A stretch of 64,000 bases of DNA. Origin: Daejeonella sp. GTDB taxonomy: Bacteria; Bacteroidota; Bacteroidia; Sphingobacteriales; Sphingobacteriaceae. The stretch's first letter is position 1; the number at the start of each line of letters is the position of its first letter. The stretch spans positions 1 to 64,000 of the forward strand of contig NZ_JAUXXZ010000009.1 in NCBI RefSeq assembly GCF_030684675.1, read 5' to 3'. Below the pieces are notes generated by a model. That model ran no database searches. It was not told the DNA's origin and was given only the letters and a program-made list of their open reading frames with translations. Made by a program: the position numbers and the translations under genes. Positions 1-64,000 of the stretch are shown in pieces.

Positions 1-382
1 AACTAGGAATGACAATAGTTCACCCTGCCTTTTATTAAAACGTTATCCACAATGCTTTTAGTTTTTTAACACCCCCCGGACCCCCCATTTCAACAATAAC
101 AATAGCTAATAAATATTCTTTCATTGACCAAAGGAATGACATATTATTTTGGGGGAATAAGGAATACGGCTCAGAGGCCGGAATCTGGGGTGCAAGCTCC
201 CATTTTGTCTTATTATGAAATAACTATTACATTCTCATGTTGGGTTTGCCCCATCACCGGTGCGGCAGGATTAAGCATTGTTTAACTAAAAGGATCAGAT
301 TTAATATTTTCTATAGGAGCATCTACAGATTCAGCAAAATTCTTCTTAAATTTCTCCTCATGTTCAATTGAATACAGAAACC
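1..382. other. Non-coding lead region with repeat and gene remnant
   Basis: No intact gene is visible. Positions 162-187 carry a 26-nt word (GAATACGGC...GGCCGGAATCTG) that recurs at 14519-14544 with two mismatches, so it belongs to a dispersed repeat. On the minus strand an open frame runs from about 365 to a stop at 282-284 and reads ...HEEKFKKNFAESVDAP...SDPFS; it looks like a natural protein C-terminus but has no start and runs into antisense of the next gene, so it may be a remnant. No clear promoter for the downstream gene was found. Confidence 0.4.
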
Positions 383-1801
383 ATGAAAAATAATCGCAGA
401 GACTTTATTAAACAGGCCGTTCCGGCTGTTGCTGGTGTAACAATGTTAAGCAGTTTATCTGCATTTGCATCCGATAGAAATGTAAATCTTGATTCGTCTG
501 ATTTTCCGAGGCGTCCTCAGAAGTTTAATATGTCAGGCTATGCTGCTCCAAAGATTGAAACAGTTCGGATTGCTTTTATAGGCACCGGAAACCGGGGATC
601 GGGTGCGGTTCAGCGAATGAGTAAGATTGGTGGAGTTGAAATTAAAGTTATCTGTGATCTGCGTCCTGAAAAGGCAAATGCAGCATTTAAGCGTATTGAG
701 GCTTCAGGTCAGAAACCTGAACTAGTTACCGGAAATCCGGAAGCCTGGAAAAAGGTATGTGAGCGTGATGATATCGACCTGGTTTATATTGCAACTCCCT
801 GGGCCTTACATGCTCCAATGGCTGTTTATGCAATGGATCATGGAAAACATGCTTGTACGGAGATACCGGCTGCTACAACAATTGAGGAATGCTGGCAATT
901 GGTAGAAAGCTCTGAGCGAAACAAAAAGCATTGTATGATACTCGAAAATTGTTGCTATGACTTTTTCGAGTTACTTACACTCAATATGGCTCGACAGGGA
1001 TTTTTTGGGGAGATTGTTCATGCTGAAGGAGCATATATCCATGACCTTTTGGCTGGTGATTTCTCAAAAGATAAATATTATGATTTCTGGCGTCTCAGAA
1101 TGGATGCCAGCAGACAAGGCAATTTGTATCCTACCCATGGACTGGGTCCTGTAAGTCAGGTGATGAACATTAATCGTGGTGATAAAATGGATTACCTGGT
1201 TTCTGTTTCTACAAATGATTTTATGATGGGTGATACAGCGAAGAAACTGGCCGCCAGCGACGATATCTATAAGCAATTTGTTGGAAAGCCATTTAATGGC
1301 AATATGAATACCACTACCATTCGTACCAATAAAGGCAAAACGATCATGCTGCAGCATGATGTTACCTCTCCGCGCCCCTATTCCAGGATACATCTGATTA
1401 GCGGAACTAAAGGTACTGCCCTGAAATACCCGCTTCCTGGCAAGATCTCAACAGGTCATGAAGGCTGGATTTCTGAAGAGGAATTTAAGGTACTTGAAAA
1501 GAAATACGAACCCGCAATTGTTAAAAAAGTTGGTGAGCTGGCAAAGCAGGTCGGAGGCCACGGAGGGATGGATTTTTTAATGGATTGGCATAATATTGAC
1601 TGTCTTCGTAATGGTTTGCCAGTCGATCAGGATGTATATGATGCGGCATTATGGAGCTCTATTTTCCCGCTAAGTGAATGGTCAGTTAAGAATCGCTCGA
1701 ATTCTATAGATATCCCTGACTTTACAAGAGGTTCCTGGAAAACGAATGAGCCGGTGGATATTACTTTAAGCAAGGGTGGGAATACGGAGGTGAAAATTTA
1801 A
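383..1801 (+). CDS. Gfo/Idh/MocA family protein, GH109-like (alpha-N-acetylgalactosaminidase type)
   Basis: Probable secreted NAD-dependent glycosidase/oxidoreductase of 472 aa. The ATG at 383 begins KNNRRDFIKQ, a twin-arginine signal followed by a hydrophobic stretch ending in ASAFA-like residues (SLSAFASD), so export by Tat is likely. A Rossmann fold follows with the dinucleotide motif GTGNRGSG, then the family segment CTEIPAATTIEECWQL, ENCCY and the strongly GH109-like GNLYPTHGLGPVSQ with the conserved His. GH109 enzymes use a tightly bound NAD in a transient-oxidation mechanism and cleave alpha-GalNAc; the exact substrate cannot be read from sequence. A TTG 15 nt upstream is in frame but the ATG places the signal peptide correctly. 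It stands alone, flanked by repeat DNA on both sides. Confidence 0.85.
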   Translation: MKNNRRDFIKQAVPAVAGVTMLSSLSAFASDRNVNLDSSDFPRRPQKFNMSGYAAPKIETVRIAFIGTGNRGSGAVQRMSKIGGVEIKVICDLRPEKANAAFKRIEASGQKPELVTGNPEAWKKVCERDDIDLVYIATPWALHAPMAVYAMDHGKHACTEIPAATTIEECWQLVESSERNKKHCMILENCCYDFFELLTLNMARQGFFGEIVHAEGAYIHDLLAGDFSKDKYYDFWRLRMDASRQGNLYPTHGLGPVSQVMNINRGDKMDYLVSVSTNDFMMGDTAKKLAASDDIYKQFVGKPFNGNMNTTTIRTNKGKTIMLQHDVTSPRPYSRIHLISGTKGTALKYPLPGKISTGHEGWISEEEFKVLEKKYEPAIVKKVGELAKQVGGHGGMDFLMDWHNIDCLRNGLPVDQDVYDAALWSSIFPLSEWSVKNRSNSIDIPDFTRGSWKTNEPVDITLSKGGNTEVKI

Positions 1802-2276
1802 TCAGTTGACAGTTGATTTCGTCAGTCACATTTTTCGGAGCAAATGGAGGAGAATTTGTCGATGGGTTATTGAGCATTTTGTAACGCTTGTCATCCGCCC
1901 GGGGCGGAGCCAAGCGGTTTTCCTAATTTAAAGAAAAATAAAGGCGACGAAGGATCTCATTATGATGAGTATGAAATTTTGCTGAAGCAGGAATTTCTCT
2001 TTAGGGCCTCACCCTGTGTACGGAACTGCTGGTATAAAGTCTAGTGCTGCCCTCCGCCCGGGGCTGAGAGGGTTTAAAGGTATTGAAAGGAGAATTTGTC
2101 GATGAGAGAATGAGTTAATTTGTGCTTTATGTCATTCAGAGGAGCCAGCCTACTTTCTCAACCCGATGGCTATCGGGTTATTAAAAATGGGAGACGACCA
2201 TGAATCTTATCACCGGGAGAAGTAATTTTCAATCAGAAGCAGATCCTTGTATTCTCCCATTTCCTAATTTGATTAA
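1802..2276. repeat. Composite intergenic repeat block
   Basis: 475 nt without a supportable gene, assembled from recurring modules. 1815-1865 resembles 5412-5460 (GATTTCGTCAGTCAC, then CGGAGCAAATG and AATTTGTCGAT). 1915-1979 is a 65-nt unit matching 3861-3925 with one mismatch. 2004-2075 resembles 10975-11045 (GCCTCACCCTGTG and GTGCTGCCCTCCGCCC). 2141-2221 is a variant of the second unit whose middle is the palindrome AACCCGATGGCTATCGGGTT at 2160-2179. The modules sit end to end, as if inserted or recombined repeatedly. Confidence 0.75.
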
Positions 2277-2284
2277 TATATTTG
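2277..2284 (+). promoter_or_regulatory. Candidate Bacteroidota -7 box (TATATTTG)
   Basis: TATATTTG fits the Bacteroidota -7 consensus TAnnTTTG. It covers the TTG at 2282 that opens the longest reading frame, so translation more likely begins at the ATG at 2306. A TTG at 2247-2249 is farther upstream (27 nt gap) than the usual 19-21, so the -33 element is weak. Confidence 0.5.
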
Positions 2285-2305
2285 CAGCCATCAATTAGAG
2301 AATAT

Positions 2306-3577
2306 ATGCTACCTAAACTGACGCCTGATTTGAAAATTGGAGTAATCGGGCTGGGATATGTAGGTTTGCCTTTAGCGCTTGCTTTTTCCGAAAAATACGA
2401 GGTTATAGGATACGATTTGGATGAAGGGCGTATATCCTCGCTTCATAATGGATGTGACCTTACATTGCAGGTATCAGAAGATGATCTGAAAAAATCGAAA
2501 CTTATTCTCAGTAGTGATTTCAACGATCTGTTGGGTTGTGAGGTCTATATAATTACTGTACCTACTCCTGTTGATGAAAATAAGAAACCGGATATTAGTT
2601 CATTACTGCAGGCTTCTGAAACTGTTGGCAATATGCTAAAAGAAGGGGATATAGTAATTTATGAGTCGACAGTTTACCCCGGTTGTACAGAAGAAGATTG
2701 TGTTCCTGTGCTTGAAAAGGAAAGCGGGTTAAATTATAATCTTGATTTTTTCTGTGCTTATTCCCCCGAAAGGGTTAGTCCGGGAGATCCGGTACATACT
2801 CTTAGAAATATTGTTAAGGTAACCTCTGGGTCAAATCCTGAAACTGCAGATTTTGTTGATAAGCTTTATTCTTCAATAATTGATGCTGGAACTCATAAAG
2901 CGTCAAGTATCAAAATTGCTGAAGCTTCCAAAGCAATTGAGAATGCTCAAAGGGATATTAATATTTCCTTCGTCAATGAACTGGCCCTGATTTTTGATAA
3001 GATGGAAATTGATACCAAGGAGGTTCTGGACGCAGCTGCAACTAAATGGAATTTCCTGAATTTCAAACCCGGACTAGTTGGAGGACATTGTATAGGTGTT
3101 GATCCTTATTATTTATCTTTCAAAGCCGAGTCTTTAGGCTATCATCCAAGAGTAATCCTTTCAGGCAGGTATGTGAATGATCAAATGGCTTCTTTTGTGG
3201 TGAACAAGTGCGTTAAGCTGATGGTAAAAAAGAATATTCAAATAATGGGATCCAGGGCATTAATGATGGGAATAACGTTCAAGGAGAATTGTCCGGACAT
3301 TAGAAATAGCAAGGTTATAGACATTGTGAGTGAATTAAAACAATTCGGGATTGATGTAGATGTGTATGACCCTCTGGCTGAGAAGGAACAAGTAAGCACC
3401 CACTATGATATAAGTTTGATCACTGATATTTATAAGCAAAAATATCAGCTCATAATTCTTGCTGTTGCTCATAATGAATTTCTTTCGATTGATTTTGGCA
3501 AAATGAAAAATTTTGATACCATACTCTTTGATACCCGGGCGGTGTTGAATAGGGAATGGGTGGATGGGAGACTTTGA
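2306..3577 (+). CDS. Nucleotide sugar dehydrogenase (UDP-HexNAc 6-dehydrogenase, WbpA/WbpO/TviB type)
   Basis: Cytosolic NAD-dependent enzyme of 423 aa that oxidises C6 of a UDP-sugar to the uronic acid, feeding capsule or O-antigen synthesis. The N-terminal Rossmann motif is VIGLGYVGLPLA. The middle contains the glutamate-bearing ESTVYPGCTEE and the catalytic cysteine motif GLVGGHCIGVDPYYLS, which is the form found in UDP-N-acetyl-gluco/galactosaminuronate dehydrogenases rather than in UDP-glucose dehydrogenase. The C-terminal domain contains ITFKENCPDIRNSKV and a VYDPLA motif. Length is normal. The ATG at 2306 is preferred over TTG 2282, which lies in the -7 box. No other polysaccharide genes are adjacent, so it is an orphan here. 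The precise sugar is uncertain. Confidence 0.88.
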   Translation: MLPKLTPDLKIGVIGLGYVGLPLALAFSEKYEVIGYDLDEGRISSLHNGCDLTLQVSEDDLKKSKLILSSDFNDLLGCEVYIITVPTPVDENKKPDISSLLQASETVGNMLKEGDIVIYESTVYPGCTEEDCVPVLEKESGLNYNLDFFCAYSPERVSPGDPVHTLRNIVKVTSGSNPETADFVDKLYSSIIDAGTHKASSIKIAEASKAIENAQRDINISFVNELALIFDKMEIDTKEVLDAAATKWNFLNFKPGLVGGHCIGVDPYYLSFKAESLGYHPRVILSGRYVNDQMASFVVNKCVKLMVKKNIQIMGSRALMMGITFKENCPDIRNSKVIDIVSELKQFGIDVDVYDPLAEKEQVSTHYDISLITDIYKQKYQLIILAVAHNEFLSIDFGKMKNFDTILFDTRAVLNREWVDGRL

Positions 3578-4131
3578 TTCAATTTGTCTATTTGTCAATG
3601 GGGGGATAAATTAGAGAATTTGAAAATGAGCAAATTAGCAAATTCGATGAGTGCTTCAATTGGAAATCTTAGAATATGTGGCACATTCTGTTTCTCAAAC
3701 GTGTAATTGCATTTGAGTGGTAGTTGGCCTTGTGCCTGAGCCTATGCGCCCAGTGTCTCCCGCTGGTCCAAAGGACTCCTTCGGAGCGGGAGAATAAAAG
3801 AGGGTGGCTATGCTGATTGATTGAGTGAATTTGTGCTTTATGTCATTCAGAGGAGCCAATCGGTTTTCCTAATTTAAAGAAAAATAAAGGCGACGAAGGA
3901 TCTCATTGTGATGAGTATGAAATTTAGCTACAATAGGAACTGCATTTAAGGCCTCACCCTCTGACAACTGGAAACAGATAACCAACAACAGATCAAAGAG
4001 CCAGGGACAACTCTTACAAAATAATTGTTAAATTTGGTTTATATATTCAGCCGCAAAAAGACTACATGTAATTTGATTTCGGATAGATGCAATGTGCAGA
4101 GGTTTTATATAGTGACCATGCGGTAGCCTAA
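3578..4131. repeat. Intergenic repeat block with hairpin
   Basis: 554 nt without a gene. Positions 3756-3764 and 3785-3793 (TCTCCCGCT and AGCGGGAGA) form a 9-bp hairpin arm around a 20-nt insert. 3861-3925 is the 65-nt module also found at 1915-1979, preceded by CATTCAGAGGAGCCAAT. A short GCCTCACCCTCTG word near 3952 echoes the third module at 2004. The last 150 nt are AT-rich and probably contain the promoter of the downstream toxin-antitoxin pair, but no exact TAnnTTTG box is visible. Confidence 0.65.
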
Positions 4132-4371
4132 ATGTTTAAACGGGATATTGAAATAAAAGACATTCGATATGTTATTGAGTATGGCGAAGCTATTAATAGA
4201 TATCCTGATGATAAACCTTATCCCAGCTTCTTGGTATTTGGGTTTGTGCAAAAAAGGCCAATACATGTGGTAATCGCAAGAGATGCAGAAAACGAAAGGT
4301 GTATCATTATCATTGCTTATGAGCCAGACAATGTAATATGGGACGCAGATTTTAGAACGAAAAAGAAATAG
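4132..4371 (+). CDS. DUF4258 family protein, putative toxin
   Basis: A 79-aa basic protein beginning MFKRDIEIKDIRYVIEYGE, with the pattern of DUF4258: a helix IRYVIEYGEAI, then strands FLVFGFVQKRPIHVVIAR and CIIIIAYEPD followed by a basic tail. Such proteins resemble RelE/MqsR-like ribonuclease toxins and commonly precede a small zinc-finger antitoxin, which is the arrangement here (2-nt gap to the next gene). An in-frame TAA directly before the ATG (4129-4131) fixes the start. Toxicity is inferred from family and context only. Confidence 0.75.
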   Translation: MFKRDIEIKDIRYVIEYGEAINRYPDDKPYPSFLVFGFVQKRPIHVVIARDAENERCIIIIAYEPDNVIWDADFRTKKK

Positions 4372-4373
4372 AT

Positions 4374-4601
4374 ATGGATTGTGCATTATGTAAAAATGGA
4401 ACTACCCAAAAAGGCCATATAACGGTAACGTTGGAGAGGGGTTCTGCCATTATCCTGATAAAAGATGTACCTGCGGAGGTATGTACAAATTGTGGCCATT
4501 ACTATTTATCAGAAGAGATGACAAAAATTATCATGGAGAAAGGTAGAGAAGCTATTAGTAAAGGTGCTGAATTTGAGGTGCTGAAACTTCAGGTAGCTTA
4601 A
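4374..4601 (+). CDS. YgiT-type zinc-finger protein, putative antitoxin
   Basis: A 75-aa protein with two CxxC pairs (CALC near residue 3 and CTNC near residue 38), the zinc-binding N-terminal domain of MqsA/YgiT. The C-terminal helix-turn-helix domain of full MqsA is absent, as in the short YgiT-type antitoxins paired with DUF4258 proteins. It follows the DUF4258 gene by 2 nt, so the two are co-transcribed. The end overlaps closely a palindrome (4609-4623) just downstream. DNA autoregulation would need another factor or direct zinc-finger binding; this is not shown by sequence. Confidence 0.75.
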   Translation: MDCALCKNGTTQKGHITVTLERGSAIILIKDVPAEVCTNCGHYYLSEEMTKIIMEKGREAISKGAEFEVLKLQVA

Positions 4602-4606
4602 TTGGC

Positions 4607-4626
4607 AACCCGATAGCTATCGGTGT
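4607..4626. repeat. CCCGATAGCTATCGG palindrome copy
   Basis: Degenerate copy of the 20-nt palindrome found complete at 5517-5536: AACCCGATAGCTATCGGTGTT starts at 4607 and differs only at the 3' arm. Its place directly after the antitoxin stop could let the hairpin act as a transcript 3' end, although no T-tract follows. Confidence 0.6.
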
Positions 4627-4813
4627 TGAAAGGACTTAGAAAATCACATAAGTTCCAGGGATCAAGAGTCAGAAATAGTTTTCCAGGAAAATTTATAAAT
4701 TTGTGTCAGGTACTCAGTACTGAGTCTTTATTTTTAATAAAATCGTTGCAGAAATAATTATTGATATCAATTGTCTGTGCTGGTTTGTTAAATAAATAAT
4801 TTAAACCATTATT

Positions 4814-5029
4814 ATGATAGCTGTAAAATTATCAGTTCAACAACTAATAGAAGCTCTTAGCGGATTAAGTGAAAAGGAAAAAATCCGCGTACGTGAGGCA
4901 CTGAATAAGGATTTTGAAATTGCTGATACTGAATTGGAAGAGCTTTTGAATCGTAAACGTGATTTTCAGGCAGGCAGAATAAGTTCACGTCCCTGGGCTG
5001 AAATCCGGAGAAATTATGATAGAGTATAG
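4814..5029 (+). CDS. Addiction-module antitoxin (unstable antitoxin family)
   Basis: A 71-aa acidic/helical protein (VQQLIEALSGLSEKEKIRVR, then ELEELLNRKRDFQAGRISSR followed by PWAEIRRNYD). The layout matches the short putative addiction-module component family (PF09720-like), where the C-terminus wraps the partner toxin. It overlaps the following ParE/RelE gene by 14 nt, implying translational coupling. The assignment relies on size, pattern and partner; there is no catalytic motif to confirm it. Confidence 0.75.
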   Translation: MIAVKLSVQQLIEALSGLSEKEKIRVREALNKDFEIADTELEELLNRKRDFQAGRISSRPWAEIRRNYDRV

Positions 5030-5333
5030 TTTAGAGCTTCTTCCAATTGCAGAGGAGGAATTAAATGATTCTTTCGAATGGTACGAGAAACAGTGTGATG
5101 AACTTGGACATGAATTCATAAATGAGGTATCCCATTACCTTTCAATAATAGAACGTAACCCATTACATTATCCTTTACGTTACGGAAAAGATTTACGTTT
5201 TGCTCCCCTAAGTAGATTTCCATTTCTGATAGTATATTGGATCGAAGAAAGTAGGGATTTAATAGTTGTAGCATCATTGTTCCATACAAGTCGTAGGCCA
5301 AAAAAGATCAAAAACATCCGTAAAAATCAGTAA
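5016..5333 (+). CDS. ParE/RelE-family toxin
   Basis: A 105-aa protein with the RelE/ParE fold pattern: LELLPIAEEELNDSFEWYE, then a long helix with LGHEFINEVSHYLSIIERNP, and strands LRFAPLSRFPFLIVYWIEE and LIVVASLFHTSRRPKK. The ending FHTSRRP is typical of the family. RelE members cleave ribosome-bound mRNA while ParE members poison gyrase; sequence alone does not separate the two here. It starts inside the antitoxin gene (overlap 5016-5029), so the pair forms one operon. Confidence 0.82.
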   Translation: MIEYSLELLPIAEEELNDSFEWYEKQCDELGHEFINEVSHYLSIIERNPLHYPLRYGKDLRFAPLSRFPFLIVYWIEESRDLIVVASLFHTSRRPKKIKNIRKNQ

Positions 5334-5385
5334 GATTCGTAGTTTCGGTTGAAATCGAGATGAGATTTGTTGAAGGTAAGGACTT

Positions 5386-5581
5386 AATCACATAGGCGAT
5401 TAGAAAGTAGATCTCGTCAGTCACTTTTTCCGGAGCAAATGAAGGATAATTTGTCGATAGGAGAGAATTAGCAAATTTGTGGTGTATGTCATCCAGAGGA
5501 GCCAATCGGCTTTCTAAACCCGATAGCTATCGGGTTACTGGAATTGTAAGGCGACGAAGGATCTCATCACGATGAGTATGA
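5386..5581. repeat. Composite repeat with perfect 20-nt palindrome
   Basis: 5386-5424 matches 9402-9440 over 39 nt with one mismatch (AATCACATAGGCGATTAGAA is shared). It continues with CGTCAGTCAC and CGGAGCAAATG as at 1815-1865. 5496-5581 is the GAGGAGCCAATCGG...GGCGACGAAGGATCTCAT unit, but its AT-rich middle is replaced by the perfect palindrome AACCCGATAGCTATCGGGTT (5517-5536). This reads as a modular repeat with an exchangeable core. Confidence 0.75.
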
Positions 5582-5600
5582 ACTTTTGCTGAATCCTCTT

Positions 5601-6131
5601 TTATATTGTATTTATACCCCTCCAGTATCGCCATCCGGCGATCAGTATCAACAGGCTTACCAGAACCATAATAATTTTAGAGAATGCAATTCTGCTTTCC
5701 TTTTCCTTAATCTTCGAATCTGTATTCTGTTCCATCCTCCGACTAAATTCAATATTATCCATTTCAAGGTTATGGACATCCTGAGGTCGATTCGAACTGT
5801 CAATAAGACTCCTTAATACATTTTGTTTTCCTTTAATACTGATACTGAATGCTTTTCCTTTAAATCCATTTTCCAGCGAAAAACTAAATGTATCAACAGG
5901 AAAAATATCTACCTCATAGATATGGCCGGTAGAATCGGATAATCGGATAGTATGGCTGTCTCTCAACCTGGCTTGCAGCTCTGAGCTAATCATGGTTTTC
6001 TGATCCTCCGATATCTGCATTTTGCTTTTCTGACGATTCAGAAATTTATCAATCTGGCATGATGTTAAAGTCATTGAAATGAACAAAGCACCCCCAAAAG
6101 TATATCCTAACTGAATTATATTGATTTTCAT
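5601..6131 (-). CDS. Putative lipoprotein with C-terminal membrane helix, unknown function
   Basis: A 176-aa protein not recognised as a known family. The N-terminus has a lipoprotein signal with lipobox TLTSC (Cys25), then a central beta-rich segment (TIRLSDSTGHIYEVDIFPVD) and a probable helix with NNIEFSRR-like charged residues. A transmembrane helix at about 148-168 (KIIMVLVSLLILIAGWRYW) precedes a short basic tail. It is the last gene of the minus-strand group that contains the CHAP and DUF6266 genes, but a 553-nt repeat-filled gap separates it from them. Confidence 0.6.
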   Translation of the reverse strand: MKINIIQLGYTFGGALFISMTLTSCQIDKFLNRQKSKMQISEDQKTMISSELQARLRDSHTIRLSDSTGHIYEVDIFPVDTFSFSLENGFKGKAFSISIKGKQNVLRSLIDSSNRPQDVHNLEMDNIEFSRRMEQNTDSKIKEKESRIAFSKIIMVLVSLLILIAGWRYWRGINTI

Positions 6132-6684
6132 GATTATTGATTTTTATGTTCTTCTATTTTTTGTTTTGAACATTAGTTTTTTGCAGCATTGGCTGATGGC
6201 TGGTGCGCGCACAATGTCATTAGTTAAGGATTGGGAATACAGCTTTCGGGAATGACAAATCGTGAGAGAGGTAAGGGGAGATTTCAGCCTTCGCTGGAAT
6301 CGGCTCAGCTTAATACTAATTAAATGAACCAATCCGCTGTAAGATCATACCTTCAGTTCACATCAATAAATTTTCACATTATACCCCAAAATTGCAATCC
6401 CCGAAATACATTAAGACAAAAAATGAGTAAAGGGAAGTTCCTCATTTCGATTCCAAGGCTGGAATCTCCTTCATCCCCCCACACTTGTCATTCTCGCGGA
6501 AGCGAGAACCTCCTTACCTCCAACAACATTTATCAACCGATAACTATAGGTTCCTGCAAAAGTGGGAACCAATGAGCCTAACCATACTCTTAAACAGCAC
6601 GCACACCGCGCGTTCCAAAAACAATCTCAACCTTATTAATCGTGCTCTGAACATTACAATTTTCTGCTTTTACCTTTCAGCTTT
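6132..6684. repeat. Repeat-filled spacer, including a 30-nt element shared with 18.6 kb
   Basis: 553 nt without a gene. 6484-6513 (CTTGTCATTCTCGCGGAAGC plus ten more bases) is the exact reverse complement of 18602-18631. GGAATGACA and CTTCGCTGGAATCGG near 6250-6305, and AAGGCTGGAATCTCC near 6455, belong to the same word family. CAATGTCATTAGTTAAGG at 6210-6227 recurs in altered form near 14428. No promoter or reading frame stands out. Confidence 0.65.
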
Positions 6685-7689
6685 CTACTGATACCTTGCC
6701 ACCTGATAAACAGATTTAACCAAGCGCCTTTTTCTGTATACACCGTCACCCTCCCTGCCACCTGAAACATTCGTATTACCCTCAACTGTAATCAACCAGG
6801 TTCCATCCCATTGATCAATGAAACCGGCATGGGCAATGCGCTTTTTGTCAGGAAAGTAGATACCGAAAACGTCTGCTGTCGCAGGTTGCCAGTTACCTGT
6901 TGTCTGTTGCCTGTTATGAGTTGTTACCCGATAGCTATTGGGTTGCCTGTTACCAGTTGTCTGTCTGGTCGGATAGAGGGATGTTATTGGTGAGTGTCTT
7001 GATTCCTGGCTCCCTACCTGACCGGCAGACAGGTTGGTTCCTGACTCACCTGACAAGCTTTTGGCTTTCAGCTTTCTGCTTTCAGCCTTTGTAGTTGTTG
7101 GGCGGACAGACATTGATCCTAAAGAATTTCCGTCCTGATGCTTTTCCCTGCTTTCAACTTTCAGCTTTGAGCTTTCAGCTTTGGTCCATATCACTTTACT
7201 ACCCTTAAATAATTCCGGCGACCAGCCTGTCTTGGGGTTCTCTACATTGGCCTGCCCAAAAACCCAGCAGACAAAGGCAGCGCACCAGGGGTTTCCTTTT
7301 GGAAGGTTAACATAGCGGAGGTATTGCTCTACCACTGCACCCGAGTTTGATCCTTTCTCGCGGATGCCGATCTGGCTCATATAGATGATCACTTTCTGAT
7401 TGGCAGGCAGCGACCTGAAATTGCTTTCAAGCTGCCTGTCTGAATAATTGGTAAAGGCAGGCCAAATCGTAATGATGATCCACCAGGTAATGGCTTTAAA
7501 TATGAGCACCGCTGATGCTGCGAGGATTATGGCACTTAAGATTCCGGGATCAATTGCTGCGGCAGATCCATCCACCTCTCGAATCAGATAAGGAAACAAT
7601 AAGAATGTGGCTATGACCACTACTATGCCTGCAAGCTCCTTTCTGAAAGGAAAATGCCATGGGAGATAATATTTATTGAAGATTTCCAT
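6685..7689 (-). CDS. CHAP-domain peptidoglycan hydrolase with a repeat-derived insertion
   Basis: A 334-aa protein read from the ATG at 7689; a longer frame to 7836 exists but overlaps the upstream gene. Two membrane helices (about 19-37 and 52-76) precede a CHAP-type cysteine hydrolase: IIYMSQIGIREKGSNSG, the nucleophile in GNPWCAAFVCWVF (Cys136), the His in KKRIAHAGFIDQW (His287) and ITVEGNT (Glu303). Between Cys and His lies about 100 residues of atypical, Ser/Lys/Gln/Thr-rich sequence (about 170-272) encoded by intergenic-type repeats: AESSKLKVES, AESRKLKAKS, and TTGNRQPNSY/TTGNWQPATA. Removing it would give a normal CHAP loop (KVIWTK to DVFGIYFPDKK). It lies 19 nt after the second DUF6266 gene, suggesting an operon. 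The enzyme would cut peptide or amide bonds in peptidoglycan. Confidence 0.8.
   Translation of the reverse strand: MEIFNKYYLPWHFPFRKELAGIVVVIATFLLFPYLIREVDGSAAAIDPGILSAIILAASAVLIFKAITWWIIITIWPAFTNYSDRQLESNFRSLPANQKVIIYMSQIGIREKGSNSGAVVEQYLRYVNLPKGNPWCAAFVCWVFGQANVENPKTGWSPELFKGSKVIWTKAESSKLKVESREKHQDGNSLGSMSVRPTTTKAESRKLKAKSLSGESGTNLSAGQVGSQESRHSPITSLYPTRQTTGNRQPNSYRVTTHNRQQTTGNWQPATADVFGIYFPDKKRIAHAGFIDQWDGTWLITVEGNTNVSGGREGDGVYRKRRLVKSVYQVARYQ
6874..7182. repeat. Dispersed repeats inserted in frame within the CHAP gene
   Basis: This stretch holds a copy of the window's palindrome (CCCGATAGCTATTGGG, 6927-6942), tandem words of the form GTTGCCTGTTACCAGTTGTC on the plus strand (6890-6965), CTGACCGGCAGACAGG around 7018-7033, and CTTTCAGCTTTCTGCTTTCAG words (7067-7085, 7148-7180). 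The same palindrome occurs elsewhere only between genes. The whole segment keeps the reading frame of the hydrolase. Confidence 0.75.
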
Positions 7690-7708
7690 GATTTTGATTT
7701 TAAGATGA

Positions 7709-8377
7709 TTAATTAAGGTTAATAAGTGATTCTGAAAAAGAAACATCCGGTAAATTAACAGCTCCCAAATACATACTGTTTGATACTGCTTTGCCTTTGG
7801 CATTAATGAAATACATATAGGTTTCCAACTGCTCACCGATAAAGCTGCAGGGCAGACTAAGCATACTCCTACAGTCGTCGGATCTCAGTTCAAGATTGTC
7901 GCAAACCCATTTCTTTCTAAGTGGGTTATAAGCCAGCATGTATAGCCTCCTGTCTAAATAGAAATCAGGGGTATCGGGACACCAGCTGAAGATCAGATTG
8001 TTCTGACTTGCATGTATAGCATGGCAGTGGCCAATAGAGAGTCTTCCGGAACTGAGTTGAATAGCAGCATAATTGAAGCAATAATCAGGGCAGGTTCCTT
8101 TAATAGCCTCTTTTAGAACTTTGCTCAGGCAGCAATTGAAAGCTGAAATCCTTCTTTTACCTTTCTCAGGTAATTGTTTCAGCTGATCACGCAAAGGAGA
8201 GATTAAAGCGATAGATAGCTTAAATTTCCCCCTTTGTGATACTTGTTTGTTGCCTGCAGGCTTGATTGATTTACGCGGCATCTGCCGGATGCAATAGTGG
8301 TTTTTATACCTGTACCCTATAATGTTTCCAACTTTTCCGCTGAAACCTCCCAGGATACCATGATGTAATATAGCCAT
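7709..8377 (-). CDS. DUF6266 family protein (copy 2)
   Basis: A 222-aa protein opening with the family signature HHGILGGFSGKVGNIIGYRY. It aligns along its length with the neighbour at 8432-9070: FN..LSKVLKEAIKGTCPDY, YMLAYNP, and FIGEQLETYMYFINAKGKAV with SNSMYLGAV. It lacks a signal peptide and has several cysteines that copy 1 does not. The function of DUF6266 is not known to me. A terminator (8405-8425) separates it from copy 1, and the CHAP gene follows after 19 nt, so it is probably transcribed with the CHAP gene. Confidence 0.72.
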   Translation of the reverse strand: MAILHHGILGGFSGKVGNIIGYRYKNHYCIRQMPRKSIKPAGNKQVSQRGKFKLSIALISPLRDQLKQLPEKGKRRISAFNCCLSKVLKEAIKGTCPDYCFNYAAIQLSSGRLSIGHCHAIHASQNNLIFSWCPDTPDFYLDRRLYMLAYNPLRKKWVCDNLELRSDDCRSMLSLPCSFIGEQLETYMYFINAKGKAVSNSMYLGAVNLPDVSFSESLINLN

Positions 8378-8400
8378 GATTGATTTTTTTAAGGGTTTTT

Positions 8401-8425
8401 AAAAGAGCCGGGAATAACCCGGCTC
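8401..8425 (-). terminator. Rho-independent terminator after DUF6266 copy 1
   Basis: GAGCCGGG (8405-8412), loop AATAA, CCCGGCTC (8418-8425) make an 8-bp stem. Read on the minus strand the stem is followed by TTTT, and it lies 7 nt past the stop of the upstream gene ending at 8432. Confidence 0.75.
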
Positions 8426-8431
8426 ATGAAT

Positions 8432-9070
8432 TTATGCGATCACTACTTCGCTGATATACAGACTGGTAGAAACCGTTTTTTTATCTGCTGAAATAAAAGC
8501 AATCCAAACATGCACGGTATCCCCCACAAAGTCGGCAGGCAAATCCATGCTATCTGCCAGGGTGCTGCGATTGTCGCCATCAGTCGTAAATACATATTGC
8601 GACTTTTCGGGGTTATAAACCAGCAGCATAACTTTATCGCCAGGTTTGGCAGTACCTGAAGCAGAATTATCCTGCCAGGTGACATTTACTTTGCTGGCCG
8701 CAGAATTGACTGCCGGACCCCAGGCACCGGTCAGGTTGCCCTTACTGATCAATACCTTTGGATAATCGATCGTCAGATCAGGATAAGTCCCGGTGATTGC
8801 CTCTGCAAGGAGCTGGGAGGTAGCCACGTTGAAAGCAGTCTGCCGGTTGGCAAGACTTTTATATCCTATACTGATCAATGCACTGATCGGCTGGAGAAAG
8901 CCGGTGGCCATCCCCATTTTTGCCCGCTGGAGCATTTGTAAATCAGTTGGGGCTTTACTTGAGGGTTTGGGCAAACTGCGCATATACTCAATACCGTTCC
9001 AACTACTGCCCACTACTGTTCCGACCTTGCCGGAAAATGAGCCTAATATTCCTTTTTTATATGTTCCCAT
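8432..9070 (-). CDS. DUF6266 family protein (copy 1)
   Basis: A 212-aa protein with the family opening KKGILGSFSGKVGTVVGSSW followed by GIEYMRSLPKPSS. The remainder contains AEAITGTYPDLTIDYPKVLIS, VNVTWQDNS, MLLVYNPEKSQYVF and WIAFISADKKTVSTSLYISE, suggestive of a two-sheet beta domain after an alpha-helical N-terminus. No signal peptide or membrane segment is seen. It is the first of a tandem pair and ends at a terminator. The role is unknown; pairing with a cell-wall hydrolase is the only contextual clue. Confidence 0.72.
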   Translation of the reverse strand: MGTYKKGILGSFSGKVGTVVGSSWNGIEYMRSLPKPSSKAPTDLQMLQRAKMGMATGFLQPISALISIGYKSLANRQTAFNVATSQLLAEAITGTYPDLTIDYPKVLISKGNLTGAWGPAVNSAASKVNVTWQDNSASGTAKPGDKVMLLVYNPEKSQYVFTTDGDNRSTLADSMDLPADFVGDTVHVWIAFISADKKTVSTSLYISEVVIA

Positions 9071-9591
9071 ATCGTTTAAATTTTAAAGATTCAACAATCA
9101 GCACTCTTTAATTCGTACCGGTACGCTGTGCTGCTGAACGAAAGTAAGTACCGCTGAGGAGCCCGGAAATAGCTGACCCTCTTTGAACCCGTTCTGACCT
9201 CCTTTGACCTCCTTTTTGAGGATTTGTTGTGCTCTTGTTCGGCCTTTGTTGAGCTTTTATTGTGCTAAATGGCGTTTTGGAGCATTTGAGCTCAACAAGA
9301 GCTGAACAAAGTATAAGGAAAGTATTAGGAGGGTGGTTGGGAGTTGACAATTGAGAATTGACAGTTGAGCAAATTTGTCGATGGGAGGGAAAGACTTACG
9401 AAATCACATAGGCGATTAGAAAGTAGATTTCGTCAGTCACAAATGAGGGTATACGATTTGTCAATGAATTTATTTGTCTATTTGTCGATGGGATATTACC
9501 AATAATTAGCAGGCTTTTTCTAACCAACCACTAAGCTACTAAGAGTGAACAAGCGCTCTTTCAAATTTTGTATAGTAAAATGAATAAAATA
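9071..9591. repeat. Spacer with palindrome and dispersed module
   Basis: No gene is supported. CGTACCGGTACG (9114-9125) is a 12-nt palindrome close upstream of DUF6266 copy 1. 9180-9320 is low-complexity (TGACCTCC repeats, then GAGCTCAACAAGAGCTGAAC). 9345-9372 has the direct words TTGACAATTGAGAATTGACA. 9402-9440 matches 5386-5424 with one mismatch. Confidence 0.6.
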
Positions 9592-9636
9592 ATACAAATT
9601 TTGTATACTTTAGTAAGCAAAATAGTTTTATATTTG
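9592..9636 (+). promoter_or_regulatory. Operator-like palindrome and -7 box upstream of the AAA ATPase
   Basis: ATACAAA-T-TTTGTAT (9592-9606) is a perfect 7-bp inverted repeat; a related half site AAATTTTGTATA also lies at 9573-9584. A -7 box TATATTTG sits at 9629-9636, 18 nt before the ATG at 9655. A TTG at 9601-9603, inside the palindrome, is the best -33 candidate though its 25-nt spacing is long. A regulator bound here would block the promoter. Confidence 0.5.
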
Positions 9637-9654
9637 TATTCTTAATAGATCATT

Positions 9655-10851
9655 ATGGAGGCATTATTTCAGAAATATCAAAAAAAATTACAAAATACAT
9701 CTATTCAATTTGTCCGGAGTTTTATTAATGATGTCAATTGGGACGCCCGATTAATTGGGATTAAAGGAGCAAGAGGCGTAGGCAAAACAACATTGCTTTT
9801 GCAGTATATGAAACTGAACTTTAGTAAAGAGTTAGAAAAATCACTTTACGTAAGTTTAGATTCTATAGGATTTAGCAATACTACTTTGGTTGATTTGGCG
9901 GAGGAATTTGTTAAAAAAGGGGGTAAGTATTTGTTTTTGGATGAGGTTCATAAATATGCCAACTGGGCACAAGAGCTCAAAAATATTTATGATGATTATC
10001 CGGAATTGAAAGTGGTTTTTACTGGTTCTTCTCTTTTGGAAATTTTGAATGCCCGATTTGATTTGAGTAGAAGAGCTATTGTATATCACCTTCAGGGACT
10101 TTCTTTTAGAGAATACATTTCATTAGAAACAGGGATACATTTTCAGCGTTTGTCTTTAGAGCATATTCTGGAAGATCATTTATCGGAAGCGACTTTGATT
10201 AATGCTGAAATAAAACCTTTTCAATATTTTGGGGCCTATTTGAAGTATGGTTATTATCCTTTCTATAAAGAGCAGCCTGAATTGTATTGGCAACGTTTGG
10301 AAGAAGTGATCAATATGATGCTCGAAATTGAGCTGCCATTGTTACGAGGCGTTGATTTGGGGTATATTCATAAAATAAAACAATTGTTGGCTATTATTTC
10401 TGAATCGGTTCCGTTTATTCCTAATGTGAGTAATTTAAGTGCTAAAATTGGAATAAACCGATCGACTTTGATGAACTATTTACATTACTTAGAAGAAATT
10501 GGACTAACAATTAACCTATATAAAGAAGCTAAAGGCAATAGTAAATTACAAAAACCAGCCAAAATATTTTTAGAAAATACCAATCTGATGTTTGCATTAT
10601 CCCCTTCTAAATTTAATATTGGTAATGTAAGGGAGACTTTTTTTTCCAATCAATTGGCTTACCATAACAATTTAAGTTATCATGAAGCAACTGATTTTTT
10701 AGTAAATGAAAAGTATGCTTTTGAGATAGGAGGAAAAGACAAGTCCGGTAAGCAAATTAAGAACCTTGAAAATGCTTTTATTGCAGCCGATGATATTGAG
10801 TATGGATTTCAAAGTAAAATACCATTGTGGATGTTTGGTTTTTTATATTAA
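9655..10851 (+). CDS. AAA-type ATPase with DUF4143 domain
   Basis: A 398-aa cytosolic ATPase of the family common as single-gene accessory loci in Bacteroidota and archaea. Walker A is GARGVGKTTLL (residues 38-48) and Walker B KYLFLDEVHKY (Asp96-Glu97); a sensor-like VVFTGSSLLEI follows. The C-terminal DUF4143 half has a winged-helix-like segment (SVPFIPNVSNLSAKIGINRS, then TLMNYLHYLEEIGL) and ends with the nuclease-like FEIGGKDKSGKQI. Base composition is AT-rich relative to the neighbours, and repeats flank it on both sides, which fits horizontal acquisition. Cellular role is unknown; a defence or addiction role is speculation. Confidence 0.85.
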   Translation: MEALFQKYQKKLQNTSIQFVRSFINDVNWDARLIGIKGARGVGKTTLLLQYMKLNFSKELEKSLYVSLDSIGFSNTTLVDLAEEFVKKGGKYLFLDEVHKYANWAQELKNIYDDYPELKVVFTGSSLLEILNARFDLSRRAIVYHLQGLSFREYISLETGIHFQRLSLEHILEDHLSEATLINAEIKPFQYFGAYLKYGYYPFYKEQPELYWQRLEEVINMMLEIELPLLRGVDLGYIHKIKQLLAIISESVPFIPNVSNLSAKIGINRSTLMNYLHYLEEIGLTINLYKEAKGNSKLQKPAKIFLENTNLMFALSPSKFNIGNVRETFFSNQLAYHNNLSYHEATDFLVNEKYAFEIGGKDKSGKQIKNLENAFIAADDIEYGFQSKIPLWMFGFLY

Positions 10852-11086
10852 ATAATATCCCGCTTACCATTCCCTATGGTCGGTGTTATCCCGTACCATT
10901 TACCCTCTTGCCGATGTTCAAACTGTCCATCTCAACACGATGAATAGGGAATTTTGCTGTATGAACTACTTTTGGGGCCTCACCCTGTGCATGGTACTGC
11001 TGGTTTCAAGTCTGGTGCTGCCCTCCGCCCTGGGGGGAGAGGGTTTTAAGATTCTGCAAGTACAATTTGTCTATTCGATAACATTG
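10852..11086. repeat. Intergenic repeat modules
   Basis: TGGTCGGTGTTATCCCGTAC (plus CA; 10877-10898) pairs with a near copy at 21731-21753. 10938-11045 resembles 1965-2075: a GATGAATAGGGAATTTTGCTG-like word and then GCCTCACCCTGTG and GTGCTGCCCTCCGCCC. An open frame through the segment follows the repeat and is not a gene. Confidence 0.65.
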
Positions 11087-11373
11087 TTAGCTTGAGCTAG
11101 GATCAGGGAAAAGAAGAGAGAAGACACCTTTTTCACGGTAGTAGAATTTATTTTTAATTTTCCTGAAGCGGAGTAATCCATCGGCACGGCGACGCTTCAG
11201 GGTGCTTTTACTCCAGCTTAGTTTAAACATCACCTCCTGATCATTATAGAAAACTTCGGGCAAGATGCCCTGAGTTTTCTATAATGATCAGCCAAAATAT
11301 GGATATAGAAGAGAATCTTACCCTGAGTCTCTTCTATACTTTCAAGTTTCCGGAATAAGGGCTTGTAATCCAT
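11087..11373 (-). pseudogene. Frameshifted helix-turn-helix (excisionase-like) gene
   Basis: Starting at the ATG at 11373 one reads MDYKPLFRKLESIEETQGKI, continuing to LADHYRKL and then a stop at the GGTGA near 11232. In another frame the end of a Bacteroidota helix-turn-helix/MerR-like protein appears: VFYNDQEVMFKLSWSKSTLK, RRRADGLLRFRKIKNKFYYR, ending at a stop at 11087-11089. Together they match a single ~95-aa HTH protein interrupted by a +1/-1 frameshift. The break lies inside a 53-nt hairpin (11238-11290). It may be a true pseudogene or an assembly error at the hairpin. Confidence 0.6.
11238..11290. repeat. Long perfect hairpin with 18-bp arms
   Basis: Left arm 11238-11255 (TGATCATTATAGAAAACT) is the exact reverse complement of the right arm 11273-11290. 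The 17-nt centre contains GGGCA-AGA-TGCCC, giving a nested stem. The arms encode the FYNDQ part of the HTH gene in one direction, so one arm is a gene segment and the other an inverted copy. Confidence 0.85.
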
Positions 11374-11570
11374 AGCTAATTGTTGAGTAACAGTGCTATT
11401 TCAATCCCGTATGCACAGGATTTTATTGAATATTCCTATAGAGAGTCGCTGTGTTTAAACTAAGGGACAGTATGCTGTTTTTGATTCCGGCCGGAACTGG
11501 ATAAACTGGATTTCTGCTGAATTGTATCCAGGAGGTTCATACCAAACTCTTAAATACAGAGGAAAAAATT
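11374..11570. other. Spacer without a recognised feature
   Basis: About 200 nt between the decayed HTH gene and the 87-aa gene. I see no coding frame with natural residues and no clear promoter. Confidence 0.3.
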
Positions 11571-11834
11571 TTAGGCTAAGTCAGAATCAATCAGGTAATT
11601 TTGATTAGTTATATATTTAGTCATTGGAGAGAACGTGTCAAAATAATTGTGAATCTCAGAGGAATCCAGTAAGATTGAATTCAATTTAAAAACTCGTCTC
11701 TTATCGGGTATGACTTCAACTATGGCTTGATAAATATTGATACTTTCATGCAGAATCAACTGAACTGAATGATAGCCCCGAACCCTTAAGTTTTTGATGG
11801 CATCAGGATTTACTTCCGTATAGGATTTAGTCAT
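11571..11834 (-). CDS. Hypothetical 87-aa protein
   Basis: An unrecognised small protein starting MTKSYTEVNPDAIKNLRVRG and continuing with YHSVQLILHESINIYQAIVE and VIPDKRRVFKLNSILLD. It has no signal peptide or membrane segment, and alternating hydrophobic residues suggest a small alpha/beta fold. The start ATG at 11834 lies 20 nt after the stop of the small lipoprotein at 11855-12013, so both could be one transcript. No function can be assigned. Confidence 0.5.
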   Translation of the reverse strand: MTKSYTEVNPDAIKNLRVRGYHSVQLILHESINIYQAIVEVIPDKRRVFKLNSILLDSSEIHNYFDTFSPMTKYITNQNYLIDSDLA

Positions 11835-11854
11835 CTTTTAAATAAAATATAAAA

Positions 11855-12013
11855 TTATTCAGGAATAATATCCGTTAAATCCCAGCCTCCGCTGCATCCA
11901 CGGCAATCTATAATAATCTTCTTAGAATGTGGTTTTAAAGGTGTAATATCATCCTTTTTACAAGATGTTGACAGGCTGATTATTAAAACGATGATAATAA
12001 TAAATCTTTTCAT
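11855..12013 (-). CDS. Small lipoprotein, 52 aa
   Basis: A short open frame starting MKRFIIIIVLIISLSTSCKK gives a textbook lipoprotein signal: basic start, nine-plus hydrophobic residues and lipobox LSTSC (Cys18). The mature part is about 34 residues and has a CxxC pair (IDCRGCSGGWDL). The clean signal sequence and the 20-nt spacing to the next minus-strand gene support it as real despite its size. Such mini-lipoproteins have no assignable function from sequence; the CxxC may bind a metal or form a disulfide. Confidence 0.55.
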   Translation of the reverse strand: MKRFIIIIVLIISLSTSCKKDDITPLKPHSKKIIIDCRGCSGGWDLTDIIPE

Positions 12014-12099
12014 AATAAATTAATTATTAAGGTTAATATTCATCTTAAATCTCCGGCTTGGCTTTTTTTGATGGACTTGATCCTGATGCCCATGATGTC

Positions 12100-12290
12100 A
12101 TTTGCTGGTGCACGCGTGTCGCGTGGTCCATTCCCACTTACTTGTGTTCAGTTCTTTATAGGTAAGTTCAATCCCGAGGTCAGTTAAAGCACCAACCTGA
12201 GGAATTTGTTCGGAGATAAAACAGGACGCAGAAGAGTGTGCCTGCCCAAATCAAAGGCCTTCTGCCAGAAGCTTTTATTGCTGAGATATT
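12100..12290 (-). pseudogene. Decayed coding remnant
   Basis: Two overlapping minus-strand frames contain protein-like text without starts: HSPQTLKYLSNKSFWQKAFD followed by LGRHTLLRPVLSPNKFLRL and a stop, and in the next frame AHSSASCFISEQIPQVGALT followed by DLGIELTYKELNTSKWEW. They could be one gene broken by frameshifts. The parent family is not recognised. The remnant begins where the small peptide gene at 12291-12434 stops. Confidence 0.3.
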
Positions 12291-12434
12291 TTAACGTCTG
12301 GGGACTATGTGTGTAACCGTTGTGGTAATAATTACCGTTGGATCATCAATTGGCCGTTTTTGCGGCCGGATTTGGCCATACGTAAAACAGTTTTCCTTTT
12401 TCAATAGAGTATTTGTTACTTTTAATGTTTTCAT
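12291..12434 (-). CDS. Small peptide ORF, 47 aa, divergent from the LytS-type kinase
   Basis: Reads MKTLKVTNTLLKKENCFTYG then QIRPQKRPIDDPTVIITTTV and THIVPRR. The basic amphipathic start and a Thr-rich end recall Bacteroidota ribosomal-peptide precursors (leader plus core), but there is no GG cleavage site and only one Cys, so this is a weak resemblance. It could also be the 5' end of the decayed gene downstream. Its ATG lies 93 nt from the start of the divergent histidine kinase gene. Confidence 0.35.
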   Translation of the reverse strand: MKTLKVTNTLLKKENCFTYGQIRPQKRPIDDPTVIITTTVTHIVPRR

Positions 12435-12501
12435 GGCTTTTTGTTTTTTTATTTAAAGTAGTGCTCTCCCCGATTCAAACAGAATCTTTTACACCAAGTC
12501 G

Positions 12502-12509
12502 CATTTTTG
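12502..12509 (+). promoter_or_regulatory. Candidate -7 box (CATTTTTG) for the kinase/regulator operon
   Basis: CATTTTTG differs from TAnnTTTG at the first base. It overlaps the TTG at 12507 that opens the longest frame and lies 18 nt before the preferred ATG at 12528, supporting that ATG as the true start. Confidence 0.4.
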
Positions 12510-12527
12510 TATGATAAAGCGAGGGTT

Positions 12528-13604
12528 ATGCGTGATATAATTTTTAATATTACCAGAAGAAAAATCACTACAGCACATTACCATTTTCTTTTCTGGACTC
12601 TCTTTATATTTTTTGAAATCACCTTAGCAGCGGCTATCCGAGAGAGGTTTAATCACTTCGCAGATTACCTCTTGCATTACTCATTAAACATTTTACTCTT
12701 TTATGTTCATTGTTATATTGTGATAGGGAATAGGCAGTTTAAAAAAATCAGTGACTACCAAAAGGTGTTAGTTTATTTCATGCTGGAAATTATTGCTTAC
12801 TATCTATTAAGTGTGTGGATAAATAAGTGCCTGATTTTATCCAGTGTGCCTGTTAACGTGAGCGATAGCTCGTCTAGGTTATTCCTGCTGGCTATGTTAT
12901 ACAGATACATTTATATCATTGGCATGAGCACGGCCTTCCGAATTGCATTTAACCTAATTAAAAACAAAGAGCGAATTCATAAATACATCACCCAAAGCCT
13001 TGTTGTTGAAAAGGAAAAGGCAACTTTGCGCTCGGAATTAGTCAGCGCTGAGTTGTCGTTCTTAAGGTCGCAGATAAATCCACATTTTTTGTTCAATTCT
13101 TTAAATTCAATTTATAACCGCATCCGCAAAAAAGATCAGGTTAGCGCTGAATATCTAATGGCTTTGGCTGACCTGATGCAATACGCCCTTCAACCGAAAA
13201 CTTCAACCGATAGTGTTCTGCTTGAATCTGAACTGGAACACATTTCGAATTATATGAAGCTCCAGAGAATACGTTACTCCCGCGACATTTCCTTTCATAT
13301 TTCTATTGATGATCGGAATCTGAAGATCATTCCATTCCTCCTGATTACCTTAATCGAAAATGTTTTTCAGCACGGAGACCTTAGGGATGAGCAAACGCCG
13401 CCGCTGATTGAGATTAGCGCTTCCCGGGAAGAGCTCGTTTTGCGGACAATGAATTCTATAAGGCCTGATCAAAGACCTGGAAACGGCATGGGTTTGGTAA
13501 ATACACTCAAACGGCTGGAACTTTATTACCCGGATAAGTACATTCTTGAATACTTCTCTGAGCAAAATATATTTTACCTCAAACTTCAACTTAAACTCAA
13601 ATAA
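12528..13604 (+). CDS. LytS/YehU-type sensor histidine kinase
   Basis: A 358-aa membrane kinase. Four membrane helices are predicted at about 17-35, 48-66, 78-98 and 117-142, then a coiled linker (VEKEKATLRSELVSAELSFL) and the His_kinase domain with QINPHFLFNSLNSIYNR (phosphorylated His186). The catalytic domain has PFLLITLIENVFQHG (N box) and GNGMGLVNTLKRLELYYP (G box). This family phosphorylates LytTR-type regulators, which is exactly the next gene (1-nt gap). No extracytoplasmic sensor domain is present, so the stimulus is probably sensed in or at the membrane. Start: the ATG at 12528 is preferred over TTG 12507. Confidence 0.88.
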   Translation: MRDIIFNITRRKITTAHYHFLFWTLFIFFEITLAAAIRERFNHFADYLLHYSLNILLFYVHCYIVIGNRQFKKISDYQKVLVYFMLEIIAYYLLSVWINKCLILSSVPVNVSDSSSRLFLLAMLYRYIYIIGMSTAFRIAFNLIKNKERIHKYITQSLVVEKEKATLRSELVSAELSFLRSQINPHFLFNSLNSIYNRIRKKDQVSAEYLMALADLMQYALQPKTSTDSVLLESELEHISNYMKLQRIRYSRDISFHISIDDRNLKIIPFLLITLIENVFQHGDLRDEQTPPLIEISASREELVLRTMNSIRPDQRPGNGMGLVNTLKRLELYYPDKYILEYFSEQNIFYLKLQLKLK

Positions 13605-13605
13605 T

Positions 13606-14352
13606 ATGTCAGACTATAATTGTTATGTCGTAGATGACGAGGCTGATTCAATTGATATCATACAGGATTATATTAGTCAAACACCGAATCTCAGACTTAT
13701 ATATTCAAGTACTAATCCAAGAGATATCTTTTCTGTGATCACAAAGCAGGGCAAACCGAAAATAACCTTTCTGGATATTGAAATGCCTGGCATAAGCGGC
13801 CTTGAATTAGCGGGGCTGATCAGTTCACATACTGCTATAATATTTATCACATCACACACAGAACATGCACTTGAGGCATTTGAAAGGGATGCTTATGACT
13901 TCCTGGTTAAACCTGTTTCGTATTCACGCTTTTTACAGGCTGTAATAAAAGTACAAGGGCGGATACAAAACAACCTTATAAGCAGACCAACCGAAGACAA
14001 TTACTTTTTTATACGTGGCAATAAGCAGGGAGAGCTCATTAAAATTTATTTCGCGGAAATACTGTACATAGAATCCCTTCAAAATTATGTTAAGCTTTAT
14101 ACGGAAAAGAGAATGCATATCACCTACCTGACGCTTAAAGAGTTTGAGTTCAAACTGAACAGGAATAATTTTTTAAAAGTTCATAAAAGCTACGTTGTAA
14201 ATCTTGACCGGATATCAGGACTTATGAATAATGAATTATTGATGGAAAATAATATTGCTGTACCTGTTGGCTCAGTTTTTCGCTCCGACCTTCTTATCCG
14301 TTTGAAAAACAGGATCTTTTCTACCGACAGAAGAAAAGCGCTTGATAATTGA
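13606..14352 (+). CDS. LytTR-family response regulator
   Basis: A 248-aa regulator starting MSDYNCYVVDDEADS. The receiver domain has the acidic pocket D10-D11-E12, phospho-acceptor Asp57 in ITFLDIEMPG, Thr/Ser at FITSH and Lys102 in FLVKPVS. A LytTR DNA-binding domain follows at about 140-240 (IYFAEILYIESLQNYVKLYT, then FLKVHKSYVVNLDRI). The gene starts 1 nt after the kinase stop, so the two are co-translated. LytTR regulators commonly bind pairs of direct repeats; the divergent small-peptide locus at 12434 is a candidate target. Confidence 0.9.
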   Translation: MSDYNCYVVDDEADSIDIIQDYISQTPNLRLIYSSTNPRDIFSVITKQGKPKITFLDIEMPGISGLELAGLISSHTAIIFITSHTEHALEAFERDAYDFLVKPVSYSRFLQAVIKVQGRIQNNLISRPTEDNYFFIRGNKQGELIKIYFAEILYIESLQNYVKLYTEKRMHITYLTLKEFEFKLNRNNFLKVHKSYVVNLDRISGLMNNELLMENNIAVPVGSVFRSDLLIRLKNRIFSTDRRKALDN

Positions 14353-14621
14353 CCATTGATCGGACAATTTTTACAAGAAAGTACTTGTAATCCATGTTGG
14401 AATTTTTTCTAGTGACCCTTAAGGGCAATGTCATTATTTAAGAGAAAGATTGTGCTAATCTAATTTAAAAATGGGATCCTGGCCTCCGCCACGATGACAG
14501 CTCAACATATTAAACCTAGAATACGGCGCGGAGGCCGGAATCTGATTCAATAAATAAATACTGATTTGTAATGCCTGGCTTGACCTGGCACCTAATACAT
14601 AGCAGGCAATCGTTAAGCTTA
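14353..14621. repeat. Convergent spacer with repeat copy 14519-14544
   Basis: Between the response regulator and the convergent M28 gene. 14519-14544 (GAATACGGCGCGGAGGCCGG plus AATCTG) repeats 162-187 with two mismatches, and GATCCTGGCCTCCGCCACGA (from 14476) is a rough inverted counterpart. CAATGTCATTATTTAAGAG near 14428 resembles 6210-6227. No clear terminator. Confidence 0.6.
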
Positions 14622-16277
14622 TTATTTTTTCTCCCGAATGGCCTTAAATTCTGAACCATCTTTCCATTGAGGCATTTTTTCTTCGAAAGCTAATCGTTTA
14701 CCAACCTGAAAAAACAACTTCAGATCTTCCAGACCACCTTCAAAGGTCCATGTTGCAGAATCAAATTCATCTGAAGGACGGTGATAATGTTTCTCAGTGT
14801 ATTCTTTTTCTCTTTTTTCACCATAGCCGGCTTCTTTGCCGATTACATCGATGCCATTTGAAGTGTAGAGTGCAGGTACCCCAACTTTAGCAAAATTAAA
14901 ATGGTCGGAGCGGTAGTAATATCCTGCTTCAGGATGATTTTCAAAGGCGATGACACGCCCAGCTTTTTCTGCAGCTTCTTTCAGATATTCTTCCAGTTCT
15001 GATTGGCCTTCGCCGACAATAATGATGTCTTTTGTTTTCTCAAAAGGATTTAAACCGTCAATATTAATATTCGCGACTGTTTTTGAAGTTGGATAAATAG
15101 GGTTTTGAGCATAATATGCAGAACCCCAAAGCCCCTGCTCTTCGGCAGTTACTGCAAGCAAAATGATGGTACGTTCAGGCTGGGCTTTCATACTTTTAAA
15201 TGCCCGTGCCAGTTCGATCAGTCCCGCGGTGCCGCTGGCGTTATCGAATGCACCATTATAAATAGAGTCGGCAGTTTCATCTGGTTTACCTATTCCGAGG
15301 TGATCCCAGTGAGAAGTGTAAATAATTACTTCATCAGGACGTTTGCTGCCTGCTATCTTGCCGATTACATTGTAAGATTTGTTAAATATGGTCTTAACGG
15401 CGACGTTGGTACTTAGTTTCAGATCCAATGCCAAAGCTTTAAATCCTTGTTTATCTGCCTGCGCGAAGAAATTAGTCGAATCCTGTCCCGCAGCAGCTAC
15501 TAATTTCTTTGCAGCCGGAAGCGAGAGCCATCCGTTTATATCCGTATAAGTATTGCTTTTCCCCCGGTCGTCTAATCTTAGTTTGGATGCGTTCCAGTTA
15601 TTCTGAACAACAGTAAATGGATAGCTGGCACCCTCAGTCGTATGTACTATGAGGCAACCTTTAGCACCCTGACGTGCAGCTTCTTCAAACTTATAGGTCC
15701 AGCGTCCGTAATAGGTCATCGTTTTACCCTTAAATAAACTGGAATCTCCGGCAGCAAATCCCGGATCATTTACCATCACCATGACGATCTTTCCTTTAAC
15801 ATCAAGACCGGCATAATCATCCCAGTTATACTCCGGTGCGACAACCCCATAACCCGCAAAGACCACCTCATCATTATCGAAGCTGACTTTATCGGTGATC
15901 TTATCAGTCCAAATGACATAATCGTCAAAGCCTTTGAGTTTAAAACTTCCTTTTGATGTGCTTACCTGCATATCCGCAGCCGCAGTAGTCTGAATATTGA
16001 CCATCGGGACTTCCTGGATATAACTTTCGCCATTTCCAGGCTCCAAACCTGCAGCTTTGAATTGCCTTTGCAGGTAAGCTATTGTTTTTGTTTCTCCTTC
16101 GGTAAAGGGTTTACGTCCCTGAAGTGAGTCGTGCGAAAGCTCAGCGACATGCAGTTTTAAACTATCTGCATTGAAAGCAGCAAGCCCATCTTCATCTGAA
16201 ATTTTTGGCTTATTCTGATTGCAAGCCGCCAGGCAGATCAAAGCAGAAAATGCGAGGAATTTAATTTTTAAGTTCAT
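14622..16277 (-). CDS. M28-family zinc metallopeptidase, lipoprotein, with PA domain
   Basis: A 551-aa exported aminopeptidase-like enzyme. Lipobox CLAAC (Cys19) predicts an outer- or periplasm-facing lipoprotein. A protease-associated insert occupies about 140-260 (VVFAGYGVVAPEYNWDDYAG, and RQGAKGCLIVHTTEG). The M28 catalytic domain carries the cocatalytic zinc ligands: TSHWDHLG (His323), NGAFDNASGTAG (Asp345), TAEEQGLWGS (Glu379 general base, Glu380 ligand), a later Asp in NIDGLNP and a His in YYRSDHFNF. Typical substrates are peptides with free N-termini; some members are carboxypeptidases. It is monocistronic, with its own upstream spacer. Confidence 0.9.
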   Translation of the reverse strand: MNLKIKFLAFSALICLAACNQNKPKISDEDGLAAFNADSLKLHVAELSHDSLQGRKPFTEGETKTIAYLQRQFKAAGLEPGNGESYIQEVPMVNIQTTAAADMQVSTSKGSFKLKGFDDYVIWTDKITDKVSFDNDEVVFAGYGVVAPEYNWDDYAGLDVKGKIVMVMVNDPGFAAGDSSLFKGKTMTYYGRWTYKFEEAARQGAKGCLIVHTTEGASYPFTVVQNNWNASKLRLDDRGKSNTYTDINGWLSLPAAKKLVAAAGQDSTNFFAQADKQGFKALALDLKLSTNVAVKTIFNKSYNVIGKIAGSKRPDEVIIYTSHWDHLGIGKPDETADSIYNGAFDNASGTAGLIELARAFKSMKAQPERTIILLAVTAEEQGLWGSAYYAQNPIYPTSKTVANINIDGLNPFEKTKDIIIVGEGQSELEEYLKEAAEKAGRVIAFENHPEAGYYYRSDHFNFAKVGVPALYTSNGIDVIGKEAGYGEKREKEYTEKHYHRPSDEFDSATWTFEGGLEDLKLFFQVGKRLAFEEKMPQWKDGSEFKAIREKK

Positions 16278-16542
16278 ATGGTTAGTATGGTTAGGTTTTG
16301 CTAAAATACTGATAAAATTACAGGCTATTTAAAAAATTTGATTCTTGCTTTGAAATGAGGGGTAATGATTTTTTTGCTTTTCTGTTAGAAGCATCTTTGA
16401 ATTGCTTAATGCCAAAATATAATCAATTTATTTTTTAGATTAGGGTAAATGCTTGATAATAAGCATTTTTATTTAGAATAACGGACCTGCCGGAATACCA
16501 CAAAAATTGGTAGGCTTGTAATAGTTTTATCATTATATACAA
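16278..16542. other. Spacer with hairpin 16447-16468
   Basis: AAATGCTT, loop GATAAT, AAGCATTT followed by TTATTT (plus strand) is terminator-like, but no intact plus-strand gene precedes it. The segment otherwise contains the divergent promoter region of the M28 gene; no TAnnTTTG match was found with confidence. Confidence 0.4.
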
Positions 16543-16857
16543 GTGGATGAGAAAGGAGAAAAGGGAGGTATGGTTTCCAGGATAGCTGAAAACATTCCCA
16601 AGCAATTTGTTTCGATTCAACATTATGGGCTTTTAAAAGCTGATGAGGAAATTACAGAAGGACCAGAAGTAGAAAAATGGGCAAACGGATTTGAAAACTA
16701 TACCTTCGAAGAAAAGAATGCCCGCCCGGACGATCCGGTCGGACGGGGAACCACAAGCCTTACTGTCGACTTAGACACCACAGAAGATTTTGTAGATTAT
16801 ATGAATGAGAACTATCCAAAAGCACTCAACAAGCTGAAAGAACTTTGTGAAAAATAG
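16543..16857 (+). pseudogene. Truncated SRPBCC/AHSA1-like gene
   Basis: The frame from GTG 16543 (VDEKGEKGGMVSRIAENIPK, then QFVSIQHYGLLKADEEITEG, ending FVDYMNENYPKALNKLKELC) matches the last two-thirds of an SRPBCC-domain protein of the activator-of-Hsp90-ATPase type, including the final helix. The N-terminal ~50 residues that form the first strands and helices are missing and no homologous frame lies upstream, so the gene is 5' truncated. An internal ATG at 16570 exists. It could still be expressed as a fragment but is unlikely to fold normally. Confidence 0.6.
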
Positions 16858-17072
16858 CAAGTTTAAGAATATCTTAAAAAGACAGAGAAATAAACACAAC
16901 CTGTATAGCATCTACAAGCAATTGGCAGTTTAGTGGTTGAATGCAGTTTTGTATCCCGCACTTGCGGGATTCAGTTCTGGAGACAGTTTTAATCTCTGAA
17001 ATCGACAACTTCTTATAGCTACCCAACGTCATGTAGTATCGGATACCCCACCTATCTATCTTCTATCTCTTT
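16858..17072. other. Spacer with small palindrome
   Basis: ATCCCGCA-CT-TGCGGGAT (16953-16970) is a perfect 8-bp hairpin of unknown role. TTGGCAGTTTAGTGGTTGAA lies just upstream. No gene. Confidence 0.4.
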
Positions 17073-17115
17073 TTGAATTTATAAATCAAATAATTACCTT
17101 TGACGTTAGTAACGT
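17073..17115 (+). promoter_or_regulatory. higBA promoter with overlapping operator palindrome
   Basis: TTG (17073-17075), 19 nt, TACCTTTG (17095-17102): a full match to the Bacteroidota -33/-7 promoter. Immediately after it ACGTTA-G-TAACGT (17103-17115) is a perfect inverted repeat across the expected transcription start, 14 nt before the higB ATG. This is where HigA would be expected to bind and repress its own operon. Confidence 0.78.
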
Positions 17116-17128
17116 GAAACATTAGTAA

Positions 17129-17410
17129 ATGATTAATTCATTTGGCAATAAAGAAACGCGCAAAATATGGGAAGGCGAACGAATTAGAGGGCTTCCTGTT
17201 AAAATCCAGGAAATTGCCCGAAGAAAACTAAGGATGCTTAACAACTCCCAAAATGTGTCAGACCTAATGATTCCTCCTTCAAACAGGTTGGAAAAACTAA
17301 AAGGAAACTTTAAATCCTTTTACTCCATCCGAATAAATGACCAGTGGAGGATTATCTTTCAATGGAAGAACGGAAACGCCGAGCAAGTAGAAGTAATCGA
17401 TTATCATTAA
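17129..17410 (+). CDS. higB: HigB-type toxin (RelE superfamily)
   Basis: A 93-aa protein with the HigB pattern: MINSFGNKETRKIWEGE, a two-helix hairpin LPVKIQEIARRKLRMLNN, then PPSNRLEKLKGNFKSFYSIR and NDQWRIIFQWKNGNAEQVEV, ending IDYH. HigB toxins cleave mRNA at the translating ribosome. The toxin-first order and the 9-nt gap to the XRE antitoxin are characteristic of higBA. Its promoter and operator are visible just upstream. Confidence 0.92.
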   Translation: MINSFGNKETRKIWEGERIRGLPVKIQEIARRKLRMLNNSQNVSDLMIPPSNRLEKLKGNFKSFYSIRINDQWRIIFQWKNGNAEQVEVIDYH

Positions 17411-17419
17411 AATAAGAAA

Positions 17420-17719
17420 ATGGAAAAGCTAAAAAACATTCATCCGGGTGAGATCCTGCTTGAAGAATTTCTGATACCATTATCAATTAGTGCGTACAGG
17501 CTTTCTAAAGATATTGGGATTCCACAAACACGGATTTCCGAGATAATCAAAGGAAACAGACGCATTACTGCAGATACCGCACTGCGGCTTTCCAGATATT
17601 TCGGAAATAGCGCAAAATTCTGGCTGGGCATACAGAATGATTATGACATAGAAGCGGAAGAGGTCCAAAAGAAGGAAGAGTTAAATTCCATCAGACAACA
17701 TAGCGAACATGCAGCATAA
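17420..17719 (+). CDS. higA: HigA-type antitoxin, XRE-family regulator
   Basis: A 99-aa protein starting with the HigA hallmark IHPGEILLEEFLIPLSIS followed by a classic helix-turn-helix (AYRLSKDIGIPQTRISEIIK, then GNRRITADTALRLSRYFGNS) and the family end AKFWLGIQNDYDIEAEE. It neutralises HigB and represses the operon, most plausibly through the palindrome at 17103-17115. Confidence 0.93.
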   Translation: MEKLKNIHPGEILLEEFLIPLSISAYRLSKDIGIPQTRISEIIKGNRRITADTALRLSRYFGNSAKFWLGIQNDYDIEAEEVQKKEELNSIRQHSEHAA

Positions 17720-17755
17720 AAACCCAAAAAACAATTCCCCACAAACCCAAACAAA

Positions 17756-18520
17756 ATGATCAGACCCTATATTTTAGCAGAAACAAACTGGAAATCTGTA
17801 AAAGATTCAGATTATGACCTGGCAATCCTTCCCTGGGGTGCTACAGAAGCGCATAATTATCATTTGCCCTATTCAACGGATGTGATTGAAGCCGACCATA
17901 TCGCTGCTGAATCTGCTAGGATTGCCTGGGAAAGCGGTGCGAAGATCATTGTTTTGCCTACAGTCCCTTTTGGAGTTAATACCGGTCAGGCGGACATAAA
18001 ATTGGACCTGAATATTTATCCAAGTACCCAGCTGGCAATTTTATGCGACCTAATTGAGGTGCTTCAAAGGTCGAATATTTTTAAGCTGCTGATTTTGAAT
18101 GGTCATGGGGGAAATGATTTTAGAATGATGGTCAGGGAGCTGGGATTAAAATACCCAAAGATGTTTCTTAGCACCTGTAATTGGTTTCAGGCTGAAGACA
18201 AAATGAAATTCTTTGAACAGGATGGAGACCATGCCGACGAAATGGAAACAAGCCTGATTCAACACCTGGCTCCAAATTTAATGCTTCCTTTAGATACGGC
18301 AGGAGATGGGAAAGAGAAAAAATATAAAATTAAAGAGTTTTCAGAAGGCTGGGCCTGGGCAGAAAGAAAGTGGTCGCAAATTACTAAAGACACAGGTGTA
18401 GGAAATCCCGAATTTGCAACTAAAGAGAAAGGAGAAAAATACTTTAAGGCTGTAACCTTAAAAGTATCCCATTTTCTGATTGAATTGGCAAAAGCTGATG
18501 TGAATGATCTTTATGAATAG
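17756..18520 (+). CDS. Creatininase family protein
   Basis: A 254-aa metal-dependent amidohydrolase. Metal and catalytic residues visible: Glu31 and His36 in PWGATEAHNYHLP, Asp42 in YSTD, His117 in LNGHGGN, and the HADEMETS motif (His159, Glu162). The family includes creatinine amidohydrolase, mycofactocin peptidase MftE and formamide hydrolases of pyrimidine or riboflavin-type metabolism; no pathway partner is adjacent, so the substrate is open. It lies 36 nt after higA but is functionally unrelated. Confidence 0.87.
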   Translation: MIRPYILAETNWKSVKDSDYDLAILPWGATEAHNYHLPYSTDVIEADHIAAESARIAWESGAKIIVLPTVPFGVNTGQADIKLDLNIYPSTQLAILCDLIEVLQRSNIFKLLILNGHGGNDFRMMVRELGLKYPKMFLSTCNWFQAEDKMKFFEQDGDHADEMETSLIQHLAPNLMLPLDTAGDGKEKKYKIKEFSEGWAWAERKWSQITKDTGVGNPEFATKEKGEKYFKAVTLKVSHFLIELAKADVNDLYE

Positions 18521-19026
18521 GGGGGTTTCGTTGGTTTATAAATAAGATGGTTTGCAGGAGGTTTCCGATCACAGTGATTCAATCTTGTAATATGTTTTGC
18601 AGGAGGTTCTCGCTTCCGCGAGAATGACAAGCTCATGGAGATGAAGGAGAATACAGCCTCCGCTGGAATCGAAATGGGAAACCATATAATATTTACCCAA
18701 ATATCCGCTTGTTATTAGGGTTTAAGCGCAGTTCCTCCTACGGATTGTAGAAGGATGAAGAGTCCCACCTTTGCTTTTGTCTGAACCATGATTCAGATGA
18801 TTTATTTGATTATTATGAATCATTACAATCAAGCTAATCAAAAAAATCATAGTTCAGACAAAATGATACACTCACAACCCGCCTGTCCTTACAGTTTCAG
18901 CGCAGCGCTCTAAGGATTATTCAATGAATAAGAGTCTTCAGACTCGTTTATTAAAATACCAACACTACCTTCCGTAAGACCGGAAATTTATATCTTCATA
19001 TCCGGAATAAAATATCAAATGCTATA
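18521..19026. repeat. Repeat-rich spacer
   Basis: 506 nt without a gene. 18602-18631 is the exact reverse complement of 6484-6513 (GGAGGTTCTCGCTTCCGCGA plus ten bases). 18660-18675 (CTCCGCTGGAATCGAA) belongs to the same family as 6290-6305. 18775-18863 is an inverted-repeat element. No TAnnTTTG box was seen before the esterase gene. Confidence 0.65.
18775..18863. repeat. Inverted-repeat element, 19-bp arms
   Basis: TTTTGTCTGAACCATGATT (18775-18793) pairs with AATCATAGTTCAGACAAAA (18845-18863) with a single mismatch around a 51-nt AT-rich centre rich in TGATT/AATCA words. There is no transposase and no clear target duplication. It resembles a non-autonomous or structured intergenic element. 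Confidence 0.7.
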
Positions 19027-21441
19027 ATGAAAAATCAACAACATGGATTTTTGACAGATTGTTCAATCAGAATAATTTGCCTGATTTTCTTCTTCGGACT
19101 CACAACAATAGCCTTTGCTGATCATAAGATAAAATTTCATAATCCGGATACAATTGCACAAGCAGACAGTTTAAAACGAAAAGTCAGCCTTTCCAGAATC
19201 ATGAATGTTTTACCCGGGGATCGTGTAGCTAATGGTCGGGTTTCTTTTCTGGATGAGACATTTAAGGATTGGATCAGACGAACCGGCGAGCTTCCACCCG
19301 ATTTCAATAAAATGCCTTCAATACCTTTTCTTCCTGATCCCCTCATTGAGGACGAGGGCGGCAAGAATATTCCGATTACTTCGGCCGTGCAATGGAAAGA
19401 AAAGCGTCAATGGATGAAGGAGCAACTGGAATATTATATTACCGGCACCTATCCGAAAGCTCCCGGTGATTTCAAGGTTAAGGTTCTGAGTGAAAAGAAG
19501 GAGGGTTCAACTACGCTTCGTATGGTTGAGCTGTCATTCGGTCCGCAAGAGCAAGCCAAACTAACCATTGAACTAATGATTCCGCAGGGGAAAGGCCCCT
19601 TCCCTGTGTTTATGACCCAATGGAACCATAGAGGCTGGGCTCAAATTGCGGTAAGACGTGGCTATATGGCCTGTGTTTATGCAGCCTCGGATGCAAATGA
19701 CGATACTGAAAAGTACGCTGAAATATGGTCAGGTAAATATGACTTTACCAGATTGATGCGAAGAGCATTCGGTACTTTCAGGGCGGTCGATTATTTACAT
19801 ACACTTCCAATTGTCGATAAAGAAAGAATTGCCTTAACAGGACACTCCAGGAATGGTAAATTAGCACTGATGGCTGCTGCTTTTGACGAACGCATAAAGG
19901 CTGTTATTCCGAGCAGCGGTGGTTCAGGTGCCGAAGTCCCATGGCGTTATGCTACCCAGCAATATGATGTTGAAGATATTGCATTATTATCCGCTGCCCA
20001 ACCGTCCTGGCTTCATCCCCGCTTAAGATTTTTTATAGGTCGCGAGAATAAGCTTCCAATCGATCAAAATCATTTTATGGCATTGATTGCACCCAGAGGA
20101 TTAATGTTAAGTACAGCAATCAATGAAGGTGCCAGCAATCCATGGGGTATTGAGCAGGCATATTACTCTGCGCAAAAGGTATATAAGTTTCTTGATGCAC
20201 AGGATAATCTGGCCATCAGATTTAGGAACGGAGAACATGGTACCCATGCAGGGGACATTGAAGACTATATAGATTTCTTTGATTATGTTTTTAAACGTTC
20301 TGACTATAAGTCTGAAAATAAATTGCTTTACAATTATACGTTTGAAGGCTGGCGTGAGCGAAGTAAGGAAAATATAAATCCTTTAAATTATCCTTCAAAA
20401 GTCGGGCAAGGCACCGGGGCAATTGCCGGGAAAAACTTATCAAAGGAAAATTGGGCTGTTAAAAAAACTGAAATAAAACAACAGTTACGATGGATAATAG
20501 GAGATGAACCTCCCGGCCTGAATAATCCCGGTCCGCAGCGATTACAAAACGGGGGAGCCGGAGAAGATTATTTTGGAACTGTTCTCAAACGACCAAATGT
20601 CACTGCCCGGATGGGTCGAATGGCCATCACTCCTTACAAGGAATTTGGCGATTATTTGTATGGCTATATTTACTATCCAAAGGATAAAACTGGAAATATT
20701 AAGGCTGGTAAATTGCCGGCTCTTATCTATCAGCACGAATACGACTATTCCAAGGGTTTTTCCACTTATCATGATCTTCAGTCATTCTTTGAGGGTATGA
20801 CCGATCTTGGTTATGTTGTTTTTTCATACGATATGGTCGGTTTTGGGAACCGAATTGAAGAAGGCACACGTTTTTATGACCGTTATCCAAATTGGTCGAA
20901 AATGGGAAAAATGGTGGCAGATGCTAAAGGGGCCGTTGACGCATTGAGCAATCTGGATTTTGTTGATAGTTCTAAAATATTTATCACAGGTTATGCCATG
21001 GGTGCAACAGTCGGACTTTATGCTACTGCACTAGATGAAAGAGTTGCCGGACTTGTTTCAGTTAGTGGATTTACTCCGATGCGTACAGATTCAAAGGAAA
21101 ATGGAAGGGAAGGGATCAAAGCTTTTTCGCATTTGCACGGACTGATTCCTCGTTTAGGCTTCTTTGTTGGCCATGAGGATCGTATCCCATATGATTATCA
21201 GGAAATCTTAGGATCAATTGCTCCGAGGCCTGTATTGGTGATTGCCCCCAAATTAGACCAGACTGCTAATCTTACAGATATCAGAGCATCTGTTAATGAA
21301 GCTGGAAAAATATACAAATTATTAGGTGCTTCTGATCAGCTCATTCTTAATTCACCTGATGATTTTAACAGGTTTACTGAAGAAATGCAAAAAACAATTT
21401 ATGATTGGGCTCGCAAATTAATGGCACCTGTTTCTAATTGA
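19027..21441 (+). CDS. Exported two-domain alpha/beta hydrolase (esterase, second domain apparently inactive)
   Basis: An 804-aa protein with an N-terminal signal (IICLIFFFGLTTIAFADH). Domain 1 (about 100-430) is an alpha/beta hydrolase resembling CE15 glucuronoyl or acetyl-xylan esterases: nucleophile motif LTGHSRNGKLA (Ser274) and the His region NGEHGTHAGD (His404/His407). Domain 2 (about 520-800) has the same fold outline, but the elbow reads FITGYAMGATVGLY, with Ala657 where Ser is expected, and the terminal His loop reads NSPDDFNRF without His. Domain 2 is therefore probably a binding or structural unit. The likely role is deacetylation or de-esterification of plant polysaccharide in the periplasm; the substrate is inferred from family only. 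Confidence 0.78.
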   Translation: MKNQQHGFLTDCSIRIICLIFFFGLTTIAFADHKIKFHNPDTIAQADSLKRKVSLSRIMNVLPGDRVANGRVSFLDETFKDWIRRTGELPPDFNKMPSIPFLPDPLIEDEGGKNIPITSAVQWKEKRQWMKEQLEYYITGTYPKAPGDFKVKVLSEKKEGSTTLRMVELSFGPQEQAKLTIELMIPQGKGPFPVFMTQWNHRGWAQIAVRRGYMACVYAASDANDDTEKYAEIWSGKYDFTRLMRRAFGTFRAVDYLHTLPIVDKERIALTGHSRNGKLALMAAAFDERIKAVIPSSGGSGAEVPWRYATQQYDVEDIALLSAAQPSWLHPRLRFFIGRENKLPIDQNHFMALIAPRGLMLSTAINEGASNPWGIEQAYYSAQKVYKFLDAQDNLAIRFRNGEHGTHAGDIEDYIDFFDYVFKRSDYKSENKLLYNYTFEGWRERSKENINPLNYPSKVGQGTGAIAGKNLSKENWAVKKTEIKQQLRWIIGDEPPGLNNPGPQRLQNGGAGEDYFGTVLKRPNVTARMGRMAITPYKEFGDYLYGYIYYPKDKTGNIKAGKLPALIYQHEYDYSKGFSTYHDLQSFFEGMTDLGYVVFSYDMVGFGNRIEEGTRFYDRYPNWSKMGKMVADAKGAVDALSNLDFVDSSKIFITGYAMGATVGLYATALDERVAGLVSVSGFTPMRTDSKENGREGIKAFSHLHGLIPRLGFFVGHEDRIPYDYQEILGSIAPRPVLVIAPKLDQTANLTDIRASVNEAGKIYKLLGASDQLILNSPDDFNRFTEEMQKTIYDWARKLMAPVSN

Positions 21442-21872
21442 TAATTTAGTTTAATAGGCCATTTGTGAATTTTGCTTATTAAAGTTTCTTGTACTAAAGG
21501 ATTTCATTGATTCTGCCGGGCTGCCCCTTCCGATGAAATACAGCTCCAGGTAAAATAAACCTTGCCGGAGTAGGTAGCTTCCGGCTATCGTTATTTTGAA
21601 TCAGAACGTTATTTCATGCCGGAACTACTACGGAGGAAAGGGCTGAACTATCCTATATGACACAGGTATTGCTTTCCTTAATCAAATTATTTCACTCCAG
21701 AGCCCTGTCTGGACGATTATAATTCCCGTCTGGTCGGTGTTCTCGCCGTACCAGGCACGATTATATCATTGGTGGTGATAACACCAACTTCAGGGAAAGT
21801 GGTCGGTGATAACACCAACCACAGGGAAACCTATATCTAATCTCAATACTCAATACTCAATACTCGCTAAAT
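21442..21872. repeat. Spacer with hairpins and direct repeats
   Basis: TGGTCGGTGTTCTCGCCGTA plus CCA (21731-21753) is a near copy of 10877-10898. GGTGATAACACCAAC followed by CAGGGAAA occurs twice (21774-21798 and 21805-21829). CAATACT is repeated three times near 21845-21865. No gene. Confidence 0.65.
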
Positions 21873-21903
21873 TTGCTTGATAGATTAAAGAAGGGTAGTT
21901 TTG
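21873..21903 (+). promoter_or_regulatory. Promoter of the deoxyhypusine-synthase-like gene
   Basis: TTG (21873-21875), 20 nt, TAGTTTTG (21896-21903): consensus Bacteroidota promoter, 17 nt before the ATG at 21921. Confidence 0.75.
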
Positions 21904-21920
21904 TGGCTTAAATTCAAATT

Positions 21921-22901
21921 ATGGCTGTTGAAAGAGGACCTATATCCCGTTTTATAGAAAAAAACTATCTGCATTTTAATTCTGCCGCTCTGGTGGATGC
22001 TGCAAAAGGGTATGAAACCCATCTGGATGAAGGTGGAAAAATGATGATCACGCTTGCTGGAGCAATGAGTACTGCCGAATTAGGTATTTCACTCGCTGAG
22101 ATGATCCGTCAGGATAAAGTATCAATCATATCATGTACCGGAGCGAATCTGGAAGAGGATATTATGAATCTGGTTGCTCATTCGCATTATAAACGTGTTC
22201 CTAATTACCGTGATTTAAGTCCGCAGGATGAGTGGGATCTCCTTGAGAACCATTACAACAGGGTTACTGATACCTGTATTCCTGAAGAGGAAGCATTCAG
22301 AAGGCTTCAAAAGCATATTCATAAGCTTTGGAAAGATGCCGATGATTCTGGTGAGCGTTATTTTCCACATGAATATATGTACAAAATGCTTCTTAGCGGG
22401 GTTCTTGAACAGTATTATGAGATAGACCCTAAGAATTCCTGGATGCTTGCTGCTGCAGAGAAAAATCTTCCGATTATAGTTCCGGGCTGGGAAGATTCAA
22501 CAATGGGAAATATTTTCGCTTCTTATGTGATGAAAAAAGAAATCAAAGCATCAACAATGAAAAGCGGAATTGAATACATGGGCTGGCTGGCAGATTGGTA
22601 TATCGCTAATTCAGCGGGAAAGGGTATTGGATTTTTTCAGATTGGCGGTGGAATTGCCGGTGATTTTCCAATTTGTGTTGTGCCAATGCTTTATCAGGAT
22701 ATGGAAATGGAAAACATTCCTTTCTGGAGCTATTTCTGCCAGATTTCAGATTCTACAACATCCTATGGATCGTATTCCGGCGCTGTTCCAAATGAGAAGA
22801 TTACCTGGGGTAAACTGGATATCCATACCCCTAAATTTATTGTGGAATCAGATGCGACAATTGTTGCTCCGCTCATATTTGCCTGGGTTCTGAAGCAGTA
22901 G
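21921..22901 (+). CDS. Deoxyhypusine synthase family protein
   Basis: A 326-aa NAD-binding protein homologous to eukaryotic/archaeal deoxyhypusine synthase. Visible family text: MMITLAGAMSTAELGISLAE, SIISCTGANLEED, VPGWEDSTMGNIFASYV, KGIGFFQIGGGIAGDFPICV and the active-site-like ITWGKLD with Lys298, which corresponds to the lysine that carries the aminobutyl group. Bacteria lack eIF5A, so members here are thought to act on polyamines (homospermidine-type synthesis) rather than on protein. It has its own promoter and no polyamine genes beside it. Confidence 0.82.
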   Translation: MAVERGPISRFIEKNYLHFNSAALVDAAKGYETHLDEGGKMMITLAGAMSTAELGISLAEMIRQDKVSIISCTGANLEEDIMNLVAHSHYKRVPNYRDLSPQDEWDLLENHYNRVTDTCIPEEEAFRRLQKHIHKLWKDADDSGERYFPHEYMYKMLLSGVLEQYYEIDPKNSWMLAAAEKNLPIIVPGWEDSTMGNIFASYVMKKEIKASTMKSGIEYMGWLADWYIANSAGKGIGFFQIGGGIAGDFPICVVPMLYQDMEMENIPFWSYFCQISDSTTSYGSYSGAVPNEKITWGKLDIHTPKFIVESDATIVAPLIFAWVLKQ

Positions 22902-23151
22902 TGATTCTCTGTTTTAAAAACAAGTGTTAAGGCTGGTATTAAAAGGGCTATTTTTCAAAAATACTTTAAAAGTATCTGTTAATCAGCTAACTATGTAATA
23001 GTTTAGAATGGTTATAAATTGATAAAATAGGTCATGTTAATGTCATCCGTATTTGAATAAAGCATACTTTTGTCAACTGAAAATGTTGATTATAACCTTA
23101 TGGTCGACTTTTTAATTATACGTTTCAAATTTTAAGCAACAAATACTCAAT
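22902..23151 (+). promoter_or_regulatory. Leader of the respiratory operon
   Basis: 250-nt spacer upstream of actA. TACTTTTG at 23065-23072 is an exact TAnnTTTG -7 box; no TTG lies at the usual 19-21 nt, so the -33 element is poor. This would give a ~75-nt 5' leader. No riboswitch-like structure is evident. Confidence 0.5.
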
Positions 23152-24429
23152 ATGAGAAGCATCTCATTATTTTTTAGAAGTGTTACAAAATCATTGGTTC
23201 TGGTTACTTTACTGTGTTCAATGGCTGTTTCTTCGGCCAATGCGCAGGATGCAGCAGCTGGAGCAGCGATTTTCAAGCAGAAGTGTACCGCTTGCCATGG
23301 TATTGACAAGGCGGTTGTAGGTCCGGCCCTAAAAGGGATTGATACTAAGTATGATGAAGCATGGTTGCTCAAATGGATCAAAAATGCTCCTGCATTCATT
23401 GCTTCAGGCGATGCAAAGGCAGTAAAAGCAGCTGAGTATTCACCGGCTATGATGTCAGCTTTTCCTGAATTATCAGACGATGACATTAAGAACATTGTAG
23501 CTTATGTTAAAGTTGGGGATGTTAAGCCTGCAGCCGATCCAAATGCTGCCGCTGGTGCAGCCGGAGCGCCTGCTGATAAAGGCGGTGTAAGTAACTTCAT
23601 GTTATTTGGTCTGCTGGCAGTAATCATCATTGCCTTCTTGGTTATCCTGGTTTTAAATCGTGTGATTACCACTCTGGAACGTGTAATGCTTCAGAAAAAA
23701 GGCATTGCTGTTGAAGAGGAAGACGGTGCCGAGACGAAAGATCGTTTCGAAGGGCTTAAAAAGCTAAGTAAAAACAAAAAATTCATTTTGTTCATAGTTA
23801 TACTTTGTGTGATTTTCCTTGGCTCTGCAGGTTGGAAAGGCATGTGGGAAACAGGTGTTCATACTGGTTATCAGCCGGTACAGCCAATTAAATTTTCTCA
23901 CCAGCTTCATGCAGGTGTAAATAAAATTGATTGTCAGTATTGTCATTCAGGTGCATTTACTTCTAAAAATGCATCTATTCCATCTCTTAATGTTTGTATG
24001 AACTGCCATAATTATGTTACGGCATCCGAAAAATATGATGGAAAAACTTCTCCTGAAATAATGAAGATTTATAATGCTCTTGATTATAATGAGGAAACCA
24101 AAGTTTATGGTAATGATACCAAGCCTGTTGAATGGATTAGAATTCACAATTTACCTGATTTGGCTTACTTTAATCACTCACAACACGTTTCAGTTGCGGG
24201 CATAGAGTGTCAGAATTGTCACGGTCCGATCCAAACCATGGAAGAGGTTTATCAATATTCTCCTCTGACTATGAAATGGTGTATCAACTGCCACAAACAA
24301 ACAGAGGTTAATCATAAGGACAATCCTTATTATGATAAACTGATTGCTGCACATGATAAATTGAAAAAAGGTGGAAAAGTTACAGCTGCTGTATTAGGCG
24401 GACTGGAATGTGCTAAGTGTCACTACTAA
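23152..24429 (+). CDS. actA: Alternative complex III subunit ActA, hexaheme cytochrome c
   Basis: A 425-aa membrane-anchored multiheme cytochrome. After a signal peptide (ending SSANAQ) a monoheme class I domain has CTACH (45-49) with likely Met ligand near 100. An Ala/Pro linker and a membrane helix (148-168) follow, then a second membrane helix (211-226) and the pentaheme ActA core with CQYCH, CMNCH, CQNCH, CINCH and CAKCH (starting at 261, 282, 353, 377, 420). The protein ends two residues after the last Cys-His motif cysteine (CHY). ActA collects electrons from quinol oxidation and relays them to the oxidase. First gene of the act-cox operon; the monoheme domain is an N-terminal addition to the pentaheme core. 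Confidence 0.92.
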   Translation: MRSISLFFRSVTKSLVLVTLLCSMAVSSANAQDAAAGAAIFKQKCTACHGIDKAVVGPALKGIDTKYDEAWLLKWIKNAPAFIASGDAKAVKAAEYSPAMMSAFPELSDDDIKNIVAYVKVGDVKPAADPNAAAGAAGAPADKGGVSNFMLFGLLAVIIIAFLVILVLNRVITTLERVMLQKKGIAVEEEDGAETKDRFEGLKKLSKNKKFILFIVILCVIFLGSAGWKGMWETGVHTGYQPVQPIKFSHQLHAGVNKIDCQYCHSGAFTSKNASIPSLNVCMNCHNYVTASEKYDGKTSPEIMKIYNALDYNEETKVYGNDTKPVEWIRIHNLPDLAYFNHSQHVSVAGIECQNCHGPIQTMEEVYQYSPLTMKWCINCHKQTEVNHKDNPYYDKLIAAHDKLKKGGKVTAAVLGGLECAKCHY

Positions 24430-24474
24430 TTAGAATAATTTTAAGATAACATACGTATACTTTATATAGCTTAA

Positions 24475-27400
24475 ATGGAAAGCAATAAAAAATACTGGAA
24501 AGGTTTAGAAGAGCTGCAGAACACAAAGGATTTTGTTGAAAAAAACAAAAACGAGTTCGCTGAGCCACTTCCTATGGAAGAAGTTCTGAATGAAGCCGGT
24601 TTAAGTACCGTAACTCCACGTCGCGACTTTTTGAAGGCGCTTGGATTTGGTTTGGGAGCAGTTACTCTTGCTGCATGTCAGACAACTCCGGTTCATAAAT
24701 CAATTCCTTATTTGGTTAAACCTGAAGAAATAGTACCTGGTATTCCTAATTACTATACTTCTACTTTCAATGGTCACAGCGTTCTGGTTAAAACCCGTGA
24801 AGGTCGTCCAATTAAGATTGAAGGAAATCCAAATTGTATTCTGAGCAAAGGAAGTCTGGATGCAAAAGGACAGGCCTCAGTGCTTGATCTTTACGATGTT
24901 TCCAAACTGAAAAATCCTGTTCTGAATGATTCAGAATCAAGTTGGGCAAAAATTGATGAGTACGTAAAAGCTGAGCTTGCTAAAATTAAAGCAGGTGGCA
25001 AAAAAATTCGTATTGTTTCTTCTACTGTTAATAGTCCTTCGACTAAAGCAGCTATTGCCGACTTTACAGCACAATATCCAAATACAAAACACGTACAGGT
25101 TGATGCGGTTTCTTATACCGGTATCATCAAAGCAAATGAAAACAGTTTTGGTAAGGTAGTTCTTCCAAAATACCGTTTTGACAGAGCAGATCTTATTGTA
25201 AGTTTCGGAGCTGATTTTCTGGGTACATGGATCTCTCCTGTAGAGTTTAGTCGCCAGTACACTTCCAAAAGAAATAATACTGCTCTTCAGGGCAAAAAAA
25301 TGTCCCGTCATATTCAGTTCGAGACAGGAATGAGTTTAACAGGTACCAATGCTGATGCGCGTCTTCCATTAAAGCCATCAGAAGAAGGTATTGCCTTATT
25401 AAATTTATATGCTGCTTTAGGCGGTGCGGTTATCGGAACTAAGCCTCTTGCAAATAATCCGAATGCAGAAAAAGCGATTGCATTAACTGCTAAAGAATTA
25501 GCTGCTGCAAAAGGAAGAGCCCTTGTAATCAGCGGTTCAAATGATGTTTCTACCCAGATCGTTGTAAATGCGATCAACTCAATCCTGGGAAGTTACGGGA
25601 CTACTATTGATCTTGATAATCCATCATACCAGTATGCAGGAAATGATGCTGAATTCGCTGAGTTCGTTAATGAAATGAACCGTTCTGAAGTGGATGCAGT
25701 TTTCTTTTTGAATACAAATCCTGCTTACGAATTCAATGACACCAAGGCATTCACAAATGCCCTTTCAAAAGTTAAGTTGCGTGTTTCTTTTGCTGATCGC
25801 AAAGATGAAACAGCTTCACTATGCCAGGTAATTGCTCCAAATCATCATTATCTTGAATCATGGGGCGATTCAAATCCGGTAGAAGGATATTATACTATTG
25901 TTCAGCCTGCTATCAACCCTGTTAATAATTCACGTAATGCTGAGCAGGGTCTGTTAATCTGGTCCGAAGGTGCTGTTACAGATTATTATCAGTATATCCA
26001 GAATAACTGGGCGAAAACAGTTCTTGCTCAATCCGCTACAAGTTGGAAGGATCTTTTACAAAAAGGTTCGGTTAGTCTTCCTGAAAGATCAGCAGGTACT
26101 TATACTTTCTCCCGCGAACTTGATTCAGTAGTTCAGACTATCCTCGCTGAAAGCAATACACTTGCAAAAGGCGGTGATAATGCTGTAGAATTACATATTT
26201 ATCAGAATGTTTCAATTGGTGACGGTAAGTCGGCCAATAACCCTTGGTTGCAGGAGTTACCTGATCCGGTTTCAAAAGTAACCTGGGATAACTATGCTGC
26301 TATCAATGCAAAGTTTGCAGAAAAATTGGGTATTGCCGAGAATGATCTTGTAGAGATCAAAACAGATAAATACACCATTACTTTACCAGTACTTATCCAG
26401 CCAGGGCAGGCTTATGGAACGGTTTCAGTAGCCCTTGGTTATGGCAGAACGAAAGCCGGAAAAGCCGGATCTGAGGTTGGTAAGAATGCTTATCCATTCC
26501 TGCGTTTGGTTAATGCAACTTTCCACACTGCAACAGCCGCTAGCCTGTCTAAAGCTTCGGGTACTTATGAGCTGGCTCAAACACAGACACATCATTCAAT
26601 TGAAGGCAGGAATATCGTTCGCGAGACTACCTTAAAGGATTATTTAAAAGATCCTAACTCTGGAACAGGTCATGCTCACGTAAATCACTATGATTTATGG
26701 AATGAGTATGAGCAGCCCGGACATAGCTGGGTTATGGCAATTGATCTGAATGCCTGTACAGGTTGTGGCGCATGTATCGTGGCTTGTAATGCCGAAAATA
26801 ATATTCCGGTTGTTGGACGTGAGGAGGTTCGTCGTCGTCGCGAAATGCACTGGATTCGTATCGACCGTTACTATACCGTTAATGAAGGTGGAAATAAGGT
26901 AACAGAAGAGAAAGAAGTAGAGAAACTTGAGAACATAGATAACGTTTCTGTTATACATCAGCCAATGATGTGTCAGCATTGTGATCATGCTCCTTGTGAA
27001 ACTGTTTGTCCTGTTTTAGCAACGGTTCACTCTTCCGAAGGCTTGAACCAAATGGCTTATAACCGTTGTATCGGAACACGTTACTGTGCGAACAACTGTC
27101 CGTATAAAGTACGTCGTTTCAACTGGTTTAACTACTGGAATGATTCACGTTTCGATAATTACATGAACAATGAGTTTACACAGCTTGTGTTAAACCCTGA
27201 TGTTACTTCACGTTCAAGAGGGGTAATGGAGAAATGTTCAATGTGTGTTCAGCGTATTCAGGCAGGTAAGCTTCAGGCTAAATTAGAGAAGCGTACTTTG
27301 AAAGATGGTGATATTAAAGTTGCCTGTCAGCAAACATGTCCTACCAATGCAATCATCTTTGGAGATGGAAATGATCCTGAATCTGAAGTATCAAAAGCAC

Positions 27401-27495
27401 TGAAGAGTGAGCGTACATACTATGTCCTGGAAGAGCTTAATGTTAAGCCGGGTGTAGGATATCAAACAAAAGTTAGAAATACTGTAGAGGTTTAA
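24475..27495 (+). CDS. actB: Alternative complex III subunit ActB, molybdopterin-oxidoreductase/ferredoxin-like
   Basis: A 1006-aa periplasmic subunit. The N-terminus carries a delayed Tat-type signal (PRRDFLKALGFGLG, Arg49-50) ending at LAAC (Cys68), so it may also be lipidated. The long middle part is a molybdopterin-oxidoreductase fold in which ActB proteins lack the cofactor. The C-terminal quarter is a four-cluster ferredoxin domain: CTGCGACIVAC (about 761), CQHCDHAPCETVCP (about 833), CIGTRYCANNCP (about 865) and CSMC...CQQTCP (about 922-960). It transfers electrons between the quinol site in ActC and ActA hemes. It follows actA after 45 nt. Confidence 0.93.
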   Translation: MESNKKYWKGLEELQNTKDFVEKNKNEFAEPLPMEEVLNEAGLSTVTPRRDFLKALGFGLGAVTLAACQTTPVHKSIPYLVKPEEIVPGIPNYYTSTFNGHSVLVKTREGRPIKIEGNPNCILSKGSLDAKGQASVLDLYDVSKLKNPVLNDSESSWAKIDEYVKAELAKIKAGGKKIRIVSSTVNSPSTKAAIADFTAQYPNTKHVQVDAVSYTGIIKANENSFGKVVLPKYRFDRADLIVSFGADFLGTWISPVEFSRQYTSKRNNTALQGKKMSRHIQFETGMSLTGTNADARLPLKPSEEGIALLNLYAALGGAVIGTKPLANNPNAEKAIALTAKELAAAKGRALVISGSNDVSTQIVVNAINSILGSYGTTIDLDNPSYQYAGNDAEFAEFVNEMNRSEVDAVFFLNTNPAYEFNDTKAFTNALSKVKLRVSFADRKDETASLCQVIAPNHHYLESWGDSNPVEGYYTIVQPAINPVNNSRNAEQGLLIWSEGAVTDYYQYIQNNWAKTVLAQSATSWKDLLQKGSVSLPERSAGTYTFSRELDSVVQTILAESNTLAKGGDNAVELHIYQNVSIGDGKSANNPWLQELPDPVSKVTWDNYAAINAKFAEKLGIAENDLVEIKTDKYTITLPVLIQPGQAYGTVSVALGYGRTKAGKAGSEVGKNAYPFLRLVNATFHTATAASLSKASGTYELAQTQTHHSIEGRNIVRETTLKDYLKDPNSGTGHAHVNHYDLWNEYEQPGHSWVMAIDLNACTGCGACIVACNAENNIPVVGREEVRRRREMHWIRIDRYYTVNEGGNKVTEEKEVEKLENIDNVSVIHQPMMCQHCDHAPCETVCPVLATVHSSEGLNQMAYNRCIGTRYCANNCPYKVRRFNWFNYWNDSRFDNYMNNEFTQLVLNPDVTSRSRGVMEKCSMCVQRIQAGKLQAKLEKRTLKDGDIKVACQQTCPTNAIIFGDGNDPESEVSKALKSERTYYVLEELNVKPGVGYQTKVRNTVEV

Positions 27496-27515
27496 TACAA
27501 GAAATAAAAAAGAAT

Positions 27516-28994
27516 ATGTCATCTCATCACGAGTCTATACTTAGAGAACCCTTAGTAACCGGTGAAAATATTACCTATTCAAAGGTCACCGAAGATATAT
27601 TGGTTCCTGTAGAAAATAAGCCAAATAAAGCCTGGTGGATTGGTTTCATTGTTTCCGCCCTTGGTGCTGGACTTTGGGTATTCTCTGTTAGCTGGACCTT
27701 CTGGTTTGGTATCGGCGAATGGGGTTTAAATAAAACAGTTGGATGGGCCTGGGATATTACCGGTTTCGTTTGGTGGGTAGGTATTGGTCATGCCGGTACC
27801 CTTATCTCGGCGGTATTGCTCCTGTTCCGACAGAACTGGCGAAATTCAATTAACCGTTCAGCAGAGGCAATGACCATTTTTGCCGTTATCTGTGCCGCTA
27901 CCTATATTATTTCACACATGGGTCGTCCATGGTTGTTTACCTGGGCACTTCCGCTTCCAAATCAATTCGGATCATTATGGGTTAACTTTAACTCACCACT
28001 TGTATGGGACGTATTTGCAATCTCAACATATTTCTCGGTTTCATTGGTGTTCTGGTACACAGGATTACTTCCTGATATAGCAACCATCCGTGACCGGGCA
28101 GTGGGTACCCGTCGTCGTGTTTATTCTATTTTATCTTTCGGATGGAATGGTTCAGTAAAAACCTGGCAGCGTTTTGAGTTAGTATCACTGATATTAGCGG
28201 GTGTTTCTACTCCTCTGGTACTTTCAGTGCATACAATTGTATCCATGGACTTTGCAACTTCCCTGGTTCCGGGATGGCATACAACTATCTTCCCTCCATA
28301 TTTCGTTGCAGGGGCGATCTTCTCTGGTTTTGCAATGGTTCAAACCTTATTGCTGATTACCCGTAAGGTAATGAACTTCGAAAACTACATTACCATGTTC
28401 CATATCGAATCGATGAATAAGATCATCATTCTTACAGGATCAATTGTGGGTGTAGCTTATTTAACAGAATTATTTATTGCCTGGTACTCAGGAGTTGAAT
28501 ATGAGCAGTATGCATTTTTGAACAGGGTGAGCGGACCATACTGGTGGGCTTACTGGATCATGATGACCTGTAACGTAATTTCTCCGCAATTGTTCTGGTT
28601 CAAAAAGATTCGTACCAGCATAGCCTTATCATGGATTTTATCGATCGTTGTGAATATTGGTATGTGGTTCGAGCGTTTTGTAATCATCGTCACTTCATTG
28701 CACCGTGATTACCTTCCATCAAGCTGGGTTATGTTTTACCCAAGCTGGGTTGATGTGGGCGTATTTATCGGATCTATAGGAGTATTCTTTACCTTATTCC
28801 TTCTTTTCCTTAGAGTATTTCCGGCTATTGCAATGGCAGAGGTTAAATTATTGCTGAAGAGTTCAAGTGATCAGGCTAAGAAGAAGTTGATTGCTGAGAA
28901 AGTTGTAGACAGCGGAGAGGCTGAGTACTACCTCGAATCTCTCGAAAAGTATGATAGTGTTTCTCCAAAAGTTGCTGAATTCCAAAAAGTTTAA
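27516..28994 (+). CDS. actC: Alternative complex III subunit ActC, NrfD/PsrC-like quinol-binding protein
   Basis: A 492-aa integral membrane protein with about ten helices and the NrfD/PsrC fold. Notable stretches: GHAGTLISAVLLLFRQNWR, ISHMGRPWLF and VVNIGMWFERFVIIVTSLHR. ActC houses the quinol oxidation site in ACIII. Only 20 nt separate it from actB, in the conserved actABCDEF order. Confidence 0.93.
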   Translation: MSSHHESILREPLVTGENITYSKVTEDILVPVENKPNKAWWIGFIVSALGAGLWVFSVSWTFWFGIGEWGLNKTVGWAWDITGFVWWVGIGHAGTLISAVLLLFRQNWRNSINRSAEAMTIFAVICAATYIISHMGRPWLFTWALPLPNQFGSLWVNFNSPLVWDVFAISTYFSVSLVFWYTGLLPDIATIRDRAVGTRRRVYSILSFGWNGSVKTWQRFELVSLILAGVSTPLVLSVHTIVSMDFATSLVPGWHTTIFPPYFVAGAIFSGFAMVQTLLLITRKVMNFENYITMFHIESMNKIIILTGSIVGVAYLTELFIAWYSGVEYEQYAFLNRVSGPYWWAYWIMMTCNVISPQLFWFKKIRTSIALSWILSIVVNIGMWFERFVIIVTSLHRDYLPSSWVMFYPSWVDVGVFIGSIGVFFTLFLLFLRVFPAIAMAEVKLLLKSSSDQAKKKLIAEKVVDSGEAEYYLESLEKYDSVSPKVAEFQKV

Positions 28995-28996
28995 AG

Positions 28997-29533
28997 ATGA
29001 GTAATATAAAATATATTTTAGGTCATTTTGAGGATCCGGATGATCTGATGCACGGGATAGACAAACTGCAGGAGAATAGCGTAAGTATTTACGATGTTTA
29101 TACTCCGATGCCAATCCACGGTATTGAGGATAAATTAGGAATTAAAAGATCAAGGCTGGGTAAAGTGGCATTTGGGTTCGGCTTGACCGGTACTATCACT
29201 GCTATCTCCATGATAACTTACATGCTTGTTATCGACTGGCCAATGAATATTGGTGGTAAACCACATTTTGCATTCCCTGATTTTATTCCAATCATGTTCG
29301 AATTAACCGTATTGTTTGCAGCTTTCGGAATGGTAGGAACTTATTTCTTTGCAAATCACCTGGCTCCTGGTCGTGCTCCCAGAGTAATGGACCTTAGAGC
29401 AACTAACGATAGATTTGTGATTGCGATTGATGCAAGAACAAATACCTCGCATGATCAAATAGATAACATTTTAAAAGAAGCAGGTGCTGTTGAAATTAAG
29501 CACAACGAAAGGAAATATGTTAGTTATGAATAA
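28997..29533 (+). CDS. actD: Alternative complex III subunit ActD (DUF3341)
   Basis: A 178-aa protein with the DUF3341 opening YILGHFEDPDDLMHGIDKLQ and YTPMPIHGIEDKLGIKRSRL, followed by two membrane helices (about 55-78 and 95-120) and a cytosolic C-terminal strand region ending VEIKHNERKYVSYE. ActD is an accessory membrane subunit of ACIII. The start lies 2 nt after the actC stop; its end overlaps actE. Confidence 0.92.
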   Translation: MSNIKYILGHFEDPDDLMHGIDKLQENSVSIYDVYTPMPIHGIEDKLGIKRSRLGKVAFGFGLTGTITAISMITYMLVIDWPMNIGGKPHFAFPDFIPIMFELTVLFAAFGMVGTYFFANHLAPGRAPRVMDLRATNDRFVIAIDARTNTSHDQIDNILKEAGAVEIKHNERKYVSYE

Positions 29534-30110
29534 GCGCCTAATAATTTGTACCGCTTTTTTAACTGTAGCCGCTGTTACGGTTATTTCTTCCTGTTCAAAT
29601 AATAGAAGTACGGGACTTGAATTTGCCCGTAATATGTATGATCCTATTGGTTACAATCCGGATCAGCCAAATAAGAACTTTAAGGACGGTAAAACTGCTC
29701 AGAATCCGCCAGCCGGTACAATGCCAGTGGGATTTGACAAATATGATGTTTATCCTAATACACTTGAAGGCTATCAGGCAGCAAGTGCAGGGATGGCAAA
29801 TCCACTTCCGGTAAGTGTAGCCACTCTTGAGCAGGGAAAAACATTGTATTTAAACATGTGTTCTCATTGTCATGGTCTTGAAGGAAAGGGTGATGGTTCT
29901 ATCGTTAAACTTGGTAAATTTCCTGCTCCTCCTTCATATTCAACCGGAAACTCTTCAAGAGGTGGTACTATGAAGGATCTTACAGATGGTAAAATTTATC
30001 ATACGATCACACACGGTGTTAACCTGATGGGGCCACACAAATCTCAATTATCTCCGGAGCAACGGTGGAAAATTGTTATGTACGTTCACGAATTACAAAA
30101 ATTACAATAG
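29517..30110 (+). CDS. actE: Alternative complex III subunit ActE, monoheme cytochrome c lipoprotein
   Basis: About 197 aa. Lipobox VISSC follows a hydrophobic signal. One heme motif, CSHCH in LYLNMCSHCHGLEGKGDGSI, and a distal Met in GVNLMGPHKSQLSPEQRW. ActE is the peripheral monoheme cytochrome of ACIII. Start: ATG 29517 has an AAAGGA sequence just upstream, while ATG 29526 (MNKRLIICT) is a close alternative; both overlap the end of actD, suggesting translational coupling. Confidence 0.9.
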   Translation: MLVMNKRLIICTAFLTVAAVTVISSCSNNRSTGLEFARNMYDPIGYNPDQPNKNFKDGKTAQNPPAGTMPVGFDKYDVYPNTLEGYQAASAGMANPLPVSVATLEQGKTLYLNMCSHCHGLEGKGDGSIVKLGKFPAPPSYSTGNSSRGGTMKDLTDGKIYHTITHGVNLMGPHKSQLSPEQRWKIVMYVHELQKLQ

Positions 30111-30127
30111 TCAATTGCTAAAACCAG

Positions 30128-31348
30128 ATGGGAAATCATAATCATACTCATAATTTCACGGAACAATTTACATTTTCTGGAAAATTAAAAACCTGGACCT
30201 TAATAGCAATAGTGGTTGGAATTCTTGCTACAGCTTTTGGTTTACTAACAGGTCAGCAGGAACGTACTTTCGCTAACCTGCTTTTAATGGCCTATTACTT
30301 TACCTGTGTTTGCGCAACGGGTTTATTCTTTCTGGCATTGCAGTATGTTGCACAGGCAGGATGGGCAACCGGTTTGTTAAGGATACCGCAGGCAATGTCA
30401 AGGGTGCTTCCTATTGCATCTCTTGTATTGTTTGCAGTGTGTGCAGCAGGTTTATTAACTCATAATTTATATCATCACTGGAATGGTGAGGGTCTGACAG
30501 ATCCTTCCAGCCCAAATTATGATAAACTGATTGCCGGAAAAGCAAGTTTCCTGAATGTACCTTTCTTTTTAACCAGACTGGCAGTATTTCTTGGAGCATA
30601 CAGCTTCTTTGCATGGTTGTTTGCAAAATATACCAAAGCACAGGAGTTAGAAGGCGGACTTGTTTATCACGATAAAAACTTTAAGTGGTCGGCTATATTC
30701 CTGATTGTTTTTGGATTCACTACTCCAATCTGGGCCTTTGATACCATTATGTCGTTGGAGGCTCATTGGTTCTCAACAATGTTCGGTTGGTATAACTTCG
30801 CAGCAATGTGGGTTAGTGGACTTTGTGTGATTACACTGATAGTTATCTTTATGAAGAAGGCAGGCTATCTAACCTGGATCAATGAAAACCATTTACATGA
30901 TCTTGGTAAATTTATATTTGCATTCTCCATTTTCTGGACTTATATATGGTTCTCTCAGTTCGTTCTTATCTATTATGCCAACATGCCTGAGGAAACTGTT
31001 TACTTTTATAAGCGCTGGGAGCCTGAGTATCTTCCATGGTTCTGGTTGAATATCATTATTAACTTTGCTGCACCATTACTGATCCTGATGTCAAGAAATT
31101 CCAAGCGCCAAATGAATACATTAATGTTCGTGTGTATCCTGCTTTTATGTGGTCATTGGTTGGATTATTACATGATGATCATGCCAGGAACAGTTGAGTC
31201 TCACAGAGGATTTGGTATAATTGAGATTGGAATTGCGATTGGTTTTGTAGGGCTTTTCACATTCCTTACACTTAACCAGTTAACTAAGCGGTCATTGGTG
31301 ACAACAAATCATCCTTTCCTACAGGAAAGTATCAATCACCAGATATAA
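30128..31348 (+). CDS. actF: Alternative complex III subunit ActF, NrfD-like membrane protein
   Basis: A 406-aa integral membrane protein with about ten helices, paralogous to ActC in fold. The opening is His-rich (MGNHNHTHNF), and the helix bundle contains GWYNFAAMWVSGLCVITLIV, WTYIWFSQFVLIYYANMPEE and GHWLDYYMMIMPG. In known ACIII it pairs with ActC and is proposed to have a proton-path role. The gene lies 17 nt after actE and is followed by coxB. Confidence 0.92.
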   Translation: MGNHNHTHNFTEQFTFSGKLKTWTLIAIVVGILATAFGLLTGQQERTFANLLLMAYYFTCVCATGLFFLALQYVAQAGWATGLLRIPQAMSRVLPIASLVLFAVCAAGLLTHNLYHHWNGEGLTDPSSPNYDKLIAGKASFLNVPFFLTRLAVFLGAYSFFAWLFAKYTKAQELEGGLVYHDKNFKWSAIFLIVFGFTTPIWAFDTIMSLEAHWFSTMFGWYNFAAMWVSGLCVITLIVIFMKKAGYLTWINENHLHDLGKFIFAFSIFWTYIWFSQFVLIYYANMPEETVYFYKRWEPEYLPWFWLNIIINFAAPLLILMSRNSKRQMNTLMFVCILLLCGHWLDYYMMIMPGTVESHRGFGIIEIGIAIGFVGLFTFLTLNQLTKRSLVTTNHPFLQESINHQI

Positions 31349-31388
31349 ACACAGTTCTTAATAGCTTAAAGAAAATAGTACGAATAAA

Positions 31389-32717
31389 ATGAGGTTAAGA
31401 GAAATTTTTAATATCAGGACTGTAGCTGCATTACTAGTAATATGCACTCTTACTGTAACTAACAGTGCAACATACGCGCAGGTTCAGGATTCTACGATCA
31501 GTTCAACAACTGCAGCAATTGATACAGCCGTAAAAGCTGCTTCAACTGAACTGACCCCATCATCTGCTCCTTTGATCAGTACCGCTGTTGATACTGTAGC
31601 AAGGTATAAGAATATGCAGCCAATCGCTGAAACAAAGGATTATTCAGAATCCTACAAATCAGCTACTTATTATGTTTTAATGTTTTTCCTTCTATGTGTA
31701 TTTATTGCAATAATTGGAAAGATATTAAAGGTATATGAACTGAGCCGTGAGATGCAGGGTGTAAAATCAAGCCTTAATGCCCGTAGGATTCAGGGTGTTT
31801 TCCTTGGGATCTTTTTGATTTTAGGTATTTATGGTGTTTACTGGTCTTATGCAGTTCAGGGGCCAATGAGTATGCATGAATCAGCTTCTGAGCATGGTCT
31901 GGATATCGACTTCATGTTTAATACAACCTTAATTTTAACTACGATTGTATTTATTTTAACTCATATTGCTCTATTTGGCTTCTCATTTAAGTATAGAGGA
32001 TCTGAAAATAGAAAGGCATATTTCTATCCGCATAATAATGCGCTTGAAAGGATATGGACTATTATTCCAGCCATAGTTTTAACTGTTCTGGTATTACTGG
32101 GATTCTTTACCTGGAGAGGTATTACCAATGTTTCTCCGGAAGATCAGAAGAAAGCGATCAATATTGAGGTTACCGGTGAGCAGTTCAAATGGAGCCTTCG
32201 TTATGCGGGTGCTGATAACCAGGTTGGAAACCGTAACTACAAATTGACTACACCAACCAACGGACTTGGAATAGATTTCAAAGATCAGAAGAGTTGGGAT
32301 GACAAACTTACGAGTGAGATTGTAATTCCTGTAAATAAGGCGGTTCGCGTAATCATTAATTCTAAAGATGTTTTACACAGTTTCTATCTTCCTGACTTTA
32401 GGGTGCAGATGAATGCTGTACCGGGAATGCCTACTTCATTCCAGTTTACACCCCGCCTTACCACTGCTCAGATGAGAGAGAAGAGAAATAATCCGAAATA
32501 TGATTATGTTCTTCTTTGTGCCAAGATTTGTGGTGCAGGACATTATAATATGCAGGCTAAAGTAACAGTGGTTTCTGAAGCGGAATACGCTACATGGCTT
32601 GCTAAACAGCCTTTATATTATAATGATGATGTTAAAAAAGAACTTCAGCTGGCTGAGAATACCAAAACTGAAGAAGTCAACAAAATAGCTTTAAATACAA
32701 ATACTATTAGAAACTAA
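31389..32717 (+). CDS. coxB: Cytochrome c oxidase subunit II
   Basis: A 442-aa protein with a signal peptide ending near NSATYAQ, an extra N-terminal membrane helix (about 91-112), two further helices and the cupredoxin domain. CuA ligands are visible: His in VLHSFYLPDF (about 330) and the loop LLCAKICGAGHYNMQAKV (Cys, Cys, His and Met; about 377-388). No cytochrome c domain is fused at the C-terminus, so this is aa3-type, fed by ACIII. It follows actF after 40 nt in the conserved act-cox order. Confidence 0.92.
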   Translation: MRLREIFNIRTVAALLVICTLTVTNSATYAQVQDSTISSTTAAIDTAVKAASTELTPSSAPLISTAVDTVARYKNMQPIAETKDYSESYKSATYYVLMFFLLCVFIAIIGKILKVYELSREMQGVKSSLNARRIQGVFLGIFLILGIYGVYWSYAVQGPMSMHESASEHGLDIDFMFNTTLILTTIVFILTHIALFGFSFKYRGSENRKAYFYPHNNALERIWTIIPAIVLTVLVLLGFFTWRGITNVSPEDQKKAINIEVTGEQFKWSLRYAGADNQVGNRNYKLTTPTNGLGIDFKDQKSWDDKLTSEIVIPVNKAVRVIINSKDVLHSFYLPDFRVQMNAVPGMPTSFQFTPRLTTAQMREKRNNPKYDYVLLCAKICGAGHYNMQAKVTVVSEAEYATWLAKQPLYYNDDVKKELQLAENTKTEEVNKIALNTNTIRN

Positions 32718-32719
32718 TT

Positions 32720-34627
32720 ATGGCAAGCACTGCAATACACGATTCAGCCGTACTTCACCAACACGACGATCACGGTCACGATCAAGGACATCATAAGGAA
32801 ACATTTATTACTAAATATATCTTTAGTCAGGATCATAAAATGATCGCCAAGCAATTCCTGATCACAGGCATATTAATGGCAGTTGTTGCTATGATTCTAT
32901 CTATCCTTTTCAGGTTGCAATTAGCATGGCCTGATGAGAGCTTTCCATTATTGGAAACATTCCTTGGCGAAAAATGGGCTGAAGGTGGTAGAATAAAACC
33001 CGATTTTTATCTTGCAATTGTAACCATACACGGTACCATGATGGTATTCTTTGTATTGACTGCAGGATTAAGCGGTACTTTCAGTAACCTTCTTATTCCT
33101 CTTCAATTGGGAGCAAGGGATATGGCTTCACCATTCCTGAATATGATCTCTTACTGGTTGTTTTTTGTTTCCTGTGTGATCATGATGTGTTCTTTCTTTG
33201 TAGAAAGCGGACCTGCAAGTTCAGGATGGACTGTTTACCCTCCTTTGTCTGCCTTGCCGAAAGCAATTAGTGGTTCTGGTACTGGTATGACACTTTGGTT
33301 AATCAGTATGGTATTATTCGTTGCATCAGCCCTTATCGGAGCATTGAACTATATCTCAACAATTCTGAATATGCGTACCAAAGGTATGGATATGTGGAAA
33401 ATGCCATTAACGATCTGGGCTTTCTTCCTTACTGCTATAGTAGGTGTATTGTCTTTCCCGGTGTTAGTTTCAGCAGTTGTACTATTAATCTTTGATAGGA
33501 GTTTCGGCACCAGTTTTTATCTTTCTGATATTGTTGTTGCTGGACAAATTCTTCCAAATCAGGGGGGTAGTCCAGTTTTATGGCAGCACTTATTCTGGTT
33601 CCTGGGTCACCCAGAGGTATATATTGTAATTATGCCTGCATTGGGCATCACTTCAGAGGTAATTGCTACGAATTCCAGAAAGCCAATCTTTGGCTACCAT
33701 GCGATGGTTTATTCCTTAATTGGTATTACCGTGTTGTCGTTCATCGTTTGGGGACATCATATGTTCGTAACGGGTATGAACCCATTCCTTGGAGGTGTAT
33801 TCATGATTACGACCTTAATAATTGCAGTGCCTTCAGCAGTAAAGACTTTTAATTACCTGGCAACCATCTGGCGTGGAAATCTACGCTTTACTCCAGCGAT
33901 GTTATTTGCTATTGGTCTGGTTTCTTTTTTTATCTCCGGTGGACTTACCGGTTTATTTTTAGGAAATGCCGCTTTGGATATCAATCTGCATGATACCTAT
34001 TTCGTTGTAGCTCACTTTCACCTTGTAATGGGTTGTGCGGCAATCTTCGGTATGCTTTGTGGTGTTTATCACTGGTATCCTAAAATGTTCGGTCGTTTGC
34101 TGGACGAGCGTCTGGGTTATATTCACTTCTGGTTTACCTTTATTGGGGCTTATCTGGTATTCTTCCCTATGCACTTTATGGGTATTGATGGTGTGCCTCG
34201 TCGTTACTATGCTTTCACAGAGTTTGCATTTATGCAAGAATGGTTAACAGTGAACGTGTTTATAACATGGGCAGCAATTATTTCTGCACTAGCTCAGGTT
34301 GCCTTCCTTTGGAATTTCTTCTATTCTATTTTTTACGGAAAGAAGTCACCACAAAACCCTTGGGATTCAAATACACTTGAATGGACTGCACCGGTAGAGC
34401 ACCTGCACGGAAACTGGCCTGGAGAAATTCCTTCGGTACATCGCTGGCCATATGATTACAGTAAGCCTGGTCACCATACTGACTTTATTCCTCAAACTAC
34501 TCCTTTTTCTGAGACAATGAGCTCCAATCTGCTCCATGATTTTGAAGGAAACCCTGAATCTGAGCATATTCAGCAGGAATGGGATAAGGAACATGCATCG
34601 GAGCGGCATAATCCTGAACAGGTTTAA
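32720..34627 (+). CDS. coxA: Cytochrome c oxidase subunit I
   Basis: A 635-aa heme-copper oxidase subunit with twelve or more membrane helices. The A1-type motif WFLGHPEVYIVI (CuB His about 297 with the cross-linked Tyr), the CuB pair in VWGHHMFVTGM (about 345-346) and the heme ligands in HDTYFVVAHFHLVMG (about 424-434) are all present. A His-rich start (VLHQHDDHGHDQGHHKE) and a cytosolic C-terminal extension are seen. It reduces O2 to water and pumps protons. It begins 2 nt after coxB and ends the first part of the operon at a hairpin. Confidence 0.95.
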   Translation: MASTAIHDSAVLHQHDDHGHDQGHHKETFITKYIFSQDHKMIAKQFLITGILMAVVAMILSILFRLQLAWPDESFPLLETFLGEKWAEGGRIKPDFYLAIVTIHGTMMVFFVLTAGLSGTFSNLLIPLQLGARDMASPFLNMISYWLFFVSCVIMMCSFFVESGPASSGWTVYPPLSALPKAISGSGTGMTLWLISMVLFVASALIGALNYISTILNMRTKGMDMWKMPLTIWAFFLTAIVGVLSFPVLVSAVVLLIFDRSFGTSFYLSDIVVAGQILPNQGGSPVLWQHLFWFLGHPEVYIVIMPALGITSEVIATNSRKPIFGYHAMVYSLIGITVLSFIVWGHHMFVTGMNPFLGGVFMITTLIIAVPSAVKTFNYLATIWRGNLRFTPAMLFAIGLVSFFISGGLTGLFLGNAALDINLHDTYFVVAHFHLVMGCAAIFGMLCGVYHWYPKMFGRLLDERLGYIHFWFTFIGAYLVFFPMHFMGIDGVPRRYYAFTEFAFMQEWLTVNVFITWAAIISALAQVAFLWNFFYSIFYGKKSPQNPWDSNTLEWTAPVEHLHGNWPGEIPSVHRWPYDYSKPGHHTDFIPQTTPFSETMSSNLLHDFEGNPESEHIQQEWDKEHASERHNPEQV

Positions 34628-34647
34628 AAAAATTAGGTTAATAGTTT

Positions 34648-34677
34648 AAGCAGGCGATATCTTGATATCGCCTGCTT
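34648..34677. terminator. Long hairpin between coxA and ctaB
   Basis: AAGCAGGCGATATC (34648-34661), TT, GATATCGCCTGCTT (34664-34677): a perfect 14-bp stem with a two-base centre, 20 nt after the coxA stop. No T-tract follows, so it may be a partial terminator, a transcript-end stabiliser or a processing site that lowers expression of the assembly genes downstream. Confidence 0.65.
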
Positions 34678-34851
34678 ACTATAATGAATATTCTTTCTGC
34701 TATTTCCGCAGAGAAATTACAACGAATGTATCCTTTTTCAAAAGAGGTTTCTGTCGTTAGAATTATCTTAAAATCGACTCTTTTTTTGAAAATCTGAGTT
34801 GTATTTTAAAATTGTCGGCAATTGATATGAAACAGTGAAACAGAAAATATA

Positions 34852-35739
34852 GTGAGGAATTTTATATCCGACTTCAATAAATTAATTAAACTAAGGCTGA
34901 CCCTTACCGTGGTCTTTTCTGCTTCTGTCTGTTTTTTGATGGGTAGCAGATTTCAGGGTGATATTAATTGGATCAACTGGATTATTCTGACACTTGGAGG
35001 ATTTCTGGTCACAGGCGCGGCAAATGGATTTAATGAGATCATTGAAAAGGATCTGGATAAATTAATGAAAAGAACAATGGACAGACCGATTCCATCCGGA
35101 AAAATGACCACAGGTCAGGCTCTTGTTCTCAGCCTGATTATGGGAATTTCTGGTACATATCTTTTGGTTAGTCTTAATTTCCCCACCGGTGTACTCGCGG
35201 TTTTTTCGATATTTCTGTATGCATTTGTTTATACCCCAATGAAACGGAAATCGCCAATCGCAGTTTTTATTGGTGCATTCCCTGGTGCATTCCCTCCTTT
35301 AATCGGGTATTTTGCGGCCTTTAATGAACCTCAAATATCCTGGATACCGATTATTTTGTTTTTGATTCAGTTCGTCTGGCAATTTCCTCATTTCTGGGCA
35401 ATAGCCTGGGTTCTTGATGAAGACTATAAAAGGGCAGGCTTCCGATTACTTCCAAGTACTAAACAGGATAAGACAAGCGCAATGGTCACTCTTTTTTCTA
35501 CAATCATCCTGATTCCGGTGAGTTTAATGCCAACAGTATATTTAATGCCTTCGGGGCAAGCTTTTGGAGGTGTTATTTATATGGTTGTTGCCTTGCTGGC
35601 AGGGCTGTTTTTTGTTTGGCAGGCAGTTCAGCTTTATAGTAAGAGAGATGTAGCATCTGCTAAGAAGCTTATGTATACCTCTTTTATTTATCTTCCTATA
35701 ATGCAATTAACCCTGTTATTTGACTTCATAGTAAAATAA
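34852..35739 (+). CDS. ctaB: Protoheme IX farnesyltransferase (heme O synthase)
   Basis: A 295-aa UbiA-family membrane enzyme that farnesylates heme B to heme O, the precursor of heme A for the oxidase. Motifs include GAANGFNEIIEKDLDKLMKR with the first Asp-rich motif, RTMDRPIPSG, and WQFPHFWAIAWVLDEDYKRA with the second motif. The start is a GTG at 34852; no in-frame ATG lies nearby upstream. Roughly 220 nt and the hairpin separate it from coxA, but it keeps the same direction and pathway. Confidence 0.92.
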   Translation: MRNFISDFNKLIKLRLTLTVVFSASVCFLMGSRFQGDINWINWIILTLGGFLVTGAANGFNEIIEKDLDKLMKRTMDRPIPSGKMTTGQALVLSLIMGISGTYLLVSLNFPTGVLAVFSIFLYAFVYTPMKRKSPIAVFIGAFPGAFPPLIGYFAAFNEPQISWIPIILFLIQFVWQFPHFWAIAWVLDEDYKRAGFRLLPSTKQDKTSAMVTLFSTIILIPVSLMPTVYLMPSGQAFGGVIYMVVALLAGLFFVWQAVQLYSKRDVASAKKLMYTSFIYLPIMQLTLLFDFIVK

Positions 35740-35749
35740 TTTTATCGAA

Positions 35750-36325
35750 ATGGAAAATTTACAAGTTGAGGATAGGTTGAATTTAAAAGCTAAGAAATTT
35801 TTAATGTGGCTATTTATTATTGCTTCTTTTATGATGTTTGCCGCATTGACCAGTGGTTTTATCGTCTACACTGAAGGAAATGCAGAGCGCGGAATAAAAG
35901 TATTACTTCCCAGAGCATTTATGTACAGCTCTGTGATTATCATACTTAGCAGTGTCACAGCTCATATGGCCTATCTGTCTGCCAACAGCTTGCAATTGGG
36001 TAAGCAAAAACTGTATATTCTGTTAACGATTTTGCTGGGTGTTGCATTTTTCTACAGTCAGTTCCAGGCATGGCAAGCCTTGTATAATTCAGGTGCTTAT
36101 TTCGTGAATTATAATGCTTCTCAATCCTTTATTTATGTGTTTAGTGGTGCTCATTTATTGCACGTAATTGTAGGACTATTTTTTCTAATTTATGCGCTGA
36201 TAGGGGCGATACGCACAATTCCTCAGGTCCGGAATGTGTTCCGAATGGAAGTCGCTTCCATTTTTTGGCATTTTCTTGATATCCTATGGATTTATCTATA
36301 TGTTTTCTTACTTTTGAATCAATAA
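35750..36325 (+). CDS. Cytochrome c oxidase subunit III-like protein (first copy)
   Basis: A 191-aa membrane protein with five helices and subunit III features: MMFAALTSGFIVY at the start, SSVTAHMAYLSA, and the end SGAHLLHVIVGLFFLIY and ASIFWHFLDILWIYLYVFLL. The Glu of classic subunit III is at EVASIFWHF. It is shorter than the second copy and lies 10 nt after ctaB. Pairs of subunit III genes occur in act-cox clusters; which copy is assembled is not evident. Confidence 0.88.
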   Translation: MENLQVEDRLNLKAKKFLMWLFIIASFMMFAALTSGFIVYTEGNAERGIKVLLPRAFMYSSVIIILSSVTAHMAYLSANSLQLGKQKLYILLTILLGVAFFYSQFQAWQALYNSGAYFVNYNASQSFIYVFSGAHLLHVIVGLFFLIYALIGAIRTIPQVRNVFRMEVASIFWHFLDILWIYLYVFLLLNQ

Positions 36326-36348
36326 TAACTCAATATACCATTGTTTAA

Positions 36349-37038
36349 ATGAACACTACTGTATCAAAATTAGATGAAATAAGAACTGACGCCTGGAGCG
36401 GCGGGAAGTCGCCTTTTGCTGTAGAATACGGAAAACTCATGATGTGGTTTTTCCTTTTGTCAGATGCATTTACTTTTTCGGCATTTCTGATCTATTACGG
36501 AGCTCAACGCTTCAGTAAAATTAGCTGGCCTGATCCTGATGTAGTATTTCAGTCGATACCCGGGATAACCGATCATGGCTACCCATTGGTGTTTGTAGGT
36601 ATTATGACATTTATTTTGATCATGAGTTCAGTAACCATGGTACTTGCAGTTGAGGCAGGACATCGTAACTCTAAAAAGGAGGTTGTATGGTGGATGATCG
36701 GTACTATCATCGGCGGATTAATGTTCCTTGGTTGTCAGGCATTGGAGTGGTCACATTTACACCATGAAGGTTATTGGTGGGGAAGTTTTCCTGCATCTTA
36801 TACCGGGGTAGATACAGTCGGGGCCCTGCAATTTGCGAACCTGTTCTTTACAATCACCGGTTTCCATGGGTTCCACGTGTTTACCGGAGTATTGATAAAT
36901 ATTATTATTCTGCTAATGGTTCTCGCAAATGTTTTCCAAAAAAGTGGCAGCTACCTGATGGTTGAGAAGGTTGGTTTATACTGGCACTTTGTAGACCTTG
37001 TATGGGTATTCGTATTTACATTTTTCTATTTAGTTTAA
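36349..37038 (+). CDS. coxC: Cytochrome c oxidase subunit III (second copy)
   Basis: A 229-aa membrane protein with the fuller subunit III pattern: KLMMWFFLLSDAFTFSAFLI, GCQALEWSHL, FTITGFHGFHVFTGVLINII and GLYWHFVDLVWVFVFTFFYL. Five or six helices. It supports proton uptake and stability of subunit I. It lies 23 nt after the first copy and 21 nt before the subunit IV gene. Confidence 0.92.
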   Translation: MNTTVSKLDEIRTDAWSGGKSPFAVEYGKLMMWFFLLSDAFTFSAFLIYYGAQRFSKISWPDPDVVFQSIPGITDHGYPLVFVGIMTFILIMSSVTMVLAVEAGHRNSKKEVVWWMIGTIIGGLMFLGCQALEWSHLHHEGYWWGSFPASYTGVDTVGALQFANLFFTITGFHGFHVFTGVLINIIILLMVLANVFQKSGSYLMVEKVGLYWHFVDLVWVFVFTFFYLV

Positions 37039-37059
37039 AATCCTGATAATCGATATAAA

Positions 37060-37401
37060 ATGTCAGCAGAACACACACATGATGAACATGCTTCTGAGCA
37101 TGAAGGAATGACCAAGAAAAAAATCTGGCAGGTTTTCTTTTACCTTTTGGGTATTACAGCTATAGAATTTTTCATTGCACTTTACCTGCTTCCTAAGGGT
37201 ATTGTAGGGCACGGTATTGGTAATTTCGCCTACATAGTTCTTACACTGGTGAAAGCCTTTTACATTGTAGCCTATTTTATGCACCTGAAATTCGAAAAAT
37301 TTGCACTTAAAACAGGTATTACTGTTTCATTGGTGTTTATTATCTATTTCATTGTACTTATGCTTATTGAAGGGAACTACCAGTTCATTCATATGAATTA
37401 A
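37060..37401 (+). CDS. Cytochrome c oxidase subunit IV
   Basis: A 113-aa protein with a His/Glu-rich cytosolic start (AEHTHDEHASEHEG) and three membrane helices (KIWQVFFYLLGITAIEFFIA, VLTLVKAFYIVAYFMHLKFE and GITVSLVFIIYFIVLML). This matches bacterial subunit IV (CtaF/CoxD type). Its TAA overlaps the ATG of the Sco gene (TAATG), implying coupling. Confidence 0.88.
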   Translation: MSAEHTHDEHASEHEGMTKKKIWQVFFYLLGITAIEFFIALYLLPKGIVGHGIGNFAYIVLTLVKAFYIVAYFMHLKFEKFALKTGITVSLVFIIYFIVLMLIEGNYQFIHMN

Positions 37402-38108
37402 TGAGCTTACCCTCTTTTCCTGTAAAGAAAATTCTGATTCTGCTGATATTATTGGCAGTACCCGGCACTTTATATTACCTGTTAAAAGAGAAAGGGCAGA
37501 ACCGTTATCGCCCCCTGAACATATATGGGGAGAAAAAGGTAGCTTCAACGTTTCATACCAAACGTGGTAAGCAGATTCCGGATACAATTTATCATGTTAT
37601 CCGGGATTTCAGCCTTTTGAACCAAAATTCAGACACCATTAAATTCCCTGCAGATAGTAATCAAATTACTGTTGTTAGCTTTTTTTATACCCGCTGCACA
37701 CTCTTGTGCAGGGATATGAATAAGGATTTAGCAAGGGTGGCAAAAATGTACAATAACAATCGTTTGATGCGCTTTATTTCTATTAGCGTTGACCCTGATT
37801 ACGACAGCCCTGCGGTACTCGCTGAATACAGTAAGCCATATATTTCAGAAAATAAAAAATGGGATTTTTTAACCGGTGATAAGGATTTGATTTATTCGCT
37901 TGCAAAAACGGATTTTATGGTAGATGCCATTGCCGATACCACCGGAAAGGCAAGCATTATCCACAGTCCTATGCTTATTCTGATTGACCCCCAAAAGCGG
38001 ATAAGAGGATATTATGATTCAAGCCTGGGACATGAGCAGGTTACCTTATTGAGTGATGAAATTAAATTATTGATCACAGAAGAGCTCAGAAGTATTAAAA
38101 TACGCTAA
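37401..38108 (+). CDS. SCO1/SenC-family copper chaperone
   Basis: A 235-aa membrane-anchored thioredoxin-fold protein. An N-terminal helix (9-26) precedes the copper-binding FFYTRCTLLCRDM (Cys99, Cys103) and the conserved His188 in IIHSPMLILID. It inserts copper into the CuA site of subunit II. It lies within the assembly part of the cox operon, overlapping the subunit IV gene. Confidence 0.93.
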   Translation: MSLPSFPVKKILILLILLAVPGTLYYLLKEKGQNRYRPLNIYGEKKVASTFHTKRGKQIPDTIYHVIRDFSLLNQNSDTIKFPADSNQITVVSFFYTRCTLLCRDMNKDLARVAKMYNNNRLMRFISISVDPDYDSPAVLAEYSKPYISENKKWDFLTGDKDLIYSLAKTDFMVDAIADTTGKASIIHSPMLILIDPQKRIRGYYDSSLGHEQVTLLSDEIKLLITEELRSIKIR

Positions 38109-38140
38109 ACTAACACCTACTGTTTTTTAAATAGTATTTT

Positions 38141-38680
38141 ATGAATGATAAACTGATTTCAAGAATTATTACAGCGGTATCAATTATTGTTCTGATCGTT
38201 GTTGTGATTTTACAGAGTAAGATTTTAACTATTTTCCCTCAAAAAGAGTTGATTCCATCCTGGGTATTTTCACTCCCTTTAATAAATGCTGTAATCAATG
38301 GTAGCTGCAGTATTCTTTTGCTTCTGTCACTTTATTTCATCAAAAGAAAAAATATTAAGGCCCATAAGAACCTGAATATCCTCACGTTTATTCTTTCCTC
38401 CCTTTTTCTTGTGTCTTACATAATATTCCATGCAACTGGTATAAAAACCACTTATGGAGGAGTAGGCCCCATCCGGACCGTCTATTATATTATTCTTATT
38501 ACTCATATTATTCTGGCGGCTATTGTTTTACCCCTTGTATTATTCAGTTTTCAGAAGGGTTTACAAATGAAGGTTGAGGAGCACAGGAAACTGGTGCGCT
38601 GGACATATCCGATTTGGTTATATGTTACTGTTAGCGGCGTTATTGTATATCTGATGATCTCGCCTTATTATTCTTTTTAG
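38141..38680 (+). CDS. DUF420 family membrane protein
   Basis: A 179-aa protein with five membrane helices, including LPLINAVINGSCSILLLLSL and VYYIILITHIILAAIVLPLV, and conserved His residues (HKNLN, FHATG and EEHRKLVRWTYPIWLYV) typical of DUF420/CtaM. CtaM-type proteins support maturation of heme-copper oxidases in Firmicutes; the same role is inferred here from synteny. Confidence 0.85.
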   Translation: MNDKLISRIITAVSIIVLIVVVILQSKILTIFPQKELIPSWVFSLPLINAVINGSCSILLLLSLYFIKRKNIKAHKNLNILTFILSSLFLVSYIIFHATGIKTTYGGVGPIRTVYYIILITHIILAAIVLPLVLFSFQKGLQMKVEEHRKLVRWTYPIWLYVTVSGVIVYLMISPYYSF

Positions 38681-38723
38681 ATCGGGCCAAAAATGGCTTG
38701 ATTTAATCAGCAGACTGTAAACT

Positions 38724-38731
38724 TAACTTTG
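38724..38731 (+). promoter_or_regulatory. Candidate internal -7 box (TAACTTTG)
   Basis: An exact TAnnTTTG match with a TTG at 38698-38700 (23-nt gap). It overlaps the TTG at 38729 that opens the longest frame downstream, so that TTG is unlikely to be a start and the ATG at 38783 is preferred. Confidence 0.45.
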
Positions 38732-38782
38732 AATACAATCGTATCATTATTAAAATTCTCGCAATTGGCGTATCTTTACATT

Positions 38783-39058
38783 ATGAAAAGGCTAAGAATA
38801 GCAATTATTGGTTTCATCCTGATATTTTCATGTCTGAGTTCCGCTGAAGTTTCAGCACAGTGTTCAATGTGCACATTAAATGCCGAAAATTCTGTTAAGA
38901 ATGGGAATACAGAAGGCAAAGGGCTGAATAATGGTATCTTATATCTTTTAGCTGCACCTTATCTGGCCATTGCCGGTGTTGGGTTTCTTTGGTATAAGAA
39001 GTACAGACGTAAAAATGTCAATTTAAATATTAAGGATAGTAAGATTAATCTGAATTAA
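38783..39058 (+). CDS. Small CxxC membrane protein of the cox cluster
   Basis: A 91-aa protein (MKRLRIAIIGFILIFSCLSS...). A signal peptide ends near EVSAQ, the first mature residues are CSMCTLNAEN (CxxC), and one membrane helix follows (about 55-72, ILYLLAAPYLAIAGVGFLWY) with a basic tail. The CxxC at the N-terminus of the mature chain on the periplasmic side, within an oxidase assembly cluster, suggests copper or redox handling; this is inference. I do not recognise a named family. Confidence 0.6.
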   Translation: MKRLRIAIIGFILIFSCLSSAEVSAQCSMCTLNAENSVKNGNTEGKGLNNGILYLLAAPYLAIAGVGFLWYKKYRRKNVNLNIKDSKINLN

Positions 39059-39104
39059 GCCCCGCTTGATTTCCATTAATTTTCTGATCTCTTAATATCC
39101 CATC

Positions 39105-39524
39105 ATGTTCCTTATTATGGCAAAGACTTCTAAATTTGTAGCTATAGCGACTTCAAAATGTCCCAAATGCAGAAGGGGTGATGTTTTTTCAGGGACTTTG
39201 TATGGTCTCAATTTTCAGGAAACCAATGAACGATGCTCACATTGCGGGATGAAGTTTGAAGTAGAGCCTGGATATTTTTACGGTGCTATGTACGTGAGCT
39301 ATGCATTTGTAGTTGGCGAAATGCTTAATGTGGGGCTCCTCACATATCTGATCACAGGAAATGACACTTTGCCCTGGTTATACATTTCAACTATTCTGGG
39401 CTCAATTTTATTACTCACACCAATCAACTATCGCTATTCCAGAATAATTCTGCTTCATTTATTGACTCCAAAAATCAAGTATTACCCTGATTACGATACC
39501 GATGATAAACTCAGCAACATTTGA
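39105..39524 (+). CDS. DUF983 family protein
   Basis: A 139-aa protein with two zinc-ribbon-like pairs (SKCPKCRRGDVF and ERCSHCGMKF) followed by FEVEPGYFYGAMYVSYAFVV and two membrane helices. The pattern is DUF983, regularly found near heme-copper oxidase genes. An alternative start (MAKTSKF) lies 12 nt downstream at 39117. It overlaps the next gene by 23 nt. Confidence 0.85.
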   Translation: MFLIMAKTSKFVAIATSKCPKCRRGDVFSGTLYGLNFQETNERCSHCGMKFEVEPGYFYGAMYVSYAFVVGEMLNVGLLTYLITGNDTLPWLYISTILGSILLLTPINYRYSRIILLHLLTPKIKYYPDYDTDDKLSNI

Positions 39525-40164
39525 TTTTCTAAAAGACCTGGCTGCGAATAATAATCGGGACTGGTTTCAGGCAAATAAATTAAGGCATGATGAAGCCAGA
39601 AATAATGTTCTTGAATTTGCTGATATGTTGATCGCAAAGCTTTCAAAAATTGACCCTGCTGTATCCTCGGAACTTGACCCAAAGAACTGTGTGATGCGAA
39701 TCTATCGGGATGTCCGGTTCAGTAAAGACAAAACCCCTTATAAAACTAATTTCGGTGCCGGATTTTCTGAGAATGGTAAGAATTTTAAAGGAGCTGGCTA
39801 TTATTTGCATATCCATCCTGAACAATCATTTCTTGCGGGCGGATGCTGGATGCCGGAAGGGGATATGCTTAAGGCCATTCGTCAGGAGATTGATTATAAT
39901 GGTGCTGATTTTCATGAAATTATTGATGATAAGGCATTTAAAAAATATTTTGGTGCTCCCGATTCTGGGTATAAATTAAAAACTCTGCCAAAGGGGTACC
40001 AACCCGACCATCAGGATATTGAATATTTAAAACTTAAAAGTTTTACATTTAGCCATGAATTGACAAGAACAGAACTTACAGGTTCAAATGCTGTTGATGA
40101 GGTGTGTAATGGATTTATACGATTGTACCCCTTTATTGCGTTTTTGAGAAATGCGGTGTCATAA
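39502..40164 (+). CDS. DUF2461 family protein
   Basis: A 220-aa soluble protein with the DUF2461 opening TFDFLKDLAANNNRDWFQAN and the segment MRIYRDVRFSKDKTPYKTNF followed by GAGF, GGCWMPEGDMLKAIRQEID. The family (also called TIGR02453) has no established biochemical function. It overlaps DUF983 and is the last gene in the cox-direction run before the OmpA gene. Confidence 0.85.
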   Translation: MINSATFDFLKDLAANNNRDWFQANKLRHDEARNNVLEFADMLIAKLSKIDPAVSSELDPKNCVMRIYRDVRFSKDKTPYKTNFGAGFSENGKNFKGAGYYLHIHPEQSFLAGGCWMPEGDMLKAIRQEIDYNGADFHEIIDDKAFKKYFGAPDSGYKLKTLPKGYQPDHQDIEYLKLKSFTFSHELTRTELTGSNAVDEVCNGFIRLYPFIAFLRNAVS

Positions 40165-40176
40165 AATCATTTTTGT

Positions 40177-41040
40177 ATGAGGAAAACTATTTATTCTGTA
40201 ATTGCCCTGTTTTTATTTATTTGTTTACTTGCTTCATGTGTTGTCATGTCGCCAAAAAAGTATAATAATTTAATAGCTCAGAAGGATTCAATTTCCCTGG
40301 GCTGGGAAAATGCAAGAATTAAAATCACTTCTCTGGAAGAAATGATCTCAGGGTTAAAATCAGATAGTGCTCTCCTTCAGGCCAAAATCACAGATTTGGA
40401 GGAAAAAATTAAGGGGATGAATGACAGTTTTACTTCATTGCGTTCAAATTCCTCCTCAGAAATAAATAAACTGGAGACTAACCTTAAAAAATTGGAAGCT
40501 GATCTGCAAAAACGTGAAGCCAGACTGAGGGAGGTTGAGGACATTTTGCGTAAAAGGGATGAAGCCACCAATGCGCTTAAGAATAAACTGCAAAAAGCTT
40601 TATTAGGCTTTCAGCAGAGTGGATTGACGGTGGATATTCGTAACGGGAAGGTCTATGTTTCCTTAACGGATAAATTACTATTCAGCAGTGGTAGTATTGT
40701 TATTGATGATAAAGGGAAGCTTGCTCTGCGCGAACTTGCCAAGGTGCTTAAAACACAGCCCGAGATCAATATTTCTGTGGAAGGGCATACAGATAATCAG
40801 CGGGTTGTAAACCTTGGCCAGATAAAGGATAATTGGGATCTGAGCGTATTGCGTGCCACTTCAGTGGTTAGATTCCTAACTGAAACAGAGAAAATTGAGA
40901 ATGGCAGGATCACTGCAACAGGTAAAGGAGAATACCAGCCAATTGAGGAAGGCTCAAGTCCGGAGATCAGAAGCCGCAACAGACGGATAGAGATCGTACT
41001 TTCACCGAAGCTTGATGAATTATACAATCTGATCAAGTAA
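40177..41040 (+). CDS. OmpA-family lipoprotein with coiled coil
   Basis: A 287-aa outer-membrane-associated protein. Lipobox LLASC lies near residue 21. A long coiled coil (about 40-135, SLGWENARIKITSLEEMISG and NKLETNLKKLEADLQKREAR) leads to a C-terminal OmpA domain with NISVEGHTDNQRV and RATSVVRFLTE and ending RSRNRRIEIVLSPK. The domain binds peptidoglycan non-covalently. It starts 12 nt after the DUF2461 gene and ends at a strong terminator. Confidence 0.9.
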   Translation: MRKTIYSVIALFLFICLLASCVVMSPKKYNNLIAQKDSISLGWENARIKITSLEEMISGLKSDSALLQAKITDLEEKIKGMNDSFTSLRSNSSSEINKLETNLKKLEADLQKREARLREVEDILRKRDEATNALKNKLQKALLGFQQSGLTVDIRNGKVYVSLTDKLLFSSGSIVIDDKGKLALRELAKVLKTQPEINISVEGHTDNQRVVNLGQIKDNWDLSVLRATSVVRFLTETEKIENGRITATGKGEYQPIEEGSSPEIRSRNRRIEIVLSPKLDELYNLIK

Positions 41041-41063
41041 GGTTCAAAATTTGATATGTTCTT

Positions 41064-41094
41064 AAGCCGGAGTTGAAAGCTCCGGCTTTTTATT
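41064..41094 (+). terminator. Rho-independent terminator
   Basis: AAGCCGGAG (41064-41072), 7-nt loop, CTCCGGCTT (41080-41088) followed by TTTATTTT. It lies 24 nt past the OmpA gene stop and between convergent genes; the T-run favours the plus strand. Confidence 0.88.
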
Positions 41095-41101
41095 TTAAGA
41101 A

Positions 41102-41650
41102 CTAAAAAGGACTGTTCAGATCTTTAAACAGAGGCAGCATTTTATCTTTTTCTGAGAGAATTATTTCCTCCGCTGCAATACCCCAGTCAATATTCAATTC
41201 CGGATCATTCCATACAACCCCAAATTCTGAATTCTTATCGTAGAGGCTAGTTACTTTATAAGTAAATATGGTATCATTTTCAAGGGTGACAAAACCGTGC
41301 AAGAATCCGGGTGGTACCCATAGCATCCGGTGGTTATCGCCGGATAATTCAACAGTAACATGCTGTCCATAGGTTTCTGATGCTTTACGGATATCCACAG
41401 CGACATCAATAGCCCTCCCCTTTATTACTCTTACCAGCTTTCCCTGTGCATTTGGATTGGATTGGGCATGAAGTCCTCTTAAAGTTCCCTTTTGGGAGAG
41501 AGACTGATTATCCTGTACAAAGCTGGCATCAATTCCAGCTTCTTCGAAATTTCGCTTACTGTAACTTTCGTAAAAATATCCCCGGTCATCTTTCCAGATC
41601 TTTGGTTCTACAATTAGCAAATCCTTGATTTTTGTTTTTATAAAGTTCAT
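41102..41650 (-). CDS. rfbC: dTDP-4-dehydrorhamnose 3,5-epimerase
   Basis: A 182-aa cupin-fold enzyme of dTDP-L-rhamnose synthesis. Motifs: the substrate-binding DDRGYFYESYSKRNF, catalytic His61 in TLRGLHAQ, KLVRVIKGRAIDVAVDIRK with the basic and acidic pair, GFLHGFVTLE, and FTYKVTSLYD. Length is standard. The other rfb genes are not adjacent. The ATG overlaps the stop of the upstream DUF4286 gene by 4 nt, so the two are co-transcribed. Confidence 0.93.
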   Translation of the reverse strand: MNFIKTKIKDLLIVEPKIWKDDRGYFYESYSKRNFEEAGIDASFVQDNQSLSQKGTLRGLHAQSNPNAQGKLVRVIKGRAIDVAVDIRKASETYGQHVTVELSGDNHRMLWVPPGFLHGFVTLENDTIFTYKVTSLYDKNSEFGVVWNDPELNIDWGIAAEEIILSEKDKMLPLFKDLNSPF

Positions 41651-41955
41651 TCGGCCTCAATAAATTCCATTAATGTACTAAATACTACAAATTTATTCAG
41701 GAATTCTGCCGGAGCATTGGTCTGCAGTTGATTAGGGTGTATTTGCATGTATTCATTGTATTTTTCAACTGAGTCGGCAATGTACTGTACACAATAAGTA
41801 AGGCCTTCATTGGGTGAGTCCAGCACCTTCAGAATCCTGTAAGAAATAAAAAATCCTGTACTCATCACCTCCTTCAAATGTTCATTCTTCAGCCATTTGA
41901 GCCAGTTCACATGAATTTCCTCGTCCAGAATAATAGTGACATTATATAAGATCAT
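41647..41955 (-). CDS. DUF4286 family protein
   Basis: A 102-aa protein: MILYNVTIILDEEIHVNWLK, WLKNEHLKEVMSTGFFISYR, then VEKYNEYMQIHPNQLQTNAP with EFLNKFVVFSTLMEFIE. The pattern matches DUF4286, a ferredoxin-like single-domain family common in Bacteroidota. No function is known. Translationally coupled to rfbC downstream. Confidence 0.85.
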   Translation of the reverse strand: MILYNVTIILDEEIHVNWLKWLKNEHLKEVMSTGFFISYRILKVLDSPNEGLTYCVQYIADSVEKYNEYMQIHPNQLQTNAPAEFLNKFVVFSTLMEFIEAE

Positions 41956-41999
41956 GCTGCGAAGATAGGAATTGAGTTTTGTATAATTTATCAGAAAAC

Positions 42000-43805
42000 C
42001 TAACCCAGTTTATCTCCTCTAAGCTGACGAAAGCGTTTTCTTGCTTCAATGATGTACAAACTACCTGAATAATCATTTATTATTTTCTGATAGAGTTCGA
42101 TTGCCTTCCCGGGTTGGTTCAGCTTTGTTTCATAAATATCGGCCAGCATGAAAATTGCGTCATCACCCCAGAGTTCCGAACTAAAATTATCTATTATAGC
42201 CTGCAATTGAATTACGGCCTGCTCAAGGTCATTGGAACTTATAAATATTTTTGATTTTGCAATTAAAATATCATCGGCAAGTGAATTTGAAGGGTAAAGT
42301 ATATTAATGCTGTCTAAAATTGCCAATGCTTTTTCAGGTTGATTTTTAAAGATGTTGAGTTCCGCTTCCGAATATCTTTTCAGCGCGGCGGTGTCATTCT
42401 CATTTTGGAGGTTATCAGAAATTAGCAGACTTAAATTCAGGGCATCATTTGCAATTAACTGTGAGGTTGAACTTTTCAATACGTCAAGCTGAGCTTTTGC
42501 CCACAGAAAGTCCCCCTGAAAATAAGCTAATCTGGCATTTTTGTACCTGGCTTCCTGTCCATAAACGTCATTTGGGAAAGACTTTTCTACCTGCCCATAG
42601 ATCAGGGCAGCTTCCCAAACCTCTCCCGATAATGTATAAATATCCCCAAGTTCTAATTTTGTTTGTGCAATTATAATTGGTGTTATGCCAGGTAATTCCA
42701 GCAGTTTTTGAAGTTGTATGGCTGATTCTGCTGGTTTTTTCAGGTAAAATGCCTGCAGATTGGCAAGCTGCCGGATTGCGAAGGCAGTACCTGAACTTCG
42801 ACCGAATTCATTTAATAATGACTCGTAATCACTTTCAAGGGTCAGCAAATTAGCTTTATCGAACTTGCTATTGGTCAGTTGTTTAGTTTTTACACTCAAC
42901 AGATCGATTTTTGCCGCAATATAATACCTGCTTTTTTCCCCTTTTGCAACAAGATAATTCAGGGCTTCAATTCCCTGTTCATATGCCTGGTTTGAAATCA
43001 GTAATCTTGACAGGTCAAATACTCTGCTTCCATCTTCTTTAAGTCTGCGATCGAGTGCAAGCGTTTGTCGCAATGCCATATCGAAATCTTTTTGCTGGAC
43101 ATATTGCCAGGCAAGAAACTCAGTAAGTACAACATTTTGAGCATCTTTCTGCAGGCGACGTAAGATTGCTGTTTTAAGCAGGTCAAAGTCATCTTTATCT
43201 TCCAGGATATTACCCAATACATTTTGCGCTTGCTGTAATGCTTCGGGATTTATGCTCAAAAGCAATAAGTACTCCTGGATAAGCATTACCTTATCCTTCC
43301 GGTAACGATATAAACTTAAGAGATCATAGATAAATGATTTTTCATCATTTAGTATTTTTCGGCCATTTAAAAAGGTCTTGATCGAAAAATCATAAGCTTC
43401 TGCCCTGTAAAAGGTTATTGCGAGATCTTTTATCGCAAACTCATTGGCCGGGAGATTTTTAATCAGATTATTATACAGCGCAATTGATTTCTCCTGTTCA
43501 CCCCGTTCCTGAAAAACCCTGCCCAGATCAACCGGATAATTAAAATTTTCGGGATTATTCTTTTGAAGAACGCGAGCCAGCTTTTCTGCTTCATCAAACT
43601 TTTTTAGCCGAAGTAAACAACTGAAGTAGGGGTCGTAATAACTTGCATTTTTTGTTCTGTTGAACAGCTTTTCATACAGTACTGCAGCCTTTTCATAGTC
43701 GCCAGACTGGAAATATTGGACAGCCATAGCCTCATCAGTATTTAGCTGAGCTTTCACTTCTGAAGTGACAGATATAATCAATAGCAGAAGCAGGAATTTT
43801 TTCAT
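42000..43805 (-). CDS. Large tetratricopeptide-repeat protein
   Basis: A 601-aa exported protein with a signal peptide (LLLLIISVTSEVKAQ). The body is a series of TPR hairpins: YFQSGDYEKAAVLYEKLFNR, RLKKFDEAEKLARVLQKNNP, QERGEQEKSIALYNNLIK, and near the end TKLNQPGKAIELYQKIINDY. It ends in a basic FRQLRGDKLG. Such periplasmic TPR proteins serve as scaffolds in envelope complexes; no partner is indicated. It lies 44 nt upstream of DUF4286 in the same direction and may share its transcript. Confidence 0.85.
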   Translation of the reverse strand: MKKFLLLLLIISVTSEVKAQLNTDEAMAVQYFQSGDYEKAAVLYEKLFNRTKNASYYDPYFSCLLRLKKFDEAEKLARVLQKNNPENFNYPVDLGRVFQERGEQEKSIALYNNLIKNLPANEFAIKDLAITFYRAEAYDFSIKTFLNGRKILNDEKSFIYDLLSLYRYRKDKVMLIQEYLLLLSINPEALQQAQNVLGNILEDKDDFDLLKTAILRRLQKDAQNVVLTEFLAWQYVQQKDFDMALRQTLALDRRLKEDGSRVFDLSRLLISNQAYEQGIEALNYLVAKGEKSRYYIAAKIDLLSVKTKQLTNSKFDKANLLTLESDYESLLNEFGRSSGTAFAIRQLANLQAFYLKKPAESAIQLQKLLELPGITPIIIAQTKLELGDIYTLSGEVWEAALIYGQVEKSFPNDVYGQEARYKNARLAYFQGDFLWAKAQLDVLKSSTSQLIANDALNLSLLISDNLQNENDTAALKRYSEAELNIFKNQPEKALAILDSINILYPSNSLADDILIAKSKIFISSNDLEQAVIQLQAIIDNFSSELWGDDAIFMLADIYETKLNQPGKAIELYQKIINDYSGSLYIIEARKRFRQLRGDKLG

Positions 43806-44098
43806 AGAACCAGGCTTGTTAAAATTCTAAGATCAATATGAATATATTTTTTGGGGAATATCATTTTTTTGATTCCTATTAAAGTTCGCTTTATTCAGGT
43901 ACAATTTAGATAAAAAATCACTTGTAGTTTAAATGTTACGATTCCATTCAACTACTTAAAAATGTATTTACTAACTTGACTGATTAGTTGAGGAGTTAGT
44001 CTATCTGTTTTTTGATGGCCTTAAAAACCTTTATTTTATCTGTTTTGGTGCATGTTTTTAAATCTTGCCTCAAAATTTGAATTTAATTTTATAATAGA
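43806..44098. other. Divergent spacer without visible features
   Basis: 293 AT-rich nt between the TPR gene and the S9 peptidase gene, both read outward. The word TTGACTGATTAGTTGAGGAG near 43976 is the only notable feature; no exact TAnnTTTG box was found. Confidence 0.4.
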
Positions 44099-45985
44099 AT
44101 GCCGGGATCTAAAATTTATTTCTTCTGTTTTGTTCTTGCTACTTTGGTGTCCTGCTCTATGGAAAAAGCGACGAAGCGGATACCGATAGAAAATTTTTTC
44201 AACGTTCCCATTAATACTTCTTATCTGATTTCACCCGATGGTAAATTTATATCCTATCTAAAGCCAGATAATAATAGAATTCATATCTATGTTGAAACAC
44301 TTGATGGAAAAACTACCACCCAGCTAACCTGTGATTCTAACCGGAGTATTGCCAATTATTTCTGGGCTAGTAATAATGAGATTCTATATTTAAAGGGGGC
44401 CTCCGAGAATATGGAGCCAGGTTTGTTTGCGGTTAATATTGACGGAAGCAATAAGCGGGAGCTGCTTTCTTTTCCAAATACAAAAATCAGACTAATTTCT
44501 TCAGGCCCGGTTAGTGACGGTCAGGTGCTGGTTTCTCTTAACAAACGTGATTCAACCGTTTTTGATGCCTACCGGTTAAATATGCAGACCGAGGATTTGT
44601 CCTTGTTATTTCAAAACCCAGGGAACATCACAAAGTGGTATTCCGATCCTGCCGGAAAGTTAAGAATGGCTATTGCAAGTGATGGAGTCAATGAAACATT
44701 ATTGTACCGCGATAAAGAGAGCCAGAATTTCAGAAGTGTTTTAACGAATAATTTCAAGACAAGTATTTCTCCAATTAGTTTCAGTGCAGATAATAGTTGT
44801 ATTTATGCTTTGTCGAATAAAAATCGGGATAAAATGGCATTGGTGGAGTTGGATTGTGTGACCGGGAAAGAACACCGTGTTATTTATAGTAATCCCCTGG
44901 TTGATGTCTCTGAAGCGATTTACTCTGTCAACAAGGACAAATTGATCTATGCCGGTTTTGAGACCTGGAAAAAGGAGCGTCATTATCTGGATGATACATT
45001 TAAGGCCACTTTTAAAAAACTTGAGAAATTGCTGCCAAACACTGAAATTGTGATTGCCAGTTCAGACTCCTTAGAAAAGAAATTTATTGTCAGAACCTAT
45101 ACAGACCGTAATCCCGGATCTTTCTATTTATATACAATAGATGATGACAAGCTGGTTAAACTGAGTGATGTAAACTCATCTCTGAAAGTAGAAAATATGG
45201 CTGAAATGAAACCCATCAGCTATAAAACCAGGGATGGTCTAACTGTATATGGGTATTTAACTCTTCCCAGAGGTATGCCGTCAAAAACTCTTCCCGTAGT
45301 TGTCATGCCTCATGGGGGGCCGGACACAAGGAATAGCTGGGGCTATAACTCTGAGGTTCAATTTCTTGCAAGCCGGGGTTATGCGGTTTTTCAGGTTAAT
45401 TTTAGAGGATCAAAAGGTTATGGGAAGGATTTCTGGATTGCAGGCTTTAAGGAATGGGGTGCCAAGATGCAGGATGATATAACGGACGGGGTTCACTGGC
45501 TGATTGAGCAAAAGATTGCAGATCCATCAAGGATTGGGATTTATGGTTTCAGTTTTGGAGGATTCTCGGCACTTCACGGACTGATGTCGGGCCCTGAACT
45601 TTATAGATGCGGTGCTTCTTATTCAGGCTTCACTAATTTATTCACCTATTTTAAGGACATACCACCCTATTTCAGACCTTATTTACAGATGTATTATGAA
45701 ACTGTGGGTAATCCTGAAACTGACGCGGATTATTTCAGAGCAGCATCGCCTGTTTTTCATACAGATAAAATAAAAGTACCGGTTTTAATTGCCCAGGGTG
45801 GTAGAGATCCCCGGGTTAATATGAATGAAACCCATCAGTTTGTAAAGGAGTTAAAGAAGAAGAAAGTACCTGTTACTTATATCTTTAAAGAGGGAGAAGG
45901 GCATGTTTTTAGGAACAATGAAAACCGGCTTGAATTTTATAAGAAACTTGAAATATTCCTCGACCAGAATCTAAGCAGGGAATAG
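44099..45985 (+). CDS. S9-family prolyl oligopeptidase-like serine peptidase
   Basis: A 628-aa protein with a lipobox-like start (LATLVSCSME). A beta-propeller occupies about 40-370 (SYLISPDGKFISYLKPDNNR, then WASNNEILYLKG) and the alpha/beta hydrolase domain about 380-628. The catalytic triad is visible: Ser485 in GIYGFSFGGFSA, Asp570 in AQGGRDPRVN and His602 in GEGHVFRN. The oxyanion segment VVMPHGGPDTRNSWGYNSEV is also typical. It degrades peptides in the periplasm. It is 4 nt upstream of a sensor kinase gene, so it shares an operon with a two-component system. Confidence 0.9.
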   Translation: MPGSKIYFFCFVLATLVSCSMEKATKRIPIENFFNVPINTSYLISPDGKFISYLKPDNNRIHIYVETLDGKTTTQLTCDSNRSIANYFWASNNEILYLKGASENMEPGLFAVNIDGSNKRELLSFPNTKIRLISSGPVSDGQVLVSLNKRDSTVFDAYRLNMQTEDLSLLFQNPGNITKWYSDPAGKLRMAIASDGVNETLLYRDKESQNFRSVLTNNFKTSISPISFSADNSCIYALSNKNRDKMALVELDCVTGKEHRVIYSNPLVDVSEAIYSVNKDKLIYAGFETWKKERHYLDDTFKATFKKLEKLLPNTEIVIASSDSLEKKFIVRTYTDRNPGSFYLYTIDDDKLVKLSDVNSSLKVENMAEMKPISYKTRDGLTVYGYLTLPRGMPSKTLPVVVMPHGGPDTRNSWGYNSEVQFLASRGYAVFQVNFRGSKGYGKDFWIAGFKEWGAKMQDDITDGVHWLIEQKIADPSRIGIYGFSFGGFSALHGLMSGPELYRCGASYSGFTNLFTYFKDIPPYFRPYLQMYYETVGNPETDADYFRAASPVFHTDKIKVPVLIAQGGRDPRVNMNETHQFVKELKKKKVPVTYIFKEGEGHVFRNNENRLEFYKKLEIFLDQNLSRE

Positions 45986-45989
45986 CCGG

Positions 45990-47663
45990 ATGCAGGAGTA
46001 TCAGTATATATACCGCAAAAATTTTACTCTGGTTATAATTTTTCTTTTCCTCATCACCTCTGCGATGGCTGGGGCTTTTTTCCTTGCTTATAATCTGACA
46101 TCAAAATACGTAGAGAATGAATTTGCATCTCAAAAGATTGATGTGCTCGAAGAAACAGTGAAACCTTACAATGATTTCTTCCAAAATAAAATACCTGAAA
46201 TATCTTTTTATCAGGGTTATTTGGATTCGGCTCAAACCTCTAAATACATTGATACCATATTTAGAAAATTTCGCTTTGTTGAAAGGGTTATATTTTATGA
46301 TGTAGAAATTAGTAATCATAAAATTCCGGATGGAATCAGGGTGAACAATTTCTCCATGGGACCAAAGTCGGCATATCAGTTCGGCAGGGATATCCCAAAG
46401 GATTCGATTGTGCTTTATAAAAATGATCGTCCAGACCCCTTATTTATCTTAAAAACAGGGGATGAGTTCAACAAAATGGCAATTAAGTTCAGTGGCTTTA
46501 TTGAACTTGCTGATACTGCCAAAGCTTTGAAGGATGACGACCGCTTCAATATTTTTTACACTATCAGGTCAAACAGGATCACCTTTATGAATATTCCCAG
46601 ACGTGAGGAAATAAAGGTCTATAAGGATCTGATGTATAAAAAGGAACCAAGCTCTCCGGTATATGAAATGGATATGCTTACATTTTACTTAAATCCACTG
46701 GAGCTGAAAATTATAAATTCACATCCTGAATTATATCAGTATATCAGTATTAAGCCTCTGGTTTATGAATCGCTCGAAAATGACTCCGGGTTTATGGAAA
46801 ATGATCTGCCCTTATCCGGCCCTTTCTCTGACTATAAATTATACTTCAGTTCAGGCAAGGATTTTTTAAGGAAAGAAGTGAACTCCCGCTTCAGGCCTAT
46901 CGCCGCCGGCTTATTTATTATCTATTTTGTGCTGGTGCTTATTGCATATCTGATCTTCAGAAACCTAAATATCAACAGTAAACTATTCAAGCTGCAGTAT
47001 GATTTTATCAATAATCTTACTCATGAATTTAAAACTCCTGTCAGTGTTATAAAAATTGCCGGTAATAATATCCGGAGTGCTTCTAAATTGTCAGATCGTG
47101 AGCGTCTGCATTATGGCAAGATACTGGATGAAGAGGCAGATAAGCTTAATGATCTGATGAACAGACTCTTGTCTTTTGCTCAAATTGAGAATAAAGCCAT
47201 AAAATTGAAGCCTGAGAGCATTAATCTTGAAGTATTCTGTCAGAATATGATCGATAGCTACCAGTTAAAATACCCTGGTTTCGATATAGAATGTGATATT
47301 AAAGATGTTGAGTATTTTAATTCCGATCCTGTACTTTTAGGAAGTATCTTTCAGAATCTTATCGATAATGCTTTTAAATATTCCAATCCCGACAATAAGG
47401 TCCTAAGGATCAGTATTCAAAAGGTGAAGAATCGAATAATTTTTAAATTTTCGGATCAGGGGATCGGAATTCCGGAAAAAGATATCAGGAATATCTTTAA
47501 GAAATTTTACAGGGTACAAAATCAATATAATCAGCAGGGTAGTGTAGGATTAGGTTTGGCATTCTGTGCAGAACTGATTAAATTTATGAACGGAACAATT
47601 ACAATAAAAAGTGTGGTAGGAAAGGGAACAGAGTTTAGAATTGAATTGCCTTACGAAATATAA
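45990..47663 (+). CDS. Sensor histidine kinase, HisKA type
   Basis: A 557-aa inner-membrane kinase. Membrane helices lie at about 12-34 and 305-325 and enclose a ~270-residue periplasmic sensor region without a recognised domain. The cytosolic half has the phospho-acceptor LTHEFKTPVSVIK, N box QNLIDNAFKYSNPD, G1 DQGIGIPEKD, and G2 GSVGLGLAFCAEL. No HAMP domain is obvious between the second helix and HisKA. It is followed after 2 nt by the OmpR-type regulator. Confidence 0.92.
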   Translation: MQEYQYIYRKNFTLVIIFLFLITSAMAGAFFLAYNLTSKYVENEFASQKIDVLEETVKPYNDFFQNKIPEISFYQGYLDSAQTSKYIDTIFRKFRFVERVIFYDVEISNHKIPDGIRVNNFSMGPKSAYQFGRDIPKDSIVLYKNDRPDPLFILKTGDEFNKMAIKFSGFIELADTAKALKDDDRFNIFYTIRSNRITFMNIPRREEIKVYKDLMYKKEPSSPVYEMDMLTFYLNPLELKIINSHPELYQYISIKPLVYESLENDSGFMENDLPLSGPFSDYKLYFSSGKDFLRKEVNSRFRPIAAGLFIIYFVLVLIAYLIFRNLNINSKLFKLQYDFINNLTHEFKTPVSVIKIAGNNIRSASKLSDRERLHYGKILDEEADKLNDLMNRLLSFAQIENKAIKLKPESINLEVFCQNMIDSYQLKYPGFDIECDIKDVEYFNSDPVLLGSIFQNLIDNAFKYSNPDNKVLRISIQKVKNRIIFKFSDQGIGIPEKDIRNIFKKFYRVQNQYNQQGSVGLGLAFCAELIKFMNGTITIKSVVGKGTEFRIELPYEI

Positions 47664-47665
47664 AC

Positions 47666-48355
47666 ATGGGAAAAGAAATCAAAATTGCAGTTATTGAAGA
47701 TGATGAGAATCTTCGGTTTTTAGTTGTACATCGTCTTCAAACCGAAGGATATAAAGTTGTTGAGGCTGCTGACGGCCAGATTGCAGAAGAACTTATTATG
47801 AATGAGGAACCTGATATTGTGTTGCTCGACTGGATGCTCCCAACAAAACAGGGCTCTGAAGTCTGTCAGAATGTTCGTAAACTGGGTTTTGATAATCTGA
47901 TTATCATGATGACGGCCAAGGCGCAGGATATTGATAAAATTGATGCCTACAATTTCGGGGTTTCTGATTATGTAACCAAGCCCTTCAATATGGATGTACT
48001 GGTTGCATTGATTGAAAATAAGGTGAAGTTCTTTATCAATAATGAGAAGACCGAAGTATATAAATTCGGAAACATGGAGCATCATCCCAACACGCATTCT
48101 CTGATGCGTGAGGGAAAGAAAATTGAGCTTACTATACTTGAGAACAGGATTCTTCTGTATTTTTTGAAGAATGCAAATACGGTTATTAACCGTGATGAAT
48201 TAATGATGGTGGTTTGGGGCTATAATTCTGATGTAAATACAAGAACGCTTGATATGCATATTGTACGTTTACGTAAAAAAATAGAGAGTAATCCAGACAG
48301 ACCTCATTTTATGCAAACTGTTCGCGGAGTAGGTTATAAATTCATCATTGAATAA
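47666..48355 (+). CDS. OmpR/PhoB-family response regulator
   Basis: A 229-aa regulator. The receiver has acidic residues E11-D12-D13, phospho-acceptor Asp55 in IVLLDWMLP, Thr in MTAKAQD and Lys105 in YVTKPFNMD. The C-terminal winged helix contains LTILENRILLYFLKNANTVI, NRDELMMVVWGYNSDVNTRT and LDMHIVRLRKKIE followed by VRGVGYKF. Partner of the kinase at 45990. Confidence 0.94.
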   Translation: MGKEIKIAVIEDDENLRFLVVHRLQTEGYKVVEAADGQIAEELIMNEEPDIVLLDWMLPTKQGSEVCQNVRKLGFDNLIIMMTAKAQDIDKIDAYNFGVSDYVTKPFNMDVLVALIENKVKFFINNEKTEVYKFGNMEHHPNTHSLMREGKKIELTILENRILLYFLKNANTVINRDELMMVVWGYNSDVNTRTLDMHIVRLRKKIESNPDRPHFMQTVRGVGYKFIIE

Positions 48356-48383
48356 GTTTTAATGGAATGATTGAATGCGTGGA

Positions 48384-49043
48384 TTATAATTTGTCCAACA
48401 TTTTCTCAAACCGTTCTCTCCATTCTAAAGTCAATTCCTTGAGATCGACTAGCCGCTGAAGCCATTCTTTGTTTTCAGGGTCATGATATCTTACAAAGTT
48501 TACATTCATCACTGATATCTTTTCAGGATGGGAGCTAATATGTATTAGCTTATCGGTCTTCTTTACCAGGCCTGTTTTGATTGTCCTGAAATAATATCCT
48601 GTAAGCCCGGTTTGCTGCAGATGAACAGGGAACTGCTTATAATTGTACCTGATCCCAATCATATAACAAGGGCCACGAGGTTCTGAGACTTCAACTACCG
48701 CTTCGCCCAGTTGATAGCGGTCGCCTATAAAAATATGTTCTTCATTTGCGTTTTTGCCACTTAGCGTCAAGTTTTCCCCAAAAGCGGCAGATTCCAGATT
48801 AAAACCAAGTTCTGACTTCCATTTTTTAAAATGATCAGAATTATAGCAGCATATGGCTTTGTCATTTCCACCATGATGTTTTGTGTCCACTATAATATCA
48901 CCTGCAAAACCTGTCATTTCCAGTTCAATAGAATCACCTGATATGGCCTGCTTGCGGTATGCAGAATATGCTTTCTGGTGGTCAGAAACTAATAATTCAG
49001 GTTTGCCAAGTATATTGATCGATGAAATACTGATATTTTTCAT
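48384..49043 (-). CDS. MOSC-domain protein
   Basis: A 219-aa cytosolic protein resembling YiiM. Features: GFAGDIIVDTKHHGGNDKAI followed by CCYNSDHFKKW, AAFGENLTLSGKN, and VVEVSEPRGPCYMIGIRYN with the conserved Cys of the MOSC domain. YiiM-like proteins take part in molybdenum-cofactor-dependent reduction of N-hydroxylated compounds. Monocistronic, facing the two-component system. Confidence 0.87.
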   Translation of the reverse strand: MKNISISSINILGKPELLVSDHQKAYSAYRKQAISGDSIELEMTGFAGDIIVDTKHHGGNDKAICCYNSDHFKKWKSELGFNLESAAFGENLTLSGKNANEEHIFIGDRYQLGEAVVEVSEPRGPCYMIGIRYNYKQFPVHLQQTGLTGYYFRTIKTGLVKKTDKLIHISSHPEKISVMNVNFVRYHDPENKEWLQRLVDLKELTLEWRERFEKMLDKL

Positions 49044-49154
49044 CCGTTTATTTATTGTTTTTTAAAGGTGATGAAGCCCGTCCGAACGGCTTGGCCGGGC
49101 GGGCGATCATGATTTAATAATCCCCCCTGTGGTTTGGATAAAATCATGATGGTT

Positions 49155-50033
49155 TCATAAAATGATTGAGCCACAAAGAAGAAGCATAAAAAACTGAAGG
49201 ATCATTATGCCATCTAAATATAAAAAATAATAGTATTCATTTTTTTCCCATTTTGATTTAAAAATTAGCCATCCGCTTAGAATTATGGTAAGACATAATC
49301 CAAAAAAGTTAGCGTCAAACTGCTCAGTGAAAAGAACTAATAAAATAAGGTATGCTCCCAGCAATCCCTGGCAAATTAAGTATGCCCATCTTTCTCCGAA
49401 TAATACCGGGATGGTTTTCAATTCATAGAATTTGTCCTGATAGATATCGCGAATATCGAAAGGCACCGTTATTGCCGCTATAAAGAGGAAGCGCTTAGCG
49501 ATAAGTAATATCGTATCATTTAATGTAACAGAAATAGCCTGATTGTTTTCCATTTCAAGAATCGGGAGTAAAACACAACTCAATGCCCAGACTGATGCAA
49601 TGAGGAATAATTTTATTCCCGGAATGTTTCTCAAGCCGAATTTTTTATCATGTATGGTAAACAGCGGAAGATTGTAGGCCACTGATATCAGGGCAAGTGT
49701 GAACAGCAAAATCTTTGAGGAAGTGCTCAGGAATAAACTCAGGGGGATTATTGAAAATACCGAAATGATGCTGATTGTGATCATTAGTCGATAATGGGAA
49801 AATATCCACCTTACCCTTGCTGATTTAGAACTCTCCGGATTTTTAGGTTTGGAGAGAACGATGCTGAAATTATAAAGTGCTAAAGTTGAGCTGAAAAGAA
49901 GTCCTAACACATGCATATCAGGTTTGACTTTTAGCAGCTGATAGGTGACCAAACCCTGAGCTACCGCACAAAGAGCAATAAAAATATTGCTGAATAAAAG
50001 AAGGTCGACGCTCTGCCTAAGGTATTTGTTCAT
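49155..50033 (-). CDS. UbiA-like membrane protein (degenerate)
   Basis: A 292-aa protein with eight or nine membrane helices. The second UbiA motif is recognisable as VPFDIRDIYQDKFYELKTIP followed by VLFGERWAYL, but the first Asp-rich motif is lacking: the matching loop reads LALYNFSIVLSKPKNP. Without it, prenyl-pyrophosphate chemistry is doubtful. It follows the metallophosphoesterase gene by 20 nt, so both are likely in one operon. Function unknown. Confidence 0.65.
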   Translation of the reverse strand: MNKYLRQSVDLLLFSNIFIALCAVAQGLVTYQLLKVKPDMHVLGLLFSSTLALYNFSIVLSKPKNPESSKSARVRWIFSHYRLMITISIISVFSIIPLSLFLSTSSKILLFTLALISVAYNLPLFTIHDKKFGLRNIPGIKLFLIASVWALSCVLLPILEMENNQAISVTLNDTILLIAKRFLFIAAITVPFDIRDIYQDKFYELKTIPVLFGERWAYLICQGLLGAYLILLVLFTEQFDANFFGLCLTIILSGWLIFKSKWEKNEYYYFLYLDGIMILQFFMLLLCGSIIL

Positions 50034-50053
50034 AGATAGAACCCGGGATCTTT

Positions 50054-51307
50054 TCAGGAATCCCCCCGGCGTAACTCAAAGATCGTAATTTCAGGTAAAA
50101 TTCCAACCCGACCAGGATAGCCTAAGAAGCCATATCCTACGTTAACATAAAGCTGTTGCAATCCTTCTTTATAGTGTCCTGCCCATTCTTTGTAAACGTA
50201 TTGTGCAGGGCTCCATTGAAATTTATCAGTTACCAGGCCAAACTGCATACCATGTGTATGGCCACTGAACATGGCATCAATCTGAGGATATTCTGGTAAC
50301 ACTTGTGCCCGCCAATGTGATGGATCATGTGATAACAATAACTTTACAGGAACATCATCCGTATCTTTTACAGCCAGATCCATACGGCCATACTTTGCAA
50401 AGCGGCCAACACCCCAGTTTTCTATACCTAAAATTGCAATCTCGTCCCCATCAATCCTTATCCTCCTGTTTTCGTTAAGAAGAAGATCCCAGCCCATGTT
50501 TTTGTGAGTCTGCTTGACATCTGCCAGATTTTTAATTTTAGCAGCTGAAGTTCCCTGCCCGTAATGATAATCTCCATAGTCATGGTTACCAAGCACAGAA
50601 AATACTCCAAGAGGAGCTTTTACTTTTGAGAAAATATCCTGGTAATTATACATTTCTGAGGCAACATTATTCACCAGATCTCCTGTAAAAAATACCATAT
50701 CCGGCTTTTCTTTCAGTAACATATTAACGCCACCGATAACTGCCTTGCGGTCGTAGAAGCTACCCGAGTGAATGTCTGAAAGCTGTCCGAGTTTAATTCC
50801 ATCAAATGCTTTTGGCAAGTTTGGAAGATATAGGGTTCTGCGTTTTACACGATAATCATAGGCACTTGAAACAACGCCGTAGGTCAGGGATGCTAAAGGT
50901 ATTGCAGCAACCAGAGTTCCGGCTTTGATCAGAAATTCAGAACGGGGTATCCTATTACTTTTATTTTGCTCAGTGTTTTCTTTTCTTTTTAGCTTCCTGC
51001 TGATCCATACCATTGCCCTGCGTAAATCATCAGCAATAAGAAATGGCAGAATAAATATTTTGGATACGAAGGTCAGAAAGAAAACCACCAGAATGATAGA
51101 TCGGAGGAGGAATTTAATATTGAAAAATATACTGATAAAAACTCCGGCGATCAGCAGAAAGGTATATCCCCACCAGATATAGGTAAATGAAAGGTGCTTT
51201 TGCCCTTTCCATTTCCAGCTCACAGAGCGTATTGCCCTGTAAATATAGATATCAATAAGAATCAGCAGAATACTGATGATTATTAATCCAAAAATACGGT
51301 TAGCCAT
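50054..51307 (-). CDS. Membrane-anchored metallophosphoesterase
   Basis: A 417-aa protein with about four N-terminal membrane helices and a Calcineurin-like phosphoesterase domain (YkuE/YaeI type): LGQLSDIHSGSFYDRKAV, VFFTGDLVNNVASE, SVLGNHDYGD, LLLSHDPSHW and AMFSGHTHGMQFG. All five metallophosphoesterase blocks are present, so it should bind two metal ions. Homologues hydrolyse UDP-2,3-diacylglucosamine or phosphodiesters in the envelope. It is transcribed after the MoxR gene with a 26-nt gap. Confidence 0.88.
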   Translation of the reverse strand: MANRIFGLIIISILLILIDIYIYRAIRSVSWKWKGQKHLSFTYIWWGYTFLLIAGVFISIFFNIKFLLRSIILVVFFLTFVSKIFILPFLIADDLRRAMVWISRKLKRKENTEQNKSNRIPRSEFLIKAGTLVAAIPLASLTYGVVSSAYDYRVKRRTLYLPNLPKAFDGIKLGQLSDIHSGSFYDRKAVIGGVNMLLKEKPDMVFFTGDLVNNVASEMYNYQDIFSKVKAPLGVFSVLGNHDYGDYHYGQGTSAAKIKNLADVKQTHKNMGWDLLLNENRRIRIDGDEIAILGIENWGVGRFAKYGRMDLAVKDTDDVPVKLLLSHDPSHWRAQVLPEYPQIDAMFSGHTHGMQFGLVTDKFQWSPAQYVYKEWAGHYKEGLQQLYVNVGYGFLGYPGRVGILPEITIFELRRGDS

Positions 51308-51333
51308 TTTTATTTTAAGCTTGAGAGCAGGAA

Positions 51334-52833
51334 TTAAAACTGATCCCGGTCTTCGTTATACTCATCATCATCCTCAAATTCGGTATTGAAAAGACTGTTA
51401 AACATATCATTAAAGCTAAATCCTTTATCGAGGAAGGATTTATTGATCAATGAAAATTCAGACAGGCCATGCAATAAGAACTCCATTAAGAGAATCTGCT
51501 GGTTTTTACTTAGAGTCTTATGGAACTGTTTTATTACAGTTCTTAGTCCGGGTACTGATTCTAAAGCTGTAATATATTCTTCCAGTGACAGGTCATCAAC
51601 CAGGCTGATGCTATTACCTACTGCAAACCAGTTGATTATATCCGCATATGGGTTCGCTGCTTTTGCTTTCTTAAGTTTTTCCGGGTCTGGAAAGTAGTTG
51701 AGCATCAGGGTTTTAATAGCTTTTCCAAGCAAAATGTTCGCTACTTTACCCGGACCTTCCAATTCACCTTCATAAACAAGTTCAATTTTTCCGGTAATGG
51801 CGGGAATTACACCCAGAAAATCCGAAATCCGAACAAATGTGTTGCTTTCACCATTGAGTAACATTCTCCGCTCAGCATTACTGATCAGATTCTCATATGC
51901 AGAGATGGTCAGACGGGCAGAAACTCCTGATTTTTTATCGATATATTCAGATTCACGTGCTTCAAAGGCAATCTGCTCAACAAGATCCTTTACCAATCCA
52001 TCAGCTTCGATAGTGCTTCTTTGGGAAGCCGATAGCCTGGCTTCCTGCTGCGTAATCTTTCTCGAAACATCGATGCTTTTTGGATAATGTGTTAAAATCT
52101 GACTTTCGATCCTGTCTTTCAAAGGGGTTACAATTGCCCCACGATTGGTATAATCTTCCGGATTTGCTGTAAATACAAATTGAATATCCAATGGTAGACG
52201 CAGTTTGAAACCTCTTATCTGTATATCTTTCTCCTGCAGGATATTGAAAAGGGCTACCTGAATTCGTGCCTGTAAATCCGGGAGTTCATTGATCACAAAA
52301 ATACCACGGTGTGCACGCGGGATCAATCCGAAATGTATTACTCTCTCATCAGAATAGGTTAATTTTAAGGTCGCTGCTTTAATTGGATCAACATCTCCAA
52401 TAAGATCGGCCACTGTTACATCGGGTGTAGCTAACTTCTCAGTATACCGATCAGAACGGTGCAACCATGCAATCGGCGTAGTATCACCTTTAATTTCCAG
52501 GGTATGATGTCCAGACCATGAAATTGGGTTTAAGGGGTCTTCAAATAATTCAGAGCCTTCAATATAGGGCACATATTCATCAAGAAGGTTGATCATCAGA
52601 CGGGCAATACGCGTTTTTGCCTGTCCGCGCAAGCCTAAGAGTAGAATATTATGCTGAGATAGAATGGCAGTCTGCAGGTCAGGAATAACGGTATCTTCAT
52701 AGCCAATAATTCCTTCGAGTACTGTGTTTTTGTTCTTTAGTTCGCGTATGAGATTTTCACGGAGTTCTTCCTTTACTGATCGGGAAACATAACCCGATTC
52801 TTTTAGTTCTTTCAGTGTTTTGATATGCAGCAT
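51334..52833 (-). CDS. MoxR/magnesium-chelatase-like AAA ATPase
   Basis: A 499-aa ATPase read from the ATG at 52833, which removes the 41-nt overlap that a longer frame would have with the VWA gene. Walker A is LLLGLRGQAKTRIA (residues 64-77). The Walker B position reads GIFVINELPDL, where Asn stands in place of Asp before the catalytic Glu; this subfamily often has that form. Sensor residues FVFTANPEDYTNRGAIVTPL follow. MoxR ATPases act with VWA proteins to mature or remodel targets. It lies 16 nt after the VWA gene stop. Confidence 0.88.
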   Translation of the reverse strand: MLHIKTLKELKESGYVSRSVKEELRENLIRELKNKNTVLEGIIGYEDTVIPDLQTAILSQHNILLLGLRGQAKTRIARLMINLLDEYVPYIEGSELFEDPLNPISWSGHHTLEIKGDTTPIAWLHRSDRYTEKLATPDVTVADLIGDVDPIKAATLKLTYSDERVIHFGLIPRAHRGIFVINELPDLQARIQVALFNILQEKDIQIRGFKLRLPLDIQFVFTANPEDYTNRGAIVTPLKDRIESQILTHYPKSIDVSRKITQQEARLSASQRSTIEADGLVKDLVEQIAFEARESEYIDKKSGVSARLTISAYENLISNAERRMLLNGESNTFVRISDFLGVIPAITGKIELVYEGELEGPGKVANILLGKAIKTLMLNYFPDPEKLKKAKAANPYADIINWFAVGNSISLVDDLSLEEYITALESVPGLRTVIKQFHKTLSKNQQILLMEFLLHGLSEFSLINKSFLDKGFSFNDMFNSLFNTEFEDDDEYNEDRDQF

Positions 52834-52849
52834 AATATCTGTCGAATTT

Positions 52850-53950
52850 CTATCTAATCGTTCTTCTTCTGTTCTTAATGTAATCCTCAAAAATGTATTC
52901 TCCCAGCCCTTTTAGGGAGCTGTAAAACGCCTTGCCTCCGTTGATCTCGGTAAACTGCTTGACAAATTGTTGAAGATATGGATCCCTGGCAATCATAAAT
53001 GTGGTTATCGGTATTCCAAGCCTTTTACACTGTGCAGCCATTCCAAGGGTTTTATTAACCACCTTTCTATCCAGACCGATACTATTTTTATAGTATTTGG
53101 TACCTTCCTTTAAACAAGTTGGCTTCCCGTCGGTGATCATAAAGATCTGTTTGTTATGGGTTTTTCGCCTCCTGAGCAGGTCTACCGCAAGTTCCAACCC
53201 TGCGTAAGTATTGGTATGGTAAGGCCCTACCTGAAGATAAGGAAGTTCTTTTAAGGTTATTGGCCAGGCATCGTTTCCAAAAACAACGATATCAAGGGTG
53301 TCTTTAGGATATTTGGTCCTGATTAACTCTGCAAGTGCCATCGCTACCTTTTTTGCAGGTGTAATGCGATCTTCACCATAGAGTATCATGGAGTGAGAAA
53401 TATCGATCATCAGAACTGTTGAAGTAATGGTCTTATAGTCCTTTTCTTCAACTTCCAGATCTCTTTCAGTCATTGAGAAGTCGCCAATGCCATGATTAAC
53501 CTGAGCATTGTGGATAGATGCAGTCATGTCGATCTGATCCAGGCTATCGCCAAACTGATATTCTCTGCGATCTGCATTTTTCTCTTCTCCGAGCCCTGAA
53601 ATATTGGTGTTATGTCCACCTTTACCAGACTTTTTGAGCTTCCCAAAGATTTCCTCGAGCGCTGATTGTCTGATACTTTGTTCGGTTTTTGAAGTGATTT
53701 TAAAACCTTTGGGATTTTGATCATCATCTCCCAAATAGCCCTTCTTTTTCAGATCTTCAATGAAGTCACCCATTCCGTAATCATCGCTGGTAAGCTTATA
53801 TTGCTTATCCAACTCGTTCATCCAGTCCAAAGCTTCATTTGCATCCCCCGAAGTATAATTCAGGAGTTCGAGAAATAACTTCAAAAGTTCTTCGAAACCT
53901 CCTTTGGGAAGTTCATTTGGAATAAATTTCGAGAATACGTGTCCCCGCAT
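52850..53950 (-). CDS. VWA-domain protein paired with the MoxR ATPase
   Basis: A 366-aa cytosolic protein. The N-terminal 170 residues are helical and acidic; the VWA domain begins at about 175 with a complete MIDAS: VLMIDISHSM (Asp183, Ser185, Ser187) and ITDGKPT near 271. The N-terminal half carries KYxDFxE-like DFIEDLKKKGYLGDDD. The pair resembles CoxD/CoxE-type or RavA/ViaA-type ATPase-VWA chaperone systems. Divergently transcribed from the SnoaL-like gene. Confidence 0.87.
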   Translation of the reverse strand: MRGHVFSKFIPNELPKGGFEELLKLFLELLNYTSGDANEALDWMNELDKQYKLTSDDYGMGDFIEDLKKKGYLGDDDQNPKGFKITSKTEQSIRQSALEEIFGKLKKSGKGGHNTNISGLGEEKNADRREYQFGDSLDQIDMTASIHNAQVNHGIGDFSMTERDLEVEEKDYKTITSTVLMIDISHSMILYGEDRITPAKKVAMALAELIRTKYPKDTLDIVVFGNDAWPITLKELPYLQVGPYHTNTYAGLELAVDLLRRRKTHNKQIFMITDGKPTCLKEGTKYYKNSIGLDRKVVNKTLGMAAQCKRLGIPITTFMIARDPYLQQFVKQFTEINGGKAFYSSLKGLGEYIFEDYIKNRRRTIR

Positions 53951-54066
53951 GATTTGATTTTACCTTGATTTACGAAAAAACGAAGTTAGAGGTTTATGAA
54001 TCTAAATATGTTATCGACATGTCAAATAAAGGAAAGTCCGATTATTTAATATTCTTACTTTTAGGT

Positions 54067-54492
54067 ATGAAGAAAATTATGATCATGTTCCTGTTTTTTA
54101 TCGGGACTTTGCAGGCATCAGCTCAGAATGATGACAAGATTTTAATCCTTAAACTTCTTGAGGATCAGCGACAGGCATGGAACAAGGGAAATATAATGGA
54201 ATTTATGCAGGGGTATTTGAAATCTGATTCACTGCTCTTTGTTGGTAAAAACGGACCGAAATATGGCTGGGATACTACACTTGCGAATTACAAAAAAAGC
54301 TATCCTGATCAGAAAGCAATGGGATTCTTAAGTTTTGACATTAAAGAGGTTAGACTGATTCCTGCTAATCATGCATTTGTATTAGGTGCATGGCATTTAA
54401 AGCGCGAAAAGGACGAACCCATGGGTTTTTTCACTCTTCTTTTAAAGAAAATTAATGGTGAATGGAAGGTAATTGCCGATCATTCGAGCTAG
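54067..54492 (+). CDS. Exported SnoaL/DUF4440-like protein
   Basis: About 141 aa from the ATG at 54067, which yields a clean signal peptide (MKKIMIMFLFFIGTLQASAQ); a longer frame to 53965 adds 34 non-signal residues. The mature domain has the NTF2-like pattern: LLEDQRQAWNKGNIMEFMQG, LLFVGKNGPKYGW, FDIKEVRLIPANHAFVLGAW and GFFTLLLKKINGEWKVIADH. The fold is common for small periplasmic ligand-binding or isomerase-like proteins. Function unknown. Confidence 0.75.
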   Translation: MKKIMIMFLFFIGTLQASAQNDDKILILKLLEDQRQAWNKGNIMEFMQGYLKSDSLLFVGKNGPKYGWDTTLANYKKSYPDQKAMGFLSFDIKEVRLIPANHAFVLGAWHLKREKDEPMGFFTLLLKKINGEWKVIADHSS

Positions 54493-54496
54493 AGCT

Positions 54497-55288
54497 TCAG
54501 GTAACTTTGGCTTTTCTTACAATCTTTGAAAACAATCCGGGTAGAAATCTTTTCAGTAGTACGGCATATTTCTCTTTTCCGCCGATATAAACCTCTTCTT
54601 TTCCGGATTTTATCGCCTTTATAATCTGTACTGCACATTCATCAGCAGACATTCCATTTGCCTGGGCATCATCCATCGTGTTTTGCCTTGTTCCGTCAGC
54701 AGTTAAAGCATTAATCGTAACATTGGTTTTAATAAAGCCCGGGCAAATGATGCTGATCTTGATTTTTGGATCGATTTCTGAACGCAGGGAGTCGAAATAA
54801 CCATGCAATGCATGCTTGGATGCCGAATATGCTGAGCGGAATTTGGTGCCGAATTTCCCAACCAGGCTACTGATGATTACAATATGTCCTGATTGATTTG
54901 ATAACATGGATGGGATTACTGCCTTGGTCAAGGCAACCGTCCCCCAGAAATTAATATTCATGATTTTTTGGGCAACATCAAGGTCAGTATCCATTGCAAG
55001 CGAACGCTGACTCACACCTCCCGAATGAATAATGATATCGATCCTTCCAAAAATATTCAGTGCTGCATTTGCCTTATCTTCTAACTCCAGGGTATTTTCA
55101 AGATCAAGTGGAAGTACGTGTACGTCCAGTTGATTTTTCATGCATTTGCTCTTTACCTGATACAGGCTTTCCGTACTTCGTGATGAAATAATCAGTTTGG
55201 CCCCAGCCTGATTCAGTTCATAGCAAAGTGCTTCGCCTATTCCGCTTGAGGCGCCGGTGATCCAAATTATTTTATTCTTTACTTCCAT
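54497..55288 (-). CDS. Short-chain dehydrogenase/reductase
   Basis: A 263-aa NAD(P)-dependent oxidoreductase: WITGASSGIGEALC (glycine motif, residues 12-18), the NNAG-like position HSGGVSQRS, and the catalytic Ser140/141, Tyr154 and Lys158 in IISSLVGK and SAYSASKHALHG. The end (KEKYAVLLKRFLPGLFSKIV) matches the DHRS7-like subgroup that acts on lipids or steroids. It is 11 nt downstream of hemW on the same strand; no biochemical link is evident. Confidence 0.88.
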   Translation of the reverse strand: MEVKNKIIWITGASSGIGEALCYELNQAGAKLIISSRSTESLYQVKSKCMKNQLDVHVLPLDLENTLELEDKANAALNIFGRIDIIIHSGGVSQRSLAMDTDLDVAQKIMNINFWGTVALTKAVIPSMLSNQSGHIVIISSLVGKFGTKFRSAYSASKHALHGYFDSLRSEIDPKIKISIICPGFIKTNVTINALTADGTRQNTMDDAQANGMSADECAVQIIKAIKSGKEEVYIGGKEKYAVLLKRFLPGLFSKIVRKAKVT

Positions 55289-55299
55289 ACGATTGTAAC

Positions 55300-56433
55300 C
55301 TAATTAGTGCTGAGGAATAATTCTGAGGCAATATGATCTGCAAATAGCTTTCCTTCCCTTGTTAAGGTAACCAATTGTTCATTAATATTTATCCATTCTC
55401 TCTCGAGGAAGGGTTCCAGACCATTATAAATTTCATTTGAATAGTCGGATCCGAATTTCTCTGTAATCGATTGCAGATTCATTCCTTTACTGGTACGAAG
55501 GGAAGTCATGATGTACTCGTTGAGCTTATTTTCGGTACTCAATATTTCAGTTTCTGCCGGAATCTTCTTCAATTCAATCCCATCAATGTATTTTGAATTA
55601 TTCGAAATATTCCATTGTCGGCTTTCCCCATTGAAAGAATGAGCGGAGGGCCCGATGCCAAGATAATTTACCCCATCCCAGTAATTTGAATTATGCCTTG
55701 AATGCATGCCAGGTTTTGCAAAGTTTGAGATCTCATAATGCTCAAAACCAGATTCTGCAAGATGGTCAATGAGTATAAGGAACTGGGATGCACTCTGGCC
55801 TTCATCCATAATGGGCTGCTTGCCTTTATTGATGAAGGCTGCCAATGCGGTTTTGGGTTCTACTGTGATAGAATAAGAAGAGATATGAGGAACATGGTAT
55901 TCTATAAGCTGCTGAATATTAAATTCCCATTTTTCATTACTCAGAAGAGGGAATCCGTAAATAAGGTCAGCCGTAATATTTTCAAATCCAGCATCCTGAA
56001 CTCTTTTTATTGCGCTTTGGGCTTCGCTGGCAGTATGTGCACGGTTCATCCATTTCAAATCTTCCTCATAAAATGATTGCACTCCAATGCTGAAACGATT
56101 GATCAGGGTATTTTTTATTTCCCTTACATACTGAGGATTCAGATCGTCGGGATTGGCCTCAAGAGTTATTTCAGCATTTGATGAAACTTCAAACTGATCG
56201 GTGATCTGACCAATCAGGGTTTGCAATTCATCGGCACTCATTAGTGAAGGAGTACCACCACCAAAATAGATCGTTTCAATTTTTTCCTTATCCAGATAGT
56301 TCTTTCGAAGGATGATTTCAGATCTTAATGTATTGAGCATTTGATCCTTATATTGAGGAGAAGTGCTGAAATGAAAATCACAATAGTGACAGGCTTTTTT
56401 GCAAAAAGGGATATGAATATAGATTCCGGCCAT
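55300..56433 (-). CDS. hemW: HemW-type radical SAM heme chaperone
   Basis: A 377-aa radical SAM protein: YIHIPFCKKACHYCDFHFS provides CxxxCxxC (Cys11, 15, 18) for the 4Fe-4S cluster, then YFGGGTPSLMSADEL, EANPDDLN, RFSIGVQSFYEEDLKWMNRA and RHNSNYWDGVNYLGIGPSAH. The lack of the extra HemN cysteine and the HNxxYW motif fit HemW, a heme chaperone for respiratory enzymes, rather than coproporphyrinogen dehydrogenase. Suitable for a genome stretch rich in cytochrome genes. Confidence 0.9.
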   Translation of the reverse strand: MAGIYIHIPFCKKACHYCDFHFSTSPQYKDQMLNTLRSEIILRKNYLDKEKIETIYFGGGTPSLMSADELQTLIGQITDQFEVSSNAEITLEANPDDLNPQYVREIKNTLINRFSIGVQSFYEEDLKWMNRAHTASEAQSAIKRVQDAGFENITADLIYGFPLLSNEKWEFNIQQLIEYHVPHISSYSITVEPKTALAAFINKGKQPIMDEGQSASQFLILIDHLAESGFEHYEISNFAKPGMHSRHNSNYWDGVNYLGIGPSAHSFNGESRQWNISNNSKYIDGIELKKIPAETEILSTENKLNEYIMTSLRTSKGMNLQSITEKFGSDYSNEIYNGLEPFLEREWININEQLVTLTREGKLFADHIASELFLSTN

Positions 56434-56495
56434 TCTGCAAATCTACAACAATAGTGTAATCCTTTGTTTTTATGAATTCCTGATCTGATAAATAC

Positions 56496-57461
56496 TTATT
56501 CTATCCCTGCGATCTTCCTTTCTGCCAGTTTTTCTCTTCTATACCTTGCCATATTGATCATGAAAACACTGCCCAGGATAATAATAAGCCCAATTATCTG
56601 AATAGATGAGATTTTCTCGTTAGCAAAAAATACTCCCAGAAGCACGGCCACAACGGGGTTTACATAAGCATAGGTACTAACCTGCATCGCCGGTCTTTCC
56701 TTTAATAACCATACATAAGCACTGAAACCTGCTATAGAACCCAAAACGACGAGGTATATTACAGCCATCCAGGCATCTCCCGATACATCTTTCCATTGAA
56801 AGCCATTAAATTCATCACGAATGATAATTCCGGGTATAAAAGCAATGCCGGCAGCCATCATCTGCCAGGTACTGGTTACGATAATTGGGTCTTCAGATGA
56901 TTTGTATTTAGAGTAAAGCGATCCCCCTGACCAGGTTATTGCCGCAATAACAAGCATGACCATACTGCTCATTTTTACAGATTCACTTCCCTGAAGAGAC
57001 AATGCCTCAGAAACCTGTTCACTAAAGAGCAGGATTACACCGGCAAGTCCGATCAGCATGCCCGCAATAATCGATTTGCTTCTTAAGTTTTCAGACCATT
57101 TAGGCTTGTCGAGCAAAACAAACCATATTGGAGCAGATGAGACCATGATGGCTACCATTGCACTCGGCATACTTTGTTCAACCCAGATTATAATACCATT
57201 CCCGCAAAAAAGCAGTAGTATTCCGCTGATTGCCGCATGCTCTATTCCTCTCGCTGCAAAAACATTCTCACCCTTAAAAATACACCAGGCCGCCATCAGT
57301 ACACCAGCAATTATAAATCGTAAGGCACCTAAAATGAAAGGAGGAAAATCCTTGACGGCAATCTGAATAAAAAAGTAAGTTGAGCCCCATACAATATAGA
57401 CTATTGCAAAGGCGAGGACAACCATTAAAAGAGATGCAGATTTTTTAGTAGAACTAGACAT
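56496..57461 (-). CDS. EamA-family (DMT superfamily) transporter
   Basis: A 321-aa inner-membrane protein with ten helices in two EamA repeats, including IVYIVWGSTYFFIQIAVKDF near the start and TYAYVNPVVAVLLGVFFANE in the second repeat. Members export amino acids or metabolites. The gene starts 2 nt after the Lrp-family regulator gene, so export of an amino acid sensed by that regulator is a reasonable inference. Confidence 0.92.
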   Translation of the reverse strand: MSSSTKKSASLLMVVLAFAIVYIVWGSTYFFIQIAVKDFPPFILGALRFIIAGVLMAAWCIFKGENVFAARGIEHAAISGILLLFCGNGIIIWVEQSMPSAMVAIMVSSAPIWFVLLDKPKWSENLRSKSIIAGMLIGLAGVILLFSEQVSEALSLQGSESVKMSSMVMLVIAAITWSGGSLYSKYKSSEDPIIVTSTWQMMAAGIAFIPGIIIRDEFNGFQWKDVSGDAWMAVIYLVVLGSIAGFSAYVWLLKERPAMQVSTYAYVNPVVAVLLGVFFANEKISSIQIIGLIIILGSVFMINMARYRREKLAERKIAGIE

Positions 57462-57463
57462 GT

Positions 57464-57940
57464 TTATTTCGTGGGTATAACCAATTGCTGCTGTTCTTTG
57501 ACCGTTTCAAGAACAATAGTTGTACGGGTAGATAGAATATTAGGAATTTTTCCAATGGATTTTCTCATCAATTCCATGAGTGAGGCTGAGTCAAAAGTGC
57601 GAATCTTGACCAGATAACAATCATCCCCGGCTACATGGTGCACTTCCTGAACCTCAGGTATTGCAGCAAGTGCGGAGGCGGTGTCATTGCAACCAATCCC
57701 GTCGGAGGCTTTTATAAACACATAGGCAAGCAGATTTTGATGTAATGCCGAAGGGTTTAAGCGTGTGGTATATTGAAGAATGGTATTTTTTAGTTCCAGT
57801 TTTTTTACCCTTTCGAGCACAGCAGATGGGGCCATGCTCAGTTCCCTTGCAATATCAGCATTTGAGATTCGGGCATTTCCCTGCAACAGGCCAAGGATTT
57901 CCCGGTCTACCTGATCCAGTTGATATTCTTTTTGATGCAT
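57464..57940 (-). CDS. Lrp/AsnC-family transcriptional regulator
   Basis: A 158-aa protein with N-terminal helix-turn-helix (LDQVDREILGLLQGNARISN then ADIARELSMAPSAVLERVKK) and a C-terminal RAM domain (LLAYVFIKASDG, VQEVHHVAGDDCYLVKIRTF). Lrp/AsnC regulators bind amino acids and dyad DNA. It is the first gene of a two-gene unit with the EamA transporter, and dyad repeats lie just upstream (57956-58006). Confidence 0.93.
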   Translation of the reverse strand: MHQKEYQLDQVDREILGLLQGNARISNADIARELSMAPSAVLERVKKLELKNTILQYTTRLNPSALHQNLLAYVFIKASDGIGCNDTASALAAIPEVQEVHHVAGDDCYLVKIRTFDSASLMELMRKSIGKIPNILSTRTTIVLETVKEQQQLVIPTK

Positions 57941-57955
57941 TGTTCGGTAAAATTA

Positions 57956-58006
57956 TTTTATTCGGAATAAAATTCAAAATATTTAACTATTAATTGAATA
58001 AAATTC
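57956..58006 (-). promoter_or_regulatory. Operator-like dyads upstream of the Lrp gene
   Basis: TTTTATTC-G-GAATAAAA (57956-57972) is a perfect inverted repeat 16 nt before the Lrp start codon. GAATAAAATTC, itself a GAAT-N3-ATTC dyad, occurs at 57965-57975 and again at 57996-58006, exactly 31 bp apart (about three helical turns), so a multimeric Lrp-type protein could bind both on one DNA face. Confidence 0.65.
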
Positions 58007-58174
58007 TGTCACTTGTAAAAAAATCCATTGTCCTGAAACCTTGTGAATTAGAATTTGCTGAATTTTTGTTGGGATAGACATGTTCTTTAGCCTTAATCTG
58101 AAAGATATTTAGGAAACAAACATAAAAAAGTGGAAATTTGAGATACTGGAAAATATTTGCTTTGGGGTACTTAC

Positions 58175-59155
58175 ATGGGGATGTTTAAACGTTTATACAG
58201 TATTATTCTTGTATTATTTCTGATTAACTCATTTGCTTTCGCGCAGACAGACAGTCTCAGACTTAATTCAAATACTCCAGTTTATCAAACTTATGATGCA
58301 GCCGGCCTTGCCAGAAGAGCTGCTTACAGAGATTCTATCCAAGCCATAAGAGATTCATTGTCTGTTGTCTGGATTAAAGCTCCTGATCCGGATCGCGCCA
58401 ATCCATTCCTTGACAGCCTCATTAGTTTGTATAAAGTAGAGAACCTCGATTTTTCTGCCTGGGCTGCAAAATTTCCAAAGAAAGACAGTCACAATAGGTA
58501 TGGAATAGTAAGACCCAAAGGCGAAGCATGGATTATTGGTGTTATTTTGTTTCTGGTAATATTCTTTTCGCTAGTCAGGTATTTCTTTCCGGCAGAGTTG
58601 AATAGCATAGTTATGGCCTTTTACAGTAACCAGATTCTGACCAGAATTAATAAAGAAGACAGTCTGTTTAATTCCTGGCCTTTCGTTTTTTTCTATTTAC
58701 TCTTTGGTCTTATTATTGGCCTCTACCTGTATTTATCAGGTAAGTATATGCAATTAACCTATCCATTTGATGGCTTTGAACTTTTCCTTTTCCTGACTGC
58801 ACTTGTCATTGGTTTGTTCACTTTCAAAATAATAGTACTTCGGGTTTTAGGGTTTTTGTTTGATGTTAAAAGGCTTGTAAGGGAGTATGTATCAGTATTA
58901 TATCTAAGCTATTTCAATGCTGCAATTTTGTTTTTGCCAGTGGTTATTGCCTTTAGTCTCACTTCCAGTCGTTTTGCAGGAATTTACAGTTATATTGGAA
59001 TTGTGATGCTTCTCGGAATTTTCGTTGTTCAATTTCTCAGAGCGGGGGCAAATATTTTATCAAATTACAAGTTTCCAAAAGTTTATTTAATTATTTACCT
59101 TTGTGCCCTCGAATTTTGTCCTTTAATTATCCTTTTTAAAGTACTCGGGTATTAG
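58175..59155 (+). CDS. DUF4271 family membrane protein
   Basis: About 326 aa. A signal-like helix (MFKRLYSIILVLFLINSFAF) is followed by a soluble segment with LARRAAYRDSIQAIRDSLSV and five or more membrane helices (GLIIGLYLYLSG, LTALVIGLFTFKIIVL and others). The pattern matches DUF4271, found in Bacteroidota next to hemD. The longest frame opens at a TTG (58157) in an AATATTTG box; ATG 58175 or 58181 is more likely. Function unknown. Confidence 0.78.
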   Translation: MGMFKRLYSIILVLFLINSFAFAQTDSLRLNSNTPVYQTYDAAGLARRAAYRDSIQAIRDSLSVVWIKAPDPDRANPFLDSLISLYKVENLDFSAWAAKFPKKDSHNRYGIVRPKGEAWIIGVILFLVIFFSLVRYFFPAELNSIVMAFYSNQILTRINKEDSLFNSWPFVFFYLLFGLIIGLYLYLSGKYMQLTYPFDGFELFLFLTALVIGLFTFKIIVLRVLGFLFDVKRLVREYVSVLYLSYFNAAILFLPVVIAFSLTSSRFAGIYSYIGIVMLLGIFVVQFLRAGANILSNYKFPKVYLIIYLCALEFCPLIILFKVLGY

Positions 59156-59169
59156 CCTTTTTAAGAAAT

Positions 59170-59940
59170 ATGCAAGTAAGTCCAATTGAAAAACCAAGGA
59201 AAGTCAAAAGTATCCTTGTTACTTTGCCAAAGCCTGATTCGGAAAAGTCGCCTTATTTTGATTTAGCTAAAAAATATAATCTGAAAATAGATTTTAGATC
59301 CTTCATCCATGTAGAGGGCGTTCCGGCAAAAGAATTTCGTAAAGAGAAAATAAATTTAGCGGATTTTACTGCAGTAATATTCACAAGCAGGAATGCGGTT
59401 GATCATTTCTTCAGGATATGTGAAGAAATGCGATATGATGTACCTGCTGATATGAAATACTTCTGTATATCGGAAACAATTGCGCTCTATCTTCAGAAAT
59501 ATATTCAATATAGAAAACGCAAAATATTCTTTGGAAAACAAACTGCAGCTGATCTTGCAGATCTTTTGAAAAAGCATACATCCGAAATTTTTTTATATCC
59601 CTGTTCTGATGTTGCAGCCGAAGAAACTCAGAAATTCCTTTCCGCAAATGGCTATGATTTTAAGCCTGCGGTTTTATTTCATACCGTATGCAGTGACCTT
59701 TCTGACCTTGCAGAGGTTTTTTATGATGTAATTGCATTTTTCAGTCCGAGCAGCATTCATTCACTCTTCATTAACTTTCCCGATTTCAAGCAGAATTATA
59801 CCCGAATTGCTGCCTTTGGTGTAAGCACCCATAAAGCAGTTCTGGAACATGAACTGGTCCTTAATATACCTGCACCCACTCCTGAAGCGCCCAGTATGAC
59901 GATGGCACTTGAGCAATATATTAAACAAGTCAATAAATAA
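59170..59940 (+). CDS. hemD: Uroporphyrinogen-III synthase
   Basis: A 256-aa cytosolic enzyme that cyclises hydroxymethylbilane to uroporphyrinogen III in heme synthesis. Bacteroidota-type features: KVKSILVTLPKPDSEKSPYF, DFTAVIFTSRNAVDHFFRIC, YFCISETIALYLQKYI, and IAFFSPSSIHSLFINFPDFK followed by IAAFGVSTHKAV. HemD sequences vary greatly, but the order of blocks is right. It lies 14 nt after DUF4271 and upstream of the gld cluster. Confidence 0.88.
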   Translation: MQVSPIEKPRKVKSILVTLPKPDSEKSPYFDLAKKYNLKIDFRSFIHVEGVPAKEFRKEKINLADFTAVIFTSRNAVDHFFRICEEMRYDVPADMKYFCISETIALYLQKYIQYRKRKIFFGKQTAADLADLLKKHTSEIFLYPCSDVAAEETQKFLSANGYDFKPAVLFHTVCSDLSDLAEVFYDVIAFFSPSSIHSLFINFPDFKQNYTRIAAFGVSTHKAVLEHELVLNIPAPTPEAPSMTMALEQYIKQVNK

Positions 59941-60116
59941 ATTGAAACAAATTGGAAGCGGATTCGTTTTTATTTTTAAATAGTTAAACCCTGGACTTGA
60001 TTTATACGTACTAATAAGAAATCGCGGATAATAATAATGCGATATTTTGGCAAATTAATTTATCCTTAAATTTTGATATTTTTAATATGAAAAGTTTAAT
60101 ATCAACGCAGATAGAT

Positions 60117-60124
60117 TAGTTTTG
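60117..60124 (+). promoter_or_regulatory. Candidate gldK promoter -7 box (TAGTTTTG)
   Basis: Exact TAnnTTTG match 74 nt before the gldK ATG; the -33 region has no good TTG. The 258-nt hemD-gldK gap makes a separate gld promoter likely. Confidence 0.55.
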
Positions 60125-60198
60125 TCGTATATGATATATGCTTTTTTATTATATTCGAAATTATATTGTTGAGCGAATGCAAACTGGAATCATATAAA

Positions 60199-61518
60199 AT
60201 GAGAAAAATATACTTTATCGTTCTTGCAGCTATCGCCGTTTTGGGCACCAGTTGTGGTAAAGGTGGTACAAACGGTGAATTGATTGGTGTTGCAACTAAA
60301 AAGTTTAAAAACAATCAGGTACCCTACGGGATGGTTTACATTCCCGCCGGAACTTTTATTATGGGTCAAACCGACCAGGATATCACTTTTGCTCAGATAT
60401 CTCAGAACAAGCAGGTAACCGTACAGGCGTTCTACATGGATGAAACTGAGATTACTAACAGCGAATACCGTCAATTCGTGAATTGGGTACGCGATTCTAT
60501 AGCAATTACGACCTATCTGCAGGATGAACAGTATTATCTTAAACCTAAGGGCAAAGTTGATCCCAATGATGCAGGTAAAAAGTACATTAACTGGAAAAAG
60601 GTCGGCAATGGCAGTGCAATATGGGGTGGGAAAAAAGGTGCATCTGCTAATGGACCCAAATTGCAAGCCATGTATTATCAGGGTGAAGACAGGGTATTTG
60701 ACCGGAATGAAATTGATGTTAGATTGCTGAAATATAATTTCGCGATAATGAAATTAAGGGAAGCAGCAAATAATCGTAATAATAGAGAAGCTAAACGTTC
60801 TGATTTTATTCTGAGGGATACAGTCGGTGTATATCCGGATACTCTTGTGTGGTTATCCGATTTCGCCTATGCTCAGAATGAGCCTATGGTTAAGGGATAT
60901 TTTTCGCATCCTGCCTTTGCAAACTACCCTGTAGTTGGTGTTAACTGGCGTCAGGCACGTGCCTTTACAGTTTGGAGGACACGTTTCAATGAAGCTTATA
61001 TGGATAGTCGACGCCTTCCAAAACGTGCTGATTATGATCTTCCTACTGAAGCAGAATTTGAGTATGCTGCAAGGGGAGGCCGGGTTGGAACAAGTTATCC
61101 ATGGGGGGGGCCGTACATTAGAAATGCAAAGGGCTGTCTGATGGCTAATTTCAAACCAGGAAGAGGTAATTACATTGATGATGGCGGTCCATTTACGGTG
61201 AATGTAAAGGCTTATTATCCAAACGACTATGGTTTATATAATATGGCAGGAAATGTCTCTGAATGGACTTCTTCTGCATTTGATGAATCTGCTTCTACAT
61301 TCACTCATGATATGAATCCTACCTTCAGTTATGAGGCCCGCCCGGAAGATCCTGAAGTGATGAAGCGTAAGGTTGTTCGCGGAGGTTCATGGAAAGATAT
61401 AGGTTATTTCCTTCAAAATTCAGCAAGTGCTTTTGAATATCAGGACACTGCAAAATCTTACATCGGTTTTCGTTGTATAACCAAGTATCAGGGTCGCGAT
61501 ATCAAAGATAAGCTCTAA
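60199..61518 (+). CDS. gldK: Gliding motility/T9SS outer-ring lipoprotein GldK
   Basis: A 439-aa lipoprotein from the ATG at 60199 (MRKIYFIVLAAIAVLGTSCG, lipobox Cys19). A formylglycine-generating-enzyme-like (SUMF1) domain spans about 50-435: PYGMVYIPAGTFIMGQTD, DETEITNSEYRQFVNWVRDS, LPTEAEFEYAARGGR, GLYNMAGNVSEWTS and VRGGSWKD. The FGE fold is structural in GldK/PorK, which forms the periplasmic ring with GldN. A frame extension to 60166 is possible but spoils the signal. Confidence 0.95.
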   Translation: MRKIYFIVLAAIAVLGTSCGKGGTNGELIGVATKKFKNNQVPYGMVYIPAGTFIMGQTDQDITFAQISQNKQVTVQAFYMDETEITNSEYRQFVNWVRDSIAITTYLQDEQYYLKPKGKVDPNDAGKKYINWKKVGNGSAIWGGKKGASANGPKLQAMYYQGEDRVFDRNEIDVRLLKYNFAIMKLREAANNRNNREAKRSDFILRDTVGVYPDTLVWLSDFAYAQNEPMVKGYFSHPAFANYPVVGVNWRQARAFTVWRTRFNEAYMDSRRLPKRADYDLPTEAEFEYAARGGRVGTSYPWGGPYIRNAKGCLMANFKPGRGNYIDDGGPFTVNVKAYYPNDYGLYNMAGNVSEWTSSAFDESASTFTHDMNPTFSYEARPEDPEVMKRKVVRGGSWKDIGYFLQNSASAFEYQDTAKSYIGFRCITKYQGRDIKDKL

Positions 61519-61560
61519 ATAAAAACTACAATCCTCTCTAATATTAAAAGCGTTCATATT

Positions 61561-62352
61561 ATGGCTCAAAAGAAAAAGTTTAAACTGGGTATTAATACCT
61601 TAATTTCATGGGGTGCCTCCGTAGTTATTGTTGGTCTGATGTTCAAGATCCTGCACTGGCAGGGTGGAGAGATCATGATCGCAGTGGGATTGATCACAGA
61701 GGCTATTCTGTTTTTTATTTTGGGTTTTCAGGCAGAGTCCACCGACCCCGACTGGACAAGGGTTTACCCTGAACTTGATGAAGAATTTAAGGGTGATTTA
61801 GCACAGGCCTCATTAAGCGGTTCTGGTTCATCAACTGCAGCTTTGGATAAAATGATGGTGGAAGCCAAAATCGGACCTGAACTTATTGAGAGCCTTGGCT
61901 CAGGTTTAAGATCTTTTGGAGATAAAGTTTCTGCGATTTCAGGAATTGCTGATACTGCAAGTGCAACTACTGAACTGGCAGCTAAAGTTAAAACCGCTTC
62001 AGGTAGTTTTGATAGTCTGAACACAGCTTTCGATAAGGCAACAGTCAGCCTCAGGGAAATGGCTGATACCAATATTGATTCTAAATCATACCATGAGCAG
62101 GTAAATAACCTGGCAAGAAATATTTCAGCACTCAACGCTGTATATGAGCTTGAATTACAGGATTCAAGTGCTCATTTGAAGTCAATGAACAAATTCTATC
62201 AGAATCTTTCTCTGACCATGCAAAATTTTAATGAGTCAATGGAAGATTCCAAACAATTCAAAGAGGAAGTAGGCAAACTGGCGAAGAATTTATCATCCTT
62301 AAATTCTATTTACGGAAATATGCTTTCTGCTATGAATCAACCTAATCGGTGA
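61561..62352 (+). CDS. gldL: Gliding motility/T9SS inner-membrane motor subunit GldL
   Basis: A 263-aa protein with two adjacent membrane helices (about 12-31 and 37-57) and a long cytosolic helical tail. The second helix holds a buried Glu (Glu47 in GLITEAILFFILGF), a plausible proton-relay residue of the motor. The tail has ALDKMMVEAKIGPELIESLG and heptad-like NNLARNISALNAVYELELQD. GldL surrounds GldM to form the proton-driven rotary motor. 42 nt after gldK. Confidence 0.95.
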   Translation: MAQKKKFKLGINTLISWGASVVIVGLMFKILHWQGGEIMIAVGLITEAILFFILGFQAESTDPDWTRVYPELDEEFKGDLAQASLSGSGSSTAALDKMMVEAKIGPELIESLGSGLRSFGDKVSAISGIADTASATTELAAKVKTASGSFDSLNTAFDKATVSLREMADTNIDSKSYHEQVNNLARNISALNAVYELELQDSSAHLKSMNKFYQNLSLTMQNFNESMEDSKQFKEEVGKLAKNLSSLNSIYGNMLSAMNQPNR

Positions 62353-62399
62353 TAATTGCCAAACGAATTATAGATCTTTAATTTTTTAAATATAATTGC

Positions 62400-63932
62400 A
62401 TGGCTGGAGGTAAACAAACCCCAAGGCAGAAAATGATTGGAATACTTTACCTGGTGTTATTGGGTTTAGTAGCACTGAATATTAGTGATTCAATCTTAGA
62501 AGCTTTCAAAAATTTAACGGACAGTTTAAATGCTTCAACACAGAATGTCCAAATTGGTGTTGATGCAACTTATGCTTCATTTGAAGCAACTAAACTAAAA
62601 AATGAGCCCGAAAGAGCGCGTCCAATTTATGAGAAGGCTAAAAAGGCAAGTTCATATACAAGTGAATTAAATGCTTATGTTGAAGAACTCCAGAAACTTT
62701 TTGAAACTGAGGGTGGCGGATATAATGAGTCGACGGGGGACATAAGCAAAAGAGATAATCTTGATATTTCTCCAAGGTTAATGATCAATAAGCCACGTGC
62801 TACTGAATTGAAGAATAAAATCAATGCAACACGAGAAAAGTTAATTTCATTAATGGATGTAAAAGATCGTAAAAATGTCAGTTTTTCTCTAGAGGCGAAA
62901 GATCCTGCAAATCGCGGTGGTGTTAACAGAACCTGGGAACAATCAAATTTTGGTGATGGTATTCCATTGACTGCAGCTTTAACCGCATTGGCAAAGATAA
63001 AGGCAGACAGCAAAAACGCTGAGGCTGAAGTTGTAAAGAGGATACTTGGGCAGATGGATATGGCTGTTGTCAATCTGGATCAGTTTTCTGCAGTTGCCGT
63101 TGCCCCAACTTCCTATCTTATTGCCGGTCAGCCATATACAGCTGAGGTGTTTTTGACTGCATCAGATTCGAAATCTAGCCCCGAAATATCTGTTGGTGGT
63201 TCAAGATTGCAGGTAAAGGAAGGGAGAGGAACGTATACAGTCAATACTTCCAGAGAAGGAATGTTCAGTTGGACAGGTACTGTTCGTGTTAAGCAAACAG
63301 ATGGAACAATAAAAACCTACACTACTACAGAACAGAAATATCAGGTAGCCCGCCCTTCGGCAGTCGTTTCTCCGGATAAAATGAATGTATTCTATGTGGG
63401 TGTTCCGAACCCTGTATCAGTTTCGGCTCCAGGCATTCCCAAAGAGAACTTAGTGGTTACCATGAGCGGAGGAACAATATCAGGGTCCAATGGAAAATAT
63501 ACAGTTACAGTAAGTACTCCCGGAACAAATGCTAAAGTAAATGTTTCGGCGAATGTTAGTGGTAAGGTTCAAAACATTGGTTCAAGTGATTTCAGGGTTA
63601 AGCGGATTCCGGATCCCAAAGCGAAATTTGCAGGTAAAACCGGAGGAGCTTTAAGTTCTGTAGTTATAAAATCACAAAATTCAATTTTTGCGATTCTTGA
63701 AGGTTTCGATTTTGATGCCAAGTTTAATGTTACCCGCTTTAGTTTGGTGATTGCCAGACCTCGTGCAGATGTTGTTGTACTTCAAACAAATGGAAATACG
63801 TTAAGTGCTCAAATGAGTGCAGCTGTGGCCGCAATAACACCTGGCACAAGGGTAATATTTGACGATATAGTTGCCGTTGGCCCTGATGGAACCCAAAGAC
63901 AGCTTGACCCTATGGCTTTTAAAGCAAATTAA
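62400..63932 (+). CDS. gldM: Gliding motility/T9SS motor-shaft protein GldM
   Basis: A 510-aa protein: one N-terminal membrane helix (about 10-28, MIGILYLVLLGLVALNISDS), a helical first periplasmic domain (FKNLTDSLNASTQNVQIGVD, KASSYTSELNAYVEELQKLF), then three beta-rich domains with AVAPTSYLIAGQPYTAEVFL, PDKMNVFYVGVPNPVSVSAP and FDFDAKFNVTRFSLVIARPR. It spans the periplasm and passes rotation from GldL to the GldK/N ring. It follows gldL by 47 nt. Confidence 0.95.
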   Translation: MAGGKQTPRQKMIGILYLVLLGLVALNISDSILEAFKNLTDSLNASTQNVQIGVDATYASFEATKLKNEPERARPIYEKAKKASSYTSELNAYVEELQKLFETEGGGYNESTGDISKRDNLDISPRLMINKPRATELKNKINATREKLISLMDVKDRKNVSFSLEAKDPANRGGVNRTWEQSNFGDGIPLTAALTALAKIKADSKNAEAEVVKRILGQMDMAVVNLDQFSAVAVAPTSYLIAGQPYTAEVFLTASDSKSSPEISVGGSRLQVKEGRGTYTVNTSREGMFSWTGTVRVKQTDGTIKTYTTTEQKYQVARPSAVVSPDKMNVFYVGVPNPVSVSAPGIPKENLVVTMSGGTISGSNGKYTVTVSTPGTNAKVNVSANVSGKVQNIGSSDFRVKRIPDPKAKFAGKTGGALSSVVIKSQNSIFAILEGFDFDAKFNVTRFSLVIARPRADVVVLQTNGNTLSAQMSAAVAAITPGTRVIFDDIVAVGPDGTQRQLDPMAFKAN

Positions 63933-63937
63933 GTGCT

Positions 63938-64000
63938 ATGAAAAAGATATTTTTTGCCCTGATTTTGATTGCCGGTACTCTTCAATTGAGTGCCCAGGCA
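63938..64000 (+). CDS. gldN: GldN, 5' part only
   Basis: The window ends 21 codons into this gene. The visible start MKKIFFALILIAGTLQLSAQ is a Sec signal peptide ending in SAQA. It starts 5 nt after gldM, the canonical position of gldN, whose product completes the periplasmic ring with GldK. Called by position and signal peptide alone. Confidence 0.82.
   Translation, partial: MKKIFFALILIAGTLQLSAQA

Follow-up and report, generated by a model that had tools for sequence, protein, structure and literature searches.

Heptanucleotide direct repeats of the TAACTGA type have been described in Beggiatoaceae, Cyanobacteria and five Bacteroidetes, where they are mostly intergenic (MacGregor 2015, PMC4679880). 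Copies inside genes belong for the most part to short hypothetical proteins or lie at the ends of proteins; forward arrays occur only at the ends of ORFs because they encode stops, and the reverse orientation reads LSVISYQ (PMC4679880). Heptameric G-rich repeats of Xanthomonas and Nostoc are described as over-represented in non-coding DNA and under-represented in genes in an article that also cites tandem heptanucleotides of Calothrix (PMC4692102). The Rickettsia palindromic elements measure 100-150 bp, fall into families and are described as often lying in frame in genes (PMC3767692, PMC10969869), with a conserved peptide for each defined family (Ogata 2000 and 2002, as cited in PMC10969869).

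The locus described here is a predicted CHAP-type cell-wall hydrolase gene of Daejeonella sp., located in the window, a stretch of 64,000 nucleotides of contig NZ_JAUXXZ010000009.1 (Table 1). An ORF without stop codons extends over positions 6685-7836 of the minus strand (383 codons), and the start of the gene is probably the ATG at 7689, which gives a protein of 334 residues. Between VIW and DVFGIYF, this protein carries an insert that reads TKAESSKLKVES...NWQPATA (6874-7185). The original prediction, made from the letters of the window, had proposed that about 100 residues of repeat words separate the catalytic Cys136 and His287, and that the frame is kept and the CHAP domain resumes behind them. 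Both points hold: the stretch comprises 104 stop-free codons, the gene contains no stop or frameshift, the core is intact, and Cys136 and His287 are invariant in an alignment of 67 homologues.

Table 1 Features of the CHAP gene, its repeat insert and the surrounding cassette.
Feature	Position in the window	Strand	Basis
Fused CHAP-type cell-wall hydrolase gene (predicted)	6685..7689	-	ORF; membrane segment, CHAP N-half, repeat insert, CHAP C-half
Part derived from the relatives' separate upstream membrane gene	7375..7689	-	Two predicted helices; 81% identity to the separate TM gene in L044
CHAP N-half with catalytic Cys136 (codon 7282-7284)	7186..7374	-	85% identity to L044; Cys invariant in 67 homologues
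In-frame repeat insert	6874..7185	-	104 codons; largely predicted disordered
CHAP C-half with catalytic His287 (codon 6829-6831)	6688..6873	-	86-87% identity to L040 and L041
First GAAAGCT-type heptad array (KAESSKLKVES)	7145..7182	-	Genome-wide matches and period-7 scan
Second GAAAGCT-type heptad array (KAESRKLKAKS)	7053..7090	-	Cassette-type junction at or just before the array
CAACAGG/CAACTGG-type heptads flanking the palindrome (QTTGNRQPNSYRVTTHNRQQTTGN)	about 6890..6965	-	Genome-wide matches
Palindrome CCCGATAGCTATTGGG, 16 bp, within the insert	6927..6942		Pattern counts in the genome
GAAAGCT-type heptad word right after the CHAP stop codon	6654..6684		Genome-wide matches
Downstream small lipoprotein with C-terminal membrane helix	5601..6131	-	Spanin-like layout by eye; 88% identity in the L040 cassette
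Upstream DUF6266 gene of the same cassette	7709..8377	-	Pfam PF19781, 5.1e-24; 84% identity in L040
Second DUF6266 gene of the same cassette	8432..9070	-	Pfam PF19781, 8.1e-66

The window protein scores 19.1 bits against the Pfam CHAP profile PF05257, below the cut-off of 26, and the match stops where the insert starts. A relative with a short loop and no insert scores 31.8 bits, above the cut-off, and matches a phage endolysin PHROG (5.6e-19). A search by sequence among solved structures gave no match. Its structure was modelled with AlphaFold from an alignment of 67 sequences, an earlier model built from 19 sequences having been set aside as too poor (pLDDT 49). The CHAP core (about residues 95-168 and 273-334) has pLDDT values mostly above 90, a helix at residues 170-188 is of moderate confidence, and insert residues 195-264 fall below 50, this low-confidence stretch being located between strands 166-169 and 274-279. 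The insert is predicted by this model to form a disordered segment between two strands of a confident CHAP core. A structure search with the model returned the CHAP endolysins LysK, LysIME-EF1 and PlyPy among the top matches, with weak E-values around 0.01. On the profile match of its relative and the catalytic Cys and His, we assign the protein to the CHAP amidase family and predict a peptidoglycan hydrolase activity.

A blastn comparison with the rest of the genome shows 47 further partial matches to the insert, in the blocks 6891-6965, 7053-7090 and 7145-7182, and most of the 29 matches that we inspected are intergenic. Positions 6966-7052 and 7091-7144 are without a further match in the genome, and clear repeat makes up only about half of the insert. 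In a 464-kb sample of the window genome, which is about 90% coding and in which genes were delimited with a simple gene-calling script, clear period-7 arrays number 17 in spacers (35 per 100 kb) and 4 in genes (1 per 100 kb); when up to 3 mismatches are allowed, 13 copies of the palindrome fall in spacers and two in genes, the CHAP insert holding one of the latter. The same sample contains no clear arrays with periods of 4-6, 9, 10 or 12. A count with a reversed control pattern was set aside because this pattern is itself a heptad-like word (50 forward matches). The words are concentrated in spacers, as predicted, but are not strictly confined to them: IspG carries the palindrome and heptads too.

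The self-match of the insert at lag 7 is 132/302 (0.44, p about 1e-9), compared to 26% for gene bodies. None of 20,000 codon shuffles reaches this value, and the CHAP gene ranks first for lag-7 self-match among 354 sampled genes. The heptad words belong to several families (GAAAGCT, CAACAGG, TTATCAG, GACCTCA, TTATAAG and GAGTATT) that share the period, so that the repeated unit is a rhythm of seven nucleotides with no fixed dictionary. The rarity of the exact 12-mer TTGCCTGTTACC, present in only three copies genome-wide, follows from this, because the words are degenerate period-7 units. The spacer 3′ of the CHAP gene (window 6460-6515) holds a CATTCTCGCGGAAGCGAGAACC-type inverted repeat that belongs to a different repeat family.

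The gene is part of a cassette (DUF6266, DUF6266, membrane-CHAP fusion, lipoprotein), both ends of which match L040 at 84-88% identity. L044 is the closest match for the membrane part and the CHAP N-half (81-85%); from mid-insert onward, the sequence is closest to L040 and L041, at 98% over 83 bp and then 86-87%. The first of the two GAAAGCT arrays of the insert is L044-like and the second is L040-like, as expected if two paralogous genes had recombined at an array. Judged by these identities, the window gene is a mosaic of two cassette types joined inside the insert. In comparison to L044, the window lacks about 885 bp at junction 7374, a stretch that comprises a DUF6266 gene and the signal peptide of CHAP. 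This loss fused the membrane gene in frame to CHAP and, as a result, the sole CHAP copy of the window genome is without a signal peptide of its own. The fusion and the recombination of two cassette types had both been missed in the original prediction. Over the L040-like part, the palindrome CCCGATAGCTATCGG gives L040 a net surplus of 15 bp at a place where the window has none, and the window insert has its palindrome copy elsewhere; this net gain or loss separates two insert stretches that are otherwise 97% identical.

A cassette of this kind (DUF6266, small membrane protein, endolysin-like CHAP protein, lipoprotein with a C-terminal membrane helix) recurs in window 5601-9070 and in L038-L050, and is present in several copies per Daejeonella genome. 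Its layout resembles a holin/endolysin/spanin set and could be that of a domesticated lysis or release cassette; phage family searches with its membrane, lipoprotein and DUF6266 genes returned no significant matches. A ParE-like toxin gene is found at window 5016-5333 (Pfam PF05016, 24.7 bits).

Period-7 arrays are also found in frame within the Daejeonella enzymes IspG (at two sites), MnmE and MqnD, identified by their GcpE (407 bits), MnmE equivalog (397 bits) and VitK2_biosynth (238 bits) matches, respectively. All three window genome copies carry in-frame heptad inserts (IspG, L191; MqnD, L293; MnmE, L319). The first IspG site has loops of 25-89 residues in 16 aligned Daejeonella proteins, most of them with species-specific arrays such as KELSVDSYQLSDNR or TTDNRQQ repeats; the whole genus has a longer loop here than most other genera, and the short state of this site is thus seen mainly outside the genus. 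The second IspG site has 35 residues with heptads in the window genome and G018, and 13-27 residues in the others. The MnmE site is located in the GTPase domain and flanked by NKKD and SAK; three species have 15 residues there and seven others have 35-94, and this single site holds three unrelated heptad families that differ by species. In MqnD, several species have loops of 15-23 residues, and loops of 45-96 residues are found in others. Other species are without arrays at the MnmE, MqnD and second IspG sites. Insert lengths are often 7 residues apart (21 nt, three heptads), and the MqnD loops of 31 (G008), 45 (G000), 59 (G010) and 66 residues (G007) are separated by steps of 14, 14 and 7 residues. 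Inserts of IspG and MnmE contain the TAACTGA unit or its complement, the place of which is taken in the CHAP insert by GAAAGCT and CAACAGG.

At the first IspG site, other families of the class have repeat-like segments (GGRREQRGESREQRAESKG in L206 of G037 and FQVSGSKGNDQKSGTFNLKPET in L211 of G041), and the habit may therefore extend beyond the genus. Two genomes of the Daejeonella group, G002 and G009 (L281, L282, L285 and L288), are extremely rich in TTATCAG/CAACAGA-type heptads, with 108 and 62 matches, respectively, to a short repeat-peptide query. Several further candidates were rejected. A GDP-mannose dehydratase (C13:67734-68870) has an ESLKLKAESLK stretch, but its relatives have the same length there, which indicates no insert. 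For an exporter-like protein (C13:64880-67429, MILLNTQYSILNTQYS) and a 298-aa protein, the heptads at the N-terminus may reflect only a wrong start site, and those of a 1103-aa ORF of G002 are probably a start-site question as well.

In the pooled inserts, self-match amounts to 0.50, 0.46 and 0.43 at lags 7, 14 and 21, respectively, against 0.25-0.26 in the flanking gene bodies, and is near 0.25 at all other lags. The frame in use contains no stops across 32 inserts (1755 codons), a count that is partly conditioned by the inserts having been read from open frames; stops make up 3.1-8.9% in the five other frames and 7.6% in spacer arrays. In tblastn searches, nearly all full-length IspG, MqnD and MnmE matches are likewise without stops. 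The used frame of the inserts has the best codon score among the frames, and this score fails to separate insert from gene body (0.164 vs 0.167 per codon). Forward arrays stay open because their stop phase is changed, e.g. to CAACAGA, in place of the TGA that the related TAACTGA type would produce. The inserts are apparently translated into fast-changing, disordered protein segments.

We consider it likely that the CHAP insert is translated spacer-type repeat DNA, the arrays of which grow, shrink and recombine in a mostly neutral manner, as they would also do in IspG, MnmE and MqnD. Degenerate tandem arrays of 7-nt period and small palindromes are numerous in Daejeonella genomes, mainly in spacers, and we propose that such repeat words entered the loop between two strands of the CHAP fold. 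They would be retained at this site because a disordered segment can be accommodated there, and selection would remove the copies that break the frame. The arrays would lengthen and shorten, probably by replication slippage, in keeping with the 7-residue steps of MqnD and other proteins; as 3 and 7 share no factor, the frame is kept only by changes of three heptads (21 nt, 7 residues) or by compensated changes. Furthermore, the arrays would act as joints for recombination between paralogous cassettes, which may have built the long mosaic insert of the window. Since the same process would act on the loops of IspG, MnmE and MqnD, it would be a general, mostly neutral feature of these genomes and not an adaptation of CHAP.

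The palindrome that is present or absent between near-identical insert stretches, the scatter of the same word families over the genome, and the MnmE insert of G007, which forms one long hairpin from inverted heptad arms (z -2.6, 0/200 shuffles), would also fit a mobile element, i.e. a small non-autonomous unit of heptad arms and palindrome that transposes whole into genes as Rickettsia palindromic elements do. We regard this as doubtful, as neither constant ends, nor a constant unit length, nor a target duplication is seen, and the 21-nt length steps point to array slippage. When the window insert was compared by eye with L040 and short-loop relatives, no terminal inverted repeats or target-site duplication were found. 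The CHAP insert folds slightly better than its shuffles (z -1.9) but is not one hairpin, and a strong inverted partner accompanies only 5 of 25 spacer arrays; inverted pairs thus exist, but the elements are not defined by them. The proposal that the repeats are mobile is borne out to the extent that the net 15-bp palindrome gain or loss and the 21-nt steps suggest mobility, with neither a transposition mechanism nor a target duplication seen.

Between VIW and GDVFG, other genera mostly have a loop of 11-16 residues and at most about 22, apart from longer loops in Parapedobacter. Daejeonella CHAP loops range from 22 to about 103 residues and their content is different in each copy; even the close orthologues L039 and L048 have only the first part of the loop in common. 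The homologue alignment suggested in the original prediction thus gives a loop that is short in several other genera and varied in length and content within Daejeonella. Moderate-to-large CHAP loops with repeat-like peptides are also found in L083 and L091 (Olivibacter), L081 (Pararcticibacter), and L111 and L134 (Parapedobacter). Such differences in every paralogue and species of a secreted-type hydrolase could speak for a hypervariable exposed segment that is kept for target range or escape from recognition. This we find improbable, considering that (i) the same kind of insert occurs in the cytoplasmic IspG, MnmE and MqnD, (ii) the N-terminal linkers of some CHAP paralogues carry the same kind of words, and (iii) the CHAP loop is predicted to be disordered. 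The loop is variable, as anticipated, but a reading in which exposed variability is its purpose is weakened by the cytoplasmic counterparts. A device dedicated to variation is improbable, given that housekeeping enzymes of the cytoplasm contain inserts of this kind too.

There is similarly little to recommend the reading that the window gene is a decaying pseudogene, gathering spacer repeats since its frame no longer matters: the gene is the only copy in the genome and, fused to the membrane gene, no longer has a signal peptide of its own, but it is free of stops and frameshifts, retains its catalytic and other invariant residues, and shares its type of insert with conserved full-length genes of many species. 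Hairpin-bearing bypass elements within genes are known elsewhere, but removal or skipping of the insert by RNA splicing or translational bypass is highly improbable, as neither the frame nor the absence of stops, both kept in 32 inserts, would be required if the insert were skipped.

Taken as translated spacer repeats, the inserts have a wider bearing, to which we give even odds: period-7 spacer repeats may continually supply Daejeonella, and perhaps other Bacteroidia, with new protein segments by entering the loops of conserved, partly essential enzymes and evolving by frame-keeping 21-nt steps, non-coding repeats thereby becoming coding sequence independently in many lineages. They offer a comparative system for non-coding repeats that become protein, in which close species have the same sites with and without inserts in assayable enzymes (IspG, MnmE, MqnD and CHAP amidase). 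Both the tolerance of a conserved fold for disorder and the survival in a reading frame of a repeat with a period that is no multiple of three become testable. Such loops should not be read as adaptive variation, nor such genes as broken. The original prediction is partly supported: its observation was right and applies more widely than proposed, and its interpretation (in-frame, variable, possibly mobile) was right in outline. Neither the likening to one defined palindromic element nor an adaptive reading of the loop is supported.

Compared to CHAP endolysins (PF05257), the window protein has the same catalytic Cys/His residues, the fold and phage endolysin relatives, but differs in the approximately 100 residues inserted between two strands and in the fusion to a membrane segment. 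With Rickettsia palindromic elements, as these are described in the articles cited above, the parallel extends to spacer repeats lying in frame within unbroken ORFs of unrelated genes, at the same locus in orthologues. Unlike these elements, the Daejeonella inserts have no unit element: a defined unit of 100-150 bp, conserved in sequence and peptide, is absent, genome matches are pieces of 20-60 bp, the CHAP insert is a patchwork, and composition changes between species at one site. As to a palindromic fold of the whole, the inserts differ, with one long hairpin in MnmE of G007 and no single hairpin in CHAP. The likeness is one of effect, not of structure. The G-rich heptamers of Xanthomonas and Nostoc and the Calothrix repeats are also period-7 arrays over-represented in non-coding DNA, but the former are G-rich and mostly non-coding, and the passages of PMC4692102 devoted to them describe no role in protein loops. 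In the open-access articles consulted, we found no precedent for inserts at internal positions of conserved enzymes that combine empty sites in relatives, several families of words and steps of 21 nt. The TAACTGA repeats resemble those of Daejeonella in being tandem with period 7, mainly intergenic, built of related units (TTATCAG/CAACTGA) and present in some ORFs, and their LSVISYQ peptide is also found in Daejeonella MnmE and IspG; Daejeonella differs in having many word families in internal loops of conserved enzymes, with forward arrays that are open. Heptanucleotide repeats such as TAACTGA are the closest known kind, and the Daejeonella insert is a composite.
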